Position numbers and translations under genes: made by a program. From NCBI RefSeq assembly GCF_022347685.1, contig NZ_JAKRGF010000002.1, forward strand, positions 124,001-188,000: 64,000 nucleotides of DNA, in the 5' to 3' direction. The notes beneath the pieces were generated by a model. The model was not told the origin of the DNA and made no database searches. It saw only the letters and a list, made by a program, of their open reading frames with translations. This DNA comes from Thalassobius sp. Cn5-15 (GTDB lineage: Bacteria; Pseudomonadota; Alphaproteobacteria; Rhodobacterales; Rhodobacteraceae). How positions within the stretch are numbered: position 1 is the stretch's first letter; every line of letters begins with the position of its first letter. This document shows positions 1 to 64,000 of this stretch, piece by piece.

Positions 1-395
1 ATTACCCCCGGAAGGGTCCAACCGGGCAGCGGCATGGGCCGTTCGGTGGCACCCGTTGCCAAGATCAGGTGACGCGCGCTGATCTGTTCGGGTTTGCCGT
101 TCTGCGAATAGGTTACAACGCCGTCGCGGGTTACATCCCAGACGGTGGCGCCCGCACGGTGGAGCGCACCGCTGTCACGCAGGCCCTGCGTCAGAACCCG
201 CCCATGGCTGTAGTCAGGGCCAAGGATCCGATGCTGCACATCGCTGGCCTGATCCACATTACGGTAGATCTGGCCGCCCGGATTGGGCTGTTCGTCAAGA
301 ACCACCACACTGGCGCCCAGTTGCGTTGCACGGGCGGCAGCCGCCATACCGGCAGGTCCGGCCCCCAGAATGGCAATGTCAAAGGTGTCGGTCAT
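1..395 (-). CDS. NAD(P)/FAD-dependent oxidoreductase, HcnB/opine oxidase alpha-subunit type (3' part beyond window)
   Basis: Read from an ATG at 393-395 leftwards off the window edge, so only about 131 N-terminal residues are visible. The protein opens with a dinucleotide-binding Rossmann motif, IAILGAGPAGMAAA, followed by LDEQPNPGGQIYR, typical of the FAD-binding large subunit of HcnB/OoxA-like dehydrogenases. Its start overlaps the stop of the 2Fe-2S subunit gene (ATGA), so the two are translationally coupled. In this family three subunits form a membrane-associated enzyme that oxidises amines or imino acids (glycine in HcnABC, opines in OoxAB, D-hydroxyproline in HypO). The substrate here cannot be read from the sequence. 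Confidence 0.85.
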   Translation of the reverse strand, partial: MTDTFDIAILGAGPAGMAAAARATQLGASVVVLDEQPNPGGQIYRNVDQASDVQHRILGPDYSHGRVLTQGLRDSGALHRAGATVWDVTRDGVVTYSQNGKPEQISARHLILATGATERPMPLPGWTLPGV

Positions 396-694
396 ACTGC
401 ACCCTCACTGTCAACTTGGCGGGAGCCGACGCGTTTTACCTGCAGGCCATCCTGCACCGGTGTCATGCAGGCTTGCACCGTCACGCCGTTAATGGACACA
501 AGGCAATCGTAACACGCCCCCATCAAACAAAATGGCCCCCGCGCCGCGCCGGACACTGGCGTGTCGCGAAAAGCAGTTATCCCCGCACCCAACAAGGCTG
601 AGGCCACAGTCGCACCCTGAGGTGCAGAAAGCTGTCGGTCTTCAAACTGGAACTGCACCTGATTGGTGCCCTGTGGCTCAAGGGGATCAAACAT
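392..694 (-). CDS. 2Fe-2S ferredoxin-like small subunit, HcnA type
   Basis: A roughly 100-residue protein with the plant-type 2Fe-2S spacing C-x4-C-x2-C (CLMGACYDC) and a fourth cysteine in VQAC about 12 residues later, so all four cluster ligands are present. This matches HcnA-like subunits that pass electrons in three-part amine/opine dehydrogenases. An in-frame start exists at 709, but the ATG at 692-694 has a GCAGG Shine-Dalgarno sequence 5-6 bases upstream and is preferred. It overlaps the end of the preceding flavoprotein gene by 8 bases and the start of the next by ATGA, so it belongs to the same transcript. Confidence 0.87.
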   Translation of the reverse strand: MFDPLEPQGTNQVQFQFEDRQLSAPQGATVASALLGAGITAFRDTPVSGAARGPFCLMGACYDCLVSINGVTVQACMTPVQDGLQVKRVGSRQVDSEGAV

Positions 695-1778
695 TGAACC
701 TGCTTTCACTGAACAAAGAGAGGTCGGGGGCGGTGTTGCGGTCCTGAATCCAGTCAGGCAACAGCCCTGCGTGCGCGGCCGCCAGCGTGATACCGCTGTG
801 GCAGGTCACGAAATGCGCCCCCGCGAATTTGGTTGAACGCTGATAGATCGGCAGACCATCCGGCGACATCACCCGCAACGCAGCCCAGCTGCGCACCAGT
901 TGCACATGTTCCAGCAGCGGGAACACATCGACCGCATAACGGGCCAGATCCTGCAAGGTTGGCAGATCGGTGCTGTCAGCACCGGTTTCCGCCTTTGAGG
1001 CCCCGATTTGCACACCGCCTTCGTTCACCTGCCGGATCCGGCCAGACGGATATTTCAGAAAGAACGGCAGTTTTTCGGTGATCAGCACCTGCCCTTGCTG
1101 CGGGCGCACCGGCGCGTCAAACCCCAGATCCGCGCCATATTCGGCAGAGCCGAGGCCAGCAGCCAGAACTAAGGCATTGCCTTCGATCCTCTCCCCTGTT
1201 TCCAGTGTCACGGTATAAGCGCGGTCGCCACCGGCAATCTCTGTCACTTTGGCACCGGTTTGCAACCGCCCGCCCATCTGCTGTACCGCCACTGACAGGG
1301 CCCGCAACAGCAGCAGCGGGTTCACATGCCCGTCCATCGGCGAATGGATACCGCCGACAACCTTCGGACCGATCTCTGGCACCAGCTGTTTCAGGCGGCT
1401 GTGCTCCAGCACCTCGAACGGGTAATCCCCGTCAAAGTGATCCTGCAACCCCTGCAAGCCAGCGGCATCCTGAGCCAACGCATCGGCATCGGTAAAATAC
1501 TCCACCCCGCCGATCTGACTGAAGGCAATGTCGATGCCAGTCGCCTCTTTCAGGTCCTTCGCAAAGCCCTGCCAAAGTTTGGCAGAGCTGCGCGACCACG
1601 CGGCGTAATGCGGGGCCTTGGCGCCTTTACCTTGGATCCAGACCAGACCAAAGTTGCCGCGCGACGCACGCGCATCCGTGTCGCTGCCGTCAATGACAGT
1701 GACCTGTGCGCCCTGTTTCAGCAGACCATAGGCAACCGACAGGCCAACAACGCCGCCGCCAATCACTAGCGTAGTCAT
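687..1778 (-). CDS. FAD-dependent amine/amino-acid oxidoreductase, HcnC/DAO type
   Basis: 363 residues, starting with the FAD-binding motif VIGGGVVGLSVAYGL and running through a DAO-family fold (GGIHSPMDGHVNPLLLLRAL, late SWAALRVMSPDGLPIYQRS, then HSGITLAAAHAGLLPDWI). This is the beta-subunit type of the HcnABC/opine oxidase/D-hydroxyproline dehydrogenase group and should carry the amine-oxidising site. It starts 3 bases after the permease gene potC-like stop and overlaps the 2Fe-2S gene, tying uptake and oxidation of one substrate together. Substrate unknown; an imino acid, D-amino acid or opine is the reasonable class. Sarcosine oxidase-like activity is an alternative. Confidence 0.88.
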   Translation of the reverse strand: MTTLVIGGGVVGLSVAYGLLKQGAQVTVIDGSDTDARASRGNFGLVWIQGKGAKAPHYAAWSRSSAKLWQGFAKDLKEATGIDIAFSQIGGVEYFTDADALAQDAAGLQGLQDHFDGDYPFEVLEHSRLKQLVPEIGPKVVGGIHSPMDGHVNPLLLLRALSVAVQQMGGRLQTGAKVTEIAGGDRAYTVTLETGERIEGNALVLAAGLGSAEYGADLGFDAPVRPQQGQVLITEKLPFFLKYPSGRIRQVNEGGVQIGASKAETGADSTDLPTLQDLARYAVDVFPLLEHVQLVRSWAALRVMSPDGLPIYQRSTKFAGAHFVTCHSGITLAAAHAGLLPDWIQDRNTAPDLSLFSESRFNV

Positions 1779-1781
1779 CGT

Positions 1782-2576
1782 TTATCCTTTGCCCACAAAG
1801 ATCTTGTCCAACCCATAGAGGCGGTCCAGTACCAGCATCAGCAGGAAGGTCAGCACGATCAACACGGTCGAGACCGAGGCAATCAGCGGGTCAATTGTCT
1901 GCGCGATGTGGTGATACATGCGCACCGGCAGGGTTTGCGTGGCGGGAGAGGCCACAAAGACGCTCATGGTCAGTTCGTCAAAGCTGGTGATGAAGGACAG
2001 GATCCAGCCCCCTGCCACACCAGGCAGGATCAACGGCAGCGTAATGCGACGGAACACGGTAAACTTCGACGCACCAAGGGTCATCGCGGCCTGTTCCGCA
2101 TCCTGCGGCAGCCCCGTGGCAGAGGCCAGCGCCAGACGCAATGCATAGGGCATGACCAGCACCACATGCGCCGCTGTCAATCCGGCAAAACTGCCACCCA
2201 TCCCGACCTTGGAATAAAACTGCAGGAAGGCAACACCCAGCACCAGATGCGGGATCATCAACGGCGACAGCAGGAAGGCGGAAATGGCATCGCGCCCCGG
2301 AAACTTGCGCCGTGCGATAGCCAATGCGGCCGGCACCGCCATCGCCACTGCAATACTGGCTGAAATCAGCCCCAACCACACCGACACCCAAAAGGCCGAG
2401 ATGAAATCAGGATTATCAAGGATCGCATAGAACCAGCGCAGCGACAGACCGTCGGTGGGCAGGGACAGATAACCTTTGTCGGTGAAAGACACGGCAATCA
2501 CCATCAACAGGGGGGCCATGATGAACGCGACAAACAGCGCGTGAAAAATCAGGGCAATAGGGCCAAGACGTTGCAT
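1782..2576 (-). CDS. ABC transporter permease, PotC type
   Basis: 264 residues with about six hydrophobic segments and the permease EAA loop, EQAAMTLGASKFTVFRRITLPLILPG, which docks on the ATPase. It belongs to the spermidine/putrescine-type (PotC/MalG-like) inner-membrane permeases. A clear AGGAG ribosome site (TAAGGAGCGC) precedes the ATG at 2574-2576. It lies 12 bases after the potB-like gene and 3 bases before the FAD oxidoreductase. Members of this family also import opines, so polyamine transport should not be assumed. Confidence 0.9.
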   Translation of the reverse strand: MQRLGPIALIFHALFVAFIMAPLLMVIAVSFTDKGYLSLPTDGLSLRWFYAILDNPDFISAFWVSVWLGLISASIAVAMAVPAALAIARRKFPGRDAISAFLLSPLMIPHLVLGVAFLQFYSKVGMGGSFAGLTAAHVVLVMPYALRLALASATGLPQDAEQAAMTLGASKFTVFRRITLPLILPGVAGGWILSFITSFDELTMSVFVASPATQTLPVRMYHHIAQTIDPLIASVSTVLIVLTFLLMLVLDRLYGLDKIFVGKG

Positions 2577-2588
2577 GCTGTGCGCTCC

Positions 2589-3449
2589 TTATTCGAAGAC
2601 TTTGGCGAAACGGCGTTCCACCAGTTTGTTGTAGGTGACGATAATCACCACGTTTGCCACCAGCAAAAGAACAGCGATCGTGGCCCCCAGAGGCCAGTTC
2701 AATGTGCTGAGATATTCATCATAGGCAGCGGTCGCGACCACCTTCATCCGGCGGCCACCGATGATGGCGGGCGTGGCAAAGGCGCTGACGGTCAGGGCAA
2801 ACACGATGATCGACCCGGACAGAATGCCAGGCATCGCCTGCGGCAGAGTAATCCGACGCAGCACGGTCAGCTTGGAGGCACCAAGGGTCCATGCGGCATC
2901 CTCGGATTGCGGGTCGATCTTTTGCAACGACGCCCAGACCGAAATCACCATAAAGGGCACCAGAACATGCACTAGCGCAATGGTCATCCCGGCAAATGTA
3001 AACATCAGGCTGACCGGCTCATCGCTGAACCCCAACCCCTGCGCAATCATGGTTAAAATACCGTTACCGCCAAAAAACAACGCCCATCCCAGCGTGCGCA
3101 CCACAACCGAGATCAGCAGCGGTCCCAGTACCACCAGCAGGAAGATCGACTTCCACGGGTTTTGCAGCCGCGACAGCACATAGGCTTCGGGTGCGCCGAT
3201 CAGAACACAGATAACAGTGACCAGCGCCGCCAATCCGAAGGTGCGCAGGAAAATCTTGTGAAAGTAGCTGTCGCCCAGAACGTCAGCATAATTCGCCAAT
3301 GTCCAATCCGGCAGAACACCGGCGTTGAAATCATAGGCGTGCAGGCTGAGCAGGAAGGTCATGATCATCGGCGCACCAAGAAGGGCGGCAAAGAAGATCA
3401 CGCCGGGGGCCGTCATGGCCCATGCGGCACGGTTTGCAGAGCTGGCCAT
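2589..3449 (-). CDS. ABC transporter permease, PotB type
   Basis: 286 residues from the ATG at 3447-3449, whose first bases overlap the stop codon of the ATPase gene (TGATG). A longer open frame to 3590 exists but runs inside the ATPase gene and is rejected. Hydrophobic segments start at MTAPGVIFFAALLGAPMIMT; the EAA loop reads EDAAWTLGASKLTVLRRITL. It would pair with the PotC-type permease to form the membrane channel of the importer. Confidence 0.9.
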   Translation of the reverse strand: MASSANRAAWAMTAPGVIFFAALLGAPMIMTFLLSLHAYDFNAGVLPDWTLANYADVLGDSYFHKIFLRTFGLAALVTVICVLIGAPEAYVLSRLQNPWKSIFLLVVLGPLLISVVVRTLGWALFFGGNGILTMIAQGLGFSDEPVSLMFTFAGMTIALVHVLVPFMVISVWASLQKIDPQSEDAAWTLGASKLTVLRRITLPQAMPGILSGSIIVFALTVSAFATPAIIGGRRMKVVATAAYDEYLSTLNWPLGATIAVLLLVANVVIIVTYNKLVERRFAKVFE

Positions 3450-4492
3450 CACGAGGCCTCCGCAAACATGGACAGGGCACCGTCGGGCCAGTTCAACCGC
3501 GCGGTTTGGCCACGGGCAAAGCCGGGCGCACCGGTATTGGGCTGTGTCACAAACAATTCGCCCATCGCACCGCGCACACGGTAAAGCCAATTGGCACCGT
3601 GGAAAATCGCCGCCTCAACCTGAACTTCATCGCCGTCGCCTTCAGGGCTGAGCGCGAATTTTTCAGGCCGGATCGACAATTGCATAGAGGCGCCAGCTGG
3701 CATTCCGTGAGCGGGCAGCAGCAAAACGTGATCGGCGACCTTCACATGGTCGGCATCAATAATCTGGGCATCGAACAGGTTGGTCTTGCCGACGAAATCC
3801 GACACAAACGGGCTGACCGGACGCTCATAGAGGTCCAGCGGCGCAGCGATCTGTTCCATTTCGCCATCTTTCATCACCACGATGCGGTCGGACATCGACA
3901 GGGCTTCTTCCTGATCGTGGGTGACCAGAATAGTGGTGACGCCAATTTCCTGCTGCAACAGCCGCAGTTCCAGCCGCATGTCCTCACGCAGTTTGGCATC
4001 CAGATTGGAAAGGGGTTCATCCAGCAGCAGAACCGGCGGCTCAATCACCAATGCGCGTGCGAGGGCAACCCGCTGTCGCTGACCACCGGACATCTCCTTG
4101 GGGAAGCGATGCATGAACTGGCCCAGTTTAACCTGTTCCAGCGCTTTGCGTGCGCGGTCCTGACGTTCGGCTTTGCCGACACCGCGCATTTCCAGCCCGA
4201 AGGCCACGTTGTCCAGCGCCGACATATGCGGAAATAGGGCATAGGACTGAAACACTATGCCCAGCCCACGTTTGTTGGGGGGCGTGTGCGAAATATCGCG
4301 ACCGTCCAGCAGGATCTGACCGGAAGTGGGTTCCAGCAATCCGGCAATCATCTGCAGGGTCGTCGTCTTGCCGCAGCCCGACGGGCCCAGCAGCGATACA
4401 AACTCACCCTTTTCGATCGACAGTGTCATGTCGCGCACTGCGGTGAATTCGCCAAATTGTTTATTGAGGTTCTTGAGGCTGAGGAAAGACAT
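3449..4492 (-). CDS. ABC transporter ATP-binding protein, PotA type
   Basis: 347 residues. Walker A GPSGCGKTT at about 36-44, Q-loop FQSYALFPHM, signature MSGGQRQRVALARAL, Walker B LLLDEPLSNLDAK and switch histidine in ILVTHDQEEAL are all intact. The C-terminal third (from about residue 240) is a TOBE-type regulatory region, usual for PotA/MalK-type ATPases. It powers the importer encoded beside it. It is separated from the binding-protein gene by 76 bases containing a hairpin, and it overlaps the following permease gene. Confidence 0.93.
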   Translation of the reverse strand: MSFLSLKNLNKQFGEFTAVRDMTLSIEKGEFVSLLGPSGCGKTTTLQMIAGLLEPTSGQILLDGRDISHTPPNKRGLGIVFQSYALFPHMSALDNVAFGLEMRGVGKAERQDRARKALEQVKLGQFMHRFPKEMSGGQRQRVALARALVIEPPVLLLDEPLSNLDAKLREDMRLELRLLQQEIGVTTILVTHDQEEALSMSDRIVVMKDGEMEQIAAPLDLYERPVSPFVSDFVGKTNLFDAQIIDADHVKVADHVLLLPAHGMPAGASMQLSIRPEKFALSPEGDGDEVQVEAAIFHGANWLYRVRGAMGELFVTQPNTGAPGFARGQTARLNWPDGALSMFAEAS

Positions 4493-4515
4493 CCACGCTG
4501 TCCCTAGAGGCTAAG

Positions 4516-4545
4516 AAAGACGCGGGTGTTCAGTCCCGCGCCTTT
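4516..4545 (-). terminator. Hairpin between binding-protein and ATPase genes, probable attenuator
   Basis: CGCGGG (4521-4526) pairs with CCCGCG (4535-4540) over an 8-base loop, extended by AAAG/CTTT with one mismatch. On the minus strand it is followed by TCTTTCTT, a weak U tract. Such hairpins after a binding-protein gene commonly let that product be made in excess over the membrane components; that role is inferred. Confidence 0.55.
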
Positions 4546-4568
4546 GAATTTAGTGCAATGAGGCGCGA

Positions 4569-5597
4569 TTAACGCTCGATTTGACGGGTCCATTTCTGGG
4601 TCCATGCGCCGCGCTGTTCGTTGACCACGGTGTAGTCAATGTTCACCAGCGTGTCGACGCGCTCTGGCCCCACCGGCAGGGCACCGATCTGTTCGTCGGT
4701 CAGCGCAACGTTTTTGTTCACCGGACCCCAGCCTTTTTCAATGGCAAAGTACTGCTGCATCTCGGCAGAGGTGATGAACTTGAGGAAGTCCTGGGACAGT
4801 TCCGGCACATCGGAATCAACCACCGGGCAGGCTGCAATCAACAGATTCACCGCGCCCTCTTCGGGGTAGGCAAACGCGCCCGGGAAACCGGTGTCCGCCA
4901 GCGATTTCAGACGGCCAGACCCCCAGACAGACAGCGCAATTTCACCGTTCTGGAACAGTTCAGACATTTTGCCGGACGAAGGTTCATAAACCAGTACGTT
5001 GTCGTCGATCTTGTCCTGGAACATCTCGAAACCAGGTTCAATATCGGTTTCGCCACCACCGTTCAGTTTTGCCGCCATGATCAACGCATGCAGGCCATAG
5101 CCGTTGGTGATCGGTGGGATCGCCACTTTGCCCTTATACTTCGGGTCCGCCAGATCCGCCCAAGAGGTCGGGGCCGCCCAACCGTTCTTTTCAAACATCT
5201 CGGCGTTATAGGCCAAACCGGTTGCCACGATGCCAACGCCGACGGCCTTGTTTTGGGGCATGCGGGACGCATCATACAGATCGGCAAAAGTCGCTTCGTC
5301 TACGGTATCGCAGTAGCCGAAGTTGATCGCCTGTGTCATCGGGCCATCGTCGATAAACGCGATGTCAATCTCCTGCGCACTTTCCTGGGCGCGCAGTTTC
5401 GCCAGCGTATCGGTGGAGTTGCCCGATACATAGACCACCTTAGCACCGGATTTTTCCTGCCACGCGGGAATGATAACTTCCTTGAACAGCGTCTCGGTCG
5501 AGCCACCGTAAGCCGCAAGATAAAGGGTTTTGTCTTCTGCATGTGCCAGCCCTGCCGAAATGGCCAGCGCACTTGCCGCAATCAGTGTGGAACGCAT
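4569..5597 (-). CDS. Periplasmic substrate-binding protein of Pot-type ABC importer
   Basis: 342 residues from the ATG at 5595-5597, preceded by AGGGAGG at good distance; a longer in-frame start at 5651 is unsupported. Signal peptide MRSTLIAASALAISAGLAHA with cleavage expected after AHA, then EDKTLYLAAYGGSTETLFKE, the start of a PotD/PotF-like family 1 binding fold; YEPSSGKMSELFQNGEIAL and SVWGSGRLKSL lie in the substrate region. It is the first gene of the leftward operon, so it sets substrate choice for the importer and probably for the amine dehydrogenase downstream. The ligand could be a polyamine, opine or related imino compound. Confidence 0.9.
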   Translation of the reverse strand: MRSTLIAASALAISAGLAHAEDKTLYLAAYGGSTETLFKEVIIPAWQEKSGAKVVYVSGNSTDTLAKLRAQESAQEIDIAFIDDGPMTQAINFGYCDTVDEATFADLYDASRMPQNKAVGVGIVATGLAYNAEMFEKNGWAAPTSWADLADPKYKGKVAIPPITNGYGLHALIMAAKLNGGGETDIEPGFEMFQDKIDDNVLVYEPSSGKMSELFQNGEIALSVWGSGRLKSLADTGFPGAFAYPEEGAVNLLIAACPVVDSDVPELSQDFLKFITSAEMQQYFAIEKGWGPVNKNVALTDEQIGALPVGPERVDTLVNIDYTVVNEQRGAWTQKWTRQIER

Positions 5598-5642
5598 TTG
5601 ATCCTCCCTAGGCGTTTTGATTGGATCCTTTGTAGCGAGGGT

Positions 5643-5670
5643 GAATATCATATTTCAAATTCAAATATTC
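5643..5670. promoter_or_regulatory. AT-rich dyad between transporter operon and lysR, candidate LysR operator
   Basis: ATATTT (5650-5655) and AAATAT (5663-5668) form a perfect inverted repeat with a 7-base spacer, containing a T-N11-A LysR-type core. A second pair, GAATAT (5643-5648) and ATATTC (5665-5670), overlaps it. It lies in the about 90-bp divergent gap and is far more AT-rich than its surroundings. LysR binding is inferred from position and symmetry. Confidence 0.5.
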
Positions 5671-5687
5671 GTGCTATTCATGCGCAA

Positions 5688-6617
5688 ATGTTATGGATAG
5701 GGAAAGATGCCTTGAAACTCAACCATCGCCAGCTGGAAGCGTTTCGCGCCATGATGGAAACCAGCAGCGTCACCGAAGCGGCGCGGCGGATCCACATCAC
5801 CCAGCCCGCAGCCAGTCGGTTGCTGTCTGACCTTGAACTGCAAGTTGGCTACCCCCTGTTCATTCGTCAGAACAAACGCCTGACCCCCACCTCAGAGGCG
5901 ATCGCCCTGTTTGAAGAGGTGGATCGTTCCTTCATCGGGTTGTCCACGATAGCCGAAGCAGCGCGCGAAATTGGCACCTTCCGCCGTGGGGCCCTGCATA
6001 TTGCTGGCCTGCCCGCGCTGGCGCTGGAGTTTCTGCCAGACGTGATTTCCGAATTTTGCGCAGACCGACCGGACATTTCCGTCGCCCTGCAGATACACAG
6101 CTCTCAGAAGGTGCTGCAATGCATCGCGTCGCAGCAGTATGAACTGGGCTTTGCCGAACGCAGTGTATCCCACCCGGCAGTCGCCTCCGAGACACTGTGC
6201 GAAGTGCCGATGGTGGCGGTACTGCCTATCGGTCATCCACTTGCGGATCGAGAGGTACTGGTGCCGCAGGACATGGAAGGGGAATCGTTCATCTCGATGG
6301 GTTTGAATTACGCCATTCGCCAGCAGATCGACGCTATTTTCAAAGCTGCGAACGTAGAACGACGACTACAGGCAGAAACGCAATTGTCCTTTGCTGCCGG
6401 TCATTTGGTCGCCAGTGGCTCAGGCATTTCGGTCATTGATCCGATCACGGCAAACTACCTCACGCGGTTGAACCTTGTCGTGGCCCGTCCGTTTGAACCA
6501 TCGGTCAGCTACGCCTACCAGATGCTGTTCCCCCGCCACCGCCCACGCTCCCAGATCTGCGAAGCCTTCGCAAGGATCACCAAAGAACGGCTGCATCAGC
6601 GCCTGATGGCGTGCTGA
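5688..6617 (+). CDS. LysR-family transcriptional regulator
   Basis: About 302-310 residues. The N-terminus KLNHRQLEAFRAMMETSSVTEAARRIHITQPAASRLLSDLE is a classic LysR winged helix-turn-helix; the remainder is a ligand-binding domain. The ATG at 5688 lacks a ribosome site; a TTG at 5712 (giving the usual MKLNHRQLEAF start) has GGGAAAG just upstream and may be the true start. It is divergent from the transporter/dehydrogenase operon, the normal arrangement for a regulator of that operon responding to its substrate, as in OccR/NocR-type opine regulators. Confidence 0.9.
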   Translation: MLWIGKDALKLNHRQLEAFRAMMETSSVTEAARRIHITQPAASRLLSDLELQVGYPLFIRQNKRLTPTSEAIALFEEVDRSFIGLSTIAEAAREIGTFRRGALHIAGLPALALEFLPDVISEFCADRPDISVALQIHSSQKVLQCIASQQYELGFAERSVSHPAVASETLCEVPMVAVLPIGHPLADREVLVPQDMEGESFISMGLNYAIRQQIDAIFKAANVERRLQAETQLSFAAGHLVASGSGISVIDPITANYLTRLNLVVARPFEPSVSYAYQMLFPRHRPRSQICEAFARITKERLHQRLMAC

Positions 6618-6700
6618 CCGCGCGGGCGGAGTTAACTGTCGCCCATATTGCCATTCACGTGCAAACGAAGAAGCCCTGATAAATTGACCCGCCGTCAAAA

Positions 6701-6720
6701 CTACGTACATCCATACGTAG
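6701..6720. promoter_or_regulatory. Perfect 7-bp inverted repeat upstream of the CoA-transferase genes
   Basis: CTACGTA (6701-6707) and TACGTAG (6714-6720) are perfect inverted arms around CATCCA, 84 bp before the scoA start, in the otherwise featureless 186-bp gap after lysR. The shape is that of a dimeric repressor or activator site. No cognate regulator is identified. Confidence 0.45.
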
Positions 6721-6803
6721 GAATACGATGTCCCCCTCCCTCACATTGACAGCGATACGACGCCACGTCACAACCAACGCCATACCTGAAACGGGAGATT
6801 TCT

Positions 6804-7526
6804 ATGAAAAAAGTCTATCCGAACGCCGCCGCCGCCCTGGACGGGCTGCTAAAGGACGGCATGTTCATTGCCTCGGGTGGTTTTGGCCTGTGCGGCATTC
6901 CTGAATTGCTATTGGACGCGATCAAGGATGCCGGCACCAAGAACCTGACCTTTGCCTCCAACAACGCGGGCGTTGATGATTTTGGCATCGGCATCCTGTT
7001 GCAGACCAAACAGGTCAAGAAGATGATCAGCTCTTACGTCGGCGAAAACGCCGAATTCATGCGCCAGTATCTCTCTGGCGAGCTGGAGCTGGAGTTTAAC
7101 CCACAAGGAACACTGGCCGAACGCATGCGCGCAGGTGGTGCGGGTATCCCCGGTTTCTTCACCAAAACCGGCGTGGGCACGGTGATTGCCGAAGGCAAGA
7201 TGGAAAAACAGTTCCCCACCGGCGCAGACGGCGCGATGGAGGATTACATCATGGAGGAAGGCATTTTCGCCGACCTCGCCATCGTGAAAGCGTGGAAAGC
7301 CGACGAAACCGGCAACCTCGTGTTCCGCAAAACCGCCCGCAACTTCAACGCCCCTGCTGCCACCTGTGGCAAGGTCTGCGTGGTTGAGGTGGAGGAGATT
7401 GTGCCGACCGGATCCCTGGACCCCGACAGCATCCACCTGCCCGGCATCTATGTGCATCGCATCATCAAAGGTGATCACGAAAAACGTATCGAACAGCGCA
7501 CCGTTCGTCCGCGCGAGGAGGCATAA
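6804..7526 (+). CDS. scoA: 3-oxoacid CoA-transferase subunit A
   Basis: 240 residues. Begins [19 protein letters not shown] and carries the glycine-rich CoA-transferase family I segment [13 protein letters not shown], with FFTKTGVGT and [11 protein letters not shown] further on, as in ScoA/AtoD. With subunit B it moves CoA between succinyl-CoA (or acetyl-CoA) and acetoacetate, allowing ketone bodies or short-chain keto acids to be used. A GGGAGA ribosome site precedes the ATG. Subunit B follows after 2 bases. Confidence 0.93.
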
Positions 7527-7528
7527 TC

Positions 7529-8173
7529 ATGGCCCAAGAGACCAAAGGATGGGATCGCAATCAAATGGCGGCCCGCGCCGCACAGGAACTGCAGGACGGC
7601 TGGTATGTGAACTTAGGCATCGGGATCCCGACGCTGGTATCCAATTACATCCCCGAGGGTGTTGAGGTCACGCTGCAGTCTGAAAACGGCATGCTGGGCA
7701 TGGGCCCCTTCCCCATTGAAGGGGATGAGGACGCCGACCTGATCAACGCGGGCAAGCAGACCATTACTGAGTTGCCGCAAACCGCCTATTTCGACAGCGC
7801 GCAGTCTTTTGCGATGATCCGCGGCGGCAAGATCGCCATGGCCATCCTCGGCGCGATGGAGGTTGCCGAAAACGGCGATCTGGCCAACTGGATGATCCCC
7901 GGCAAGCTGGTCAAAGGCATGGGCGGCGCGATGGATCTGGTCGCCGGTGTGGGCCGTGTGGTCGTGGTGATGGATCACGCCAACAAACATGGCGTGTCGA
8001 AGGTGCTGAAGGAATGCACCCTGCCGCTGACCGGCAAGGGCGTGGTGGATCGCATCATCACCAACCTTGGCGTGCTGGATGTCGTGGAGGGTGGCCTGAA
8101 GATCGTCGAAACTGCCGACGGTGTATCCGAGGATGAGCTGCGCGCCGCGACAGAGGCGACGATCGTCAACTGA
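7529..8173 (+). CDS. scoB: 3-oxoacid CoA-transferase subunit B
   Basis: 214 residues. Contains [14 protein letters not shown] and the family I active-site motif [10 protein letters not shown], in which the glutamate at about residue 52 forms the acyl-CoA thioester intermediate. The later segment [13 protein letters not shown] and C-terminal [10 protein letters not shown] are normal for the family. It is coupled to scoA and ends 19 bases before a strong terminator hairpin. Succinyl-CoA:acetoacetate versus acetate:acetoacetate specificity cannot be told apart by eye. Confidence 0.93.
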
Positions 8174-8192
8174 TCCTTGCTACAGAACACAA

Positions 8193-8221
8193 AAAGCCCC
8201 GGCCGATCTGGCTGGGGCTTT
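8193..8221. terminator. Terminator between convergent scoB and transglycosylase genes
   Basis: AAAGCCCC (8193-8200) pairs with GGGGCTTT (8214-8221), with inner GCC/GGC pairs, flanked by A and T runs on both sides. It can serve scoB rightwards and the lytic transglycosylase gene leftwards. Confidence 0.8.
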
Positions 8222-8239
8222 GCGTTGGGGCTTTTACGT

Positions 8240-9046
8240 TTAGGGTGTCAGATTGAACACGCAGCCGTCTGAAATCAGCTCTGGCGGCGTTTTGCACAGC
8301 GCCTTTGCAACGGCGAAGGCCGCCAGCACTTTCGGCACGTAATCGCGGGTTTCAGGATAAGGCGGCACGCCTTCGTGCTTCTTCACCGCGTTTTCGCCCG
8401 CATTGTAGGCCGCCAGCGCCAATACTGGATCGTCCTGAAATTCGCGCAGCAGCCAATCCAGATAGGCCACGCCACCACGGATGTTCTGACCGGGATCCAT
8501 CGCGTCCTGTACGTCAAACCGTTCAGCAGTTGCGGGGATCAACTGCATCAGCCCCTGCGCCCCTGCCCCGCTCACCGCATCACTGCGCCCGCTGCTTTCG
8601 ACTGCAATCACCGACAGCACCAGCGCTGGCGAGACGCGGCTGTTCACACTGCTGATCAGGATCTGCGGCGCATGGGCATTGGCAATGGCCAACAGGCTGT
8701 CCAGACGCGGTGCCGCCACGGCGTTCTCTGCAGATGCGGTGGCCAATGCGGTCAGCGCTGCCTCCAAACGGCCCGGACCGGTGTCTGCAATCGCCGGGGA
8801 AACATCCTGCCAGAACCAGTCATAGCGTGCGCTTGTCACGGCAGCAGGGGCGCCTTCGCTTGCTGGCGCGGCGGCTTCAGGCACGTTTGGGCCCACCTGC
8901 ACGGTAATGCGCTTGCTGGTGCCGGGTGCCGGTGGCGTCACCTTCTTGAAGGTGAAATCAGGAAAGGGTTTCGGTCCCTCCGCCAAAAGCGGCATCGCAC
9001 ATATTGCTGCTGCACACACAGCGACTACCTTGAAAATACGCGTCAT
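8240..9046 (-). CDS. Lytic transglycosylase, SLT domain, secreted
   Basis: 268 residues from the ATG at 9044-9046 (MTRIFKVVAVCAAAICAMPLLAEG, a signal peptide); an earlier in-frame start at 9097 would bury this signal. The C-terminal half has the SLT motifs in order: VIAVESSGR with the catalytic glutamate, AQGLMQLIPATA, NIRGGVAYLDWLL and ALAAYNAGE. It would cleave peptidoglycan between N-acetylmuramic acid and N-acetylglucosamine in the periplasm. It stands back to back with the tad pilin genes, so a part in opening the wall for the pilus is possible but not shown. Confidence 0.9.
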   Translation of the reverse strand: MTRIFKVVAVCAAAICAMPLLAEGPKPFPDFTFKKVTPPAPGTSKRITVQVGPNVPEAAAPASEGAPAAVTSARYDWFWQDVSPAIADTGPGRLEAALTALATASAENAVAAPRLDSLLAIANAHAPQILISSVNSRVSPALVLSVIAVESSGRSDAVSGAGAQGLMQLIPATAERFDVQDAMDPGQNIRGGVAYLDWLLREFQDDPVLALAAYNAGENAVKKHEGVPPYPETRDYVPKVLAAFAVAKALCKTPPELISDGCVFNLTP

Positions 9047-9161
9047 ACTTGGGCTGCCCTGCCTCTGATTTGGGCGACAGTATGACATAAAGGCCAAAGC
9101 CTGACTAGAATCTGTGAATAAGTCTGAGGACTTTTATTCAAAACAAAACAAAAACAGTAGC

Positions 9162-9176
9162 TTAATGTTGTTTTAG
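9162..9176. promoter_or_regulatory. CtrA-like box upstream of first pilin gene
   Basis: TTAA-N7-TTAG (9162-9165 and 9173-9176), one base off the CtrA consensus TTAA-N7-TTAA, 174 bp upstream of the pilin start. CtrA activates pilA in Caulobacter and is present in Roseobacters. The site is a prediction. Confidence 0.35.
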
Positions 9177-9335
9177 CAAAAAAGTTCAATTGCTCCGAAG
9201 TTGCACGATTCACGCCCTATTCGCGCCCCATTCCGCGGCGAAAACAGTGTCAGCCAAGGCAACGAGGCGGAGGTGAGAGACCGCTTCGACCTTAAGCCGC
9301 CAAGGCAAACACAAACCTTTATTTGGAGAGACACC

Positions 9336-9530
9336 ATGATCAAGTTCATCAAAAACTTCCGCAAAGACGAAGACGGCGCCGTAACTGTAGACTGGGTTGT
9401 TCTGACCGCAGCCATCGTTGGCCTGGGTATCGCAGCCGTCACCACCGTTTCCAACGGCATCGACACTGCAGCCACCTCGCTGGTCACCGATCTGGCGGCC
9501 ACCTCGACCGCTGCTGAAGGTGTCAACTAA
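9336..9530 (+). CDS. Flp/Fap-type pilin, copy 1
   Basis: 64 residues, preceded by TTTGGAGAGACACC. Short positively charged leader MIKFIKNFRKDEDG, then a hydrophobic stretch AVTVDWVVLTAAIVGLGIAA; prepilin peptidase would cut G14/A15, leaving a 50-residue pilin. Mature position 5 is Asp and 6 is Trp where typical Flp pilins have Glu-Tyr. The protein is identical to copies 2 and 3. It would be the major subunit of the tad pilus exported by the Cpa/Tad machine encoded just downstream. Confidence 0.92.
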   Translation: MIKFIKNFRKDEDGAVTVDWVVLTAAIVGLGIAAVTTVSNGIDTAATSLVTDLAATSTAAEGVN

Positions 9531-9559
9531 GCCCTAAGCGCTTAGCACACTGAGACATG

Positions 9560-9588
9560 GGCCTCCTCACAGATGTGAGGGGGCCTTT
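9560..9588 (+). terminator. Terminator after pilin copy 1
   Basis: GGCCTCCTCAC (9560-9570) pairs with GTGAGGGGGCC (9575-9585), one G-U pair, loop AGAT, followed by TTT. Part of the duplicated unit, so each pilin copy has its own end signal. Confidence 0.75.
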
Positions 9589-9628
9589 GCGATTCTGCAC
9601 GTAGGCTGCAGAATCATTTCTGCGATCA

Positions 9629-9643
9629 TTAACAAATAGTTAA
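9629..9643. promoter_or_regulatory. CtrA-like box upstream of second pilin gene
   Basis: TTAA-N7-TTAA (9629-9632 and 9640-9643) is an exact match to the CtrA half-site pair, 192 bp before the copy 2 start. A further TTAACC half-site lies at 9659-9664. This unique 112-bp spacer (9600-9711) between the two duplicated units is otherwise AT-rich and holds no gene; with the flanking repeats it fills the 9531-9834 gap. Confidence 0.45.
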
Positions 9644-9834
9644 TCGAAAAATTCTGCATTAACCGGCTTCCATAAAACCACCGCGAACATACCCATAACT
9701 GACCCGAAACGCGCCCTATTCGCGCCCCATTCCGCGGCGAAAACAGTGTCAGCCAAGGCAACGAGGCGGAGGTGAGAGACCGCTTCGACCTTAAGCCGCC
9801 AAGGCAAACACAAACCTTTATTTGGAGAGACACC

Positions 9835-10029
9835 ATGATCAAGTTCATCAAAAACTTCCGCAAAGACGAAGACGGCGCCGTAACTGTAGACTGGGTTGTT
9901 CTGACCGCAGCCATCGTTGGTCTGGGCATCGCCGCCGTAACCACCGTTTCCAACGGCATCGACACTGCAGCCACTTCGCTGGTCACCGATCTGGCGGCCA
10001 CCTCGACCGCTGCTGAAGGTGTCAACTAA
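9835..10029 (+). CDS. Flp/Fap-type pilin, copy 2
   Basis: 64 residues, identical in protein sequence to copies 1 and 3. DNA differs from copy 1 at a few silent sites (for example GGT CTG GGC ATC GCC GCC against GGC CTG GGT ATC GCA GCC) and in the second half shares more of its bases with copy 3. Leader, GA cleavage site, Asp5 and Trp6 are as in copy 1. Same GGAGAGACACC ribosome site. Confidence 0.92.
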   Translation: MIKFIKNFRKDEDGAVTVDWVVLTAAIVGLGIAAVTTVSNGIDTAATSLVTDLAATSTAAEGVN

Positions 10030-10058
10030 GCCCTAAGCGCTTAGCACACTGAGACGTA

Positions 10059-10087
10059 GGCCTCCTCACAGATGTGAGGGGGCCTTT
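10059..10087 (+). terminator. Terminator after pilin copy 2
   Basis: Same hairpin as after copy 1, at a 499-bp offset, loop AGAT and TTT tail. Confidence 0.75.
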
Positions 10088-10312
10088 GCGATTCTGCAGG
10101 GCGCGTCAGCGCAGCGCGCCAACCATCAAACAAAAATGCAAATATCGCCAATTTCATAAAACAACCGCGAACATACCCTGAACTGACCCGAAACGCGCCC
10201 CATTCGCGCCCCAATCTGGGTCGATAACATCCTTAGCCAAGGCACAGAGGCGGAAGTGAGAGACCGCTTCGACACGTAAGGCCAAGGCACACACATTTTC
10301 TGGAGAGACACC

Positions 10313-10507
10313 ATGATCAAGTTCATCAAAAACTTCCGCAAAGACGAAGACGGCGCCGTAACTGTAGACTGGGTTGTTCTGACCGCAGCCATCGTTGGTC
10401 TGGGCATCGCCGCCGTAACCACCGTTTCCAACGGCATCGACACTGCAGCCACTTCGCTGGTGACCGATCTGGCGGCCACCTCGACCGCGGCCGAAGGCGT
10501 CAACTAA
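10313..10507 (+). CDS. Flp/Fap-type pilin, copy 3
   Basis: 64 residues, again identical in protein sequence to copies 1 and 2, with silent changes mainly near the 3' end (GTG ACC, GCG GCC GAA GGC). Its leader (about 10195-10312) is a diverged version of the duplicated one, keeping GGCGGA-GTGAGAGACCGCTTCGA and the GGAGAGACACC ribosome site. Coding identity with diverged flanks suggests selection or gene conversion on the coding part. Confidence 0.92.
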   Translation: MIKFIKNFRKDEDGAVTVDWVVLTAAIVGLGIAAVTTVSNGIDTAATSLVTDLAATSTAAEGVN

Positions 10508-10549
10508 GACCACCTGCTGGCGGCAAGACCGACCAGCACCAAAGTTTTC

Positions 10550-10579
10550 CGGAGCCGCCCTGCCGGGGCGGCTCCGTTG
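10550..10579 (+). terminator. Terminator after pilin copy 3
   Basis: CGGAGCCGCCC (10550-10560) pairs perfectly with GGGCGGCTCCG (10566-10576), loop TGCCG, then TTGT. Unrelated in sequence to the terminators of copies 1 and 2. Confidence 0.75.
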
Positions 10580-10670
10580 TGTAAAACAGTTTCTTTGGTA
10601 CCTCGTGCGTTTGTATGACCCCATCCGGCGCGATCCAACCTCAAGCTGGAATTTAATCGGAGTTTTTAGA

Positions 10671-10877
10671 ATGCAGAAGTTCATCAAATCCAAACTGGCG
10701 TTTTTCAAACGCGACATGTCCGGTGCTGTGACTGTCGACTGGGTGGTTCTGACCGCTGCTGTGATCGGCCTTGGGATCGGTGTTGTCACCGTTTTCTCGG
10801 ACGGCACAACAGGTGCTGCGGCGACATCAAACCAAAACCTCGCTCAGGCCATGACAGCAGCCGCGAACACAAATTAA
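10671..10877 (+). CDS. Flp/Fap-type pilin, divergent fourth paralogue
   Basis: 68 residues starting MQKFIKSKLAFFKRDMSG; cleavage expected at G18/A19, giving AVTVDWVVLTAAVIGLGIGV. It keeps the Asp5-Trp6 feature of the other three, but its C-terminal half differs. GGAG lies upstream. An in-frame start at 10605 is rejected because it adds a charged, non-leader extension. It may be a minor pilin or an older duplicate. Confidence 0.88.
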   Translation: MQKFIKSKLAFFKRDMSGAVTVDWVVLTAAVIGLGIGVVTVFSDGTTGAAATSNQNLAQAMTAAANTN

Positions 10878-10884
10878 ACACAAC

Positions 10885-10905
10885 AGCCCCGTTTGAAGCG
10901 GGGCT
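10885..10905 (+). terminator. Hairpin after fourth pilin gene
   Basis: AGCCCCG (10885-10891) and CGGGGCT (10899-10905) form a perfect stem without a T tract. It probably limits, rather than stops, read-through into cpaB. A TTAACCAT half-site (10924-10931) follows, but sits too close to the cpaB start to be a convincing activator site. Confidence 0.5.
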
Positions 10906-10944
10906 AACACACTTGCACACTTATTAACCATGAAAGGAAATCCC

Positions 10945-11817
10945 ATGCGAGCCGTCTTTGGATTGGTCCTTGTTGTTGGCCTCGGCCTGGCCGGGTTTGC
11001 CGCATACATGGTCCAGACTTATATCGCAGGCTATCAGACCGAATTGGCCAAAGCCCGCGCCACATCAAACAAAGTGGTCGAAATGCCTACGGTCGACGTC
11101 TACGTCGCCACCCGTCAGTTGAAATACGGCGAGGCGCTGGGTGAAAAGGATGTCCGCCAGATCAAATGGCCCAAGGACGCCCTGCCCGAAGGCTTCTTTA
11201 CCGAAACCGCAAAACTGTTCCCCAACCCCAATGATCCCAGCCTACGCCGTGTGGTGTTGCGTCAGATTGAGGTGAACGAACCGGTGTTGTCGCTCAAAGT
11301 GACCAAACCGGGTCAAGACGCTGGTCTGACATCGCGTCTGGAACGTGGTCAGCGCGCCTTTGCGATCAAGGTTGATGTGACCTCTGGCGTTTCTGGCTTC
11401 CTGCGTCCGGGCGACCGTGTCGATGTTTACTGGACCGGTGCGGCCAATCTGGACTCCACTGGCCGTGGCGGCTTTACCAAGCTGATCGAAAGCTCGGTTC
11501 CGCTGATTGCTGTCGACCAGACCACCAACGATGACGAGACCGAGGCGACCATCGCCCGCACCGTCACTGTTGCTGCCTCCCCTGCGCAGGTTGCTGCACT
11601 GGCTCAGGCGCAATCGACCGGGCGTCTGTCGCTGTCTCTGGTGGGTGCCCGTGATGACACCGTGGCCGAGCAGATCGAGGTGGACCAGCGTGACCTTCTG
11701 GGCATCGTCGACGCACCCGCCCCCGTAGTTCAGGCCGAAGTGCGCCCTGAGATCTGCACCATCCGCACCCGTCGCGGCGCCGAGGTGGTGGCGATCGAGA
11801 TCCCCTGCAACGACTAA
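10945..11817 (+). CDS. cpaB: Tad pilus assembly protein CpaB/RcpC
   Basis: 290 residues from the ATG at 10945, with AAAGGA 7 bases before it; the ATG at 10930 is less likely. One N-terminal membrane anchor (RAVFGLVLVVGLGLAGFAAYMV), then a SAF/RcpC-type beta domain (VYVATRQLKYGEALGEKDVRQIKWP) and RAFAIKVDVTSGVSGFLRPGDRVDVYW. CpaB proteins sit in the periplasm and help the secretin work in tad pilus biogenesis. It is followed by a hairpin and a 233-bp gap before the secretin gene. Confidence 0.92.
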   Translation: MRAVFGLVLVVGLGLAGFAAYMVQTYIAGYQTELAKARATSNKVVEMPTVDVYVATRQLKYGEALGEKDVRQIKWPKDALPEGFFTETAKLFPNPNDPSLRRVVLRQIEVNEPVLSLKVTKPGQDAGLTSRLERGQRAFAIKVDVTSGVSGFLRPGDRVDVYWTGAANLDSTGRGGFTKLIESSVPLIAVDQTTNDDETEATIARTVTVAASPAQVAALAQAQSTGRLSLSLVGARDDTVAEQIEVDQRDLLGIVDAPAPVVQAEVRPEICTIRTRRGAEVVAIEIPCND

Positions 11818-11865
11818 GGTCCGCGCAACTTGATCTTAGGGCAAACCGCCCTGTCAGATAAAAAT

Positions 11866-11887
11866 GGGCGCCTCACAGGGGGCGCCC
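11866..11887 (+). terminator. Hairpin pair after cpaB
   Basis: GGGCGCC (11866-11872) and GGCGCCC (11881-11887) form a strong stem followed by GTTGCATTT; a smaller stem AGGGC/GCCCT lies just upstream (about 11838-11852). A separate promoter for the following genes is therefore likely in 11900-12045. Confidence 0.6.
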
Positions 11888-12050
11888 GTTGCATTTCCGC
11901 CGCAGAACGCAGATGAATTGCCCAGCTTGCTCCCTACGAAAGTCAGGCATTTTCATTGATTCTTGCATATTTGCGGAAATTCGCGCAGGGTAGCCGCAAT
12001 TAAGCGGGCAACAGACCCGGATCTGAGGCGTGATCCAAAAGGCAGGTCAC

Positions 12051-13478
12051 ATGACATATCGGACTATTTTCAAAGCCGCTTGTTTCGGTTTTGCTTTGGC
12101 GACGGCGGGCAGCCTGATGCCAGAGATCGTGAATGCACAGACCTTGAAGGTCGTGAAAAGCAACACCTCGTCGTCACTGAACGTGCCGATGAACCGTGCG
12201 GTTGTGGTGGAAAGCGAAACACCTTTCGCTGAACTGTCGATTGCCAATCCGGCAATCGCAGACATCTCTTCCCTATCGGATCGCTCGATCTACGTTCTGG
12301 GCAAAGCGCCCGGCACCACGACGCTGACCCTGTTGGACGCGACCGGCAGTCTGATCACCAACGTGGACGTGGTGGTGGCGGCAGACCTGACGGAATTCAA
12401 AGAACGTCTGCGTCAAATCCTTCCCGGCGAAAAAATCGAAGTACGCTCTGCCAATGACGGCATCGTACTGTCAGGCACTGTGTCCTCCGCCCAGCGGCTG
12501 CAGCGGGCGCTGGATCTGGCGGAACGCTATGCGCCGGAACGGGTGTCAAACCTGATGAATGTCGGTGGCGTGCAGCAGGTCATGCTGAAAGTACGCTTTG
12601 CCGAAATGCAGCGCAGTGTGCGCAAATCGCTCAGCTCGTCCCTGTCACTGAACGGGATCGAAAGCGGCACCACCATCAATGGCGGCACCGGCACCACCAA
12701 CACCTCTAGCAGCGTTGCCAGTTCGTTGAGCGGCACAGTGCCGGCGGTGAACGAAAACATCGGCGCATTGCTGTTCGGGTTTGGCGTCGGGTCTGTTGAG
12801 GTTGGCCTGCTGATCGAGGCGCTGGAAAACAAAGGCGTTGTACGCACCCTGGCGGAACCCAACCTTGTGGCGCTCTCGGGCCAGGAGGCGAAATTCCTTG
12901 CCGGTGGCGAATATCCCGTACCGATCAGTCAGGAAGATGGCCGAATCACAGTAGAATTCAAACCCTTCGGTGTTGAACTGGATTTCGTTCCGCGCGTTGT
13001 GGACGGCGATCTGGTCAATCTGGAAATGAACGCTGCAGTGTCGGCGATCGACCCCACCAACGGTTTCCGCACCGAAGCCTTCACCATCGACGCCTTCCGT
13101 CGCCGCGAAACATCGACCACGGTAGAACTGCGCGACGGGCAAAGCTTTGCCATCGCGGGCCTATTGCAGGACGAATTCATCGACAGCAACGGACAGATCC
13201 CGTGGCTGGGCGACATCCCTGTTCTGGGCGCGCTGTTCCGCAGTGCTGAATACCAGCGCCAGCAGTCAGAACTGGTGGTGATTGTGTCGGCCCATCTGGT
13301 GACCCCCACCCGTGGCGAGGCGCTGGCCCTGCCCACCGACCGGATCAAACCACCGTCCGAATCGGATCTGTTCCTGTTCGGCAACGTCGCCACCGACAAG
13401 TCGCGCAAACTGAAAGGTGCGGCAGGTGAAGTGGCCCGTCAGGATTTCAACGGCTCCTATGGCTATGTGATGGAGTGA
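12051..13478 (+). CDS. cpaC: Tad pilus secretin CpaC/RcpA
   Basis: 475 residues from the ATG at 12051 (GGCAGGTC upstream). Signal peptide ending about NAQ in LMPEIVNAQTLKVV. Then pilus-secretin N-domain PMNRAVVVESETPFAELSIANPAIADI, a BON-like segment, and the secretin core (VGLLIEALENKGVVRTLAEPNLVALSGQEAKFLAGGEYPVPI, TTVELRDGQSFAIAGLL, VPVLGALFRS-type segment, ELVVIVSAHLV). It forms the outer-membrane ring through which the pilus passes. The OmpA-like gene starts 4 bases after it. Confidence 0.94.
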   Translation: MTYRTIFKAACFGFALATAGSLMPEIVNAQTLKVVKSNTSSSLNVPMNRAVVVESETPFAELSIANPAIADISSLSDRSIYVLGKAPGTTTLTLLDATGSLITNVDVVVAADLTEFKERLRQILPGEKIEVRSANDGIVLSGTVSSAQRLQRALDLAERYAPERVSNLMNVGGVQQVMLKVRFAEMQRSVRKSLSSSLSLNGIESGTTINGGTGTTNTSSSVASSLSGTVPAVNENIGALLFGFGVGSVEVGLLIEALENKGVVRTLAEPNLVALSGQEAKFLAGGEYPVPISQEDGRITVEFKPFGVELDFVPRVVDGDLVNLEMNAAVSAIDPTNGFRTEAFTIDAFRRRETSTTVELRDGQSFAIAGLLQDEFIDSNGQIPWLGDIPVLGALFRSAEYQRQQSELVVIVSAHLVTPTRGEALALPTDRIKPPSESDLFLFGNVATDKSRKLKGAAGEVARQDFNGSYGYVME

Positions 13479-13482
13479 TCAG

Positions 13483-14169
13483 ATGACTTTCAACCTGCAC
13501 TCCCCTGCCCGTTTTCTGTCGCGCGGCCTTGCCCTGACCCTGTGTTCGGCACTGGCACTTTCGGCCTGCACCACCAACAGCTACTCCAGCCTGACGGGCG
13601 AAGCGGGGGCGCTGGTCTCGGGCGGTGATTTCGGCAATGCAACGATGCACAACACGCTGGCTCAGAATGGCGAACGGCCCTTTGTCATCGATTTGGCCAA
13701 ACGGTTCGCCCAAGAGGTTCCGGGCACAGTGAACTTCGCCTTCAACTCGGCCCAGATCGACGCAGAAGCGGCTGAGGTGCTGAATGTACAGGCGCGTTGG
13801 ATCCGTCAGTTCCCTGAGGTGCGCTTTACCGTCTTCGGCCATGCAGATGCGGTGGGATCTGACAGCTACAATCGCTCTCTTGGCAAACGCCGCGCCAATG
13901 CGGTGGTGAACTATCTGGTGCGCCACGGCGTCAGCCGCAAGCGCCTGAAGGCCGTGGTCAGCCATGGCGAATCCCGTCCCCTGATCGTGACGGAATCGGC
14001 CGAACGTCGCAATCGCCGCACGGTGACCGAAGTGTCGGGCTTTGTGCAGGATGCGCCACTGGTTCTGGATGGCAAATACACGCAGATTGTGTTCCGCGAT
14101 TATGTCGCCAGCGCCGAGGTTCCGACAACGCTGACGGGTCTGGAAACCGGCATCGCTGCTGCGAACTGA
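13483..14169 (+). CDS. OmpA-family lipoprotein in tad locus
   Basis: 228 residues. Lipoprotein signal with LSAC (Cys29). C-terminal OmpA domain: FAFNSAQIDAEAAEVLNVQARWI, FTVFGHADAVGSDSYNRSLGKRRANAVVNYLVRHG, VVSHGESRPL, NRRTVTEVSG, able to bind peptidoglycan. It takes the position held by cpaD in other tad loci and is coupled to cpaC; it may anchor or pilot the secretin. A 13-bp stem terminator follows. Confidence 0.88.
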   Translation: MTFNLHSPARFLSRGLALTLCSALALSACTTNSYSSLTGEAGALVSGGDFGNATMHNTLAQNGERPFVIDLAKRFAQEVPGTVNFAFNSAQIDAEAAEVLNVQARWIRQFPEVRFTVFGHADAVGSDSYNRSLGKRRANAVVNYLVRHGVSRKRLKAVVSHGESRPLIVTESAERRNRRTVTEVSGFVQDAPLVLDGKYTQIVFRDYVASAEVPTTLTGLETGIAAAN

Positions 14170-14194
14170 TCGCCGGATAGGCACTGAATTTTAG

Positions 14195-14222
14195 ACGGGG
14201 GGCTGTTTTAACAGCCCCCCGT
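14195..14222 (+). terminator. Strong terminator after the OmpA-like gene
   Basis: ACGGGGGGCTGTT and AACAGCCCCCCGT form a perfect 13-bp stem with a TT loop, followed by TTGCATTTT. It splits the tad locus into at least two transcripts. The next 244 bp before cpaE hold no gene; a promoter for the cpaE-to-ATPase unit is expected there. Confidence 0.85.
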
Positions 14223-14466
14223 TTGCATTTTAGCCCCCCAAAATGCCGCGCGCCCGCCCCTAAGGCCTGCCGCAATTGCCCCTGAACTGCCCCAAACAAT
14301 TCCGCACAAATACGTTTTTTTAGCCCCAATTCCGCCCACATTGAGCGTGATCTTAGCCCTACTGGGAGCAGTGTGTTCGGCTATGCCGGACGGGTTGCAA
14401 CAGGACGGGATCATAACGCCATCAAGGCAACCGCCCCGTTGCATTGTAAATGTAGGACATGAGGCT

Positions 14467-15831
14467 ATGACGAGTAACGACTATACCGAAGCAGAGGTTC
14501 CACCGATCCTCGCCTGTACCATCAGCCGTGATGTGCAGAACTTTGAACTGTTGATCGACGACATGGAAGACATCATGGGCGAAGCCTGGGGTGATCTGGG
14601 TGTCGATGATGCCATTCCTTATTTCCAACAACCCGACGCCACTGCGCTGGAATTTGTTGCCATTGCGGTTGATCACGACGACGAACAGAATCTGATCGCG
14701 CTGGGTGATATCATCGCCGCCGCCAAGGAGCGGATGATCAAGGTGATCCTGATCACCCATGAGGTGACGCCGGGTGCGCTGCATCAATTGCTGCGTCAGG
14801 GCGCCGATGAATTTGTTCCCTATCCCCTGCCCGAAGGTGAGCTGCTGGCCGCGGTCGAACGTGTCCGCGCACCGGACCCTATCGTGCTGGAAACCTATGA
14901 AGAATCCGTTGAGGCCGAAGCCCCTGCTGAAGAGGCTGCGCCTGAAATCGCGGCCGATGCGCCCGCAGAACCTCCGGCTGATGCGCCTGCGGAGGCCGCG
15001 CCCGCCGCGCCCGCACCCGTTCCTGCGCCCGCTGTACAAAAATCCAGCGGCGACCATGAGGGCGTGGTGATTGCGGTGCAGGGTCTGGCCGGTGGCACCG
15101 GTGCGACGACATTGGCCGTGAACCTCGGCTGGGAACTGGCCACTATTGCCAAGAAGAAAGAAACCCCGCCGCGTGTCTGCATTCTGGATCTGGATTTGCA
15201 GTTTGGCTCTGTCTCGACCTATCTGGATCTGCCGCGCCGCGAAGCCGTCTATGAGATGCTCAGCGATACCGAGGCGATGGATGCCGATATGTTCGCACAG
15301 GCCCTGACGCCCTTTGACAGCAAGATCGACGTGCTGACGGCACCTGCCGACGTGCTGCCGCTGGATCTGGCCGAACCCGAAGACATCCAGCGTCTGATCG
15401 ACATGGCGCGCAAGCATTATGACTATGTGATCATCGACCTGCCCAAAACGCTGGTGCAGTGGACCGAAACCGTTCTGCAAGCCGCCCATATCTATTTCGC
15501 CACGATCGAAATGGACATGCGGTCTGCCCAGAACACCCTGCGCCTGAAACGGGCTTTGCAGGGCGAAGGGCTGCCCTTTGACAAGCTGCGTTTTGTCCTG
15601 AACCGGGCCCCCAAATTCACCGACCTCAGCGGCAAATCACGGGTCAAGCGTCTGGCGGACAGTCTGGACATCAAGATCGAGGTCCAACTGCCCGATGGTG
15701 GCAAGCAAATCGTGCAATCAGGCGATCACGGCACCCCTCTGGCGCAGTCCGCGGCGAAAAATCCGCTGCGCAAGGAAATCGTCAAACTGGCAGCCTCGCT
15801 GCACAAACTGAAACAGGCGGACGGCAACTAA
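14467..15831 (+). CDS. cpaE: Tad pilus localisation protein CpaE/TadZ
   Basis: 454 residues from the ATG at 14467 (ATGAGGCT just upstream). Residues 15-135 form a receiver-like domain (ILITHEVTPGALHQLLRQGADEFVPYP). Residues 143-193 are a low-complexity Ala/Pro/Glu linker. From 198 on is a MinD/ParA-like ATPase (VIAVQGLAGGTGATTLAVNL, ILDLDLQFGSVSTYLDL, YDYVIIDLPKT). The P-loop reads GGTGATT: the signature lysines of MinD are absent, as known for several TadZ proteins, so ATP turnover may be weak. It places the pilus machine at the cell pole. Confidence 0.92.
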   Translation: MTSNDYTEAEVPPILACTISRDVQNFELLIDDMEDIMGEAWGDLGVDDAIPYFQQPDATALEFVAIAVDHDDEQNLIALGDIIAAAKERMIKVILITHEVTPGALHQLLRQGADEFVPYPLPEGELLAAVERVRAPDPIVLETYEESVEAEAPAEEAAPEIAADAPAEPPADAPAEAAPAAPAPVPAPAVQKSSGDHEGVVIAVQGLAGGTGATTLAVNLGWELATIAKKKETPPRVCILDLDLQFGSVSTYLDLPRREAVYEMLSDTEAMDADMFAQALTPFDSKIDVLTAPADVLPLDLAEPEDIQRLIDMARKHYDYVIIDLPKTLVQWTETVLQAAHIYFATIEMDMRSAQNTLRLKRALQGEGLPFDKLRFVLNRAPKFTDLSGKSRVKRLADSLDIKIEVQLPDGGKQIVQSGDHGTPLAQSAAKNPLRKEIVKLAASLHKLKQADGN

Positions 15832-15872
15832 GCCGCCCGCCCTAGCGAAGACGTAAGAAAAGGGGGACTGCG

Positions 15873-17330
15873 ATGTTTTCTAAATACAAAAAGACCGGCA
15901 AACCCGCATCGGCCAAAGTCGTCGAGCTGCCAAAAACAGACGCAAAAGCCGCTGCCCCTGCAGCCCCCCCTGCTGCGACCACCGCCCCTCAAAGCCCAAT
16001 GCGCCGCCCCACCAAGGTGGCCGCGCAGGTCACGCCGATGGACAAAGAGCGCAAGCGCAAGGACCGTTTGAACGACATCAAACTGGACCTGCACCACACG
16101 CTCTTGGACAACCTGAACCTTTCCGCGCTGGAAACCGCCAGCGAACAGGATCTGCGGGCCGAAATTAACGCGATCAGCAATGAAGCACTGTCTGAACAAT
16201 CCATCGTGCTGAACCGCGATGATCGTCAGATCGTTTTTCAGGAACTTTATGATGAGGTCACAGGCCTTGGCCCGCTGGAGCCATTGCTGAAAGATGAAAG
16301 CATCAGCGATATCCTGATCAATGGGCCCAAGCGGATCTTTATCGAACGCAACGGTAAGCTGGGACTGAGCGAAGTGTCGTTCAAGGACGAAAAGCACCTC
16401 TTGCGGATCATCGACAAGATCGTTTCCGCTGTTGGTCGTCGGGTTGATGAATCAAATCCCTATGTGGACGCCCGTCTGGCCGATGGGTCGCGTTTCAACG
16501 CTATGGTTGGCCCGATTGCGATCGACGGTTCGCTGGTGTCGATCCGTAAGTTCAAAAAGGACAAGCTGGGCATTGATGATCTGGTCGGCTTCGGCGCCTT
16601 TTCTGAAGAGATGGCCGCCTATCTGCAGGCCGCTGTGGCGACCCGCCTCAACATCATCGTTTCAGGCGGTACAGGGTCCGGAAAAACGACCACGCTCAAC
16701 GCGCTGTCCAGCTTCATCGACAACTCTGAACGGATCCTGACGATTGAGGATACCGCCGAACTGCAGCTGCAACAGATCCACGTTGGCCGCATGGAAAGCC
16801 GCCCCCCCAACGTCGAAGGCAAGGGGGAAGTATCCCCCCGCGACTGTCTGAAAAACGCCCTGCGGATGCGTCCAGACCGCATCATCGTGGGGGAAACCCG
16901 CGGCGAAGAGGTGATCGACATGCTGCAGGCGATGAACACGGGCCACGATGGGTCCATGACCACAATCCACGCCAACAACCCCCGCGATGGCATCAGCCGT
17001 CTGGAAAACATGATCGCGATGGCAGGGATCGAAATGCCGCTGAAAGCAGTGCGCACGCAGATTTCATCGGCGGTGAACCTGATTGTGCAAGCCTCGCGTC
17101 TTCAGGACGGATCGCGCCGGATGACCTCGATCACTGAAATCACTGGTATGGAGGGCGACGTGATCTCGATGCAGGAGGTGTTCCGCTTCCAGCGTGTGGG
17201 ACTGACGCCGGATAACAAGATCATGGGCCATTTCACTGCAACAGGTGTGCGCAGCCACTTCTCTGAACGGTTCCGCCTTTGGGGCTATGACCTGCCGGCG
17301 GAGATCTTTGAACCTATGGCGGCGGAGTAA
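15873..17330 (+). CDS. cpaF: Tad secretion ATPase CpaF/TadA
   Basis: 485 residues. Charged N-terminal region with an Ala/Pro-rich stretch (about 20-45), then the PulE/VirB11-type ATPase: [31 protein letters not shown], Walker [11 protein letters not shown] at about 264-273, Asp box [10 protein letters not shown], Walker [15 protein letters not shown] and His box [15 protein letters not shown]. It powers pilin extrusion from the cytoplasmic side. GGGGGACTGCG precedes the ATG; tadB starts 5 bases after its stop. Confidence 0.96.
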
Positions 17331-17335
17331 TCAAC

Positions 17336-18304
17336 ATGTCTGTCCCCATCGAAGTTGTCATCTATGGCCTTGTCTTCATTGGTGTTCTGGTAATTGTCGA
17401 AGGCATCTACCTGACGATGTTCGGCAAATCCATCAGCCTCAACAGCAAGGTGAACCGCCGCCTGGACATGATGGAACAGGGCAAACACCGATCCGAGGTG
17501 ATGGACACCCTGCGCAAGGAAATGTCCCAGCATATGCAGTGGACCAACTTCCCCGTGTATTCGCTGCTGGCGTCCAAGGCGCAGAAGGCGGCACTTGCGT
17601 TTTCCCCAATGCAGCTCATTGGTATGATGGGCGCGCTTTCGGTCATGGCCTTTGTGGCCTTGACCGTTGGTACAGCGACCGATCTGGTGGTGCGCGCCGG
17701 CATTTCGGTGGCGATGGGCGTTGGTGGCATCTTTATCTGGGTGTCGATGAAGGCCAAAAAACGCATGTCGATGATCGAAGAGCAGCTGCCAGACGGCATC
17801 GAACTGATGGTACGTTCGCTGCGCGTTGGTCACCCGTTCAACTCTGCGATCCAGATTGTCAGCCGTGAAATTGACGATCCCCTTGCCAGTGAATTCGGCA
17901 TGATCGCAGATGAGGCACAATATGGCCGTGACGTGGGCGAGGCGTTGCAGGAAATGGCCGACCGTCTGGACATGCAGGATCTGCGTTTCCTTGCGGTGGC
18001 AGTGACGATCCAGCAGCAATCGGGCGGCAACCTGGCAGAGATCCTAGATGGTCTGGCCAAGGTGATCCGCGCCCGTTTCCGCCTGTTCCGTCGGGTGAAA
18101 GCGATCACCGCCGAAGCGCAGTGGTCGGGCAAGTTTCTGTCCGGTTTCCCCCTGATGGCACTGGTGGGCATCAACCTTTTGGAACCCAACTATTATGACG
18201 AGGTGATGGACCACGCCATGTTCATCCCTGCCTGTGTGGCCGTGGGCGTGTTTTTGGCCGCCAACATGTTCGTCATGCGGATGCTTGTAAATATCAAGGT
18301 CTAA
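17336..18304 (+). CDS. tadB: Tad inner-membrane platform protein TadB
   Basis: 322 residues. N-terminal membrane helix (VVIYGLVFIGVLVIVEGIYL), a paired helix near 85-135, the T2SSF/GspF cytoplasmic domain (LPDGIELMVRSLRVGHPFNSAIQIVSREIDDPLASEFG, YGRDVGEALQEMADRLDMQDLRFLAVAVTIQQQSGGNLAEIL) and C-terminal membrane helices. With TadC it forms the platform that CpaF drives. The gap to tadC is 12 bases and contains AAGGAGGG. Confidence 0.94.
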   Translation: MSVPIEVVIYGLVFIGVLVIVEGIYLTMFGKSISLNSKVNRRLDMMEQGKHRSEVMDTLRKEMSQHMQWTNFPVYSLLASKAQKAALAFSPMQLIGMMGALSVMAFVALTVGTATDLVVRAGISVAMGVGGIFIWVSMKAKKRMSMIEEQLPDGIELMVRSLRVGHPFNSAIQIVSREIDDPLASEFGMIADEAQYGRDVGEALQEMADRLDMQDLRFLAVAVTIQQQSGGNLAEILDGLAKVIRARFRLFRRVKAITAEAQWSGKFLSGFPLMALVGINLLEPNYYDEVMDHAMFIPACVAVGVFLAANMFVMRMLVNIKV

Positions 18305-18316
18305 GGAGGGCTATAG

Positions 18317-19273
18317 ATGGACATCCTCAGCACAATCTTCGGCGGCGGCCTGGGGCCTCTGTTTCTTGTCGGCTTCCTTGGGGTCGCGCTGATCCTTGGC
18401 ACCTTGCCCTTCCTGATCAACACCAAACCCGATCCGCTGGACAAGCTGAAACAGACCGTGCGCGCCGATGCCGCTGCGGCCTCAGCGGGGGGCGGGTTGC
18501 GCCCCCAAAACAGCAGCGCCAAACAGCTGGAGAAGTTTTCTACCTTCCTACAGCCGCAGGATGCCGAAGAATTTTCGGAAATGCGTCAGAAAATGATGCG
18601 CGCGGGGTATCGTAGCAAAGAGGCGGTGATGATCTTCCACTTCGCCCAGTTTGCGCTGGGGCTGGGCCTCTTGGCTGTGGGACTGATCTATTACCTTTTG
18701 GTGAAATCCGGCCCCGATGCCACCGCAACGCAGATGATGATGTGGGTCCTTGGCCCCGGCTGTGTGGGCTACATGGCACCGAAATACTGGATCACCAAAC
18801 GCCAGCAGGAGCGTCAGGAACAAATCGTCCAAGGTTTCCCTGATTCCCTCGATATGATGCTGGTCTGCGTAGAGGCCGGTCAGTCGATGGATCAGGCGAT
18901 CATCCGCGTCAGTCGTGAAATCCGCAGTTCATATCCTGCCCTTGCCGATGAATTCGAGATTGTCAGCCAGCAGATCAAGGCGGGTATGGACAAGGCCAAC
19001 GTTCTGAACGAAATGGCCGAACGCTGCGGTGTACAGGACGTCTCCAGCTTTGTGACCGTTCTGGTGCAATCGCAAAGCTTCGGTACCTCCATCGCCGAGG
19101 CGCTGCGGGTTTACGCGGGCGAAATGCGCGATAAGCGGGTGATGCGGGCCGAAGAAAAGGCAAACAAACTGCCCACCAAGATGACATTGGCGACAATGAC
19201 ATTGACGGTGCCGCCCTTGCTGATCATTCTTGTTGCACCGTCGGTCGTAGGGATTACTGCGCTCGGCCAATAA
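18317..19273 (+). CDS. tadC: Tad inner-membrane platform protein TadC
   Basis: 318 residues with the same T2SSF plan as TadB: N-terminal helix, two central helices around 105-150 (FAQFALGLGLLAVGLIYYLL), cytoplasmic domain FPDSLDMMLVCVEAGQSMDQAIIRVSREI and FVTVLVQSQSFGTSIAEALRVYA, and a C-terminal helix. Partner of TadB. tadD starts 20 bases downstream with no terminator in between. Confidence 0.94.
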   Translation: MDILSTIFGGGLGPLFLVGFLGVALILGTLPFLINTKPDPLDKLKQTVRADAAAASAGGGLRPQNSSAKQLEKFSTFLQPQDAEEFSEMRQKMMRAGYRSKEAVMIFHFAQFALGLGLLAVGLIYYLLVKSGPDATATQMMMWVLGPGCVGYMAPKYWITKRQQERQEQIVQGFPDSLDMMLVCVEAGQSMDQAIIRVSREIRSSYPALADEFEIVSQQIKAGMDKANVLNEMAERCGVQDVSSFVTVLVQSQSFGTSIAEALRVYAGEMRDKRVMRAEEKANKLPTKMTLATMTLTVPPLLIILVAPSVVGITALGQ

Positions 19274-19293
19274 AGCCTGAAAGAGCAGAGCAG

Positions 19294-19869
19294 ATGAAAC
19301 GACCTATCGGCGTGCGCGCCTCGCTTGTCACGGGACTATGTGCCCTGACCCTAACCGCCTGCACTGCAGGCGGTTTCAGCCCGTCCGAGGATCAGGTTTT
19401 TGCCCCCGGCGTTGATCGACGTGGCGAAGCGGTTGATGGGTTGGTTGTTGGCGGCCGCCTGATGGATGCCGGCGAATACGAATTGGCGATCGAGGCCTAT
19501 ACCCGCGCAGCCTTGGTGCATGGGATGAACGTCGATGTGCTGGCAGGCCTTGGCAGCGCCAATCTGGCGCTGGGGCGTTTAGGGCAAGGCGAACGTTTGC
19601 TCCGCCGCGCGGTGGCCAAGCCTGAAGCCAGCCCAGAGGTGTGGAACAACCTCGGCGTACTGTTGTTGGAAAAGGGCGCTATCGGCGAAGCCCAGCTGGT
19701 CCTGCGCAAAGCCTTTGCCCTGGACAATGGCGCCACAGACGCGATCCGTGACAATTTGCGCAAAGCCCTCGCAAAAACGGAAAATGCGGTCTATGATGCC
19801 CCAAAAGAAGAAGATTATAAATTGGTACGACGTGGCAGCAGCGATTACCTGATCCGCGCGATACCATAA
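19294..19869 (+). CDS. tadD: TPR lipoprotein TadD
   Basis: 191 residues. Lipobox LTAC puts the lipidated cysteine at residue 23. Tetratricopeptide repeats follow (AGEYELAIEAYTRAALVHGMNVDVLAGLGSANLALGRLGQGERLLRRAVA, PEVWNNLGVLLLEKGAIGEAQLVLRKAFAL). TadD-type lipoproteins act as pilotins or assembly factors for the secretin in tad systems. Confidence 0.88.
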   Translation: MKRPIGVRASLVTGLCALTLTACTAGGFSPSEDQVFAPGVDRRGEAVDGLVVGGRLMDAGEYELAIEAYTRAALVHGMNVDVLAGLGSANLALGRLGQGERLLRRAVAKPEASPEVWNNLGVLLLEKGAIGEAQLVLRKAFALDNGATDAIRDNLRKALAKTENAVYDAPKEEDYKLVRRGSSDYLIRAIP

Positions 19870-19899
19870 CAGGCAAGAGCAGTTGAAGGACGCAGGCAC

Positions 19900-20763
19900 A
19901 TGCGCCACCTCATTCGTTTTACCCCCCTGCGCGTCACCGTTTCGGTACTCGCCTTATTCTCGCTGAGCGCATGTGACGAACTGCGCGGCGGCAATCAGGT
20001 TGACCGCGCGATATCTGCCATTAACGCGGTAGATGAAAACAACCTCTCTGACATCATGCTGACCGTGGCAGATGCAGATGAGGCCGTTCGTTATTTCCAG
20101 CGCGCTAGTCAGGAAAATCCCGGCCGGATCGACCTGAAACGTGGTCTGGCCCAATCCCTTGTGCGTGCCTCCCGCGCAACCGAGTCGGTGGCGGTCTGGC
20201 GGCAAGTGACCTCAATGGAGGGGGCGACACAGAACGACGCGGTGGATATGGCCGATGCGATGATCCGATCCGGTCAATGGGATGAAGCAGACCGCGTTCT
20301 GGACAGCGTGCCCCCCACCGTGGAAACCTACAAGCGCTACCGACTGGAAGCGATGGTCGCGGACAGCAACAAGGAATGGCAGAAGTCCGACAGTTTCTAT
20401 GAGACTGCCGTTGGCCTGACCACCCGGCCCGCAGGCGTGTTGAACAACTGGGGCTATTCCAAACTGACCCGAGGCGATTATGCCGACGCAGAACGTTTGT
20501 TTGCAGAGGCGATCAAAAATGATCAGTCGCTGTTTACCGCCAAAAACAACATCGTTCTGGCCCGCGGCGCGCAACGTAACTATTCGCTGCCCGTCATCCC
20601 AATGAGCCAGATCGAACGCGCCCAACTGTTGCACACCATGGGCCTAAGCGCGGTCAAACAGGGCGATGTGCGCACCGGTGAAAGCCTGCTGCGCGAGGCA
20701 ATCGACACCCATCCCCAACACTTTGAGGCAGCGGTGCGCGCACTTCGGGCGCTGGAAAGCTGA
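19900..20763 (+). CDS. Second TPR lipoprotein of the tad locus
   Basis: 287 residues. Lipobox LSAC (Cys25) after a short signal, then helical TPR-like repeats (ADEAVRYFQRASQENPGRIDLKRGLAQSLVRASRATESVAVWRQV, GVLNNWGYSKLTRGDYADAERLFAEAIKNDQSLFTAKNNIVLA). It looks like a TadD-related paralogue and is encoded 30 bases after tadD, 2 bases before the prepilin peptidase. A role in pilus assembly follows from position only. Confidence 0.85.
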   Translation: MRHLIRFTPLRVTVSVLALFSLSACDELRGGNQVDRAISAINAVDENNLSDIMLTVADADEAVRYFQRASQENPGRIDLKRGLAQSLVRASRATESVAVWRQVTSMEGATQNDAVDMADAMIRSGQWDEADRVLDSVPPTVETYKRYRLEAMVADSNKEWQKSDSFYETAVGLTTRPAGVLNNWGYSKLTRGDYADAERLFAEAIKNDQSLFTAKNNIVLARGAQRNYSLPVIPMSQIERAQLLHTMGLSAVKQGDVRTGESLLREAIDTHPQHFEAAVRALRALES

Positions 20764-20765
20764 CC

Positions 20766-21305
20766 ATGATGCCGAATCTGATGTACTTCCTCTGGGGTGA
20801 TGCGTCAGGTCTGGCGCAGGGGCAGCTAGCGGGGCTGACGTTTTTCATTCTCACCCTGCCCCTGTGCATTTGGGTCGCAATGAGCGACCTCAAACACATG
20901 CTGATCCGCAACAACGCTGTACTGGCACTCGCCGGGGTTTTTGTCGTAGCTGGTCTGTTCCTGATGCCCTTGCCCCAGTACGGCTGGCAACTGGCGCAGC
21001 TGGCCATTGTGTTATGCGTGGGCATTGTGATGAACGCCCTTGGCATGCTGGGGGCAGGTGACGCAAAGTTCGCCGCCGCTGCTGCACCTTATGTGATGCT
21101 GGGGGACATACGCTTTGTGGTGCTGCTGTTTGCGCTGATCCTGTTGGGATCAGTCGCCACCCACCGTCTGGCCCGTGCCACACCATTGCGCACCCTCGCC
21201 CCTGACTGGGCCAGCTGGGAGCGGAAGAAGGATTTCCCCATGGGCCTTGCCCTTGGCCCAACCCTATCTGCATATCTGGCATTGGCCGCGATTTACGGCA
21301 GCTAA
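20766..21305 (+). CDS. cpaA: Prepilin peptidase CpaA/TadV
   Basis: 179 residues and strongly hydrophobic. The A24-family aspartates are visible in VAMSDLKHMLIRN (first Asp) and LGMLGAGDAKFAAA (second Asp, GxGD motif). It is a short enzyme without the methyltransferase domain of PilD, as usual for CpaA/TadV. It should cut the pilin leaders encoded at the start of the locus at the Gly-Ala bond. Starts 2 bases after the TPR gene. Confidence 0.92.
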   Translation: MMPNLMYFLWGDASGLAQGQLAGLTFFILTLPLCIWVAMSDLKHMLIRNNAVLALAGVFVVAGLFLMPLPQYGWQLAQLAIVLCVGIVMNALGMLGAGDAKFAAAAAPYVMLGDIRFVVLLFALILLGSVATHRLARATPLRTLAPDWASWERKKDFPMGLALGPTLSAYLALAAIYGS

Positions 21306-21442
21306 AACGCATACAATGCAAAGCAGGGCAAATGCCCCGCAGGCGCACAGGTTTCACCCTTTTTCTGCCATGATCTGCCGCCACCTTTGCCCAAAGCCGC
21401 AGCATCATCTGCGCGCAGATTCTGGCCAAAGGCGTTGTAACC

Positions 21443-22765
21443 ATGACCATGCAAACACCTGTTCCGGCGCGCACTCGCGTTACGCCCCCACCTGCCCCGG
21501 CGGGACTCGCCGATATGCAACTGCCGATCACTATGATGCGGGACATCCTGCTAAAGACATGTTTCCGCAAATCCCTCAGCACATTGACAGAGATGGCAGA
21601 GTCCACCTGCCTGCCGCGCAACGTGGTGCAGGAGCTGATTGATCTGTGCCGTGAACAGAAACTGATGGAAGCGATGGGCACCTTGCATGCCGGTGCGGGT
21701 AATGAAATGGCGTTTCAACTGACCGATGCCGGCAAATCGCGCACGCAGGACGCGCTGGCGCAATCCGAATACTACGGTGCCATGCCCGTGCCGCTGGAGG
21801 TTTACCGCCAGCAGATCAAACGCCAGTCAATCCGTGACATCCAACTGACTCGCAAACAGCTGACCGATGCGATGGGCCATCTGGTGCTGCCACAGGACCT
21901 GTTATCAAACCTTGGCCCCGCTGTCAGTTCTGGCCGATCAATCCTGATGTATGGCCCGCCGGGCAATGGGAAATCTTCGATCTCCAACGGTATTCGCGAC
22001 GCGATGGGGGATAAGATCTATGTCCCCCTCGCTATCGAATACGCCGGTCAGGTGATCACTGTTTATGACCCCATCGTGCATTCCAAGGCTGAGGCAGAGG
22101 CGCAGGATCCAAACTCCCTACGACGCAAAAAGGGATTTGATACCCGCTATGTGCGTTGTGACCGCCCCACCGTGATCACTGGTGGCGAATTGACGCTGGA
22201 TATGCTGGATCTGACCTACAACGCTACCGCCCGCACCTATCAGGCGCCGCTGCAGCTGAAGGCAACAGGCGGCATCTTCATCGTTGACGACCTTGGCCGG
22301 CAGCAGGAACCGCCGCAGTCGCTGGTCAACCGCTGGATTGTGCCGCTGGAAGAGTCAAAGGACATTCTGGCCCTGCAATCAGGTGAGAAGTTCGAGGTCC
22401 CGTTTGACACGCTGGTGGTGTTTTCCACCAACTTCCACCCCAACAAGATCTTTGACCAAGCGGCGCTGCGCCGGATCTTCTACAAGATCAAGATCGACGG
22501 ACCGGATCAGAAGAACTTCCTCAAAATCTTCTCTCTTGTGGCGAAGAAGAAGGGGATGCCGCTGGCAGAGGATGCACTGGTGCACCTACTGCACCGCAAA
22601 TATCCCTCCATTGACAACATTTATGCAAATTATCAGCCGGTGTTTCTGATCGACCAGATGATCTCGATCTGCGACTTTGAAGGGATCCCCTATCAAATGA
22701 CGCCAGAGCTTATCGATCGTGCATGGGCAAACATGTTCCTCAAGGACGAGGATATCGTGAAGTAA
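21443..22765 (+). CDS. AAA+ ATPase at the end of the tad locus, function unknown
   Basis: 440 residues. N-terminal helical/winged-helix-like part (about 25-110: MMRDILLKTCFRKSLSTLTEMAESTCLPRNVVQELIDLC), then an AAA+ domain with Walker A MYGPPGNGKSS at about 170-179 and Walker B GGIFIVDDLGRQ, sensor-like VVFSTNFHPNKIFDQAALRRIFYKIKI. The region between holds a long insertion (YAGQVITVYDPIVHSK, RRKKGFDTRYVRCDRPTVITGGELTLDMLDL). It follows the tad genes in the same direction after a 137-bp gap, so it may work with them, but no role is established. Confidence 0.85.
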   Translation: MTMQTPVPARTRVTPPPAPAGLADMQLPITMMRDILLKTCFRKSLSTLTEMAESTCLPRNVVQELIDLCREQKLMEAMGTLHAGAGNEMAFQLTDAGKSRTQDALAQSEYYGAMPVPLEVYRQQIKRQSIRDIQLTRKQLTDAMGHLVLPQDLLSNLGPAVSSGRSILMYGPPGNGKSSISNGIRDAMGDKIYVPLAIEYAGQVITVYDPIVHSKAEAEAQDPNSLRRKKGFDTRYVRCDRPTVITGGELTLDMLDLTYNATARTYQAPLQLKATGGIFIVDDLGRQQEPPQSLVNRWIVPLEESKDILALQSGEKFEVPFDTLVVFSTNFHPNKIFDQAALRRIFYKIKIDGPDQKNFLKIFSLVAKKKGMPLAEDALVHLLHRKYPSIDNIYANYQPVFLIDQMISICDFEGIPYQMTPELIDRAWANMFLKDEDIVK

Positions 22766-22794
22766 CCGGCCATCTCACTGGTCAAGCAGATCAC

Positions 22795-22814
22795 GCCGCC
22801 CTAGCTTGGGCGGC
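22795..22814 (+). promoter_or_regulatory. Hairpin touching the helicase start codon
   Basis: GCCGCCC (22795-22801) pairs perfectly with GGGCGGC (22808-22814), loop TAGCTT, ending on the base before the ATG at 22815. It covers the only place a ribosome site could be, so translation is probably restrained. Confidence 0.5.
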
Positions 22815-25253
22815 ATGACCGCCCTACCCCCACATATCCCAGAGCAACCTCTGCCCGCACAGATCAGCACCTGGTTCACCGATCAGGGTTGGTCCCTGCA
22901 CCCGCATCAGCGTGATATGCTGGCGCGCAGTGCGGAGCCCGCGCAATTGCTGATCGCGCCCACAGGTGCGGGCAAAACGATGGCGGGGTTTCTGCCTACA
23001 TTGACGGAACTGGCGGACGGTGGGTACGACGGGTTGCACACCCTCTATATCTCCCCACTGAAGGCGCTGGCCGCAGACATCAAACGCAACCTGGAAACAC
23101 CGGTGGCGGGCATGGGCCTGCCGATCCGCATTGAGGACCGCACCGGCGACACCCCGAACAGCCGCAAACGGCGTCAACGGGCCGATCCGCCCCATATTCT
23201 GCTGACCACACCAGAGAGCTTGGCGCTCCTCATGTCCTACGAGGATGCACCGCGTATTTTCCAAGGGTTGCAACGTGTTATCGTGGATGAGATTCACGCA
23301 CTCGCCGAAAGTAAGCGTGGCGATCAGCTGATGCTGGCGCTGTCACGCCTTACGGCGCTCTGCCCTGATTTGCGCCGCGTGGGGCTGTCGGCCACCGTCG
23401 ATGATCCCCGCGCAATTGCCCGCTATCTGGCCCCCACAGGCTGCGCCATTGTGCGCGCGGATCCCGGCCCTGCGCCGGACATCACCATGTTGCAAACGAC
23501 TGAGGCCCCGCCATGGGCGGGCAGCGGTGCGGCCTATGCGATCCCTGCGGTGCTGGAACAGGTGAAACACCACAAAACCACACTGATCTTCCACAATACT
23601 CGCGCGCAGGCTGAGATTTTCTTTCACAATCTGTGGCTGGCCAATGACGATGCCCTGCCGATCGGTATTCATCACGGATCTCTTGACCGTGCGCAACGCG
23701 AAAAGGTAGAGGCGGCAATGGTCGCAGGCGACCTGCGCGCGGTTGTCTGTACCGGATCTCTGGATCTGGGGATCGACTGGGGCGATGTGGATCTGGTGAT
23801 CCAGATCGGCGCACCGAAGGCTGTGAAACGGCTGGTGCAGCGCATTGGCCGCGCCAACCACCGCTATAACGCCCCGTCCAAAGCCATACTGGTCCCCGCC
23901 AACCGGTTTGAGGTGATCGAATGCCTCGCCGCGCTTGAGGCCGTGCAGGAGAACGATCTGGACGGTGATCCCCGCCCTTCTGGACCGCGCGATGTGCTGT
24001 GCCAGCATATCCTGCTGTGCGCCTGCTCCGGCCCCTTTGAGGCAGACACGTTATATGCAGAGGTCACACAGGCTGGGCCATACGCCGATCTGGCCCGCGC
24101 GGCGTTTGACGACTGCCTGACCTTCTGCGCCACCGGCGGCTATGCCCTGCGCGCCTATGACAAATGGCAACGGTTACAACAGCGCCCCGACGGCAGCTGG
24201 CAGCTGCGCGATCCCCGCAGTGCAGCCGTGATCCGCCAGAACGTCGGCACCATTCAGGACACCGACAGGCTAAAGGTCAAAATGCGCGGGCGTCATGGCA
24301 CACCGTTGGGGGAGATTGAGGAGGGATTTGCCGCCTCTCTCAGCCCCGGTGATACATTTCTGATCGGCGGGCAGATCGTGCGCTATGAGATCTTGCGCGA
24401 AATGGTGGTGCAAGTCAGCCGCGACAAGGGGCGCAGACCCAAAGTCGCCACCTTCATGGGCAGCAAGTTCGCCACCTCCACCCAATTGAGCCAGCGCATC
24501 CTGCATCTGCTGAACCAACCGGACTGGCCCACCCTGCCCGCCCACACAGCCGACTGGCTGCATCTGCAACGACAGATGTCCGAACTGCCCCGCCCCGATA
24601 CACTGCTGATCGAAAGTTTCCCCCATGATGGGCTTGCACACACCTGTATCTATGGCTTTGCAGGGCGCAACGCGCAGCAGACGCTCGGCCTCCTTGCCAC
24701 CCGCCGGATGGAAGAGATGGGGCTCGGCCCCTTGGGCTTTGTGGCGACGGATCAGGCGACGCTGATCTGGGGGCTCGAAGCATTGCGCGACCCTGCCCCG
24801 CTGTTTGATCTGGCCACGTTGGAGGACGGGCTGGAGGGCTGGCTATCCTCTAACGCACTGATGAAGCGTAGTTTCCGCACTGTTGCCACCATCGCAGGGC
24901 TGATACAGCGCAACATTCAGGGCCAGCGTAAATCAGGGCGACAGGCGACTTTTTCCTCCGACATCCTGTACGACACGCTGCAACGTTATGACCCGGATCA
25001 CCTCTTGTTACAGATCACACGACAAGAGGCGCTGAGCGGGCTGATCGACTTTGCCCGTTTGCGCGATCTTGTGGCGCGCGTTGCAGGTCGGATCAACCAC
25101 CGCCATCTGGATCGTATCACCCCGCTGGCCGCGCCGCTGCTGCTGGAGGTGGGCCGCGTCCGTATCGATGGTGAGGGGCGCGAACGTCTGCTGCGTGAAG
25201 AGACCGCGAAACTGATGGCAGAGGCGGGGCTGATGGACGCAGGACTGGCTTAG
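22815..25253 (+). CDS. Ligase-associated DEXH-box DNA helicase (Lhr-like)
   Basis: 812 residues from the ATG at 22815. Helicase motifs are in order: LLIAPTGAGKTMAGFLP (motif I), TTPESLALLMSY, DEIHALAESKRGDQL (motif II), GLSATVDDP (III), TLIFHNTRAQAE (IV), VVCTGSLDLGIDWGDVDLVIQ (V) and LVQRIGRANHR (VI), followed by the Lhr core and a C-terminal domain. This is the short Lhr type that is normally part of a DNA repair set with an ATP-dependent ligase, an MBL-fold exonuclease and the PdeM phosphoesterase encoded next. The ligase and exonuclease genes are not in this window. Confidence 0.92.
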   Translation: MTALPPHIPEQPLPAQISTWFTDQGWSLHPHQRDMLARSAEPAQLLIAPTGAGKTMAGFLPTLTELADGGYDGLHTLYISPLKALAADIKRNLETPVAGMGLPIRIEDRTGDTPNSRKRRQRADPPHILLTTPESLALLMSYEDAPRIFQGLQRVIVDEIHALAESKRGDQLMLALSRLTALCPDLRRVGLSATVDDPRAIARYLAPTGCAIVRADPGPAPDITMLQTTEAPPWAGSGAAYAIPAVLEQVKHHKTTLIFHNTRAQAEIFFHNLWLANDDALPIGIHHGSLDRAQREKVEAAMVAGDLRAVVCTGSLDLGIDWGDVDLVIQIGAPKAVKRLVQRIGRANHRYNAPSKAILVPANRFEVIECLAALEAVQENDLDGDPRPSGPRDVLCQHILLCACSGPFEADTLYAEVTQAGPYADLARAAFDDCLTFCATGGYALRAYDKWQRLQQRPDGSWQLRDPRSAAVIRQNVGTIQDTDRLKVKMRGRHGTPLGEIEEGFAASLSPGDTFLIGGQIVRYEILREMVVQVSRDKGRRPKVATFMGSKFATSTQLSQRILHLLNQPDWPTLPAHTADWLHLQRQMSELPRPDTLLIESFPHDGLAHTCIYGFAGRNAQQTLGLLATRRMEEMGLGPLGFVATDQATLIWGLEALRDPAPLFDLATLEDGLEGWLSSNALMKRSFRTVATIAGLIQRNIQGQRKSGRQATFSSDILYDTLQRYDPDHLLLQITRQEALSGLIDFARLRDLVARVAGRINHRHLDRITPLAAPLLLEVGRVRIDGEGRERLLREETAKLMAEAGLMDAGLA

Positions 25254-25327
25254 GCAAGAGTGGCGGAAATCTGATCAGCCATAGCGAATCTCTTGCAGCT
25301 CAAGATTTGGTGTGCACACTCTTAGGT

Positions 25328-26017
25328 ATGAGCAGATATTCCTTCACCCTCGCCGGACAAAGTATGGAAGCCATGCCATCTGGGGCCCTCTTCTGGCCCG
25401 AGCAGAGCCTGCTCTGCGTGTCCGATCTGCACTTTGGCAAAAGCGAACGGATCGCCCGACTGGGCGGCGCGATGCTGCCCCCTTATGACACACGCGACAC
25501 GCTGACCCGGCTGGAAAAGGACCTGACCCGCACCAAAGCACGTTCGGTGATCTGTCTGGGCGACAGTTTCGATGATTCCATCGCCGCGCGTGGCATCAGT
25601 GAGCAAGAGTTCACATGGATCACCCGCCTACAGGCCGGCCGTCACTGGGTCTGGATCGAGGGCAATCATGATCCCGGTCCCTTGGCGATGGGCGGCACCC
25701 ATATGGCCGAACTGCCACTACCACCGGTTCAGTTCCGCCATATCGCCGTACCTGGCAGCGCGGCCGAGATTTCGGGGCACTACCATCCGAAGGCACAGCT
25801 CAAGACCAAAGCAGGCACCCTGAGCCGCCCCTGTTTCCTGATTGACAGTGATCGGGTGATCATGCCCGCCTATGGCAGCTACACGGGCGGGTTGATGTGC
25901 GATGATCCGGCGCTGGTAGGATTGATGCGACCAGAGGCGCTGGCGGTATTGACCGGCGATGTGGCGCAGCCAATACCGATGCCCGGGCGACGCAGCTCCA
26001 TACATGATGAGATCTGA
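25328..26017 (+). CDS. pdeM: Ligase-associated metallophosphoesterase/endonuclease, PdeM type
   Basis: 229 residues from the ATG at 25328. Calcineurin-type metal site motifs: DLHFGKSERIARLG (D-x-H), CLGDSFDDS (GDxxDD), EGNHDPG and SGHYHPK. It matches the family known as ligase-associated DNA damage response endonuclease PdeM. The partner helicase ends 74 bp upstream; the gap holds a loose 7-bp inverted repeat (GCAAGAG 25254-25260, CTCTTGC 25290-25296). The 3' end nearly meets the convergent LytTR gene. Confidence 0.9.
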   Translation: MSRYSFTLAGQSMEAMPSGALFWPEQSLLCVSDLHFGKSERIARLGGAMLPPYDTRDTLTRLEKDLTRTKARSVICLGDSFDDSIAARGISEQEFTWITRLQAGRHWVWIEGNHDPGPLAMGGTHMAELPLPPVQFRHIAVPGSAAEISGHYHPKAQLKTKAGTLSRPCFLIDSDRVIMPAYGSYTGGLMCDDPALVGLMRPEALAVLTGDVAQPIPMPGRRSSIHDEI

Positions 26018-26028
26018 GGCCGCGCCAA

Positions 26029-26889
26029 TCAAACAGAGGTGTTGAACCGAGCGAGGATGCCTTCGTCCTCCAACCGTGTGCGCGCACTGCGGCTGACAGG
26101 CACGCGACGGCCTGTTTCCAATATCAGGTACATCTTGCCTTCTTCACGCAGCACGCCAGTGATCGCCTCTTTGGCAACCCAATGAGACCGGTGGGTGATC
26201 ATGCCCGCAACCCCATCCATTTCCGCCACCGCATCGCTGAATCGCATGCGCAAAGAAATCAGCGCCCCTGCCAGTTCCACATCCACAAAGTGATCGCGTG
26301 CAGACAGATGCAGAATCATTCCTGTGGTACCAGCAGGCAGCCGTTCATAAAGACGCGCGGGCGCTTCTACAGCCACCTCTGATGCATTTTCTGACGTGGG
26401 CGCCTGCATGCCGAAGGCATCAAAAGCCACCGCTGGTCCCGACGCGGGCGCCGAGGCGACCAGCAATTCGGGATGCGCCGTGATCAAGCGCAGGGCAGAA
26501 AACAGGGACGCGACCATAAAGACAAGGCCGAGCACCTTCACGTAAGGCGCCGTCCCGCCTTGTAAGATCTCCAGCGGATAGAAGAGACTGAGCATATAGA
26601 CCACAGGGCTAAGCAGCACAGTAAAGCCAGCGACATGCAGCACCTCGCCCAGACTATCAGAGGCGTTGGGCAAATAGTGCTCACGCATGTCACGAATAAC
26701 CGTGCTAAGCACGACCGACGTCGCGCTAATCACCGCCCAGAAAAGGGTGCGCTGACACAGTACAAGGCTGGAATAGGTATCAAACGGCCCCATGATCACA
26801 CCCGCCACCACAGCCAGCATCCAGATGCTCAACACGCGCGGCGCGATCAAGCGCCGAACTGCACGTTTTACAGACTTCGATAGGGTCAA
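26029..26889 (-). CDS. Membrane-anchored LytTR DNA-binding protein
   Basis: 286 residues. About four hydrophobic helices (LIAPRVLSIWMLAVVAGVIM, TLFWAVISATSVVLS, VAGFTVLLSPVVYMLSLF, VLGLVFMVASLFSAL) precede a C-terminal LytTR domain: ILHLSARDHFVDVE, LISLRMRFSDAVAEM, GMITHRSHWVAKEAI and RRVPVSRSARTRLE. There is no receiver domain, so the sensor is presumably the membrane part, as in Rhodobacterales membrane LytTR regulators. The only available start is TTG at 26889, close to a stop upstream in frame, with a weak ribosome site. Target genes unknown. Confidence 0.85.
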   Translation of the reverse strand: MTLSKSVKRAVRRLIAPRVLSIWMLAVVAGVIMGPFDTYSSLVLCQRTLFWAVISATSVVLSTVIRDMREHYLPNASDSLGEVLHVAGFTVLLSPVVYMLSLFYPLEILQGGTAPYVKVLGLVFMVASLFSALRLITAHPELLVASAPASGPAVAFDAFGMQAPTSENASEVAVEAPARLYERLPAGTTGMILHLSARDHFVDVELAGALISLRMRFSDAVAEMDGVAGMITHRSHWVAKEAITGVLREEGKMYLILETGRRVPVSRSARTRLEDEGILARFNTSV

Positions 26890-27030
26890 AATCGCACCGT
26901 CTACTTATTTTCCATCACGCCCTCATAGGGAGAATTCCCAACAGGCGATCTGCTTCTAGGATATAGTACGTATGCACGCGCCATCCTGTTAGAGACTAGG
27001 GGGAAAAAGTCACATCAGGCACCAAAGCAG

Positions 27031-27057
27031 AAAAAATCGTGACACCCTCTGTCACGA
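27031..27057 (-). terminator. Perfect terminator, minus strand
   Basis: TCGTGACA (27037-27044) and TGTCACGA (27050-27057) form an 8-bp stem with a 5-base loop; on the minus strand it is followed by TTTTTT. It ends some leftward transcript other than, or in addition to, the folD one. Confidence 0.85.
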
Positions 27058-27109
27058 CGCTCCGAGGCGCAGCGATTGGTGATATTTGGTGGAAAAATGC
27101 GACCGTTTG

Positions 27110-27140
27110 GCCCGGTCAACATGTCGGTTCGCCCGGTCAA
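27110..27140. repeat. Two direct repeats GCCCGGTCAA 21 bp apart
   Basis: Copies at 27110-27119 and 27131-27140, read as TTGACCGGGC on the minus strand. The 21-bp period (two helical turns) is the spacing used by LytTR-domain proteins, and the nearest gene leftwards encodes one. The intervening terminator at 27031-27057 speaks against a simple operator. Confidence 0.4.
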
Positions 27141-27152
27141 TTCTGGGCAAAA

Positions 27153-27182
27153 CAGGGCGCCAGTTCAATCGCGGGCGCCCTG
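27153..27182 (-). terminator. Terminator after folD1
   Basis: CAGGGCGCC (27153-27161) and GGCGCCCTG (27174-27182) pair perfectly; the minus strand continues TTTTG. Lies 13 bp after the folD1 stop. Confidence 0.8.
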
Positions 27183-27195
27183 CCGAATCAGGGGT

Positions 27196-28086
27196 TTAGG
27201 CGGTCAGGCCTTCCGGCTCTGCCAGACCGTTGGCACGGCAGCAGGCGGTCACAGTGTTGGCCAAGAGGCAGGCGATGGTCATCGGACCGACACCACCGGG
27301 AACGGGGGTGATGGCACCGGCCACCTTGGACGCGCTTTCGAAATCGACGTCACCGACCAGTTTGTTTTTGCCGTCACGCTCGATCCGGTTGATGCCCACG
27401 TCAATCACGGTGGCGCCTTCCTTGATCCAGTCGCCGGGCACCATTTCGGGGCGGCCTACAGCGGCAACGACGATGTCGGCCTGTTTCACCACACCGGGCA
27501 GATCCTTGGTGCGCGAATGGGCGATGGTCACGGTGGCGCTGTCGTTCAGCAGAAGCTGCGCCATCGGTTTGCCAACGATGTTCGAACGACCAATCACAAC
27601 CGCGTTCATACCAGAGATGGAACCATGATAATCACGCAGCATCATCAGGCAACCCAGCGGGGTGCAGGGGACCATGGATTTCTGGCCGGTGCCGAGCAGA
27701 CCCACATTCGAGATGTGGAAGCCATCGACGTCTTTTTCCGGCGCGATGGAGTTGATGATCAGATCTTCGTTCAGGTGGCCGGGCAGCGGCAACTGCACCA
27801 GAATACCATGAACAGCAGGATCGTTATTCAGCTGGTCGATCACCGCCAGCAGATCTGCTTCAGACGTGTCGGCATCCATCTTATGCTCATAAGAGTTCAT
27901 GCCCGATTCAACGGTCTGTTTGCCCTTGGAGCGCACGTAAACCTGACTTGCGGGATCTTCGCCCACCAGCACCACCGCCAGACCGGGGGTGATGCCGTGC
28001 TCTTCCTTCAGACGGGTGACATGTCCCGCCACCTGTTCGCGCACTTTGGCCGCAAAGGCCTTGCCGTCAATCAATGTTGCAGTCAT
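27196..28086 (-). CDS. folD: Methylenetetrahydrofolate dehydrogenase/cyclohydrolase FolD (canonical copy)
   Basis: 296 residues. Complete FolD signature set: [14 protein letters not shown] with the cyclohydrolase lysine at residue 54, [17 protein letters not shown] (Asp121), [22 protein letters not shown], and [11 protein letters not shown]. It interconverts 5,10-methylene-, methenyl- and 10-formyl-tetrahydrofolate with NADP. It starts 14 bases after a second folD-like gene, and the formate-THF ligase gene lies further upstream, giving a full tetrahydrofolate one-carbon route. Confidence 0.96.
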
Positions 28087-28100
28087 CTGCCTACCCTCTT

Positions 28101-28982
28101 TTAAACGTCGGTCCGGGCGTAGCTGTCCCGGTAGTGATCTTTCTGCATCCGTGTTGCCAACACGGCGTTTTTCATCAGTGTCGCCACAGTGACCGGACCA
28201 ACGCCGCCCGGCACAGGGGTGATCCAGCCGGCCACTTCGGCGCAGCTGTCAAAGTCGGCGTCGCCCACGGTCTTTCCATCCACGCGGTTGATGCCAATGT
28301 CAATTACTGCCGCGCCGGGTTTGATCATGTCGCCCGTGACCAGACCGGGTTTGCCCACGGCCACGAACACTGCGTCCGCGGCGCGCGAGTGCATTGCAAC
28401 CGAGCGCGTCATGTGGTGGCATACGGTAACCGTCGCGCCCAGACCCATCATCAAGAAGGCGATGGGCTTACCAACGATTTCGCTGTGGCCGATCACGGTG
28501 ACGTTCAGACCTTCCATTTGCAAAGGCAACGTCTTCAAAATCTCAACCGCCGCGACGGCAGTACAGGGGCCAAGCGCCAGATCGTTATAAACGATGTTCC
28601 CGATCGAGGCGGGGTGCATACCCTCCACATCCTTCAGCGGGTGCACGGCTTTTTGCAGCGTTTTCACCGGAATATGGGCCGGCAGCGGACGCTGGATGAT
28701 AATACCGTTGACGCGCGGGTCGCCATTCAGGCCCTGCAGCACACCGGTCAGCTGTTCCAGCGAGATATCTTCGGGATAGTTGCGCGCCTCAAACTGCACA
28801 CCGGCGCTTTCGGCCGAACGTTGCTGGTTGCGCACATAAAGCTCAGAGGCCGCCATATCGCCGACGCTGATCGACACCAGACGCGGCTGCCAGCCCTGTT
28901 CGGCCAGTGCGTTGGCCTCTACGGCCACCTCGTCACGCATCTTTTGGGCGATGGCCTTGCCATCAATGGTTTGCGCTCGCAT
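28101..28982 (-). CDS. FolD paralogue with altered catalytic residues
   Basis: 293 residues, clearly FolD-fold ([32 protein letters not shown]), but key residues differ from the neighbouring FolD. The cyclohydrolase lysine in Y-x-x-x-K is Gln53 (YVRNQQR); the folate-site DVDG is DVEG (Glu120); the cofactor-site GRSNIVG is GHSEIVG (Arg to His). In human MTHFD1 the equivalent Lys56 is needed for cyclohydrolase, and a K56Q change keeps dehydrogenase activity. This protein may therefore be a dehydrogenase only, possibly with changed cofactor use. It lies between a terminator after fhs and folD1, 14 bp apart from the latter, so both are probably co-transcribed. Confidence 0.9.
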
Positions 28983-29062
28983 CGGGGTATTTCCTTCTTC
29001 GTTCAGGCGTTTCTGCCTTTATGCGGGCTTCGTCGCATGAGGCGCACATTCCGCCCCAAAAG

Positions 29063-29094
29063 GAACAGCCCAGAGCGTAGGCTCTGGGCTGTTC
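29063..29094 (-). terminator. Terminator after formate-THF ligase gene
   Basis: GAACAGCCCAGAG (29063-29075) and CTCTGGGCTGTTC (29082-29094) form a perfect 13-bp stem, loop CGTAGG; on the minus strand TTTTG follows. It implies a separate promoter for the two folD genes in 28983-29060. Confidence 0.85.
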
Positions 29095-29109
29095 GGGATC
29101 AGCGCCTGA

Positions 29110-30786
29110 TTAGAACAGGCCTTCGATCAGACCTTCATCGTTCAGGCGGATGCTTTCCGACGCAGGTTTGCGGGGCAGACCCGGCATCGTCATGATCTCA
29201 CCGCAGACAACCACGATGAAGCCAGCACCTGCGGACAGGCGTACTTCGCGTACCGGAACCGAGTGGCCGGTGGGCGCACCGCGCAGCGAGGGGTCGGTCG
29301 AGAAGGAGTACTGGGTTTTCGCCATGCAGACCGGCAGGTTGCCGTAGCCCGCGTCTTCCCACTCTTTCAGCTGGTTGCGGATTTTGTTGTCCGCCAGCAC
29401 TTCGTCAGCACGGTAGATACGCTTGGCGATGGTTTCGATCTTCTCGAACAGCGGCATGTCGTCGGGGTAGATCGGTGCGAAGTTGGCAGTGCCACCTTCA
29501 ACGATTTCCACAACTTTTTCTGCCAGCGGTGCGGAGCCTTCCGAACCCAGTTCCCAGTGACGCGACAGAACTGCCTCAACACCGTGCTCTGCACAGTAGT
29601 CTTTTACAGCCTGAACTTCGGCGTCGGTGTCGGTGACGAAGTGGTTGATGCCCACAACAACCGGCACCCCGAAGGATTTCACGTTCTCAATGTGGCGGCC
29701 AAGGTTGGCGCAGCCGTTCTGAACTGCTTCGACGTTTTCTGCACCCAGATCCGCCTTGGCAACGCCGCCGTTCATTTTCATTGCGCGCACGGTGGCAACC
29801 AGCACAACCGCGGACGGTGCGATGCCTGCCTTGCGGCACTTGATGTTCATGAACTTCTCTGCGCCGAGGTCCGCACCGAAGCCTGCTTCGGTCACAACGT
29901 AATCCGCAACTTTCAGCGCGGTTTTGGTTGCGATGACCGAGTTACAGCCGTGCGCGATGTTGGCGAACGGGCCGCCGTGGACGAAGGCAGGGTTGTTTTC
30001 CAGGGTCTGAACCAGGTTGGGCTGCATTGCATCTTTCAGCAGAACAGTCATTGCACCCTCTGCTTTGATGTCGCGGCAATAAACCGGGGTCTTGTCGCGG
30101 CGGTAGGCTACGATGATGTCGCCCAGACGCTTTTCCAGATCTTCCAGATCGTTGGCCAGACACAGGATCGCCATAACCTCAGAGGCAACAGTGATATCGA
30201 AACCGGTTTCACGGGGGAAGCCGTTCGATACGCCGCCCAAGCTGGCAGTGATCTGACGCAGGGCGCGGTCGTTCATGTCGACCACACGGCGCCATGCAAC
30301 GCGACGGATGTCAATCTCGCACTCATTGCCCCAGTAGATGTGGTTGTCGATCATCGCCGACAGCAGCGAGTGGGCCGAGGTGATCGCGTGGAAGTCACCA
30401 GTGAAGTGCAGGTTCATCTCTTCCATCGGCACAACCTGTGCCATGCCGCCGCCCGCTGCGCCGCCTTTCATGCCGAAGTTCGGGCCGAGAGACGCTTCGC
30501 GGATACAGATCATGGCGTTTTTGCCGATCTTGTTCAGGCCGTCGCCCAGACCCACGGTGGTGGTGGTCTTACCTTCGCCCGCCGGGGTCGGGTTGATCGC
30601 GGTCACCAGAATCAGCTTGCCGTCTTCGCGGTCCTGAACCGAGTTGATGAAGCTCTGGCTTACCTTGGCCTTGTCGTGGCCGTAAGGCAGCAGGTCCGCC
30701 GCGGGGATGCCCAGACGGTCACCGATTTCTTGAATCGGTTTCTTGTTGGCCTCTCGGGCGATCTCAATATCAGTCTTAAAGCTCAT
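29110..30786 (-). CDS. fhs: Formate--tetrahydrofolate ligase
   Basis: 558 residues from the ATG at 30784-30786 with GGGAGGG upstream (a longer frame to 30918 has no such support). P-loop [18 protein letters not shown]; typical segments [36 protein letters not shown] and [17 protein letters not shown]. It makes 10-formyl-THF from formate, THF and ATP. With the folD genes downstream it can link formate to serine, purine and methyl metabolism, and in Roseobacters often serves demethylation routes. Confidence 0.97.
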
Positions 30787-30968
30787 GGGTCGCCCTCCCG
30801 GCGTACTTGAGTGATCTTTCTTCTCACCCAAATAACGACGCGTCACGAGGGGGTGCATCGCGAAATCCGACATTTCCGGCACGGCTTGCGTCGCGCTAAC
30901 ATACGGGCCCTCCCGCAAGGTAAGCTAATGTAGCCTATAGGAAACACGACGCTTACCCTTGATCGAAT

Positions 30969-31571
30969 CTATCGACGCGTACGCACCTCATCATAGTGCG
31001 CCCATTCCGGCTGATCAGGAATAGACAATTGCAGAGAGTCGCCAAGTGCTATCTCCCCCTCCCTTTCCACCCATGCAGTGACGCCCCGTTTGGCCCAAGC
31101 CGCCGCGCGCAGGCCTCGGGCAGGGGATTTTGTCGCCGCCTCGATCACCGGAATGGGCAAATTGCAGGGACGATTTTCCATATCCACCACCAATGAGGCA
31201 CCTGATGGCGCCTGCAAGCGGCTGCTGGGCGGCAAGCGGCTGAAATCAGGGATGCCGCGCAACAGAACGGTGGTGCCGAGCCATGCGGGATCAATGTCAC
31301 CAATGCCCAGTTCTATCGCGATCGCTTCCAGATCCTCGGCAGCCATCAGACAGATTTGGCGGGTGTTGCGAATCGTAGTGCCACGAGCGTGCATCCCTGC
31401 CACCCGCCCGCAGGAGGGGCGCGTCACACCCGCATGCGAATCTGCGGCGACACCGCCCCAATCCAATGTCAGCGCCTCGCGCGGGCTGGACGCCAAAGAC
31501 TGAGCGCGGTCTTCTACAACCCCCAGCCATTCAATGGTGCCGTGAAAATCGGTTTGTTTTAGTGCCGGCAT
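30969..31571 (-). CDS. MOSC-domain protein
   Basis: 200 residues. The MOSC fold is suggested by the opening GTIEWLGVVEDR, the DSHAGVTRPSCGRV segment, NTRQICLMAAEDLEAIA, and ENRPCNLPIPVIE with the conserved cysteine that in MOSC proteins carries sulfur or contacts the molybdenum cofactor. The C-terminal AKRGVTAWVEREGEIALGDSLQL is also usual. Single-domain MOSC proteins are widespread with mostly unknown substrates. The 182 bp to fhs hold only promoter-like sequence for fhs. Confidence 0.85.
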   Translation of the reverse strand: MPALKQTDFHGTIEWLGVVEDRAQSLASSPREALTLDWGGVAADSHAGVTRPSCGRVAGMHARGTTIRNTRQICLMAAEDLEAIAIELGIGDIDPAWLGTTVLLRGIPDFSRLPPSSRLQAPSGASLVVDMENRPCNLPIPVIEAATKSPARGLRAAAWAKRGVTAWVEREGEIALGDSLQLSIPDQPEWAHYDEVRTRR

Positions 31572-31625
31572 GCCTGTCCCGCTCTCCCGGTTGCTTGTTA
31601 CGGGCGTCCGGTCTGGCCGGACAGG

Positions 31626-32309
31626 TCAGACAATATGGCGACGGGCGTAGAACACAACTGCCGAAAGTGTCGCAAAGGCAAAGCCAAACTCCAGGGTCTC
31701 TTCCAGCACCATAGAGGCCTGATGTGTCCAATCCGATATTTCGATACCATAGGGGACCAGATTGCGCTTCAAACCGTCCAGCTGGCTGCCGAAGAAACCC
31801 GAGACCAGCCCAAGAAAAGCAACCCGCGCCCAAGGTTCACCGGCGCGCAACGCGCGCAAGGCAGGTTTGCTGCCCGCCCAAATGAGGTGGATCGCGGTGA
31901 GCAGGATGACCAGCATCAGCGCTGCAGACACCCCTTTTTGCCACAGCGGAACCGGCGCCGAAAAGATCCCGATATGCAGCACACCAGGTTCAAACCACCA
32001 ATTGTGAAAATCCAGTTCGCGCAGCGCCAGAAAGCCGGTGAACAGCGGCACAGAGATAAAGCGTTTGCCCCCCAGCACCGCAATATAGCCGCTCAGCAGC
32101 GTCGCCAGCGCCAAACTGATAAAGGCCGCCTCTTCAAAGGCGCCGATTTCTTTGGTGACGGTAACCTTCCAGCCTGCGGCATTGACGCTGGACATCAACA
32201 GCAGCAGCAGGACAACAAAATAGGTCTTAAGCGACCCGGGTTGTCTGGCGGTGTTTAACAATGCGGATAGCGCGCCTTCGGATGCGGCGGCTGAAGATCT
32301 CTCGGCCAT
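31626..32309 (-). CDS. Integral membrane protein, unknown
   Basis: 227 residues with five or six hydrophobic helices (TYFVVLLLLLMSSVNAAGW; AAFISLALATLLSGYIAVLGG; GVSAALMLVILLTAIHLIW; VAFLGLVSGFFGSQLDGL; LEFGFAFATLSAVVFYA). Polar motifs ALRELDFHNWWF and MVLEETLEFG place acidic and histidine residues near the membrane and could be a metal or proton site. No family is recognised. It lies between ftsH and the MOSC gene in the same direction; weak ribosome site. Confidence 0.75.
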   Translation of the reverse strand: MAERSSAAASEGALSALLNTARQPGSLKTYFVVLLLLLMSSVNAAGWKVTVTKEIGAFEEAAFISLALATLLSGYIAVLGGKRFISVPLFTGFLALRELDFHNWWFEPGVLHIGIFSAPVPLWQKGVSAALMLVILLTAIHLIWAGSKPALRALRAGEPWARVAFLGLVSGFFGSQLDGLKRNLVPYGIEISDWTHQASMVLEETLEFGFAFATLSAVVFYARRHIV

Positions 32310-32422
32310 TTGGGGATCCAGCGTGCGGTTTGATGAAATCTAGATAAAGTCTCGATCATCGACCGCAAGGAATGACACAAATTTGTTACAGTTTGGATAC
32401 CGTACGGAACGTTGCGTCATGA

Positions 32423-32456
32423 AAAGCCCCGCCACGGTGACACCGGACGGGGCTTT
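32423..32456 (-). terminator. Terminator after ftsH
   Basis: AAAGCCCCG (32423-32431) pairs with CGGGGCTTT (32448-32456) and the minus strand continues TTTTC, 23 bp after the ftsH stop. Confidence 0.8.
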
Positions 32457-32478
32457 GATCTTTCGGGGAGGCTGGTGT

Positions 32479-34395
32479 TTAGCTCAGCTCTGGCTCCATG
32501 CCACCGTCACCACTGGGCTTCGCCTTGGGTTTGGTTTTCGGGATGGCAGCCACGGAGGGGGCGTTGCCCGCGCCGGAATTGTCATCCTCATCCTCACTTG
32601 CATAAGGAGAATCGCCACGCATCACGCGCTTGATTTCTTCGCCGGTCAGGGTTTCGTATTCCAGCAGGCCCTGCGCCAGACGCTCGAACTCTTCTTCGTG
32701 TTCGACAACCAGTTTTTGCGCGTGCTCATAGGCCTCTTGGATAAAGCGCTTCACCTCATCCTCAATCATCTCTTTCGTATTCGCAGAGACGGAGAAGCCA
32801 CCGGTGTTGCCAGAGTAGCCTTCGTGCGCTTCGGCATAATCGATGTTGCCCACCTTGTCCGACATACCCCAACGCAGCACCATCGCACGGGCCAGCTGGC
32901 TGGCCTGCTGGATGTCTCCGGCAGGACCGTTCGACACGTGATCAGCACCGTATTTATGGATCTCCGCCGCCTTGCCAGCCATGGTCATGGCCAGTTTCTG
33001 GTGACATTCATCCTTGTGCCAGTTCAGGCGGTCCATTTCAGGCAAGGACATCACCATACCCAGCGCACCACCGCGCGGGATGATCGTCGCCTTATAGACC
33101 GGATCACACTTCGGCAGTTTCAGACCAACCAGCGCATGCCCTGCCTCATGATAGGCAGTCATCTCTTTCTGTTCGGCGGTCATGACCATGCTGCGGCGTT
33201 CAGCGCCCATCATGATCTTGTCCTTGGCTTGCTCGAAATCTTCCATGGTGACCGCACGGCGACCCACGCGGGCAGCCATCAGCGCCGCCTCATTCACCAG
33301 GTTCATCAGATCCGCACCAGAGAAGCCGGGGGTGCCGCGGGCGATGATGCGCAGATCCACATCGGGACCCAGCGGTGTCTTGCGCGCATGCACGGCCAGA
33401 ATCTTCTCACGGCCTTTGATGTCGGGGTTGCCGACGGTGATCTGACGGTCAAAACGCCCCGGACGCAGCAGGGCTGGGTCCAAAACATCCTTACGGTTGG
33501 TGGCCGCGATGATGATGACACCTTCGTTGGCTTCGAAACCGTCCATCTCAACCAGCAGCTGGTTCAGCGTCTGTTCGCGTTCGTCGTTACCGCCGCCATA
33601 CCCGGCGCCACGATGGCGACCCACGGCGTCGATTTCATCGATGAACACGATGCAGGGCGCGTTTTTCTTCGCCTGCTCGAACATGTCACGCACACGAGAT
33701 GCACCAACACCCACGAACATTTCAACAAAGTCGGAACCAGAGATGGTGAAGAACGGCACACCCGCCTCCCCCGCAATCGCACGGGCCAGCAGGGTCTTAC
33801 CAGTACCCGGAGGCCCCTCAAGCAGGGCGCCTTTGGGGATCTTGCCGCCAAGGCGGGAGAATTTCTGCGGGTTCCGCAGGAATTCAACGATCTCTTCCAG
33901 CTCTTCCTTGGCCTCATCAATGCCGGCCACGTCGTCAAAGGTCACGCGACCGTTCTTTTCGGTCAGCAGCTTGGCCTTGGATTTACCAAAGCCCATAGCG
34001 CCGCCTTTGCCGCCACCCTGCATACGGTTCATGAAGTAGATCCACACACCAATCAGCAAAAGGAACGGCAAGAGGCTGAGGATGAAGGTCTGGAACCCAG
34101 ACTGTTGCTGGCTTTCTGCAGTGACGGGAATGTTCTCCGCAATCAGCATTTTGGTGACTTCGGCGTCATCCGGCTTGATCGTCACATAGTCACGATTGTC
34201 GGTGCCGCGGAAGCGCACGGCCTCACCATCCAGCGTGACGGAACTGACTTTGTCTTCGTCAACCGCCTTAACAAATTCGGAATAGGGGATGGAGTTGCTT
34301 TGCAGGCTGCCGCCAGAGCCACTGAACATATTGAACAGGGCCAGAACCAGCAGAAACAGGACCACCCAGAAAGCGATGTTTTTCGCGTTGCCCAA
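32479..34395 (-). CDS. ftsH: ATP-dependent zinc metalloprotease FtsH
   Basis: 638 residues. Two membrane helices (about 7-24 and 102-122) bracket a periplasmic domain; AAA+ domain with Walker [10 protein letters not shown] (193-201), pore motif [12 protein letters not shown], Walker [29 protein letters not shown]; peptidase M41 zinc site HEAGH. It degrades membrane and some soluble proteins. Normal length and complete. Last gene of the long leftward block, ended by the hairpin at 32423-32456. Confidence 0.98.
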
Positions 34396-34474
34396 GGAAA
34401 ATCTCCCAATATTCGGTTGCCACCGCAGGTATCACAGGCGGCACCTTACTTAAATAGAGATCCTGCGCCTATCT

Positions 34475-35725
34475 TCAACGAGATACCACCCATTTGGCAA
34501 AATCGCGGCAGAAGGGCGCAAGTTCGCCGCTCCAGCCCTGTTTTGGATCCACCAATGGCGCTGAAATGAGCTGATCGTTTCGCCAGACCGCTGGATCCGC
34601 CATAACCGCCGCCGCAGGGCGCAGAGATTCGCGCCAGTTCTCGCAGCCCCGCAGACCCGCCTCCCCCATCGGCGCGATGTGCAGGTCAGGCGTCATGGGA
34701 CCGGTCAGATGCCAGCGGGTGTCAAACGGCACTGTCGGCTCACCGCGCAGATCGGCAACTGCGGCATATTCACGGTGCAGGTAGACCGCGCCTTTGCGAT
34801 GCGTCATGCGCACACCGGCTAATGTGGCCCCCTGCCCGCCGAGCGCGCTGTTACGGAATTGGGTCAGTTCCGCCCCCCGCGGCCCGTAGCCCTGTCCATT
34901 GATCCAACTCAGCGCGTGGCTCAGCAAACGACGTTGCAATTCTGCGGGCAAGGCGGCGAAGGGTTCAGCGTCAATCGCCAGATCGCCAGCGGCTTGGCTG
35001 ACATACTCGCCGGCAAACTGCGCCACCGCCCAGTTGAGGGCCTGGCGCGCCTGTCCCAGCGCCTCAGCCGAGGTGGCCACCTGATCGACGCTGACCCCTT
35101 GCTCCGCCAGACCTTGCAACGCCCATCGCATTCGCACCCGCTCATATCGCGGGTTTTCATTACTGGGGTCATCGACCCATGCGACGCCCTGCCCGCGCAA
35201 CGCGTCCCGCAGCGCCTCACGCCCGACCGTCAACAAAGGGCGGTGAAAAGTCACGCCATCAACCACTTTGGCAGACGCCATAGCAGACAGGCCATCCACC
35301 CCAGCCCCGCGCGCGAGCCGCATCAGTAGCGTTTCAGCCACATCATCACGGGTGTGGCCCAACAGCACCGTAGCGATATCACGCTTTGCCGCCCACCCGG
35401 ACATAAGGTGGTAGCGGGCGCGGCGGGCGGCATCCATCAGGTTGCCACCCGCCGCGCCCGCCTGCGCCCATTCTAATGTGTCATGGGATAATTTCAGCGC
35501 TGAGGCATGACGCGCGACCTCTGCCGCCTCTGCCGCTGCCTCTGGCCGCAAACGGTGATCAACCGTGACCACATGCAGGGCACGGCCCGTACCCGCAGAC
35601 CAGTCTGCCGCCAGATACATCAGAGCAAGGGAATCACTACCGCCCGAAACCGCCAGACCCAGCGGGCCGTCAGGCACATCCTGCAACGCCGCCGCCAGCT
35701 GGGCGGCAAGCGCATCCTTTGTCAT
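34475..35725 (-). CDS. tilS: tRNA(Ile)-lysidine synthase TilS
   Basis: 416 residues. PP-loop SGGSDSLALM near residue 25-34, HRLRPEAAAEA, GHTRDDVAETLLMRLARGAG and WVDDPSNENPRYERVRMR are standard TilS segments. It adds lysine to C34 of tRNA(Ile) so that AUA is read. Its start overlaps the cpoB stop (ATGA), the same tol-pal-cpoB-tilS-ftsH order seen in related bacteria. Confidence 0.94.
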   Translation of the reverse strand: MTKDALAAQLAAALQDVPDGPLGLAVSGGSDSLALMYLAADWSAGTGRALHVVTVDHRLRPEAAAEAAEVARHASALKLSHDTLEWAQAGAAGGNLMDAARRARYHLMSGWAAKRDIATVLLGHTRDDVAETLLMRLARGAGVDGLSAMASAKVVDGVTFHRPLLTVGREALRDALRGQGVAWVDDPSNENPRYERVRMRWALQGLAEQGVSVDQVATSAEALGQARQALNWAVAQFAGEYVSQAAGDLAIDAEPFAALPAELQRRLLSHALSWINGQGYGPRGAELTQFRNSALGGQGATLAGVRMTHRKGAVYLHREYAAVADLRGEPTVPFDTRWHLTGPMTPDLHIAPMGEAGLRGCENWRESLRPAAAVMADPAVWRNDQLISAPLVDPKQGWSGELAPFCRDFAKWVVSR

Positions 35726-36537
35726 GAACAGGCCAGACGGCTACGCTCCGCCTCTGCCGCTGTGACAGAGTCGCTGCCGGGGAAGCGCACGCCCACTTCG
35801 GCCAATGTCACGCAGGCTTCTGCAGTTTGACCCAGCTGACCCAGCGAATAGCCCAACTTATAGAGAGCCTCCGGCGCGCTATCACCATCAGGCGCGGCGC
35901 TGAATGCCTCAAGGTATGCGCGGGCCGAGGCGGTTTGATCGCCCCCCCCCGCCAAAGCATCGCCGCGCATCAGATGCGCCAAAGGTGCCAACGGGCTGCC
36001 GGGATAGGTGGTGAGGAACGTCTCCAGAAGCCCCAACGCCTCAGCATAGCTACCCGCATTGAGCGCCGCGTCAGCGCGTTCAAAATCCGCCTCTTCGCCA
36101 ATCGCCAGCTCAGGCCCCTCAACAATACCGGCATCCGGCGCAGGCGCGGCCACATCGACGTCGCCGCCAAGAGTACTGCCCTCAGCCAGCGTGGCGATAT
36201 CACAACCGGACTCCAACTCGCACAGACGAAATTCCAGATCCCCCACACGGTTGCCGCCATCCGTGGCGATGCGATTGATGCGGAACTCCAACTCTTCAGT
36301 CTTTGCGGTCAGGCGCTGCATCTGCGTCTCAATCGCATTGGCGCGCTGCAACAACGTGCCGCCCGACGCCGCAGTGGGGGCGCCGGTTGTGTTCAGCTCG
36401 CGCTTCAGCCGCTGCAAATCCACATAGAGAACTGACAGCTCCTGCCGGATATCTGCCAGCGTCTGGTCGCGATCCTGCGCCCAGGCATCCTGCGGGGCGG
36501 TGGCAACAAGTAAGGCGACAATAGCAATCCAGCGCAT
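35722..36537 (-). CDS. cpoB: Tol-Pal cell-division coordinator CpoB (YbgF)
   Basis: 271 residues from the ATG at 36535-36537, with AGGATGAGAG upstream; the ATG at 36549 has its only ACAGG directly against the start codon. Signal peptide ends AWAQ. A coiled-coil (about 25-90, QELSVLYVDLQRLKREL, LLQRANAIETQMQRLTAKTEELEFRINRI) is followed by C-terminal TPRs (GSYAEALGLLETFLTTYPGSPLAPLAHLMRGDALAGGGDQTASARAYLEAF). Periplasmic partner of Pal/TolA that times wall synthesis with outer-membrane constriction. Confidence 0.92.
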   Translation of the reverse strand: MRWIAIVALLVATAPQDAWAQDRDQTLADIRQELSVLYVDLQRLKRELNTTGAPTAASGGTLLQRANAIETQMQRLTAKTEELEFRINRIATDGGNRVGDLEFRLCELESGCDIATLAEGSTLGGDVDVAAPAPDAGIVEGPELAIGEEADFERADAALNAGSYAEALGLLETFLTTYPGSPLAPLAHLMRGDALAGGGDQTASARAYLEAFSAAPDGDSAPEALYKLGYSLGQLGQTAEACVTLAEVGVRFPGSDSVTAAEAERSRLACS

Positions 36538-36597
36538 CTGTTCTCTCATCCTGTAGTGGCGATCCCGCCGGTTGTACCTGCCTGCAAGCAGCGGGGC

Positions 36598-37113
36598 TTA
36601 ACTTGCCGACAATACCGTCACACCACGACGGTTTTGCGAATAGCAACTTTCGTCCGAACAAATCGAGATCGGCCGCTCTTTACCAAAGCTAACCACCTTC
36701 AGGCGGTTGGGCGCAATCCCCCGTTGGATCAGATACTGGCGCACTTCACTGGCCCGACGAGCCCCGAGGGCGAGGTTGTATTCGCGGGTGCCCTGTTCAT
36801 CAGCGTGACCTTCGATCACTGCGCTGAAATCCATGTTCTGCAACAGCCAGTCCGCCTGCAGATCCAGCGTCGAAGCAGCGGTGGGCGAAATTGTCGATTC
36901 GTTCACCGCAAACAGGATGCGATCACCAACGGTCTGTTGGAAATACGCGGGCGAACTGGGGTCACCCTGCACGCCAGCCACCCCACCTGCCGACGGATCA
37001 CCGCTGAGGTAGACGTCATCACCTGCGCCAGGGTTGGTACAGGCTGCCAGCGCCAGTGCACCGGTTAGCATCAATGCCCGTGTGAGCCCTTTATTCATCG
37101 CCAAATTCATCAT
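36598..37113 (-). CDS. pal: Peptidoglycan-associated lipoprotein Pal
   Basis: 171 residues. Lipoprotein signal with LAAC; OmpA-type domain at the C-terminus (DRILFAVNESTISPTAASTLDLQADWLLQ, AVIEGHADEQGTREYNLALGARRASEVRQYLIQRGI, VVSFGKERPI, NRRGV). Tethers the outer membrane to peptidoglycan and binds TolB. Two adjacent ATG codons (37113, 37110) follow CAGGAAG. A 189-bp gap separates it from tolB, with no gene, so pal may have its own promoter. Confidence 0.95.
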   Translation of the reverse strand: MMNLAMNKGLTRALMLTGALALAACTNPGAGDDVYLSGDPSAGGVAGVQGDPSSPAYFQQTVGDRILFAVNESTISPTAASTLDLQADWLLQNMDFSAVIEGHADEQGTREYNLALGARRASEVRQYLIQRGIAPNRLKVVSFGKERPISICSDESCYSQNRRGVTVLSAS

Positions 37114-37302
37114 CTTCCTGCCCTTACCTCTATCTGCGCCCTAGCAGAGCGTGTCTCTATCTGATCGGCGCACCAATCCACGTGTCGTTTCCGTCAAGCT
37201 TGCAGTCTGACCTGCCTCCGCCCGTTTCCAACAGTAGGGGGGCAAAGCGCAAATCAGGTCAAGCCCTGCCCCCACATCCCAAAGGCGCGGGCGGCCTGTC
37301 TG

Positions 37303-38625
37303 TTATTCCTGCAGCGGCGACCACGACGGATCCGATCCACCGCCCTGCGTGCGCACACGGCGCAGGTTGCGTCCGGTGATATCGACCGAAAACAAGCTGG
37401 CCTTACCGTTGGCACCCTGAGTTTCACGGGTGAACATGATCACCCGACCGTTCGGTGACCACGTCGGCCCCTCATCCAGGAAGGAGGAGGTCAGAACCCG
37501 CTCTTCAGACCCATCTATGCGCATGACGCTGATATGAAAGCGGCCTTTGTTCTGTTTGGTAAAGGCGATCAGATCCCCGCGCGGCGACCAGACGGGCGAA
37601 CCATATTGCCCTTGACCAAAGCTGATCCGGCGCGGCTCGCCGCCGTTGGCATCCATAATATACAGCTGCTGGGTGCCGCTGCGGTCGCTTTCGAACACGA
37701 TGCGGCGACCATCGGGACTGAAGCTGGGCGCGGTTTCAATCGACGGTGCCGAGGTCAGCCGCTGGGTACGCCCCGAATTGATGTCCATTTTGTAAAGGTC
37801 GGTATTGCCGCCCTGCGTCAGCGAATAAAGCACTGTCTGCCCATCAGGCGAAAAGCGCGGCGCGAAACTCATGGTACCGTTTTGCTGTTCCAGCACCCGC
37901 CGACGGACCGAGGCCACATCCAACACGTAGATCCGCGGAAACCCCGTTTCATATGAGGTATAAAGGATTCGGTCACCCGTGGGCGAAAAGCGCGGTGCCA
38001 GCACGATGGCGCGACTATCGGTCAGAAACTGCAGGTTGGCGCCGTCATAATCCATGATCGCCAAACGTTTCTTGCGGTCATTTTTGGGACCGGTTTCGCT
38101 GACATACACAACACGGCTGTCGAAATAGGCGCTTTCACCGGTGATCCGGCTATACACCGCATCCGACACCTTATGTGCCATGCGCCGCCAGCCATCCTGC
38201 GTGCCGGTAAACTGCAGCCCACTGCCCAATTCCGTGCCCGCAAACACGTCATAGAGACGGAATTTCACCGTCAGACCACCGCCCGGCTGCACAGAGACCG
38301 CGCCTGAAATCAGCGCTTCGGCATTGATTGCCTTCCAGTCGGCGAACTGCACAGGGCTGGAGAAACTGGTGATCGTACTGATAAAGGCGCTGTCTGGGAT
38401 TTCCTCAAACAGGCCGGTGCCGCTGAGATCATCGGCCACAACCTGCGCGATGTCCTTGGCCAGTTGGCTGGCGTTACTGCTTTCCGCGACGAAATCAGGG
38501 GCGGCAAAGGGCAGTGCTTCGATCACGCCATTGGTAATCTCGATCCGAAGCGGGGCCGCCTCTGTTATAGCGGGCAGGCCAAGCATCATGGTCGCCGCGA
38601 GGCAGGTCAGGAAACGTCTGATCAT
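37303..38625 (-). CDS. tolB: Tol-Pal periplasmic protein TolB
   Basis: 440 residues. Signal peptide [24 protein letters not shown]-terminal domain [22 protein letters not shown]-terminal six-bladed propeller with repeated SPDG/SPTG-type loops ([62 protein letters not shown]). It links TolA to Pal. The start overlaps the tolA stop (ATGA). Confidence 0.97.
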
Positions 38626-39692
38626 TTGATCCTCATTTTCTCCGGATTGAAGGTCATTTCAATTTCACGCCATTGTTCAAATTTTTCCACCGGCAACGGA
38701 AAACCGCGGGCACCACAGCGGATAATTGCCCGTCGTGCCGCCTGAAAGGCCTGATTAACAGACCCGCCGGTGCCGCCGGAACTGGACAGCATACGGATGC
38801 TGCCTGCGTTGGGCTTACCATCCTCGGACAGCGCAACCGAGACCACCACCGTCGTGCGCAGCGCGGCCGACGAAAGCGATCCGGTGTTCCAGCATTTTTC
38901 CACTGACACCCGCAGAGCATCCTTTTCACCCGCACTCAGCGGCGGACCCGATGGGCGCGCAGGCTCCGACGGCGTGTCTGCTTGTTCACTGGCCAATCCG
39001 GCCAGCACATCGTCAACCGCAGACTGGGTATGTTCCTGCGCTGGTTGCTGCGCTACCTCTTGCGGTGGCTCGGGGCGGTTCGGCCGCAGGCGCGGGCGCA
39101 GGGAACGGGACAGCCCCTGCTCTTCTGCCTCTTCAGCCTCTGTCACAATCTCTGTCGCGGCGGCCTCTTCGACGGTGCGCTCTTGGTCGGGCAGCTGTTC
39201 CTCGCCCGCCTGATCAGAGGTTTCCACCTCCTGCGCCACATCAGCCACCTGATCCTCTGGATCAGGCTGCTCTACCGGTGTCGGTGCCACACGATCCGCC
39301 GCCTCGGGGCGCAGCGGTTCTAGGGTCACCGGGCCCTCAGTTTCAGGGGCCTCTGGTTCCGGCGCGATCACCGTTACATCGTCCGCAGGCGACGGCGGCG
39401 CAGGCGGGTCAGGTTCCACCGGTTGGGGCGGTTCTGGGCGCGGGGGCGGACGCACAGGCGCAGGGTCCTCGGGCGGATCCTGGGGCACATCTGGGACCTC
39501 TGGCGCGACCACATCTGTGGACGGCACCTCTGGCGGGGTGGTGTTGAACAGACTGTCAAATTCCGCCTCAGAAATAGCCACCACTTCGGTCACCTCAAAC
39601 GGTTCCGACGTGGGCTGGAACGCCCCGCCGAACAGCACCCAGCCGATGAGGCCGACATGTGCAACGCCTGAAATGGTGTAGCCGATCTGCAT
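38622..39692 (-). CDS. tolA: Cell envelope protein TolA
   Basis: 356 residues. One N-terminal membrane helix ([20 protein letters not shown]), a long Pro/Glu-rich middle (about 50-250) in place of the Ala/Lys helix of E. coli TolA, and a TonB/TolA-like C-terminal domain ([39 protein letters not shown]). It spans the periplasm and passes force from TolQR to TolB/Pal. Identification rests largely on its place between tolR and tolB, plus domain order. Confidence 0.92.
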
Positions 39693-39698
39693 CTGCGA

Positions 39699-40187
39699 TC
39701 AGTTCCCTGTGGTCTCTGTCTCTGCGTCAAGTGCGGGGCCGCCTGTGTCTGTCACCAGACCAATATTGCTAAAGCCCGCGCGGTTAAGCGCGCCCATGAC
39801 CTGCACCACATCCTCATAGGACACGGATCCGTCCGCGCGCAGGAACACACGATCGCCTTCACGCTCCGCCGCGATGGCACGCAAGCGGCCCACCAGATCG
39901 ACGCGCGCCACTTCGGTTTTCTGGATCATCACCGTGCCTTCGGCAGTGATGGTGATTGCCAGCGGTTCTTCCTGCTCGCCGGGCAAAGCACCAGCGGCGG
40001 TTTTCGGCAACTCCACCGGCACACCCACCGTCATCAAGGGCGCCGAGACCATAAAGATGATCAAGAGCACAAGCATCACATCCACAAACGGCGTAACGTT
40101 AATCTCTGCCATCGGCTGGGCACCACCGCGCCGCGCGCGTCTGCGGCGCCCGCCGCCTGCCCCCTTTTTCATCACACCCGCGCCCAT
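39699..40187 (-). CDS. tolR: Proton-motor protein TolR
   Basis: 162 residues. Basic N-terminus, one membrane helix INVTPFVDVMLVLLIIFMVSAPLMTVGVPVELPKT with the conserved membrane aspartate, and a periplasmic ExbD/TolR domain (TITAEGTVMIQKTEV, VFLRADGSVSYEDVVQVMGALNRAGFSNIGLVTD). Works with TolQ as a proton-driven motor. It is 3 bases after tolQ. Confidence 0.97.
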   Translation of the reverse strand: MGAGVMKKGAGGGRRRRARRGGAQPMAEINVTPFVDVMLVLLIIFMVSAPLMTVGVPVELPKTAAGALPGEQEEPLAITITAEGTVMIQKTEVARVDLVGRLRAIAAEREGDRVFLRADGSVSYEDVVQVMGALNRAGFSNIGLVTDTGGPALDAETETTGN

Positions 40188-40190
40188 GGA

Positions 40191-40886
40191 TCACAGATCC
40201 AACTGACGGCTGAGGATAGTGGAAAACTCGTCCGCAAAGGCCTCATAGCCCGCAATGATGCGATCCGCATCGGCAGAGAGCTTGTTGTAAAACACCACGG
40301 CCGGAATCGCCGCCAACAGGCCGAGGCCAGTCGCCAAAAGCGCCTCTGCGATGCCCGGTGCAACAACAGCGAGGTTCGTCGACTGCTGCTCTGCAATGTC
40401 GATGAAGGCCACCATGATGCCCCAGACGGTGCCGAACAGTCCGACAAAGGGCGCTGTGGAACCGACGGTCGCCAGAACCGGCAGGCCGTTTTGCAGCCCC
40501 TCGGCCTCTTTGGCGATGGCCACATCCATGGACCGGTCAATCCGTGCCTGCGCACCGGCAATCAATCCCCCATCATCACGATGCGACCGACGCCATTCGA
40601 TCATGCCTGCGGCAAAGACTTTTTCCGAATGCCCCTTGGGGTCCGGCCCGATCTGATCAAAGAGACCGTCCAGTGGCTCCCCCGACCAGAAGGCGCGATC
40701 AAACCGCGCCGCCTCGCGCCGGGCCGCACGGTAGGAGATGGTTTTCTGAATAATAATCGACCAAGACCAGAACGACGCCACAATCAGCAGCAACATCACC
40801 AGTTTCACGGTCAGTGTGGCGCGTGCAAATAGTGCCCACATGGAGAAATCAATCTCCTGCGCCAAGGCAAGGGTTTCTGTTTCCAT
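40191..40886 (-). CDS. tolQ: Proton-motor protein TolQ
   Basis: 231 residues, MotA/TolQ/ExbB family with three membrane helices. The conserved segments ATVGSTAPFVGLFGTVWGIMVAF and VVAPGIAEALLATGLGLLAAIPAVVFYN form the channel helices. First gene of the tolQRAB group; 183 bp without a gene separate it from ybgC, which normally leads the operon. Confidence 0.97.
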   Translation of the reverse strand: METETLALAQEIDFSMWALFARATLTVKLVMLLLIVASFWSWSIIIQKTISYRAARREAARFDRAFWSGEPLDGLFDQIGPDPKGHSEKVFAAGMIEWRRSHRDDGGLIAGAQARIDRSMDVAIAKEAEGLQNGLPVLATVGSTAPFVGLFGTVWGIMVAFIDIAEQQSTNLAVVAPGIAEALLATGLGLLAAIPAVVFYNKLSADADRIIAGYEAFADEFSTILSRQLDL

Positions 40887-41069
40887 AAGCCTGCTCTGCT
40901 CTCTTGGGCCGTTTGTCGACCTTTGTTTACGCGCAAAGCTAGCTGAAAATCAGGGGGAAAGCCATCAAAATGGCGTCAACACGCGCCTTTCCGCCTAAAA
41001 TTGATCAGGTTTAGGCGCAGCCCCACCCCCGTTGCCGCAACAGCGCTGTAACAGCGGCCGATCCTGAGC

Positions 41070-41456
41070 CTAGTTCACCATCTGGCGAATGTTTGCGGGC
41101 ATGCGGGCGGGCTGACCGTCTTCATTCATCATGATCACGGTGACCACGGCGTGAAATAGGGCTTTGCCCTGGCATGTTACCCATTGATCCATCACCAGAC
41201 GTGCACCTGTTACCTGCGCCACCTCTGTGGTGACGATCAGCTCATCATCCAGCTTGGCGGGCGCCAAATAATCCGCCTCCACCCGACGGACAGCAAAGAC
41301 GAAGCCCTCGGCCTTCATCGCGTTCTGATCGATTCCGATCTCACGCACCCATTCACTGCGGCCGCGCTCAATGAATTTCAGATAGTTGGCATAATAGACG
41401 ATGCCCGCCATGTCGGTGTCTTCGTAGTAAACGCGCACGGGGAGTTCGTAGATCAT
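41070..41456 (-). CDS. ybgC: Tol-Pal-associated acyl-CoA thioesterase YbgC
   Basis: 128 residues, hotdog fold. Opens VRVYYEDTDMAGIVYYANYLKFIERGRSEWVRE with the catalytic aspartate in YYEDTD and the conserved H/N-region residues. Hydrolyses short acyl-CoA or acyl-ACP species and is usually encoded with tolQRAB. Gap of 42 bp to thpR. Confidence 0.94.
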   Translation of the reverse strand: MIYELPVRVYYEDTDMAGIVYYANYLKFIERGRSEWVREIGIDQNAMKAEGFVFAVRRVEADYLAPAKLDDELIVTTEVAQVTGARLVMDQWVTCQGKALFHAVVTVIMMNEDGQPARMPANIRQMVN

Positions 41457-41498
41457 CTGCTTGCCTTCTATAATCCGGTAACCGCACCGTAGCAGACG

Positions 41499-42050
41499 TT
41501 AAAGAGGCTGCAAGTCATAGCTGGCCAGCGGCTCATAAATAGGGCCATCAGCGGTGAGGGTCGATTGGTAGAGGGAAAAGGTCACCCCCTCCTCAAGCGC
41601 CATCGTGACCGCGCCCTGTGACAGCACAAACGCCGCCAGTCGCGCCTGCGCATCAGGCGGCAGACCACGCTGGAAGCGCACCAGCGTCACATGAGGTTTA
41701 AACCGACGACGCGGCAGGTCGATCCCTGCCCCGCGCGCCACCTGCACAACCTTTTCCTGCAGATGCAGCAGTTCCGGAACCCGTTCGGCAAGCATGACCA
41801 GCGCGTTCGGGGATTTGCCACCCCATACTTCCAGCCCTTGCAATTGCAGGCGCGCCTGCGGCAGACGCAGATCGCTGAGGCCCTCATGCAGCGGCTCCAG
41901 CACATCGTCCGGCTGCGCATCAAGGAAGCACAGGGTCAGGTGCAGGTTCTCCTCCTCCACCTCACGGCCAATGCCCAGCCCCTCTGCCACCCCCAACAGC
42001 CCATCGCGCAAGGGCTCCGGCAGATCAAGAGCGATGAACAGCCGCCTCAT
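41499..42050 (-). CDS. thpR: RNA 2',3'-cyclic phosphodiesterase, 2H family
   Basis: 183 residues. The two HxTx motifs of the 2H phosphoesterases are present, HLTLCFL and HVTLVRF, with MRRLFIALDLPEPLRDGL at the start. ThpR-type enzymes open 2',3'-cyclic phosphates in RNA and were first described as 2'-5' RNA ligases. Its ATG overlaps the stop of the unknown gene before it (ATGA). Confidence 0.92.
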   Translation of the reverse strand: MRRLFIALDLPEPLRDGLLGVAEGLGIGREVEEENLHLTLCFLDAQPDDVLEPLHEGLSDLRLPQARLQLQGLEVWGGKSPNALVMLAERVPELLHLQEKVVQVARGAGIDLPRRRFKPHVTLVRFQRGLPPDAQARLAAFVLSQGAVTMALEEGVTFSLYQSTLTADGPIYEPLASYDLQPL

Positions 42051-42730
42051 TCGCCGCGCTGGATCTGGTCACTGTCATCCTCGATCACCAGATCGCCCTG
42101 CACCTGCAGACGCGCATAAAGGCGCAGCGCGTGGGACGGATCGCGGTCTGATCCCGGCATCAACGGTGCATAGGCCGCGCGGATCACACCGGCCACATCG
42201 GGCCGCAGGATCACAGCCTCACCCGCAAGCGCCAGCGGCGAGGTTTCAGCAAAGGCCGCATTTGACCAAAGCAGCATCACCTGAACCACCTGCGTCAGCG
42301 CCAGCGTTTCAGCGGGCATCTGGGCCATTGACACATCCATCTGCACGAAGACAAAAGCCGCCTGAATGGCCCCCAGATCATCAAATCTGAAACCGCGATA
42401 CTGGTTGGCATCCTGCTCTTTCAGTTTGCCCACCAGCGTGGCCAGATCCGGCACCAACTGATCAAGGTTCGGCACCTCTAACAACTCATCCCAGTCCTTG
42501 AAGAAGAAGAACATCAGATTGGCGCCCAACTCGGGGTCTGTTTCGGCCATCTTGTGACCGGCGAGGGCCACCACAGCCTCCAACGCGCCTTTGACGACCT
42601 CCAGCGTCTCCTCCTCAACACCGAAAACCACAGGTACGATGGGACGTCCCCAACGGGCAAAAACATAATCGCCGCCGTCGCGGGTGAACAGCGCCTGAAC
42701 AGCTTCGGGAGAGAGGGCTTCGGGTGTCAT
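42047..42730 (-). CDS. Conserved-looking protein of unknown function in the ruv-tol block
   Basis: 227 residues from the ATG at 42728-42730, fixed by its ATGA overlap with the MazG-like gene stop. No signal peptide or membrane helix. It is acidic and mixed alpha/beta in look: [60 protein letters not shown], then ALRLYARLQVQGDLVIEDD at the end. I do not recognise a family. Coupled to mazG-like upstream and thpR downstream, so a nucleotide or RNA-related role is possible but unproven. Confidence 0.85.
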   Translation of the reverse strand: MTPEALSPEAVQALFTRDGGDYVFARWGRPIVPVVFGVEEETLEVVKGALEAVVALAGHKMAETDPELGANLMFFFFKDWDELLEVPNLDQLVPDLATLVGKLKEQDANQYRGFRFDDLGAIQAAFVFVQMDVSMAQMPAETLALTQVVQVMLLWSNAAFAETSPLALAGEAVILRPDVAGVIRAAYAPLMPGSDRDPSHALRLYARLQVQGDLVIEDDSDQIQRGE

Positions 42731-43092
42731 TCTGGATCCTTCAGATACTTGCCCCATTTTCGCGCAAAGACATGGGCAAGGTCCACCCCCTGCCAGTCTG
42801 CAAACAACAAGACAAAGCCAAAAAGATCGGCCATCTCGTCCTCTAAGTCACGACGCAACACATCGGGATCACAATCGCTGCCACGCGAACGACCAGAGAG
42901 TTTCAGATAGGCCGATGATACCTCGCCCAATTCTTCCATCATCTTGCCGAGGTAGAAACTACCATCCCGCGTTACATCAAAATTGTCACCGTAGATCTGG
43001 CCAATCCGCACGGCGATGTCCTGTAACCCGGCCAAATCACGCGGGGTGTCGGTGCGATCACTTGCCAAAGAGGGTGCCCTGTTCTTTTTCAC
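42727..43092 (-). CDS. MazG-like nucleotide pyrophosphohydrolase
   Basis: About 113-121 residues. The all-alpha NTP-PPase metal motif is visible: [16 protein letters not shown] (ExxE) followed by [16 protein letters not shown] (ExxD). It probably hydrolyses non-canonical or excess nucleoside triphosphates. The start is uncertain: the longest frame begins with GTG at 43092, overlapping ruvB by 35 bases; a TTG at 43068 overlaps less. The stop overlaps the next ATG. Confidence 0.85.
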
Positions 43093-44092
43093 TGCGCTGT
43101 GGCGCCTCCAGCCCCATGTGCCGCCATGCTTTCGCCGCCAGCATTCGACCGCGCGGGGTGCGTTGGATCAGGCCCTGCTGCAACAGGAAAGGTTCAATCA
43201 CCTCCTCCAGTGCGTCCCGGCTCTCACTCAGCGCAGCCGCAATGGTTTCGATTCCAACGGGACCGCCACCGTAGTTTTCAGCAATCAGGCTCAAATAACG
43301 ACGGTCTGCGCCATCAAGGCCCAGATCATCCACCCCCAACCGCGTCAGCGCATGATCGGCCAGTGCCTGCGTGACCTTGCCATCGCCTTCGACCACGGCA
43401 AAATCCACCACACGCCGCAAGAGGCGGCCCGCAATACGGGGCGTACCGCGGGACCGTTTGGCGATCTCCCGCGCACCATCGGGTGTTGCGGGCGCCCCCA
43501 ACAATTTGGCGTTGCGCGTCACAATCTCGTTCAGCTCATCCACGGTGTAGAACTGTAGCCGTGTCGGGATGCCGAACCGGTCGCGCAATGGCGTCGTCAA
43601 CAGACCCAGTCGGGTGGTTGCCCCGACCAGCGTAAACGGCTGCAACTCAATCCGCACGGTGCGCGCAGCCGGACCTTCACCGATCACCAGATCCAGTTCG
43701 TAATCCTCCATCGCGGGATAGAGCACTTCTTCGACGGCGGGATTCAGACGATGGATTTCATCGATGAACAACACATCTCGCGCCTCAAGGTTCGTCAGGA
43801 TCGCCGCAAGATCACCCGCCTTGGCCAAAACGGGCCCTGAGGTCATGCGAAAATTCACCCCCAGCTCCCGCGCCATGATCTGTGCCAGCGTGGTTTTACC
43901 CAGACCGGGGGGGCCGTGAAACAGGGTGTGATCCATCGCCTCGCCCCGTTGGCGGGCCGATTGGATAAAGACACGTAGGTTCGCGCGCGCCTCTGCCTGA
44001 CCGATGAAATCGCCCAGTTCCTGCGGACGCAGGGCGCGGTCGTTGTCTTCGGGCAGCGGGTCTGGCCGCAGGTTCGGATCGGCGTCAATCAT
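43058..44092 (-). CDS. ruvB: Holliday junction branch-migration helicase RuvB
   Basis: 344 residues. AAA+ motifs [50 protein letters not shown] (sensor 1/arginine finger region) and C-terminal winged helix [22 protein letters not shown]. Hexameric motor of RuvABC recombination repair. Starts 5 bases after ruvA; its end overlaps the MazG-like gene. Confidence 0.98.
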
Positions 44093-44097
44093 CTAGC

Positions 44098-44793
44098 TTA
44101 TCCCTTCGGCGCCAAGAGGATCAGCGCAGCGCGGATCAGTTCCGATGTGCCTGCCTCTGGCGCATCCTGCGCAGCTTGGGCGACAGCGCTTGCCGCCTCC
44201 GCCGGTGCGTAGCCGAGGTTTGAAAGGGCCGACAGCGCATCAGACTGCGCCGCCGCCGATTGTTGCACCGCGGTGGGTTCCGCCTGCTTGCGGGGTTTGC
44301 GTGCAGGCTTTGGCGCATCCTCGATCACCTCAGCAGGTTCGGCGGCCTCGGTTCCCATAGCAGCGGACAGCGTGCCGCCCATCGCCATGACACCGGGGGC
44401 CTTATCCTTCAACTCATGCACCACACGCTGCGCGGTCTTTGGCCCGACACCCTTGGCCGCTTTGATCGCCGCAATATCTCCCAGCGTGATGGCGCGGCTA
44501 ACGCCCTCTGCGCCCAGTGCAGACAGAATCGCCAGCGACGCCTTCGCACCGATCCCCTGAACGGAGGTCAGCAGACGATGCCATTCCTTTTCCAAAAGCG
44601 TCGGAAAGCCGAAGAGCTGCATCAGATCCTCGCGCACCAGCATATCGGTATAAAGCGCCACCGCCTCCCCCGCGCGCGGCAGGGTCGCCATGGTGCGATC
44701 TGAGCAGTAGACGATATAGCCCACGCCGCGCACATCGATCAGCACGTGATCCTCACCACGATAGTCCAGAATACCCGAGAGTTTACCAATCAT
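44098..44793 (-). CDS. ruvA: Holliday junction protein RuvA
   Basis: 231 residues, longer than E. coli RuvA through an Ala/Pro-rich insert (about 145-175). Domain [32 protein letters not shown], HhH pair [13 protein letters not shown] and [20 protein letters not shown], and C-terminal domain III ([20 protein letters not shown]) that contacts RuvB. Overlaps the ruvC stop by ATGA. Confidence 0.97.
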
Positions 44794-45329
44794 CTGCGCA
44801 CCTCTTTAATCCGCAAGCCACCTATACCATCCGCAGCCCCCAACGTGGCATTCAAACCCGGACCGCGCGAATAATGCGCGTGACAGATGGCAATGGCCAG
44901 CGCATCTGCCGCATCCGGCCCCTCAATCACCACACCGGGCAGCTGCATTTTTACCATATGGTCGACCTGTTGTTTCGCCGCGTGGCCAACACCAACCACA
45001 GTCTTCTTAACCTTGTTCGGGGCATATTCACCAACCGGCAGACCAAACTGCGCCGGAACAAGCAAGGCAACGCCCCGCGCCTGACCCAGTTTCAGGGTGC
45101 CGACAGCATCTTTGTTCACGAAAGTCTGCTCAATCGCGGCGGTGTCAGGCTGAAAACGGTTGAACACATCGGTCAGCTGTTCATGCAAAGACAATAACCG
45201 TTGTGCCAGATCCGCACCCGAATCAGATTGGCACACCCCGTTGGCAACATGGCTCAGACGGCTTCCATCCGCCTCAATTACACCCCAGCCAAGGTTACGC
45301 AGCCCAGGATCGATCCCCAAAACGCGCAT
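44790..45329 (-). CDS. ruvC: Crossover junction endodeoxyribonuclease RuvC
   Basis: 179 residues from the ATG at 45327-45329 (a GTG directly before it is in frame but less likely; AAGGGGCAGT lies upstream). Catalytic acids visible in [22 protein letters not shown], and [14 protein letters not shown]. Resolves Holliday junctions with RuvAB. First gene of the long leftward block. Confidence 0.97.
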
Positions 45330-45332
45330 CAC

Positions 45333-45646
45333 TGCCCCTTTTTATCCATTTTTTTTTAATCAGTAGCACAAAGGGGGAACAAACACCAAGCCCAAAGCGA
45401 AAAGCTCAAAAACGACGCGCGTGGCTTATTCGCGTCAAAAGCGTCTGAATTTCGCCACTGAAATCGCTGAAAACGACGCCGGACGATGTCGCTTTTGCCC
45501 CTTTGTTACAGGCAGATAACAGCCCTGCGACGGCCATGCACAAACCGCATAGAAGATATGCAATTCAGCCCAGTTGTGCGGATAAAAAAGGCGCTCTAGA
45601 TGCCGTCAAAGTAGAAGTAACGAAACACGAAACAGAGGTTCCTGAT
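45333..45646. other. 314-bp divergent gap between ruvC and the DUF1127 gene
   Basis: No credible gene. A poly-T run near 45345-45358 lies just upstream of ruvC. CACAAAGGGG (about 45367) and CCCCTTTGTT (about 45499) are inverted far apart. CCGCA/TGCGG arms around 45547-45581 could form a hairpin before the DUF1127 gene. Promoters for both directions are expected. Confidence 0.6.
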
Positions 45647-45874
45647 ATGGCTGTCTATGAGAACACCCGCACCCAGTATCAGGCTGGCGCAATGGCCAGC
45701 CTTATCGCCCGTACCGCATTTGTTGCGGTAAACGGTCTGACCCACATGCGCGAAACCTTCAGCACTTGGAACGAGGCACGCATCACTCGCAAGGCCCTGT
45801 CCCATCTGAGCGACCGCGAGCTGGACGATATCGGCATGGTTCGCGCTGACATCGACAAGGTGAGCAAGCGCTGA
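45647..45874 (+). CDS. DUF1127-containing small protein
   Basis: 75 residues from the ATG at 45647 (AGAGG upstream); a longer in-frame opening to 45503 is not supported. The C-terminal half carries the DUF1127 motif TRKALSHLSDRELDDIGMVRADID, rich in basic residues before it (RETFSTWNEARITRK). Such proteins in alphaproteobacteria bind RNA; CcaF1 of Rhodobacter is one. A hairpin with a CTCCC loop and a strong terminator follow in the 3' region. Confidence 0.9.
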   Translation: MAVYENTRTQYQAGAMASLIARTAFVAVNGLTHMRETFSTWNEARITRKALSHLSDRELDDIGMVRADIDKVSKR

Positions 45875-45920
45875 TCGCAGCCTTGCGACCACGGTGTTAA
45901 CGACCAAGAGTTGACCCCGC

Positions 45921-45939
45921 GACTTCGCTCCCCGAAGTC
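45921..45939 (+). ncRNA. CTCCC-loop hairpin in the 3' region of the DUF1127 gene, candidate CcsR-like small RNA
   Basis: GACTTCG (45921-45927) and CGAAGTC (45933-45939) pair perfectly and expose a CTCCC loop, an anti-Shine-Dalgarno-like sequence. In Rhodobacter the CcsR small RNAs with CCUCCUCCC loops are cut from the transcript of a DUF1127 gene. Here there is one hairpin with a shorter motif, directly before a terminator. The ends of any mature RNA are unknown. Confidence 0.5.
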
Positions 45940-45941
45940 AT

Positions 45942-45975
45942 AAAGCCCTGACTGAGATCGCTCAGTCAGGGCTTT
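45942..45975 (+). terminator. Strong terminator after the DUF1127 unit
   Basis: AAAGCCCTGACTGAG (45942-45956) and CTCAGTCAGGGCTTT (45961-45975) form a perfect 15-bp stem with loop ATCG, followed by T. Confidence 0.9.
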
Positions 45976-46047
45976 TCTATGTCAGGACGGATTTTCTATC
46001 TGAGGACGGAAATAAAAGGTCGGGCACAACGCAGCCTTAACTCAGCC

Positions 46048-46395
46048 TCAACGCAAGTAAGGACGCACCTTCAGCGCTAGGCTCTCTGAGATTGGATCAG
46101 GCTGCATCAGAAACGCACCCGCGCGTTCCACCACGCCACCAGCATAGAGGTCATCCACCCGTTCCTGATAAGTGGCAAAGCCGATTCCGGCCAAGAGCAG
46201 CGTCTTGAATCCGATGAATCCCAGCAGCAGAAACAGCAAACCGCGCCACGGCAGGACGGACCGTTTCCGCTGCGGGCGCACCACGATCAATCCATCGCGG
46301 TTGACGGTCGTGACAAAACCGTTCTCTTTCAGACGCGCATTTTTTTCATCGATGCGACGTAATCTGTTATCAAACTCGTTAAAGGCATCAGACAT
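46048..46395 (-). CDS. Small single-pass membrane protein, unknown
   Basis: 115 residues from the ATG at 46393-46395, which has GGAGGTTGTT upstream; the frame continues to 46488 without support. N-terminal MSDAFNEFDNRLRRIDEKNARLKENG looks coiled and charged, then basic RPQRKRSVLPWRG and one membrane helix LLFLLLGFIGFKTLLLAGIGFATY, leaving a C-terminal tail outside. Not a family I recognise. It follows prmA in the same direction, but two terminator-like stems lie between. Confidence 0.78.
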   Translation of the reverse strand: MSDAFNEFDNRLRRIDEKNARLKENGFVTTVNRDGLIVVRPQRKRSVLPWRGLLFLLLGFIGFKTLLLAGIGFATYQERVDDLYAGGVVERAGAFLMQPDPISESLALKVRPYLR

Positions 46396-46461
46396 AACAA
46401 CCTCCGAAGGTCGAGCCCCACTCAATACTATAAGAGCTTTTGATACCTGCGAAATAAGGCA

Positions 46462-46513
46462 AAATTGGGGCAAGCGCCCCAATTTCATGTCAAAAAGGGG
46501 CTAAAACCCCTTA
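46462..46513 (-). terminator. Two stacked terminators after prmA
   Basis: AAATTGGGGC/GCCCCAATTT (46462-46471, 46476-46485) and AAGGGG/CCCCTT (about 46495-46512) are perfect stems; on the minus strand both are followed by T runs. Confidence 0.8.
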
Positions 46514-46522
46514 TTTTACTGA

Positions 46523-47389
46523 TTATTTCTGCAAAGTCAGCGTTGTCCACTCGCCGATCTCTTCGCGGTGGGTCAGGCTGATACCATTGTCGGCGTAAAC
46601 GGCGATCACCTCATCGGCCTGTTCATTCAAAATACCCGACAGGATCGCGTAACCACCCGATTGAAGGTTCTTTGCCATATCAGGGGCCAAATCAATCAGC
46701 GGCCCTTTCAGGATGTTGGCAAAGACCAGATCAAACGGGGCCGCGGCCTGAAGTTCCGGCGCGTCAAAACCTGCGGCGACCACACAGGTCACGCGGCCAT
46801 CCAGATCGTTGACTTTGACGTTGGCCGCCGCCACTTCGACCGCGACGGGGTCAATATCACCAGCCAGTGCAGGGTTCGGCCAGATGCGCGCTGCCGCCAT
46901 GGCCAGAACGGCGGTTCCACAGCCGATGTCGGCGACATTCGCGCCTTTCACACCTGCCTTGTCCAGACGGTCCAGTGCCAGAAGGCAGCCCTGCGTGGTG
47001 CCATGATGGCCTGTGCCAAAGGCCATCGCAGCCTCGATCAACAAAGGTTCACAGCCTTCCGGCACCTGATCTGCATCATGACTGCCATAGACAAAGAACT
47101 GCCCTGCCTCTACCGGTGCCAGTTCACGCTTTACCTTGGCGACCCAGTCAGTTTCAGGCAGTTCAGAAATCGCGAAAGGCTTGGCATCGAAGGCTGCGGC
47201 CAGAACCGCCAGACCGGCCTGATCCGGGGCCTCGATAAAATAGGCACCCACTTCCCACAGCCCAGAACCATCCTCAATCTCGAACACGCCGACGCCAGTG
47301 GGTTCGGGGGTCAGACGCTCCATCGCTTCGCCCAGCGCCTCAGCAGGTGCTTTTCCAGGCAGGGTGGTCAGGGCGGTAAAGGTGGGCAT
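46523..47389 (-). CDS. prmA: Ribosomal protein L11 methyltransferase PrmA
   Basis: 288 residues. SAM-binding motif VADIGCGTAVLAMAAARIWP, acidic loop AGDIDPVAVEVAAANVK, and post-motif FDLVFANILKGPLIDLAP are characteristic; the N-terminal part is the L11-recognition domain. GGAGGCCGCC precedes the ATG. Trimethylates ribosomal protein L11. Confidence 0.94.
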   Translation of the reverse strand: MPTFTALTTLPGKAPAEALGEAMERLTPEPTGVGVFEIEDGSGLWEVGAYFIEAPDQAGLAVLAAAFDAKPFAISELPETDWVAKVKRELAPVEAGQFFVYGSHDADQVPEGCEPLLIEAAMAFGTGHHGTTQGCLLALDRLDKAGVKGANVADIGCGTAVLAMAAARIWPNPALAGDIDPVAVEVAAANVKVNDLDGRVTCVVAAGFDAPELQAAAPFDLVFANILKGPLIDLAPDMAKNLQSGGYAILSGILNEQADEVIAVYADNGISLTHREEIGEWTTLTLQK

Positions 47390-47457
47390 GGCGGCCTCCG
47401 GGGCTGAAATCTATCTGAAGTCTTAACGCCTGCGCCTAAGCCCAGCCTGCGCCGGGG

Positions 47458-48858
47458 TCAAGCCTTGGCTGGTTTTGCAGGCTCAATTCCACGCCCCGAC
47501 TGCACATAGCGCCATGCGACCCAACCTGCGAGGATCCCCACGACCGCATTGCCCAGCGCCTGCGCCCAGATGACACCACCTGCACCGAACATCGCGCCCA
47601 TACCAAACGCCAGGGGCGCCATCAGCAGCCCGTCGCGGGTCCAGTTGGCCACTGTGGCCCACAGGGGGCGGCCTAGGTTGTTGAACGTGGCGTTGGCGAC
47701 AAACAGTGCACCGGTGAACACAAAGGTGCCTGCAGCGTAGTAGCAGAACACTTCCACCACTTCTGCCGCCTCAGCACTCAGACCAAAAGCACTGACGATA
47801 GGACCGGCAAGGGCGGCCAACACCGCCCATGTGGCCAGCGTGTAAATCGCGCAAAACTTGAGCGAGTCGTTATAGGCCTGCCGTACGCGATCGCCTAAGC
47901 CCGCGCCCGCGTTCTGGCCGATAATACCGCCGATCGCCCCCGACAGAGCATAGATGCCGCCAAAGCCAAGGATCGTCAGGCGTGAGACCACGCCAAAGCC
48001 CGCCACTGCCGCGTCCCCATGTTCGGAAATCGCGCGGATCAACAGCCAGTTGCCGAAAGGCGTCGCCATTTGGGTGGCCACCGCCGGTAGGGCAATCGCC
48101 AGATAGGCACCAAGGAAGCGACTGAAATCAGACAGTCTGGGTCGCGCCATCATGTTGTGTTTTGCAATCACCCAATAGATGCCGACGCCCGCCATCAACA
48201 GGCGCGATCCAACAATAGCCCAAGCCGCGCCTTCGACGCCCATGTCTAGATAGATGATGAACAGCGGATCCAGCACCGCCGCGAAGAGACCGCCGATCAC
48301 AGTCACCATCATACCGCGCCACGCATCGCCAATGGCTCGCAGGACAGATGCCGCACACATCCCCGCCGCCATGATCGGCTGGCTGGGCAAGGATAGGGTG
48401 AGGAAGGATTGGGCAACCTGCAACGTCTCTCCCTCAGCGCCGCTAAGGCGCAGAAGCGGTTCCAGATAGATCAACGCCAGCAGCGACAACAGCGTCTGAA
48501 TGGCCACGCTATAGACCAGCACCACAGTCGACAGCCGGCGCGCCCGCTCCCCTTGCCCCATGCCCAATGCACGACTGACCAGCGCGACACCGGCGATCAT
48601 CATGCCGATGGCAACGGAAATAATAAAAAACTGGATCGTCGCAGCAAATCCGATAGCGGAAACCAGCATTTCAATCTTCAGCTGGCTGACCCAGAACAGG
48701 GCCAGAAAGTCGACGAGGAACATGAAGCTCAGCCCGAACGCGCTGGTCAGGGTCATCACCACCACGTGGCGCATGGTCGACCCAGTGGTGAAGCGCGCCT
48801 GTGGGGCGGCTTTCTGAGCTGCCTCATCTGCGGGCTGATTGGCTGTGTCTGTGGCCAT
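47458..48858 (-). CDS. MATE-family efflux transporter
   Basis: 466 residues with about twelve membrane helices in two halves. Typical MATE segments: VVMTLTSAFGLSFMFLVDFLALFWVSQL, FLTLSLPSQPIMAAGMCAASVLRAIGD and GFGVVSRLTILGFGGIYALSGAIGGIIGQNAGAG. Exports cationic compounds using sodium or protons; substrate unknown. GAGGAGAGAACGC precedes the start. Confidence 0.9.
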   Translation of the reverse strand: MATDTANQPADEAAQKAAPQARFTTGSTMRHVVVMTLTSAFGLSFMFLVDFLALFWVSQLKIEMLVSAIGFAATIQFFIISVAIGMMIAGVALVSRALGMGQGERARRLSTVVLVYSVAIQTLLSLLALIYLEPLLRLSGAEGETLQVAQSFLTLSLPSQPIMAAGMCAASVLRAIGDAWRGMMVTVIGGLFAAVLDPLFIIYLDMGVEGAAWAIVGSRLLMAGVGIYWVIAKHNMMARPRLSDFSRFLGAYLAIALPAVATQMATPFGNWLLIRAISEHGDAAVAGFGVVSRLTILGFGGIYALSGAIGGIIGQNAGAGLGDRVRQAYNDSLKFCAIYTLATWAVLAALAGPIVSAFGLSAEAAEVVEVFCYYAAGTFVFTGALFVANATFNNLGRPLWATVANWTRDGLLMAPLAFGMGAMFGAGGVIWAQALGNAVVGILAGWVAWRYVQSGRGIEPAKPAKA

Positions 48859-48899
48859 TGCGTTCTCTCCTCAACAGGCAATGTCGTCTCGAATAGGCC

Positions 48900-50135
48900 T
48901 CAGGCCGCGGCGGCCCCTCGGCGGTATTTGGCAAAGACCGTCTCATTCCCTGGTTCGGGATGGCGCGGGATCAGACAGGCCAGCGCCAGTGACGTGGCAG
49001 CTATGCCAGCGGCCAGCAGGAACACTGCCCCCGGCGACACCAGCCACAGGTAGCCCAGCAGCGCAGGCAGAAACACCGCCGCAATATGGTTGATGGTAAA
49101 GGCCACCGCCGCCGTGGGCGCCACATCCGCAGGATCAGCAATTTTCTGAAAGTATGTCTTCAGCGCAAGCGCAAGGGCGAAGAACATGTGATCCAACACA
49201 TAAAGGATCGACGCCAATAAAACGCCCCAGCCGAACCAATAAATGCCACCATAGGCCAAAAACACGGTGACAAGCCCAACGTATTCAAAAACCAGCGCTT
49301 TGCGTTCCCCAAAATGGGCCACGACTTTGCCGAAGATGGGCGCAAGGATGATGTTGGCCACCAGATTGATCAGATAGAGGCCCGTGACCTCATGCACATC
49401 AAAGCCAAAGCGTTCCACCATCATGAAGCCTGCAAACACGACAAATATCTGCCGCCGTGCCCCCGCCATGAACTGTAGCGCGTAGTAAAGCCAGTAGCGT
49501 TTGCGCAGAATGAACTTCTTCACCTGCGGGGTGGGACTGTCGAACTGCGGATAGGCGATCAGGCAGAAAATGGCGATCACAGCGGTGATCCCGCCCGACA
49601 GCATATAAACCATATTATAGGTCAGGCCCAACCGTTCCCAGCTGAGCACGATCAGCACATAGGCCACCAATGTGGCCGCCGATCCCGCCGACGCCATCCA
49701 GCCCAGCATCTGCGGCGCGCGATCCTTTGACAACCATTGCAACTGTAACGACTGGTTCACCGTTTCATAGTAGTGAAACCCGATGGAGCTGAGCATTGTA
49801 ATGGTCAGGATCCCCCCCATGGACGGGAACCACGCAGTGATCGCGGTTGCCACGCCCAACAGCGCAAGCGAGACGACTCCCAGCACCTGTTCGCGCATGA
49901 ACATGATGATCGCGATCACCCCGATCGCCAAAAACCCCGGTATTTCGCGGACCGTGTGCAGCCAGCCGATGTCAGATCCGTCAAAATCCGCCACCTCGAT
50001 GACGAAGTTATTCAGCAGCGCCGACCATGTGGAAAAGGCAATCGGCATCGCCGCTGCCATCAAGAACAGCAAGGTAACAGGGCGGCGCCAGACCGGCAGG
50101 GTAGCGGCTTGATCAAGGGTGTAGACAGTCTTCAT
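48900..50135 (-). CDS. MFS transporter
   Basis: 411 residues from the ATG at 50133-50135 (GGCGGAGGG directly upstream; the frame to 50210 is unsupported). About twelve membrane helices, with the loop QWLSKDRAPQMLGWMASAGSAATLVAYV and the second-half YQ/KVVAHFGERKALVFEYVGLVTVFLAYGG motif. Substrate cannot be predicted. Located between the MATE transporter and priA genes, all leftward. Confidence 0.87.
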   Translation of the reverse strand: MKTVYTLDQAATLPVWRRPVTLLFLMAAAMPIAFSTWSALLNNFVIEVADFDGSDIGWLHTVREIPGFLAIGVIAIIMFMREQVLGVVSLALLGVATAITAWFPSMGGILTITMLSSIGFHYYETVNQSLQLQWLSKDRAPQMLGWMASAGSAATLVAYVLIVLSWERLGLTYNMVYMLSGGITAVIAIFCLIAYPQFDSPTPQVKKFILRKRYWLYYALQFMAGARRQIFVVFAGFMMVERFGFDVHEVTGLYLINLVANIILAPIFGKVVAHFGERKALVFEYVGLVTVFLAYGGIYWFGWGVLLASILYVLDHMFFALALALKTYFQKIADPADVAPTAAVAFTINHIAAVFLPALLGYLWLVSPGAVFLLAAGIAATSLALACLIPRHPEPGNETVFAKYRRGAAAA

Positions 50136-50249
50136 CCCTCCGCCAATACGCGCAAACCGGCGCGAAAGCGAGGATGGACACTGCCCACAGATGCACAGAG
50201 GCCTCTTCAAAAAAGCGCACCCTCCCCCGCCAAGGCCCCATCTGGATGC

Positions 50250-52463
50250 TTAAAGGAAGCTCTGCGGGTCAATATCTACCGATATGCGCATCTGTCCCCC
50301 GGGCCGGAATTGCGCCAACCACTGGGTCAGCGCACGTTGCAGCGGCGCGGCCTTCTCGGCCTTAACCAGCAGACGCACTCGGTGACGACCACGGATACGG
50401 GCAATGGGCGCCGGAGCGGGGCCAAAGACCTGCGCACCAATCGCGCGCAGTGGCCCATCGCGCCGTGCCATTTCCGCGCCCAGATCAAAAGGCGCTTGCG
50501 CATCCGGCGCACTGATCACGATGCCGGCCATCCGACCATAGGGCGGCACGCCTGCCAATCGTCTCTGGTCGGCCTCTGCCCGCCAGAATCCTTCCTCATC
50601 CCCTGCAAGAATAGCGCGGATGACGGGGTGTTCGGGCTGATAACTTTGCATGATAGCAACGCCCTTGCGCTCTGACCGGCCTGCACGGCCTGCCACCTGC
50701 CGCATCAGTTGAAACGTCCGCTCTGCCGCGCGCAGGTCCGATCCCTGCAGGCCAAGGTCCGCGTCAATCACCCCCACCAGCGTCAGCAGTGGAAAATTGT
50801 GCCCCTTGGCCACCAACTGCGTGCCGATGATGATATCCGCACCCCCTTGGGCGATCTGGGCGATCTGTTCTTTCAACGCGCGCGCAGATCCAAACATATC
50901 GGAACTGAGTGTCACCACACGGGCATCGGGAAACAGCTCTGTCGCTTCCTCGGCCAGACGTTCCACACCGGGCCCAACGGGGGCCAGACGATCCTCTGCC
51001 GCGCAATTGGGACAGGTGGTGGGCACCGGTTTCGTTTCTCCGCACTGGTGGCACATCAGACGTTTGAGAAAACGATGCTCCACCATCCGCGCGTCGCAGA
51101 CATCGCAGGCGATCTGATGGCCGCAGGCCCTGCAGATCGTCACCGGCGCATAGCCACGACGGTTGATGAACAACAGCGCCTGCTCGCCCTTCGCCACCCG
51201 CGCCAGCACCTCATCGCGCAGGCGGTTGGATATCCAGCGGTTCGACGGCAGCTTGTCCTGCCGCATGTCCAGCGCCCGCATGTCCGGCATGACCGAAGGG
51301 CCATAGCGGCTGACCAGTTCGATCTTGCGATACTTGCCCTGATCGGCGTTGACCCAGCTTTCCAGCGATGGCGTGGCAGAGGCCAGCACCACCTGCGCCC
51401 CGCACAAATGCGCGCGCAGCACTGCCATATCGCGGGCGTTATACAGAACCCCCTCCTCCTGTTTGTAAGAGGTGTCGTGTTCCTCATCCACGACGATGAG
51501 GCCAAGATTCTGATAGGGCAGAAACAGTGCCGATCGCGCCCCGATCACCATCTGCGCCCCGCCTTGACCGACCATTTTCCAAATGCGGCGGCGTTCGGTC
51601 ATGGTGACACCGGAATGCCACTCGGCCGGCTTGGCACCAAACCGCGCTTCAACGCGGGTCAAAAACTCCGCCGTCAGGGCAATTTCCGGCAACAGAACCA
51701 ACGCCTGACGCCCCTGCGCCAGACATTCGGCGACTGCCTCCAGATACACCTCGGTCTTGCCCGATCCGGTCACACCACGCAGCAAGGTGGTGCCATATTC
51801 ATGGCTGGCCACGCCGGCGCGCAATTGCGCCGATGCCTCTGCCTGCGCATCAGTCAGGGTTTTGCCGGCGTGATCATGGTGCATCCGCGGAAAGGGCAGA
51901 TCGCGCGGGCGGTCCTCTTCCAACACGACGTTTTGTTTCACCAGTCCTTTGACCACGCTGGTCGACACATCCGCCATCTCGGCCAGTTCTTTCAGCGTGA
52001 AGGCCAGACCGCCGTAGTCTTTTAGCACCTCAATCACCTTGGTGCGCGCGGCCGTCGTGCGATCTGGTTCTCCAGCCCCCAAACGGTAGATCTTCTGCAT
52101 CGACGGCGGATCACCCAGACCAGGCGCCCGGGTCGCCAGCCGCAGCATAGCAGTCAATGGCGTCAACGTATAATCGGCAGAGCGTTCCAAAAATTGCTTC
52201 AGCTCATCGCGCATCGGGGCAACATCCAGCACCTTCAGGACCGTGCGCACCTTGGCCAGATCGTAACCGCCCTGCCCCGCGCCCCAGACCACGCCCAAGA
52301 CCTTGCGCGGACCCAGCGGCACCTCGACAAACGCGCCACGCCAACAGCCGCCTTCGGGCGCCTTATAGTCCAGCACACGGTCCAGCGGCTGGGTCGTCAG
52401 CACGCCCACCAATGCGCCCGACTCGAAAAATTCGGGCTCTGCCTGCTGTTTCTGTGCTGCCAT
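50250..52463 (-). CDS. priA: Primosomal replication restart helicase PriA
   Basis: 737 residues. N-terminal DNA-binding domain (VGVLTTQPLDRVLDYKAPEG), Walker A LLRGVTGSGKTEVYLEA, DEEH box VVDEEHDTSYKQ, zinc-binding cysteine pairs (CRACGHQIACDVCDARMVEH, CHQCGETKPVPTTCPNC), and motifs SDMFGSARALKEQI, IIGTQLVAKGHNFP, MRQVAGRAGRSER. Restarts stalled replication forks. Divergent from tal across 107 bp. Confidence 0.97.
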   Translation of the reverse strand: MAAQKQQAEPEFFESGALVGVLTTQPLDRVLDYKAPEGGCWRGAFVEVPLGPRKVLGVVWGAGQGGYDLAKVRTVLKVLDVAPMRDELKQFLERSADYTLTPLTAMLRLATRAPGLGDPPSMQKIYRLGAGEPDRTTAARTKVIEVLKDYGGLAFTLKELAEMADVSTSVVKGLVKQNVVLEEDRPRDLPFPRMHHDHAGKTLTDAQAEASAQLRAGVASHEYGTTLLRGVTGSGKTEVYLEAVAECLAQGRQALVLLPEIALTAEFLTRVEARFGAKPAEWHSGVTMTERRRIWKMVGQGGAQMVIGARSALFLPYQNLGLIVVDEEHDTSYKQEEGVLYNARDMAVLRAHLCGAQVVLASATPSLESWVNADQGKYRKIELVSRYGPSVMPDMRALDMRQDKLPSNRWISNRLRDEVLARVAKGEQALLFINRRGYAPVTICRACGHQIACDVCDARMVEHRFLKRLMCHQCGETKPVPTTCPNCAAEDRLAPVGPGVERLAEEATELFPDARVVTLSSDMFGSARALKEQIAQIAQGGADIIIGTQLVAKGHNFPLLTLVGVIDADLGLQGSDLRAAERTFQLMRQVAGRAGRSERKGVAIMQSYQPEHPVIRAILAGDEEGFWRAEADQRRLAGVPPYGRMAGIVISAPDAQAPFDLGAEMARRDGPLRAIGAQVFGPAPAPIARIRGRHRVRLLVKAEKAAPLQRALTQWLAQFRPGGQMRISVDIDPQSFL

Positions 52464-52570
52464 CCGCCTGCCATCCAGATTGAAACCGCGCGGGGGCTAG
52501 CCCCCCTTCTCGTCATGAGGTAAACGCTAACGCGACAATAGCCAACCCGCGCCACAAAAGGGAACGCCCC

Positions 52571-53224
52571 ATGAAATTCTTCGTTGATACCGCAGAGATC
52601 GACGCCATTGCCGAGCTCAATGACCTTGGCATGGTGGATGGTGTCACCACCAACCCGTCGCTGATCAAGAAATCCGGCCGTGACATTCTGGAAGTCACCA
52701 AAGAGATCTGTGATCTGGTGTCGGGCCCTGTATCGGCTGAGGTTGTCGCAACTGATGCCGACGCGATGATCGCCGAAGGCCGCAAGCTGGTGGAAATCGC
52801 CGAAAACATCGCCGTCAAAGTACCGCTCACATGGGACGGCCTGAAAGCCTGTAAAGTGCTGAGCGGCGAAGGCCATATGGTCAACGTGACCCTGTGCTTC
52901 TCTGCCAACCAAGCGCTGATCGCCGCCAAGGCCGGTGCGACCTTCATCAGCCCCTTCATCGGGCGTCTCGATGACATTGCGCTGGACGGTATGGAGCTGA
53001 TCGAAGACATCCGCACCATCTACGACAACTTTGGTTTTGAAACCGAGGTTCTCGCTGCTTCGATCCGGTCTGCCAACCACATTCAGGACTGCGCCCGCGT
53101 TGGTGCCGACGTGATCACCGCCCCCCCCGCCGTAATCAAAGCGTTGGCCAACCACCCGCTGACCGACAAAGGTCTGGCCGCCTTCCTCGCCGATATCGAA
53201 GCGGCGAACATCAAGATTCTGTAA
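52571..53224 (+). CDS. tal: Transaldolase / fructose-6-phosphate aldolase family
   Basis: 217 residues, the short single-domain type. [36 protein letters not shown], the Schiff-base lysine in [14 protein letters not shown], and [31 protein letters not shown] are diagnostic. Either transaldolase of the pentose phosphate route or fructose-6-phosphate aldolase; the short TalC-type transaldolase is the more likely reading. A terminator follows. Confidence 0.93.
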
Positions 53225-53245
53225 ATTATTTACAGCTAAAATCAG

Positions 53246-53272
53246 CGCCCCCGACCTGTTCGGGGGCGTTTT
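53246..53272 (+). terminator. Terminator after tal
   Basis: CGCCCCCGA and TCGGGGGCG form a perfect 9-bp stem (53246-53268), followed by TTTTCTGTTT. Confidence 0.85.
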
Positions 53273-53441
53273 CTGTTTCAGATTGGTATGACTTGCCTGC
53301 CAAAACCTTTTGGTCAAGCCGCATGAAACCGCAAAAATATGAAGAAATCCGGCAGAACCTCTGTTAGATTTCCATCAACAACACCGCAGGTCGAAACGGC
53401 CGCACCCGCCGCATCAAAAGCAGCACAGTAAACAGAGCACT

Positions 53442-54146
53442 ATGAGCACAGCAAAAATCGACGACACCCTGCGCGAGAAGATCATCTCGGAACCAGATGT
53501 TATTCTGGACGATCAGGATGTGATGCAGGCGCTGATCGCCGCCAATGAACGGGCAATGGGGGGCAATATCGTTGATCTGCGCGGCATCGCGATGGAACGG
53601 CTGGAACATCGTCTGGACCGGCTGGAGGACACCCATCGTTCTGTTGTGGCGGCGGCGTTTGATAATCTTGCAGGCACCAATCAGATCCATCGCGCCATTC
53701 TGCGAATGCTGGATCCGATCGAATTTGAACCCTTCCTCAAGGATCTGAACGGCCCTGTTGCCGATATCCTGCGCGTCGACAGCATGAAACTGGTGCTGGA
53801 AAGTGCCAATGCCGAAGGCGAGGTTGCGCTGCAACGCCTTGGCAGCGTACTGCAGGTCGCAGAGCCCGGGTTTGTCGCGCGCTACGTCAGCAACGGCCGC
53901 GCCGCGCCGCATCGCCAGATCGTGCTGCGTCAGATGCAGGAAGGATCTGCCGCCATCTACGGGGATAAGGCGCCTTACCTGCGATCTGAGGCCTGCCTGC
54001 AACTGGATTTCGGCACCGGCCGTCTGCCCGGCATGCTGGTCATGGGCGCGGAGGATCCGCATCTGTTTTCACCGCAGCAGGGCACCAACCTGTTGGAGTT
54101 TTTCTCTGGCGTGTTTGAGCGTTCCATGCGGCGCTGGTTGTCGTGA
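53442..54146 (+). CDS. DUF484 family protein
   Basis: 234 residues. Soluble, with a helical start (LREKIISEPDVILDDQDVMQALIAANE) and a GAF-like C-terminal half (GYV-type RYVSNGRAAPHRQIVLRQM, LQLDFGTGRLPGMLVMGAEDPHLFSPQQGTNLLEFFSGVFER). DUF484 genes commonly sit directly before xerC, as here with a 4-base overlap. Biochemical role unknown. Confidence 0.9.
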   Translation: MSTAKIDDTLREKIISEPDVILDDQDVMQALIAANERAMGGNIVDLRGIAMERLEHRLDRLEDTHRSVVAAAFDNLAGTNQIHRAILRMLDPIEFEPFLKDLNGPVADILRVDSMKLVLESANAEGEVALQRLGSVLQVAEPGFVARYVSNGRAAPHRQIVLRQMQEGSAAIYGDKAPYLRSEACLQLDFGTGRLPGMLVMGAEDPHLFSPQQGTNLLEFFSGVFERSMRRWLS

Positions 54147-55078
54147 TGATCATCTCTCCCGCCGCGCGCGATTCGTTGCAACGGTGGCTGGACAGCCAGA
54201 AGGCGCTGCAATCTGCATCAGATCACACCATCGCCGCCTATCAGAGCGACGTCAGTGACTTTCTGGGCTTCATGGCCGGCCACCACGGCAAACAACAGGG
54301 TCTTGGTGCCATTGCCCGCCTGACCGTCAGCGATATGCGTGCATGGATGGCCGCCACGCGGGGGCAGGATGTTGGCGCTCGCTCGCTGGCGCGCAAACTG
54401 TCCGCAGTCAAAAGTTTCTACCGCTGGCTGGCAGAGCGCGAGGGGTTTGACCCCACCGCTGTGCTTTCCACACGATCGCCGAAGTTCACCAAGAAGCTGC
54501 CCCGCCCATTGGCCCCCGATGCGGCCAGTGCAGTGATCGCGGAGGTCGAAGATCACGCGCGTGAAGACTGGATTGGCGCCCGCGACACCGCAGTGCTGAC
54601 GCTGCTTTATGGCTGCGGCCTGCGAATATCAGAAGCGTTGAGCCTCACCCGCGCCGACGTCCCCCTGCCCGAAATGCTGTACATTCGCGGCAAAGGTGAC
54701 AAGGACCGCATAGTCCCGGTTCTGCCCGTGGCACGTCAAGCGGTCGATCGCTACCTTGCCCTGCTGCCGTTAGAGCTGCGCGGTGAGGATGCGCTATTTC
54801 GCGGCGCCCGTGGTGGCCCGCTGAACCCGCGTATGCTGCAACGAACCATGGCGCAGGCCCGCGCGCAGCTGGGCCTGCCGGCCAGCGCCACGCCCCATGC
54901 CCTGCGCCATAGCTTTGCCACCCACCTGTTGAACGCGGGCGGTGATTTGCGCACAATCCAAGAGCTGCTGGGCCATGCGTCCCTGTCCACAACCCAGACC
55001 TACACGGCAGTGGACTTATCCCGTATTTTGGACGTATATGACCAAACTCATCCCAAGGCCAAAGAGCCAAAGAAATAG
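54143..55078 (+). CDS. xerC: Tyrosine recombinase XerC
   Basis: 311 residues. N-terminal SAM-like domain (SDHTIAAYQSDVSDFLGFM). Catalytic set complete: Arg161 (GLRISEAL), Lys184 (IRGKGDK), His252/Arg255 (PHALRHSFATHLL), His278 (LGHASLSTTQ) and Tyr287 (YTAV). Resolves chromosome dimers at dif with XerD. Chromosomal context and length favour XerC over a phage integrase. Confidence 0.95.
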   Translation: MMIISPAARDSLQRWLDSQKALQSASDHTIAAYQSDVSDFLGFMAGHHGKQQGLGAIARLTVSDMRAWMAATRGQDVGARSLARKLSAVKSFYRWLAEREGFDPTAVLSTRSPKFTKKLPRPLAPDAASAVIAEVEDHAREDWIGARDTAVLTLLYGCGLRISEALSLTRADVPLPEMLYIRGKGDKDRIVPVLPVARQAVDRYLALLPLELRGEDALFRGARGGPLNPRMLQRTMAQARAQLGLPASATPHALRHSFATHLLNAGGDLRTIQELLGHASLSTTQTYTAVDLSRILDVYDQTHPKAKEPKK

Positions 55079-55085
55079 GGCCAAA

Positions 55086-55793
55086 ATGGTTATTACCCAA
55101 GAATCCAAGGCGCTAAGCGTCCATTTATTGACCGCCACCGGCGCCGTTTTTTCCATGTTGGCCATGCTGGCCGCGGTTGAATTGAAATGGGACCTGATGT
55201 TCCTGTGGCTGGTTGTGGCCTTTGCCGTTGATGGCATCGACGGCCCGCTGGCGCGCAAATACAACGTCAAACACTACGCACCGCAGTTTGATGGTGTGCT
55301 GCTGGATCTGATCATCGACTATCTGACCTATGTGTTTATCCCGGCCTTTGCGCTGTTCAAATCCGGGCTGCTGCCCGGCTGGACCGGTTGGTTTGCGATC
55401 ATCCTGATCACCTTCTCCAGCGCGATGTATTTCGCTGACACGCGGATGAAGACCAAAGACAACTCCTTCGCCGGTTTCCCCGGCTGCTGGAACATGGCGA
55501 TCCTTGTATTCTTCGCTGTTGAGCCAAATTTCTGGATCATTGTCGCTGTGGTCGTGGCACTGGCCGCGTCGATGTTCCTGCCGCTGCGCTTTATCCATCC
55601 GGTGCGCACAGCACGCTGGCGTATGGTGTCACTGCCGATGGCGCTGGCGTGGACCTTCTTTGCCGGTTGGGCCGCATGGGTCGATTTCCACCCCGAAAGC
55701 TGGGCCCACTGGGGTCTGGTGATCACCTCGGTCTATCTGCTGCTGGTTGGTATGGTGCAGCAGATCGTGCCAGAGAGCAGATCGAAAACCTGA
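55086..55793 (+). CDS. pcs: Phosphatidylcholine synthase
   Basis: 235 residues from the ATG at 55086. The CDP-alcohol phosphotransferase signature is complete: DGIDGPLARKYNVKHYAP followed by FDGVLLDLIID (D-G-x2-A-R-x8-G-x3-D-x3-D type). About seven or eight membrane helices. It joins CDP-diacylglycerol and choline to give phosphatidylcholine. Follows xerC by 7 bp. Confidence 0.93.
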   Translation: MVITQESKALSVHLLTATGAVFSMLAMLAAVELKWDLMFLWLVVAFAVDGIDGPLARKYNVKHYAPQFDGVLLDLIIDYLTYVFIPAFALFKSGLLPGWTGWFAIILITFSSAMYFADTRMKTKDNSFAGFPGCWNMAILVFFAVEPNFWIIVAVVVALAASMFLPLRFIHPVRTARWRMVSLPMALAWTFFAGWAAWVDFHPESWAHWGLVITSVYLLLVGMVQQIVPESRSKT

Positions 55794-55806
55794 TATCACA
55801 GATACC

Positions 55807-55839
55807 CAAAACGCCCCGGACCTGCGCCGGGGCGTTTTG
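55807..55839 (+). terminator. Terminator after pcs
   Basis: AAAACGCCCCGG and CCGGGGCGTTTT form a perfect 12-bp stem with a 7-base loop. The converging ogt gene ends 59 bp to the right, so it may act on both strands. Confidence 0.88.
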
Positions 55840-55897
55840 TTATCAGCAGACGCAGCCCAACCTATCAGCCCGCCCGGGCAAAGGTTTTTCCTAAGCC

Positions 55898-56350
55898 TCA
55901 GATCAACAGCCCTGCCGCGCCCTCATGGCGCAGAAGCGTCACCTTAGTTTCCACCCCACCGTCACCAGAAAACCCGCCAAGCCCCGTGGCCGACAGCACC
56001 CGATGGCAGGGAATAATCACCGGAATGGGATTGGCCCCACAGGCCTGCCCCACCGGCTGCGCGGACACGCCAAGGTCGCGGGCAATTTCCCCATAGGTCC
56101 GTGTTTCCCCAAAAGGAATCGCTGACATCGCATCACACACCGCCCGTTGGAAGTCCGAGCTATCCACCCGCAATGGCAGATCAAACTGCGTCAGCGTTCC
56201 GGCAAAATAGGCACCCAGCTGCGCCTCCGCCTGTCGCAACAAGGGCGTATCATCCCCGCCACCTGTCCCCCAGCGCAGGCGAGTGATCGCGCCCTTCTCC
56301 TCCGTCAAAGTCAGATCGCCGACAGGGCTGGAAACGGTCAGTTCAGGCAT
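55898..56350 (-). CDS. ogt: Methylated-DNA--protein-cysteine methyltransferase
   Basis: 150 residues. Active-site motif PVIIPCHRVLSATGLGGFSG with the methyl-accepting cysteine; helix-turn-helix region FQRAVCDAMSAIPFGETRTYGEIARDLG before it. Removes methyl groups from O6-methylguanine by self-sacrifice. Follows ileS by 56 bp on the same strand. Confidence 0.94.
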   Translation of the reverse strand: MPELTVSSPVGDLTLTEEKGAITRLRWGTGGGDDTPLLRQAEAQLGAYFAGTLTQFDLPLRVDSSDFQRAVCDAMSAIPFGETRTYGEIARDLGVSAQPVGQACGANPIPVIIPCHRVLSATGLGGFSGDGGVETKVTLLRHEGAAGLLI

Positions 56351-56406
56351 ATCATCCCCCGCGACAGGTCAAAGAAAAGGGCGCCTGAAGCGGCGCCCTT
56401 CGTGAC

Positions 56407-59331
56407 TTAGATCTCAAAACCCATTTCTTCCAGCGCATCATTACAGCGCTTGCAGACACCGGGGTATTTGTAAGTGCCAACATCAGGCATGATCTTCCAG
56501 CTGCGTTGGCATTTCTGTCCCTGCGCTTTTTCAAAAACGACGCCAACCCCCTCAACCTCGGGCAGGCGGAACGCCTCTGCCGGCATCGGATCATTGGTGA
56601 CAGAGATGTCAGAGGTGATGCAGACATCGGCAAACTCAATCGCCTTCAGTGCGCCCACAACGTCCGTGTCACGCACATGCACAACCGGCGCGGCCTCCAG
56701 GCTGGAGCCGATGACCTTATCCGTGCGCTGGATTTCCAGCGCGGCGGTGACAACGCGGCGCACTTCGCGCACCTTGCCCCATTTGGCGGCCAACGGTTCG
56801 TTCAGCCAGTCGGCAGGAGTTTCGGGGATATCTGTCAGGTGAACCGAACTGTCGCTGCCCGGGAACCGTTCCAGCCAGACCTCTTCCATGGTGAAGACCA
56901 GCACCGGCGCCAGCCAAGTTGTCAGGCGGTGGAACAGGATGTCCAGCACAGTGCGGGCCGAACGGCGGCGCAACGTGTTGCCATCGCAGTACAGCGCATC
57001 CTTGCGGATATCGAAGTAGAAGGACGACAGATCCACAGTGGCAAAGTTGAACACAGCCTGCCACACACCGTTGAAATCAAAGCTCTGGTAGCCTGTGCGC
57101 ACCTGATGGTCCAGCTCTGCCAGACGGTGCAGCACCCATTGCTCCAGCTCGGGCATGTCGGCGGGATCGACACGGTCTGCCTCGGTGAAATCGGCAAGCG
57201 AGCCCAGCATAAAGCGCATGGTGTTGCGCAAACGGCGGTAGCTGTCAGCGGTGCCTTTCAGGATTTCCGGCCCGATACGCTGATCGGCAGTGTAATCGGT
57301 CTGGGCCACCCACAGACGCAGGATGTCAGCACCATATTGCTGGACGACCTTCTCTGGGACAATTGTGTTGCCCAGAGATTTGGACATTTTATTGCCCTTC
57401 TCATCCAGCGTGAAACCATGGGTCACGACGTTGCGGTACGGCGCACGACCTTTGGTGCCGCAGGCCTGCAGCAGCGACGAATGGAACCAACCACGGTGCT
57501 GGTCGGTGCCTTCCATGTAGACGTCTGCGATGCCGTCATCAGTCCCATCCTCGCGATCGCGCAGCACGAAGGAGTGGGTGGAGCCACTATCAAACCACAC
57601 GTCCAGCACATCAAAGACCTGCTCATACTCATCCGCATTGGCCGCATCGCCGATGAAGCGCTCTTTGGCGCCCTCGGCGTACCATGCATCCGCGCCTTCA
57701 ACATCGAACGCCTCAACAATACGGGCATTTACGGCCGGATCACGCAGCAGGAAATCAGACGCTGTCGGCAGCGTATCCTTCTTGATAAAGCAGGTCAGTG
57801 GCACGCCCCACGCACGTTGACGCGACAGCACCCAGTCAGGGCGGCTTTCGATCATCGAATAGAGACGGTTACGCCCGGTCTGCGGCCACCATTTGACCAA
57901 CTGGTCGATGGAATTCAGCGCACGTTCGCGGATGGTTTTGCCCATCTCATCCTGACCATCACCCACCTCACGATCTACAGACGCAAACCACTGCGGCGTG
58001 TTACGGAAGATGATCGGCGCTTTGGACCGCCAAGAGTGCGGGTAGCTGTGGGTCACGCGGCCACGGGCGATGATGCCACCGGCCTCTACCAGCTTGGCGA
58101 TGACGGCATTGTTGGCCTTGCCCTCTTTGCCCTTGTGATCCAGCACGCGCAGGCCGGCGAAGAACGGGACATGCGGCAGGAACTCGGACTCTTCGCCGAC
58201 GTTGTGAGTCATGCGGTCCAGCCAGTTGCGCTTGACGAAACATTCGTAGTCGTCAGCACCGTGGCTGGGCGCGGTGTGCACGAAACCTGTACCCGCATCG
58301 TCGGTGACGTGATCGCCGTCGATCATTGGCACCTCATAGTCCCAGTAGCCTTCGGCCCCATCAACACCGTGGAACGGGTGTTTCAGGATCGCACCGTCAA
58401 ATTCGGACGCAGCAACATCGCGCACGCGGGTAAATTCAGTGACGCGGGATTTGCCCAGTGCGTCCTCTGCCAGTGCATCGGCAAAGAGGTAGAGGTCGCC
58501 GGGTTTGGTCCAGCTTTCTTCCTCTGTCGCGTCCACACGGTAGAGGCCGTAGGCGACCTTTTCGTTGTAGGCCACAGCCTTGTTCGACGGGATGGTCCAC
58601 GGTGTGGTGGTCCAGATCACCACGCGGGCCTCTGCCAGATCGCCTGAGCCAGCGGCGAAGCTGAACGGCACCCAGATCGTGTGCGATTTGTGATCGTGGT
58701 ATTCGATCTCTGCCTCGGCCAGTGCGGTCTTTTCGACCGGCGACCACATCACGGGTTTGGACCCTTGATAGAGCGTGCCGTTCATCAGGAATTTCATGAA
58801 CTCCTCAGCGATAACCGCTTCGGCGTGGAAATCCATCGTCAGGTAGGGTTTGTCCCAGTTGCCGGTGATGCCCAGACGTTTGAATTCATCCCGCTGAATA
58901 TCCACCCAACTGTCGGCAAAGGCGCGGCATTCCTGGCGGAAGTCGACAACGTCGACCTCATCCTTGTTCTTGCCCTTTTTGCGGTACTGTTCTTCGATCT
59001 TCCACTCAATCGGCAGACCGTGGCAGTCCCAGCCCGGCACATAACGCGCGTCAAACCCCATCATCTGGTGGCTGCGCACGATCATGTCTTTGATGGTTTT
59101 GTTCAGCGCGTGGCCGATGTGCAGATGGCCGTTTGCATAGGGGGGGCCATCATGCAGGGTGAACGGCTGGCGCGCGCCATCTTCGGCCTTCTGGCGCAGT
59201 TTGCCGTAGACGTCGATGTCGTTCCAGCGGGCCAGCCAGCCGGGTTCACGTTTCGGCAGACCTGCCCGCATGGGAAAGTCGGTTTTCGGCAGGTTCAGCG
59301 TGTCTTTGTATTCGGGGGTGTCGGCGCACAT
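56407..59331 (-). CDS. ileS: Isoleucyl-tRNA synthetase
   Basis: 974 residues, full length. HIGH motif HLHIGHALNK near residue 75, editing domain TTTPWTIPSN, KMSKS motif KGNKMSKSLGN, C-terminal zinc site CQRSWK...CKRCND. Charges tRNA(Ile). GC-rich coding DNA without oddities. No T-box-like leader is visible upstream. Confidence 0.98.
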   Translation of the reverse strand: MCADTPEYKDTLNLPKTDFPMRAGLPKREPGWLARWNDIDVYGKLRQKAEDGARQPFTLHDGPPYANGHLHIGHALNKTIKDMIVRSHQMMGFDARYVPGWDCHGLPIEWKIEEQYRKKGKNKDEVDVVDFRQECRAFADSWVDIQRDEFKRLGITGNWDKPYLTMDFHAEAVIAEEFMKFLMNGTLYQGSKPVMWSPVEKTALAEAEIEYHDHKSHTIWVPFSFAAGSGDLAEARVVIWTTTPWTIPSNKAVAYNEKVAYGLYRVDATEEESWTKPGDLYLFADALAEDALGKSRVTEFTRVRDVAASEFDGAILKHPFHGVDGAEGYWDYEVPMIDGDHVTDDAGTGFVHTAPSHGADDYECFVKRNWLDRMTHNVGEESEFLPHVPFFAGLRVLDHKGKEGKANNAVIAKLVEAGGIIARGRVTHSYPHSWRSKAPIIFRNTPQWFASVDREVGDGQDEMGKTIRERALNSIDQLVKWWPQTGRNRLYSMIESRPDWVLSRQRAWGVPLTCFIKKDTLPTASDFLLRDPAVNARIVEAFDVEGADAWYAEGAKERFIGDAANADEYEQVFDVLDVWFDSGSTHSFVLRDREDGTDDGIADVYMEGTDQHRGWFHSSLLQACGTKGRAPYRNVVTHGFTLDEKGNKMSKSLGNTIVPEKVVQQYGADILRLWVAQTDYTADQRIGPEILKGTADSYRRLRNTMRFMLGSLADFTEADRVDPADMPELEQWVLHRLAELDHQVRTGYQSFDFNGVWQAVFNFATVDLSSFYFDIRKDALYCDGNTLRRRSARTVLDILFHRLTTWLAPVLVFTMEEVWLERFPGSDSSVHLTDIPETPADWLNEPLAAKWGKVREVRRVVTAALEIQRTDKVIGSSLEAAPVVHVRDTDVVGALKAIEFADVCITSDISVTNDPMPAEAFRLPEVEGVGVVFEKAQGQKCQRSWKIMPDVGTYKYPGVCKRCNDALEEMGFEI

Positions 59332-60117
59332 TTCGGGCGTCCTTCATCTCAGGTCTTGAATTAAGGAAGAGAGGCGGCGCGGTATCCCATACGCCTTGTC
59401 CCGGCCGCTCGTTTTTGATCAGAGCGCCGGGCAAATAATTCGAATAATGATCGCGTGCATCATCATGGGTCCGCTTATAGGCGCGAAGCCCTTAAGGGTA
59501 AAGCGCAACATGTGGCTTTCATTGAGTGCTTGCTGGCCAGAGCGCCACTGGCATAATCGTACAGGCCACCACAACGGTAGGTTCGTGCCCGAGCCCGAGG
59601 GCGGCCTGAAATTTGGCACAGGCCCCGCAGGCTGCGAAGCGTCACATGATCTGGAAACGTTTCAAATTCGTGCCCGCCCTGGGGGCGGAGTCGGGCACGA
59701 ACCGGCTCGCTGCGCGATCCGGGGCTTTTTCCAAAAACCGAAAAAGGGACCGCCCGTCGGCGATCCCTCTTCTCTTGGTCCGGTCGCCCGGCTGGCGGGC
59801 TATGTCACTGGTGACTCTGACTGGGCCTGATGGGCTAAACCTGGCGTGCTGCGTCTGGCTGGCGACATCTGGCTGGATAGGTCTGGCTGGTTAGATCTGG
59901 CGACGTGGCTGGCGACCAATGCAGAGGTTCAAAACCTTGCGGGGTGGCGGGCGGCGGTGCTGGATCTGACGTGCTGGGCCTGTCAGGCTGGATGGTGCTG
60001 TGCGAAACGTGGCGAGGCTGGATCTTGCGAATTGGGCCTTGCTGTACTGATTACGAAACATGCGTGCTAAGGCGACGCGAACCTATACCTTAAGGTGCTG
60101 GCGAACGCTGGCGCTGA
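59332..60117. other. 786-bp gene-poor, hairpin- and repeat-rich region
   Basis: No open frame here has a ribosome site and a plausible protein. The left 100 bp should hold the ileS promoter. TTCGTGCCCG (around 59581 and again 59668) and CGGGCACGAA (59692-59701) make nested hairpins. A GGGA..TCCC stem with a TCTTCTCTT tail near 59744-59775 looks like a terminator. From about 59790 on the sequence is full of CTGGC/GCTGGCGA units. It could be a decayed gene, a small RNA region, or a repeat field. Confidence 0.6.
59580..59703. repeat. Inverted/direct repeat set TTCGTGCCCG
   Basis: GGTTCGTGCCCGA (59580-59592) is the exact reverse complement of TCGGGCACGAACC (59691-59703); a third copy, ATTCGTGCCCG, at about 59667-59677 forms a tighter hairpin with the right arm, enclosing a further CCGCCC/GGGCGG stem. 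Two mutually exclusive structures are thus possible. Confidence 0.65.
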
Positions 60118-60385
60118 TCACGCTTTGGCGTCAAAGCGGCCGCACCAATCTGTCGATTTCACGACCGGCCATTTCGCGTCCAGCTCTGCCTCGGTCAGGA
60201 AGCTGGGGGCGTTAAAACGGCACAGGCCTGCGTTGTCAGCGACCTTGGTGGCTTTGTCGAAGAAGGTGCACGTGGTGCAAGCTTTGGCGGACATGATACT
60301 CTCCTAGTCATTATCTGGCTGGCGAGATCTGGCGGCGTGGCTGGCATCAAAGCTGGCTGCGTAGCGTGATCTGGCAGGCTGGAAG
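59790..60385. repeat. Degenerate CTGGC repeat field flanking the four-cysteine gene
   Basis: Units such as GTCTGGCTGGCGACATCTGGCTGG (split over 59853-59877), ATCTGGCGACGTGGCTGGCGA (59895-59915) and, on the other side of the small gene, ATCTGGCTGGCGAG and ATCTGGCGGCGTGGCTGGCA (60313-60346) recur with small changes. The two sides share a TCTGGCG-CGTGGCTGGC core, so they are related copies. Confidence 0.55.
60118..60294 (-). CDS. 58-residue four-cysteine protein
   Basis: Small gene from the ATG at 60292-60294, with TAGGAGAG as ribosome site, to TGA at 60118-60120. The product starts MSAKACTTCTFFDKATKVAD and has cysteines at 6, 9, 25 and 51 in the order C-x2-C, LC and WC (STDWCGRF), a likely metal- or cluster-binding set. 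No signal peptide or membrane helix. It resembles small CxxC proteins that are common in Rhodobacterales but lack an assigned function. Divergent from a globin gene across 311 bp. Confidence 0.85.
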   Translation of the reverse strand: MSAKACTTCTFFDKATKVADNAGLCRFNAPSFLTEAELDAKWPVVKSTDWCGRFDAKA

Positions 60386-60605
60386 GTGAGGCTGTTTCAG
60401 CGATCACCGTAAAGTCTGTAAAAGTATTCCTAGACCGACTCGCCGCATGTCGCAAGTATTTTTTTGTTTATTTTCAAATACTTGATAGGTTTTGTCGGGA
60501 ATTGCAATCCGATCATTTCTGTCGGAAACCGCCACCCCTGCGACACCCCCACCCCTTGTCTGCAAGGGCGCAGCGACATATCCCTGAAAATGAAAGGATT
60601 TTCCC
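60295..60605. other. 311-bp divergent regulatory gap before the globin gene
   Basis: No gene. The left part carries CTGGC repeats; the right part is AT-rich and holds a perfect inverted repeat (60453-60484) and an ATTGCAAT palindrome (60501-60508) flanked by TCGG and CCGA. It should contain promoters for both the four-cysteine gene and the globin gene. Confidence 0.6.
60453..60484. promoter_or_regulatory. Perfect 9-bp inverted repeat upstream of the globin gene
   Basis: CAAGTATTT (60453-60461) and AAATACTTG (60476-60484) with a 14-base T-rich spacer, 122 bp before the globin start. It could be an operator for a dimeric regulator or, read rightwards, a weak stem; the regulator is unknown. Confidence 0.5.
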
Positions 60606-61013
60606 ATGACCGCCCAGCCGCCGCGTTTTGACATCACCCGCAAAGAGATCGAGCACGTTGTCGCCACTTTCTACGCGGCGATCCGTGAACATCCCGGATT
60701 GGGACCGGTCTTTGCTGCGCATATCAGTGACTGGCCACCGCATGAGGCAAAGGTTGCCGCCTTCTGGGCCAATGCGATTCTCAATGAACGCTGCTATGAT
60801 GGGAATCCTCTGTTGGTGCATCGGCAGGCAGGCAATGTGCATCCCGGTATGTTTGAAACATGGCTGGGACTGTTCGACCGCGTACTGACCCGTGAGCTAC
60901 ACCCTGATCAAGCGGCCGCTTGGTCCGCGCTGGCCCATCGCATCGGCCGATCCCTGCGCGCTGGTGTGGTGGAAAAGGTGAAGAACAGCGACGGCATCCC
61001 CATGCTGCGTTAA
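60606..61013 (+). CDS. Group III truncated haemoglobin
   Basis: 135 residues. FDITRKEIEHVVATFYAAIREHPGLGPVFAAHI, DWPPHEAKVAAFWANAILNERCYDGNPLLVH and MFETWLGLFDRVL match trHb3 proteins; His72 is the likely haem-binding proximal histidine and Trp86 sits at the G8 position typical of the group. AAAGGA lies upstream. Likely binds oxygen or nitric oxide. Its stop shares bases with the stop of the converging ycjF gene, so there is no room for a terminator. Confidence 0.9.
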   Translation: MTAQPPRFDITRKEIEHVVATFYAAIREHPGLGPVFAAHISDWPPHEAKVAAFWANAILNERCYDGNPLLVHRQAGNVHPGMFETWLGLFDRVLTRELHPDQAAAWSALAHRIGRSLRAGVVEKVKNSDGIPMLR

Positions 61014-62053
61014 TCCGCCCCTTTGTCCCCCTTGCCAAACATTCCGCCGAGGGCAGCGCCCGCCATCTGGCTGACGCTGGGACGTTTGCGTTGGGCGTAG
61101 GGGAGCGGACGACAGACCTCCATTGCGGCGACACCAACACGCACGGTCAGGGCGCCATTGATCAGACCTTCGCCGAAACGGCGCGATAGCTTACTCATCA
61201 CACTTCCCCCCAGCATGGATCCCAGCAGATCATCGCCAACCGCCACCGCACCAGTGGCGACCAGATGGGTGATCACCGAACGAAACAGTCGCCAACTGCC
61301 AAGAGTGCCCGCACGCCCACCATAGATTTCCGCCACACGGCGGATCATCCGCAGGTTGGCCGTCAGTGCTGTCAAAACATCCGCCAGCGCCAATGGCACC
61401 AGCGCCGTCACCGTCGCCACCTGACGTGCGGCGACCTGCACCTCTGCCTGCGCCTGCAGGTCAAGCGGTGATAGCAGCTCCTGCTCTGCCAGACCGATCA
61501 GCGCGTCGGCGTCAAACTGTTCGCCTGCACGTTCTTCAAACCGCTGCCGCCCCCACGCTAAGTCCGCACGATTTCGATAAAGCCGCAGCAAGGACGCTGT
61601 CACCTTCCGCGATTCTGCCAGATCGTGATCGGCCAGTGCGGCGCTTGCCCTGCGCTGCAGGGCGCTGACACGGGACAGACGGGACAGAGCTGCCAGTTCG
61701 CCGATTACGGCAAAGACCACCGCAACGATCACCCCAACCCCAAGTATGGCCAGCGCATAGCCCAACAGCGGTACACGCATGATCATACCTGCCACGGCAT
61801 CATAGGCTGCAATCAACGCCAAAGTGCCGAGGAAAGACAGCGCCAGCCCGAGGATCCAGCGCCCCAGACGTGATCCTTTACTGCTGCCACTCCGCGTTAC
61901 GGCACGTTGCAGGCCGGTCTGGGCACTGGCCGGATCTGCCGCTGGATCCGGCCCAAAATCTGGAACTGGTGGCGCCTGATCAGGGCGCTCCAATGTCACC
62001 TCATCTGACAGCTCAATCAGCACAGGGCCTTTCGTTGCCTTCGCCTCATCCAT
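61010..62053 (-). CDS. YcjF-type membrane protein (TIGR01620/DUF697)
   Basis: 347 residues from the ATG at 62051-62053 (a GTG just before it is in frame). Two close membrane helices (GRWILGLALSFLGTLALIAAYDAV and LLGYALAILGVGVIVAVVFAVIGE), then a helical domain with GLAEQELLSPLDLQAQAEVQVAARQVATVTALVPLALADV and the C-terminal ISKLSRRFGEGLINGALTVRVGVAAMEVCRPLPY. YcjF is nearly always encoded with YcjX, as here (TGATG overlap); a stress-related envelope role is suspected. Confidence 0.9.
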   Translation of the reverse strand: MDEAKATKGPVLIELSDEVTLERPDQAPPVPDFGPDPAADPASAQTGLQRAVTRSGSSKGSRLGRWILGLALSFLGTLALIAAYDAVAGMIMRVPLLGYALAILGVGVIVAVVFAVIGELAALSRLSRVSALQRRASAALADHDLAESRKVTASLLRLYRNRADLAWGRQRFEERAGEQFDADALIGLAEQELLSPLDLQAQAEVQVAARQVATVTALVPLALADVLTALTANLRMIRRVAEIYGGRAGTLGSWRLFRSVITHLVATGAVAVGDDLLGSMLGGSVMSKLSRRFGEGLINGALTVRVGVAAMEVCRPLPYAQRKRPSVSQMAGAALGGMFGKGDKGAD

Positions 62054-63510
62054 CACAACACATCCCCGATCAAAAACTGCGCCGCGCGGTCCAGCCGGAT
62101 ATGCGGCGGCCCCGCCCCCGGCCGCAGTTCAAGTGGCGCAGGTGCGAAACACATCACTGCGTAATCCTGATCCAGCCACTGCGTCTCCCCCTGCCGTGCC
62201 GGTGCAAGCAGCTGCGCGGGATCTTCCGGCAACGCCCCGGGATAGAAAGCAGCCCGCTTGCCGCTATCCAGCAGGATGCCCTGAACACAGTCCACCTCGC
62301 GCCCCTCATACGGCAGCCGTGCCTCTGACGTGGTGCGCAGTGCCGCCAGTGCCATCGCCTGCGTCTTGGCCCCCGCGAAATCCGCACGGTCACGGGCATC
62401 ACGCAGCAACGCCTCGGTGATCGCTGCCAGCTGCGGATGCTGGTTGTGATGCAAATGGTCGGCCTTCGTCGCGGCAAACAGGATCTTCTCAACCCGTTTA
62501 CCGCCTAAGATACGCGTCAAGAAGGCGCTGCGTCCGGGGCGAAAGGCGGCAAGAATGTCAGCCATAGACTGACGCAGATCCTCCACCGCAGCAGGACCGT
62601 GATGCAAAGCGCCCAGCGCATCCACCAGCACCACCTGACGGTCAATGTGGGCAAAATGATTGCGAAAAAACGGTTTCACAACCTGCGCTTTATATGCCTC
62701 ATACCGACGCGCCATTTCACGGCCCAATGTGCCGCGACCTGCACCTGCAGCGCCATCCGGCAGCGGGGCGAAGCTGAGAACGGGGGAGCCTGCCAGATCA
62801 CCAGGCAGCAGGAACCGCCCCGGCGTGCAATCCGAATACCCTGCCGCGCGGGCCGCGTTCAAATAGGCGGTGAAGGATTTTGCCAGCGCCTGCGCGGTGC
62901 CCTCTTCCAGCTTTGCCTCGAAATCAACACCCCGCAGATCCTCCAGAAAACCCACCGCCTCCTCACGCGCCTGCAGGCGGGTCAAGATATGATCACACCA
63001 GTCAGCATAGCTTTTGTCCAACAGCGCCAGATCCAACAACCATTCGCCGGGGTAATCCACAATATCCAGATGCACCGTGCGCATGCCCCGCACGCCGGAC
63101 AACAGGCCAGCAGGACGCAGCCGCAGTGACAGGCGTAACTCGCTGATCCCGCGGGTGTTGTCAGGCCAATGCGGGTCGGGGCCGGTGAGGGCGGCAAGGT
63201 TTTCCTCAAACGCAAAGCGCGGCACGGTGTCGTCTGGTTGCGGCTGCAAGAAGGCGGTGGCGATACGGCCCTCTGCCTCGGCCAGCAGTTGCGGCATGCG
63301 TCCACGATCTTTGAGGTTGGCGACCAGCGAGGTGATGAACACCGTCTTACCCGCCCGCGCCAATCCGGTGACGCCCAGACGGATCACCGGCTCAAACAGC
63401 GCCTCATTAACGCTGTCAGTCACGGTTTCCAATTGACGGCTGACCGCCTCTGCCACGGATGAGATGATCACGTACTCTCTGCCCTCTAACCCCTCTTGTC
63501 CATTCAACAT
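62053..63510 (-). CDS. YcjX-family P-loop protein
   Basis: 485 residues from the ATG at 63508-63510, GCAGGCG upstream; a GTG at 63516 is possible. P-loop GVTGLARAGKTVFITSL; other typical YcjX segments are LDIVDYPGEWLLDLALL (G3-like DxxG), VVLVDALGALHHGP and ILFAATKADHLHHNQHPQL (TKAD nucleotide specificity). A GTPase-like fold of unknown task, found in stress-induced envelope operons. Divergent from truA. Confidence 0.92.
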   Translation of the reverse strand: MLNGQEGLEGREYVIISSVAEAVSRQLETVTDSVNEALFEPVIRLGVTGLARAGKTVFITSLVANLKDRGRMPQLLAEAEGRIATAFLQPQPDDTVPRFAFEENLAALTGPDPHWPDNTRGISELRLSLRLRPAGLLSGVRGMRTVHLDIVDYPGEWLLDLALLDKSYADWCDHILTRLQAREEAVGFLEDLRGVDFEAKLEEGTAQALAKSFTAYLNAARAAGYSDCTPGRFLLPGDLAGSPVLSFAPLPDGAAGAGRGTLGREMARRYEAYKAQVVKPFFRNHFAHIDRQVVLVDALGALHHGPAAVEDLRQSMADILAAFRPGRSAFLTRILGGKRVEKILFAATKADHLHHNQHPQLAAITEALLRDARDRADFAGAKTQAMALAALRTTSEARLPYEGREVDCVQGILLDSGKRAAFYPGALPEDPAQLLAPARQGETQWLDQDYAVMCFAPAPLELRPGAGPPHIRLDRAAQFLIGDVL

Positions 63511-63655
63511 AGGCACGCGCCTGCTGCGATAAAAGCACCGTACGCAGGGGTTTGCGGGGAAAGCCTGCCAGAACTCCCCCTAAAATCACACCTACCCGTC
63601 CGGCACCCGTCCCGTGCCCCTTCCCATGTCGTGCAATTTCCGCTACGCCCCCGCC

Positions 63656-64000
63656 ATGCCCAGATTTGCCCTTCTTGTTGAATACCACGGCGCGCCCTTT
63701 GCAGGCTGGCAGCGTCAGGCCGATCAGCCTTCTGTACAGGGCGCGATTGAGGCTGCGCTGGCGAAGCTGGAACCGGGCGCGCACACCATCGCCGCCGCAG
63801 GGCGCACCGATGCAGGCGTGCATGCGCTGGCACAGGTGGCTCATTGCGATCTGCAAAAGGATTGGGACCCCTTCCGCCTGTCAGAGGCACTGAACTACCA
63901 TCTGAAACCATCACCCGTCGCAATCACCCGCGCGGCCCGCGTCAATGATGACTGGCACGCACGGTTTTCGGCGCATGAGCGGCGCTATGTCTTTCGTCTG
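63656..64000 (+). CDS. truA: tRNA pseudouridine synthase A (3' part beyond window)
   Basis: 115 residues visible. [21 protein letters not shown] is the standard TruA start, and [18 protein letters not shown] holds the catalytic aspartate. Modifies U38-U40 in tRNA anticodon arms. No ribosome site is seen before the ATG at 63656; an in-frame ATG at 63626 would add ten residues not typical of the family. Confidence 0.95.

Follow-up and report, generated by a model that had tools for sequence, protein, structure and literature searches.

Yeast MTD1 is a monofunctional NAD-dependent methylene-THF dehydrogenase, and in human MTHFD1 the substitution K56Q reportedly removes the cyclohydrolase activity and keeps the dehydrogenase. 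In an excerpt of PMC11064299, this nature of MTD1 is given by the title of a reference, yet a sentence in the body of the paper describes the function of MTD1 as "only cyclohydrolase". The key substrate residues of the human and Leishmania enzymes are described, in passages of PMC3368264, as Tyr52, Lys56, Gln100, Leu101, Asp125, Gly273 and Gly276, with the 2′-phosphate of NADP held by an Arg/Ser/His combination equivalent to Arg173, Ser197 and His196. The same passages treat the active-site lysine of FolD/MTHFD enzymes as a key catalytic residue, whereas its role in cyclohydrolysis is disputed in parts of two other papers (PMC9173628, PMC6443876): a simulation study of MTHFD2 leaves the catalytic role of the lysine unsettled (PMC9173628), and the silkworm MTHFD mutant K53A is reported to have both activities, with cyclohydrolase retained (kcat/Km 0.097 vs. 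0.13), the mutant D120A having no measurable dehydrogenase when MTHF was the substrate varied (PMC6443876). Papers on the pathways of SAR11 and Rhodobacteraceae state, in the sections cited here, that demethylases produce methylene-THF; the use of THF by Tdm itself is described in parts of the literature as disputed. A Ruegeria pomeroyi strain with both fhs copies deleted did more poorly on choline and did not grow on glycine betaine as a carbon source (excerpt of PMC4744692), so the fhs branch matters.

In the window, which is the whole stretch of 64,000 nucleotides of Thalassobius sp. Cn5-15 DNA that was analysed, an intact open reading frame at 28101..28982 on the minus strand encodes a FolD paralogue of 293 aa that lacks the catalytic lysine, hereafter FolD2. 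Two domains cover its full length, PF00763 (THF_DHG_CYH, residues 5-119, 113.5 bits) and PF02882 (THF_DHG_CYH_C, residues 122-279, 188.6 bits). The canonical folD (27196..28086, minus strand, 296 aa), whose product has both Lys and Asp in the alignment and reaches 505.4 bits with NF010785 against a cut-off of 396, lies 14 bp downstream, and fhs, coding for formate–tetrahydrofolate ligase (29110..30786, minus strand; PF01268, 900 bits), ends 127 bp upstream; the fhs start at 30786 was picked by homology, the open reading frame itself reaching 30918. The window's assembly (G000, 3.5 Mb) has a single fhs match, and folD2 and folD alone account for its PF02882 matches. FolD2 and the neighbouring FolD share 120 of 291 aligned residues (41%), and Thalassovita mediterranea (L035), to which the window's assembly is close, has a FolD2 99% identical to that of the window.

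The best NCBIfam score of FolD2 was 297.4 bits against a cut-off of 421; the cut-off was reached by none of the 25 models listed (of 30 matched), and three other FolD2 proteins likewise fell under the NCBIfam FolD cut-offs listed. When the predicted structure (AlphaFold, pLDDT 81.6, with values <50 at residues 115-129 and 132-136, i.e., around Glu120) was used as input in Foldseek, all 50 matches listed were FolD/MTHFD proteins, the best with E ~1e-26 and TM ~0.8, which points to a FolD fold. No Rfam match that would indicate a regulatory RNA was found at the operon (region 26000-32500), and promoter and terminator scans gave results near chance. Upstream of fhs, positions 30969-31571 encode a small MOSC-domain protein (PF03473), and beyond folD, at 26029-26889, lies a gene whose product has a LytTR DNA-binding domain (PF04397).

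The active sites were compared in an alignment of 117 distinct FolD2 and 145 other distinct FolD proteins from the fetched loci, obtained by removing duplicates and proteins of <230 aa (343 to 262 sequences) and taking as FolD2 those with an identity to the window protein of 52% or more across >180 residues. By the separation criterion used, 40 columns set FolD2 apart. Gln53 (codon 28824..28826; this and the following codons are all on the minus strand) replaces the lysine of the YxxxK motif in 117/117 FolD2 proteins, and Lys is found in 145/145 other FolDs, among them those encoded in the same operons; given these counts the change is not neutral drift. Arg98 (28689..28691), at the position of human Leu101, gives IIQRP instead of LVQLP and is present in 117/117, the 145 others having Leu (137), Phe (7) or Met (1). 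Glu120 (28623..28625) takes the position of human Asp125, the pterin-binding Asp, so that DVEG stands for DVDG (Glu in 117/117, Asp in 145/145 others). At the NADP 2′-phosphate site, His166 (28485..28487) corresponds to human Arg173 and His190 (28413..28415) to human Ser197; both histidines occur in 117/117, with Arg in 140/145 and Ser in 143/145 of the other FolDs, respectively.

Three of the differences from the FolD encoded 14 bp away, Gln53, DVEG and GHSEIVG where the neighbour has GRSNIVG, had been pointed out in the earlier note; the alignment confirmed them, with Gln53, Glu120 and His166 invariant in all 117 relatives. Beyond this Gln/Glu/His set, three more changes were seen at or beside binding positions, namely Arg98 for Leu, His190 for Ser and Met191 for Arg/Lys, Met191 being present in 111/117 FolD2 proteins and Arg/Lys in 145/145 others; His189 is found in 116/117. 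Gln53, Arg98, Glu120, His166 and His190 were also present in 16/16 loci fetched later as a fresh test, so that the set does not stem from chance. The catalytic frame is kept, with Tyr49, Gln97 and Gly121 each in 117/117 and the Rossmann motif and PGGVG loop conserved. The predicted pterin/bridge-carbon site and 2′-phosphate site are altered together while the remaining catalytic frame is retained, and we argue that FolD2 is not a dead enzyme because Tyr49, Gln97, Gly121 and PGGVG are kept along with an invariant active-site set.

FolD2 was found in 23 of the 387 alphaproteobacterial genomes of the class sample (24 copies), where the full-length matches listed were at least 56% identical for FolD2 and at most 48% for other FolDs, with nothing between; two short C-terminal fragments in one genome (G018), 56-57% identical, were left out of the FolD2 counts. 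In the phylum sample 15/397 genomes carry it, all alphaproteobacterial, the other matches being at most 48% identical, and in the window's own family it is present in 34/296 genomes (22 at 78-100%, 1 at 68% and 11 at 57-63% identity). The clade extends across many alphaproteobacterial families and its presence is patchy: FolD2 occurs in 3/9 genomes of the window's genus (one of the nine, G005, has a completeness of just 83%), and in one FolD2-negative genome (G254) folD and fhs are direct neighbours with a gap of 85 bp. Two conserved peptides were used to scan contigs; of the 579 stretches returned, 556 were confirmed as relatives, and the best 80, at least 83% identical, were kept. Most of these are titled Rhodobacterales, and a few are bins whose titles go no further than Alphaproteobacteria or Proteobacteria. 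One own-family genome carries two folD2 copies of equal score (G978:C1:786214-787101 and 1074051-1074938), the first of which (L261) stands in the order fhs-folD2-folD, followed by tdm.

In an IQ-TREE phylogeny of 84 rows, all 42 FolD2 rows fell on one side of one branch (support 100/99), and a separate 100/100 branch united 35 alphaproteobacterial FolDs with no FolD2 among them; the tree has long branches, such as that of a FolD-like protein in genome G051, flagged by the program as possibly misplaced. By this phylogeny FolD2 is an ancient paralogue standing outside the alphaproteobacterial FolDs. A local tandem duplication of folD, which the word "tandem" in the earlier note might bring to mind, is ruled out by the position of the clade. 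The Gln/Glu/His set, which the earlier note wondered whether a whole clade would share, is conserved throughout this one (117/117 distinct relatives), and the opposite outcome that it had envisaged, a set confined to a single decaying genome, is at odds with the size of the clade and with purifying selection, the median omega being 0.098 for FolD2 and 0.113 for the neighbouring FolD, with dS near saturation (13/150 FolD2 and 5/150 FolD pairs with undefined dS were dropped). A decaying copy was ruled out by this FolD-like omega and by the lack of an internal stop in any FolD2 match; a phage origin was also ruled out, 53/53 matching phage records being <60% identical and the five listed at most 43%. 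FolD2 is a genuine FolD subfamily that neither the models nor the papers searched in one open-access library set apart, and no paper describing this lysine-less clade was found there.

Neighbouring genes were counted by tblastn with 13 query proteins, and family models were used for neighbours too. In 80/80 of the best contig loci (of 556 relatives) folD2 is preceded on the same strand by fhs, and folD lies within 3 kb of folD2 in 77/80, with a median gap of 21 bp; in the other three (L050, L063, L100) the contig stops 55-71 bp past folD2. An ORF of ~100 aa resembling chorismate mutase type II (L043:9642-9989; PF01817, 75.5 bits) was seen by tblastn in 42/80 of these loci, between fhs and folD2 in the gap ORFs listed, and had no tblastn match within the window. 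Outside this set, 33 and then 16 further loci were fetched (49, or 48 distinct ones, L248 and L091 being one contig). Half of them (24/48) have fhs, folD, tdm, sox (sarcosine oxidase), formate dehydrogenase or glxBCD (N-methylglutamate synthase) genes nearby, tdm, for TMAO demethylase, being found in 8/48, and 17/48 have none of the 13 query genes. The first 33 comprise 12 loci with C1 genes (L248 repeating L091), 6 with glycolate oxidase, 1 with a BCCT gene and 14 with none; among the 16 own-family loci fetched afterwards, 13 have C1 genes (in L265 just folD) and the remaining 3 (L252, L255, L260) lack them.

On a Paracoccus aminovorans plasmid folD2 adjoins a BCCT (betaine/choline-type) transporter gene, with choX/betC ~8-10 kb off, and a Ponticoccus alexandrii plasmid has the order fdh-fhs-folD-folD2-tdm with serine-cycle-like genes some kb further. 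Near folD2 in single genomes are soxB-D-A-G (G093), a formate dehydrogenase alpha gene (G142 and G230), GATase, GXGXG and Glu_synthase genes with a type III glutamine synthetase gene (G325), and tdm, glnT and glxDCB (G882). The glycolate oxidase genes glcD/E/F lie near folD2 in L243, L244, L245, L246 and L249 (genus g316) and in L198 (G423), that is in two families, hinting at a link to glyoxylate/glycine metabolism. Furthermore, an fhs match above cut-off was present in 23/23 FolD2-positive genomes vs. 184/387 in the class sample (Fisher p 1.7e-8, kinship ignored). The link to methylene-THF from demethylation reactions suggested in the earlier note is supported in several lineages by tdm, soxBDAG, glxBCD-glnT, formate dehydrogenase and fhs neighbours, with many loci lacking them.

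Another FolD was present in 35/35 FolD2-positive genomes checked and was canonical in 34, in one of which (G010) it appears as fragments at contig ends. The exception, G051, has no canonical FolD and carries instead a divergent FolD-like gene with an adjoining Fch-type gene (L175:4309-5915); the FolD-like protein is 29% identical to FolD2 and has ELP where QLP is usual, and the Fch-type gene scores 165.6 bits with PF04961 and 123 bits with NCBIfam FchA, under the cut-off of 275. Such an Fch-type gene (FTCD_C, PF04961) was found in 1/25 FolD2-positive genomes, G051 itself. A genome with FolD2 as its sole FolD, sought as the decisive case, occurred in 0/35 FolD2-positive genomes, G051 being the nearest. 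Since some FolD match is found in 360/387 alphaproteobacteria, the co-occurrence of FolD2 with FolD is weak evidence.

Because Gln53 is invariant, as in the human K56Q substitution, and FolD2 occurs as the only FolD in none of the 35 genomes checked, FolD2 has probably lost cyclohydrolase. The absence of the lysine does not by itself imply this loss, since the silkworm Lys-to-Ala mutant kept the activity, and at the silkworm D120 position FolD2 has Glu, not Ala. As for the cofactor, the balance tips towards NAD+, because the equivalents of Arg173 and Ser197, two of the three 2′-phosphate-binding residues, and the next basic residue are all replaced (Arg to His, Ser to His and Arg/Lys to Met); the new histidines could still bind phosphate, and His166 alone does not decide the cofactor because the FolDs of Escherichia coli and Pseudomonas aeruginosa also lack the Arg at this position.

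From family, residues, clade, selection and gene context we infer activity, cofactor and direction, and we lean towards FolD2 being a methylene-THF dehydrogenase without, or nearly without, cyclohydrolase, perhaps NAD-linked, that would oxidise methyl groups from demethylation; its placement in the oxidation of methyl groups, suggested by gene context, is the part that we consider likely. Demethylating enzymes of the TMAO, dimethylamine, N-methylglutamate and sarcosine routes, together with glycine cleavage, would supply 5,10-methylene-THF, FolD2 would use NAD(P)+ to convert this into methenyl-THF, and hydrolysis to formyl-THF would be left to the canonical FolD (in one genome to the Fch-type enzyme); Fhs would then yield formate and ATP, and formate dehydrogenase CO2 and NADH. 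If the altered 2′-phosphate pocket meant use of NAD+ or of both cofactors, FolD2 could feed respiration and not the NADPH pool. The "one-way" enzyme proposed in the earlier note is not supported, the FolD reaction being described as reversible in an excerpt of PMC11064299. FolD2 could also work reductively, for assimilation, above all on the Ponticoccus plasmid, where serine-cycle-like genes are present. We regard as doubtful the stronger version, a rebuilt, cyclohydrolase-free, NAD+-linked dehydrogenase fed by GcvT-domain demethylases, through which methyl groups from methylated amines and betaines would be committed to respiration, with two parallel methylene-THF oxidations on different redox carriers and with the "bifunctional" labels being wrong.

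FolD2 might still be bifunctional, a pocket of Arg98, Glu120 and Gln53 standing in for the lysine and the two copies differing only in cofactor, kinetics or regulation. The invariant new Arg98 next to Gln97 in the pocket would suit this, as would the two activities of silkworm K53A (excerpt of PMC6443876) and the label "bifunctional" in two plasmid records and in the names of the closest NCBIfam models; we judge it unlikely in view of the strict division between Gln and Lys, kept even within operons, and of the 0/35 genomes relying on FolD2 alone. The adjacency and close spacing of the two genes in Rhodobacterales, with their 21 bp median gap, would fit an inactive or regulatory subunit forming a heterodimer with FolD, as with the inactive FolD portion of MTHFD1L. 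Canonical FolDs are dimers, which would also suit a mixed one. Yet folD stands beside folD2 in only 6 of the first 33 further loci, and a subunit of this kind sits poorly with the conserved Tyr49, Gln97, Gly121, Rossmann motif and PGGVG loop and with an omega like that of FolD, so that we consider it the least likely of the readings.

FolD2 might instead use another C1 adduct or pterin, or be handed methylene-THF by a demethylase without release, the pterin site being remodelled by Glu120 and Arg98. In favour of this, Glu replaces the pterin-binding Asp and Arg the key neighbour Leu101 in all members, and the genes for the GcvT-domain demethylases Tdm and SoxA are recurrently close; we consider it very unlikely, as no independent sign of another carrier was seen and the H4MPT route is reported to be absent from Roseobacters in a passage of PMC4744692. 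A natural family that always has Gln, along with Arg for Leu101 and Glu for Asp125, offers a ready-made test of the role of the lysine. If FolD2 is indeed a dehydrogenase only, and NAD-linked, a separate step would have to be added to the annotation and metabolic models of how marine Rhodobacterales break down methylated amines, choline and TMAO, and folD2 would be a marker gene for C1 oxidation.

Among known systems, yeast MTD1 (1EDZ), monofunctional and NAD-dependent, is the proposed likeness, as a dehydrogenase without cyclohydrolase on a FolD fold; in sequence it is distant from FolD2, being the weakest of 27 PDB matches with 52 bits over 177 residues, vs. 237 bits for the top-scoring bacterial FolD. 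In Methylobacterium, MtdA and Fch share the two reactions between two proteins (excerpt of PMC4543880), whereas here the dehydrogenase would be a FolD paralogue and its partner is usually FolD, an Fch-type gene being found only in G051 among 25 genomes. The fhs-1/folD/tdm region of R. pomeroyi would serve the same pathway, and a supplementary figure legend of PMC4744692 names folD, tmm, tdm, fhs and ftsH; the parts of that paper cited here do not distinguish a lysine-less copy. With the FolD/MTHFD enzymes (E. coli FolD 1B0A, the human MTHFD1 domain and MTHFD2), FolD2 shares both Pfam domains over its full length, the same fold, and the Tyr, the Gln100 equivalent, the Gly and PGGVG; it differs from them in scoring under the NCBIfam cut-offs listed and in the clade-wide replacement of Lys56 by Gln, Leu101 by Arg, Asp125 by Glu, Arg173 by His and Ser197 by His.
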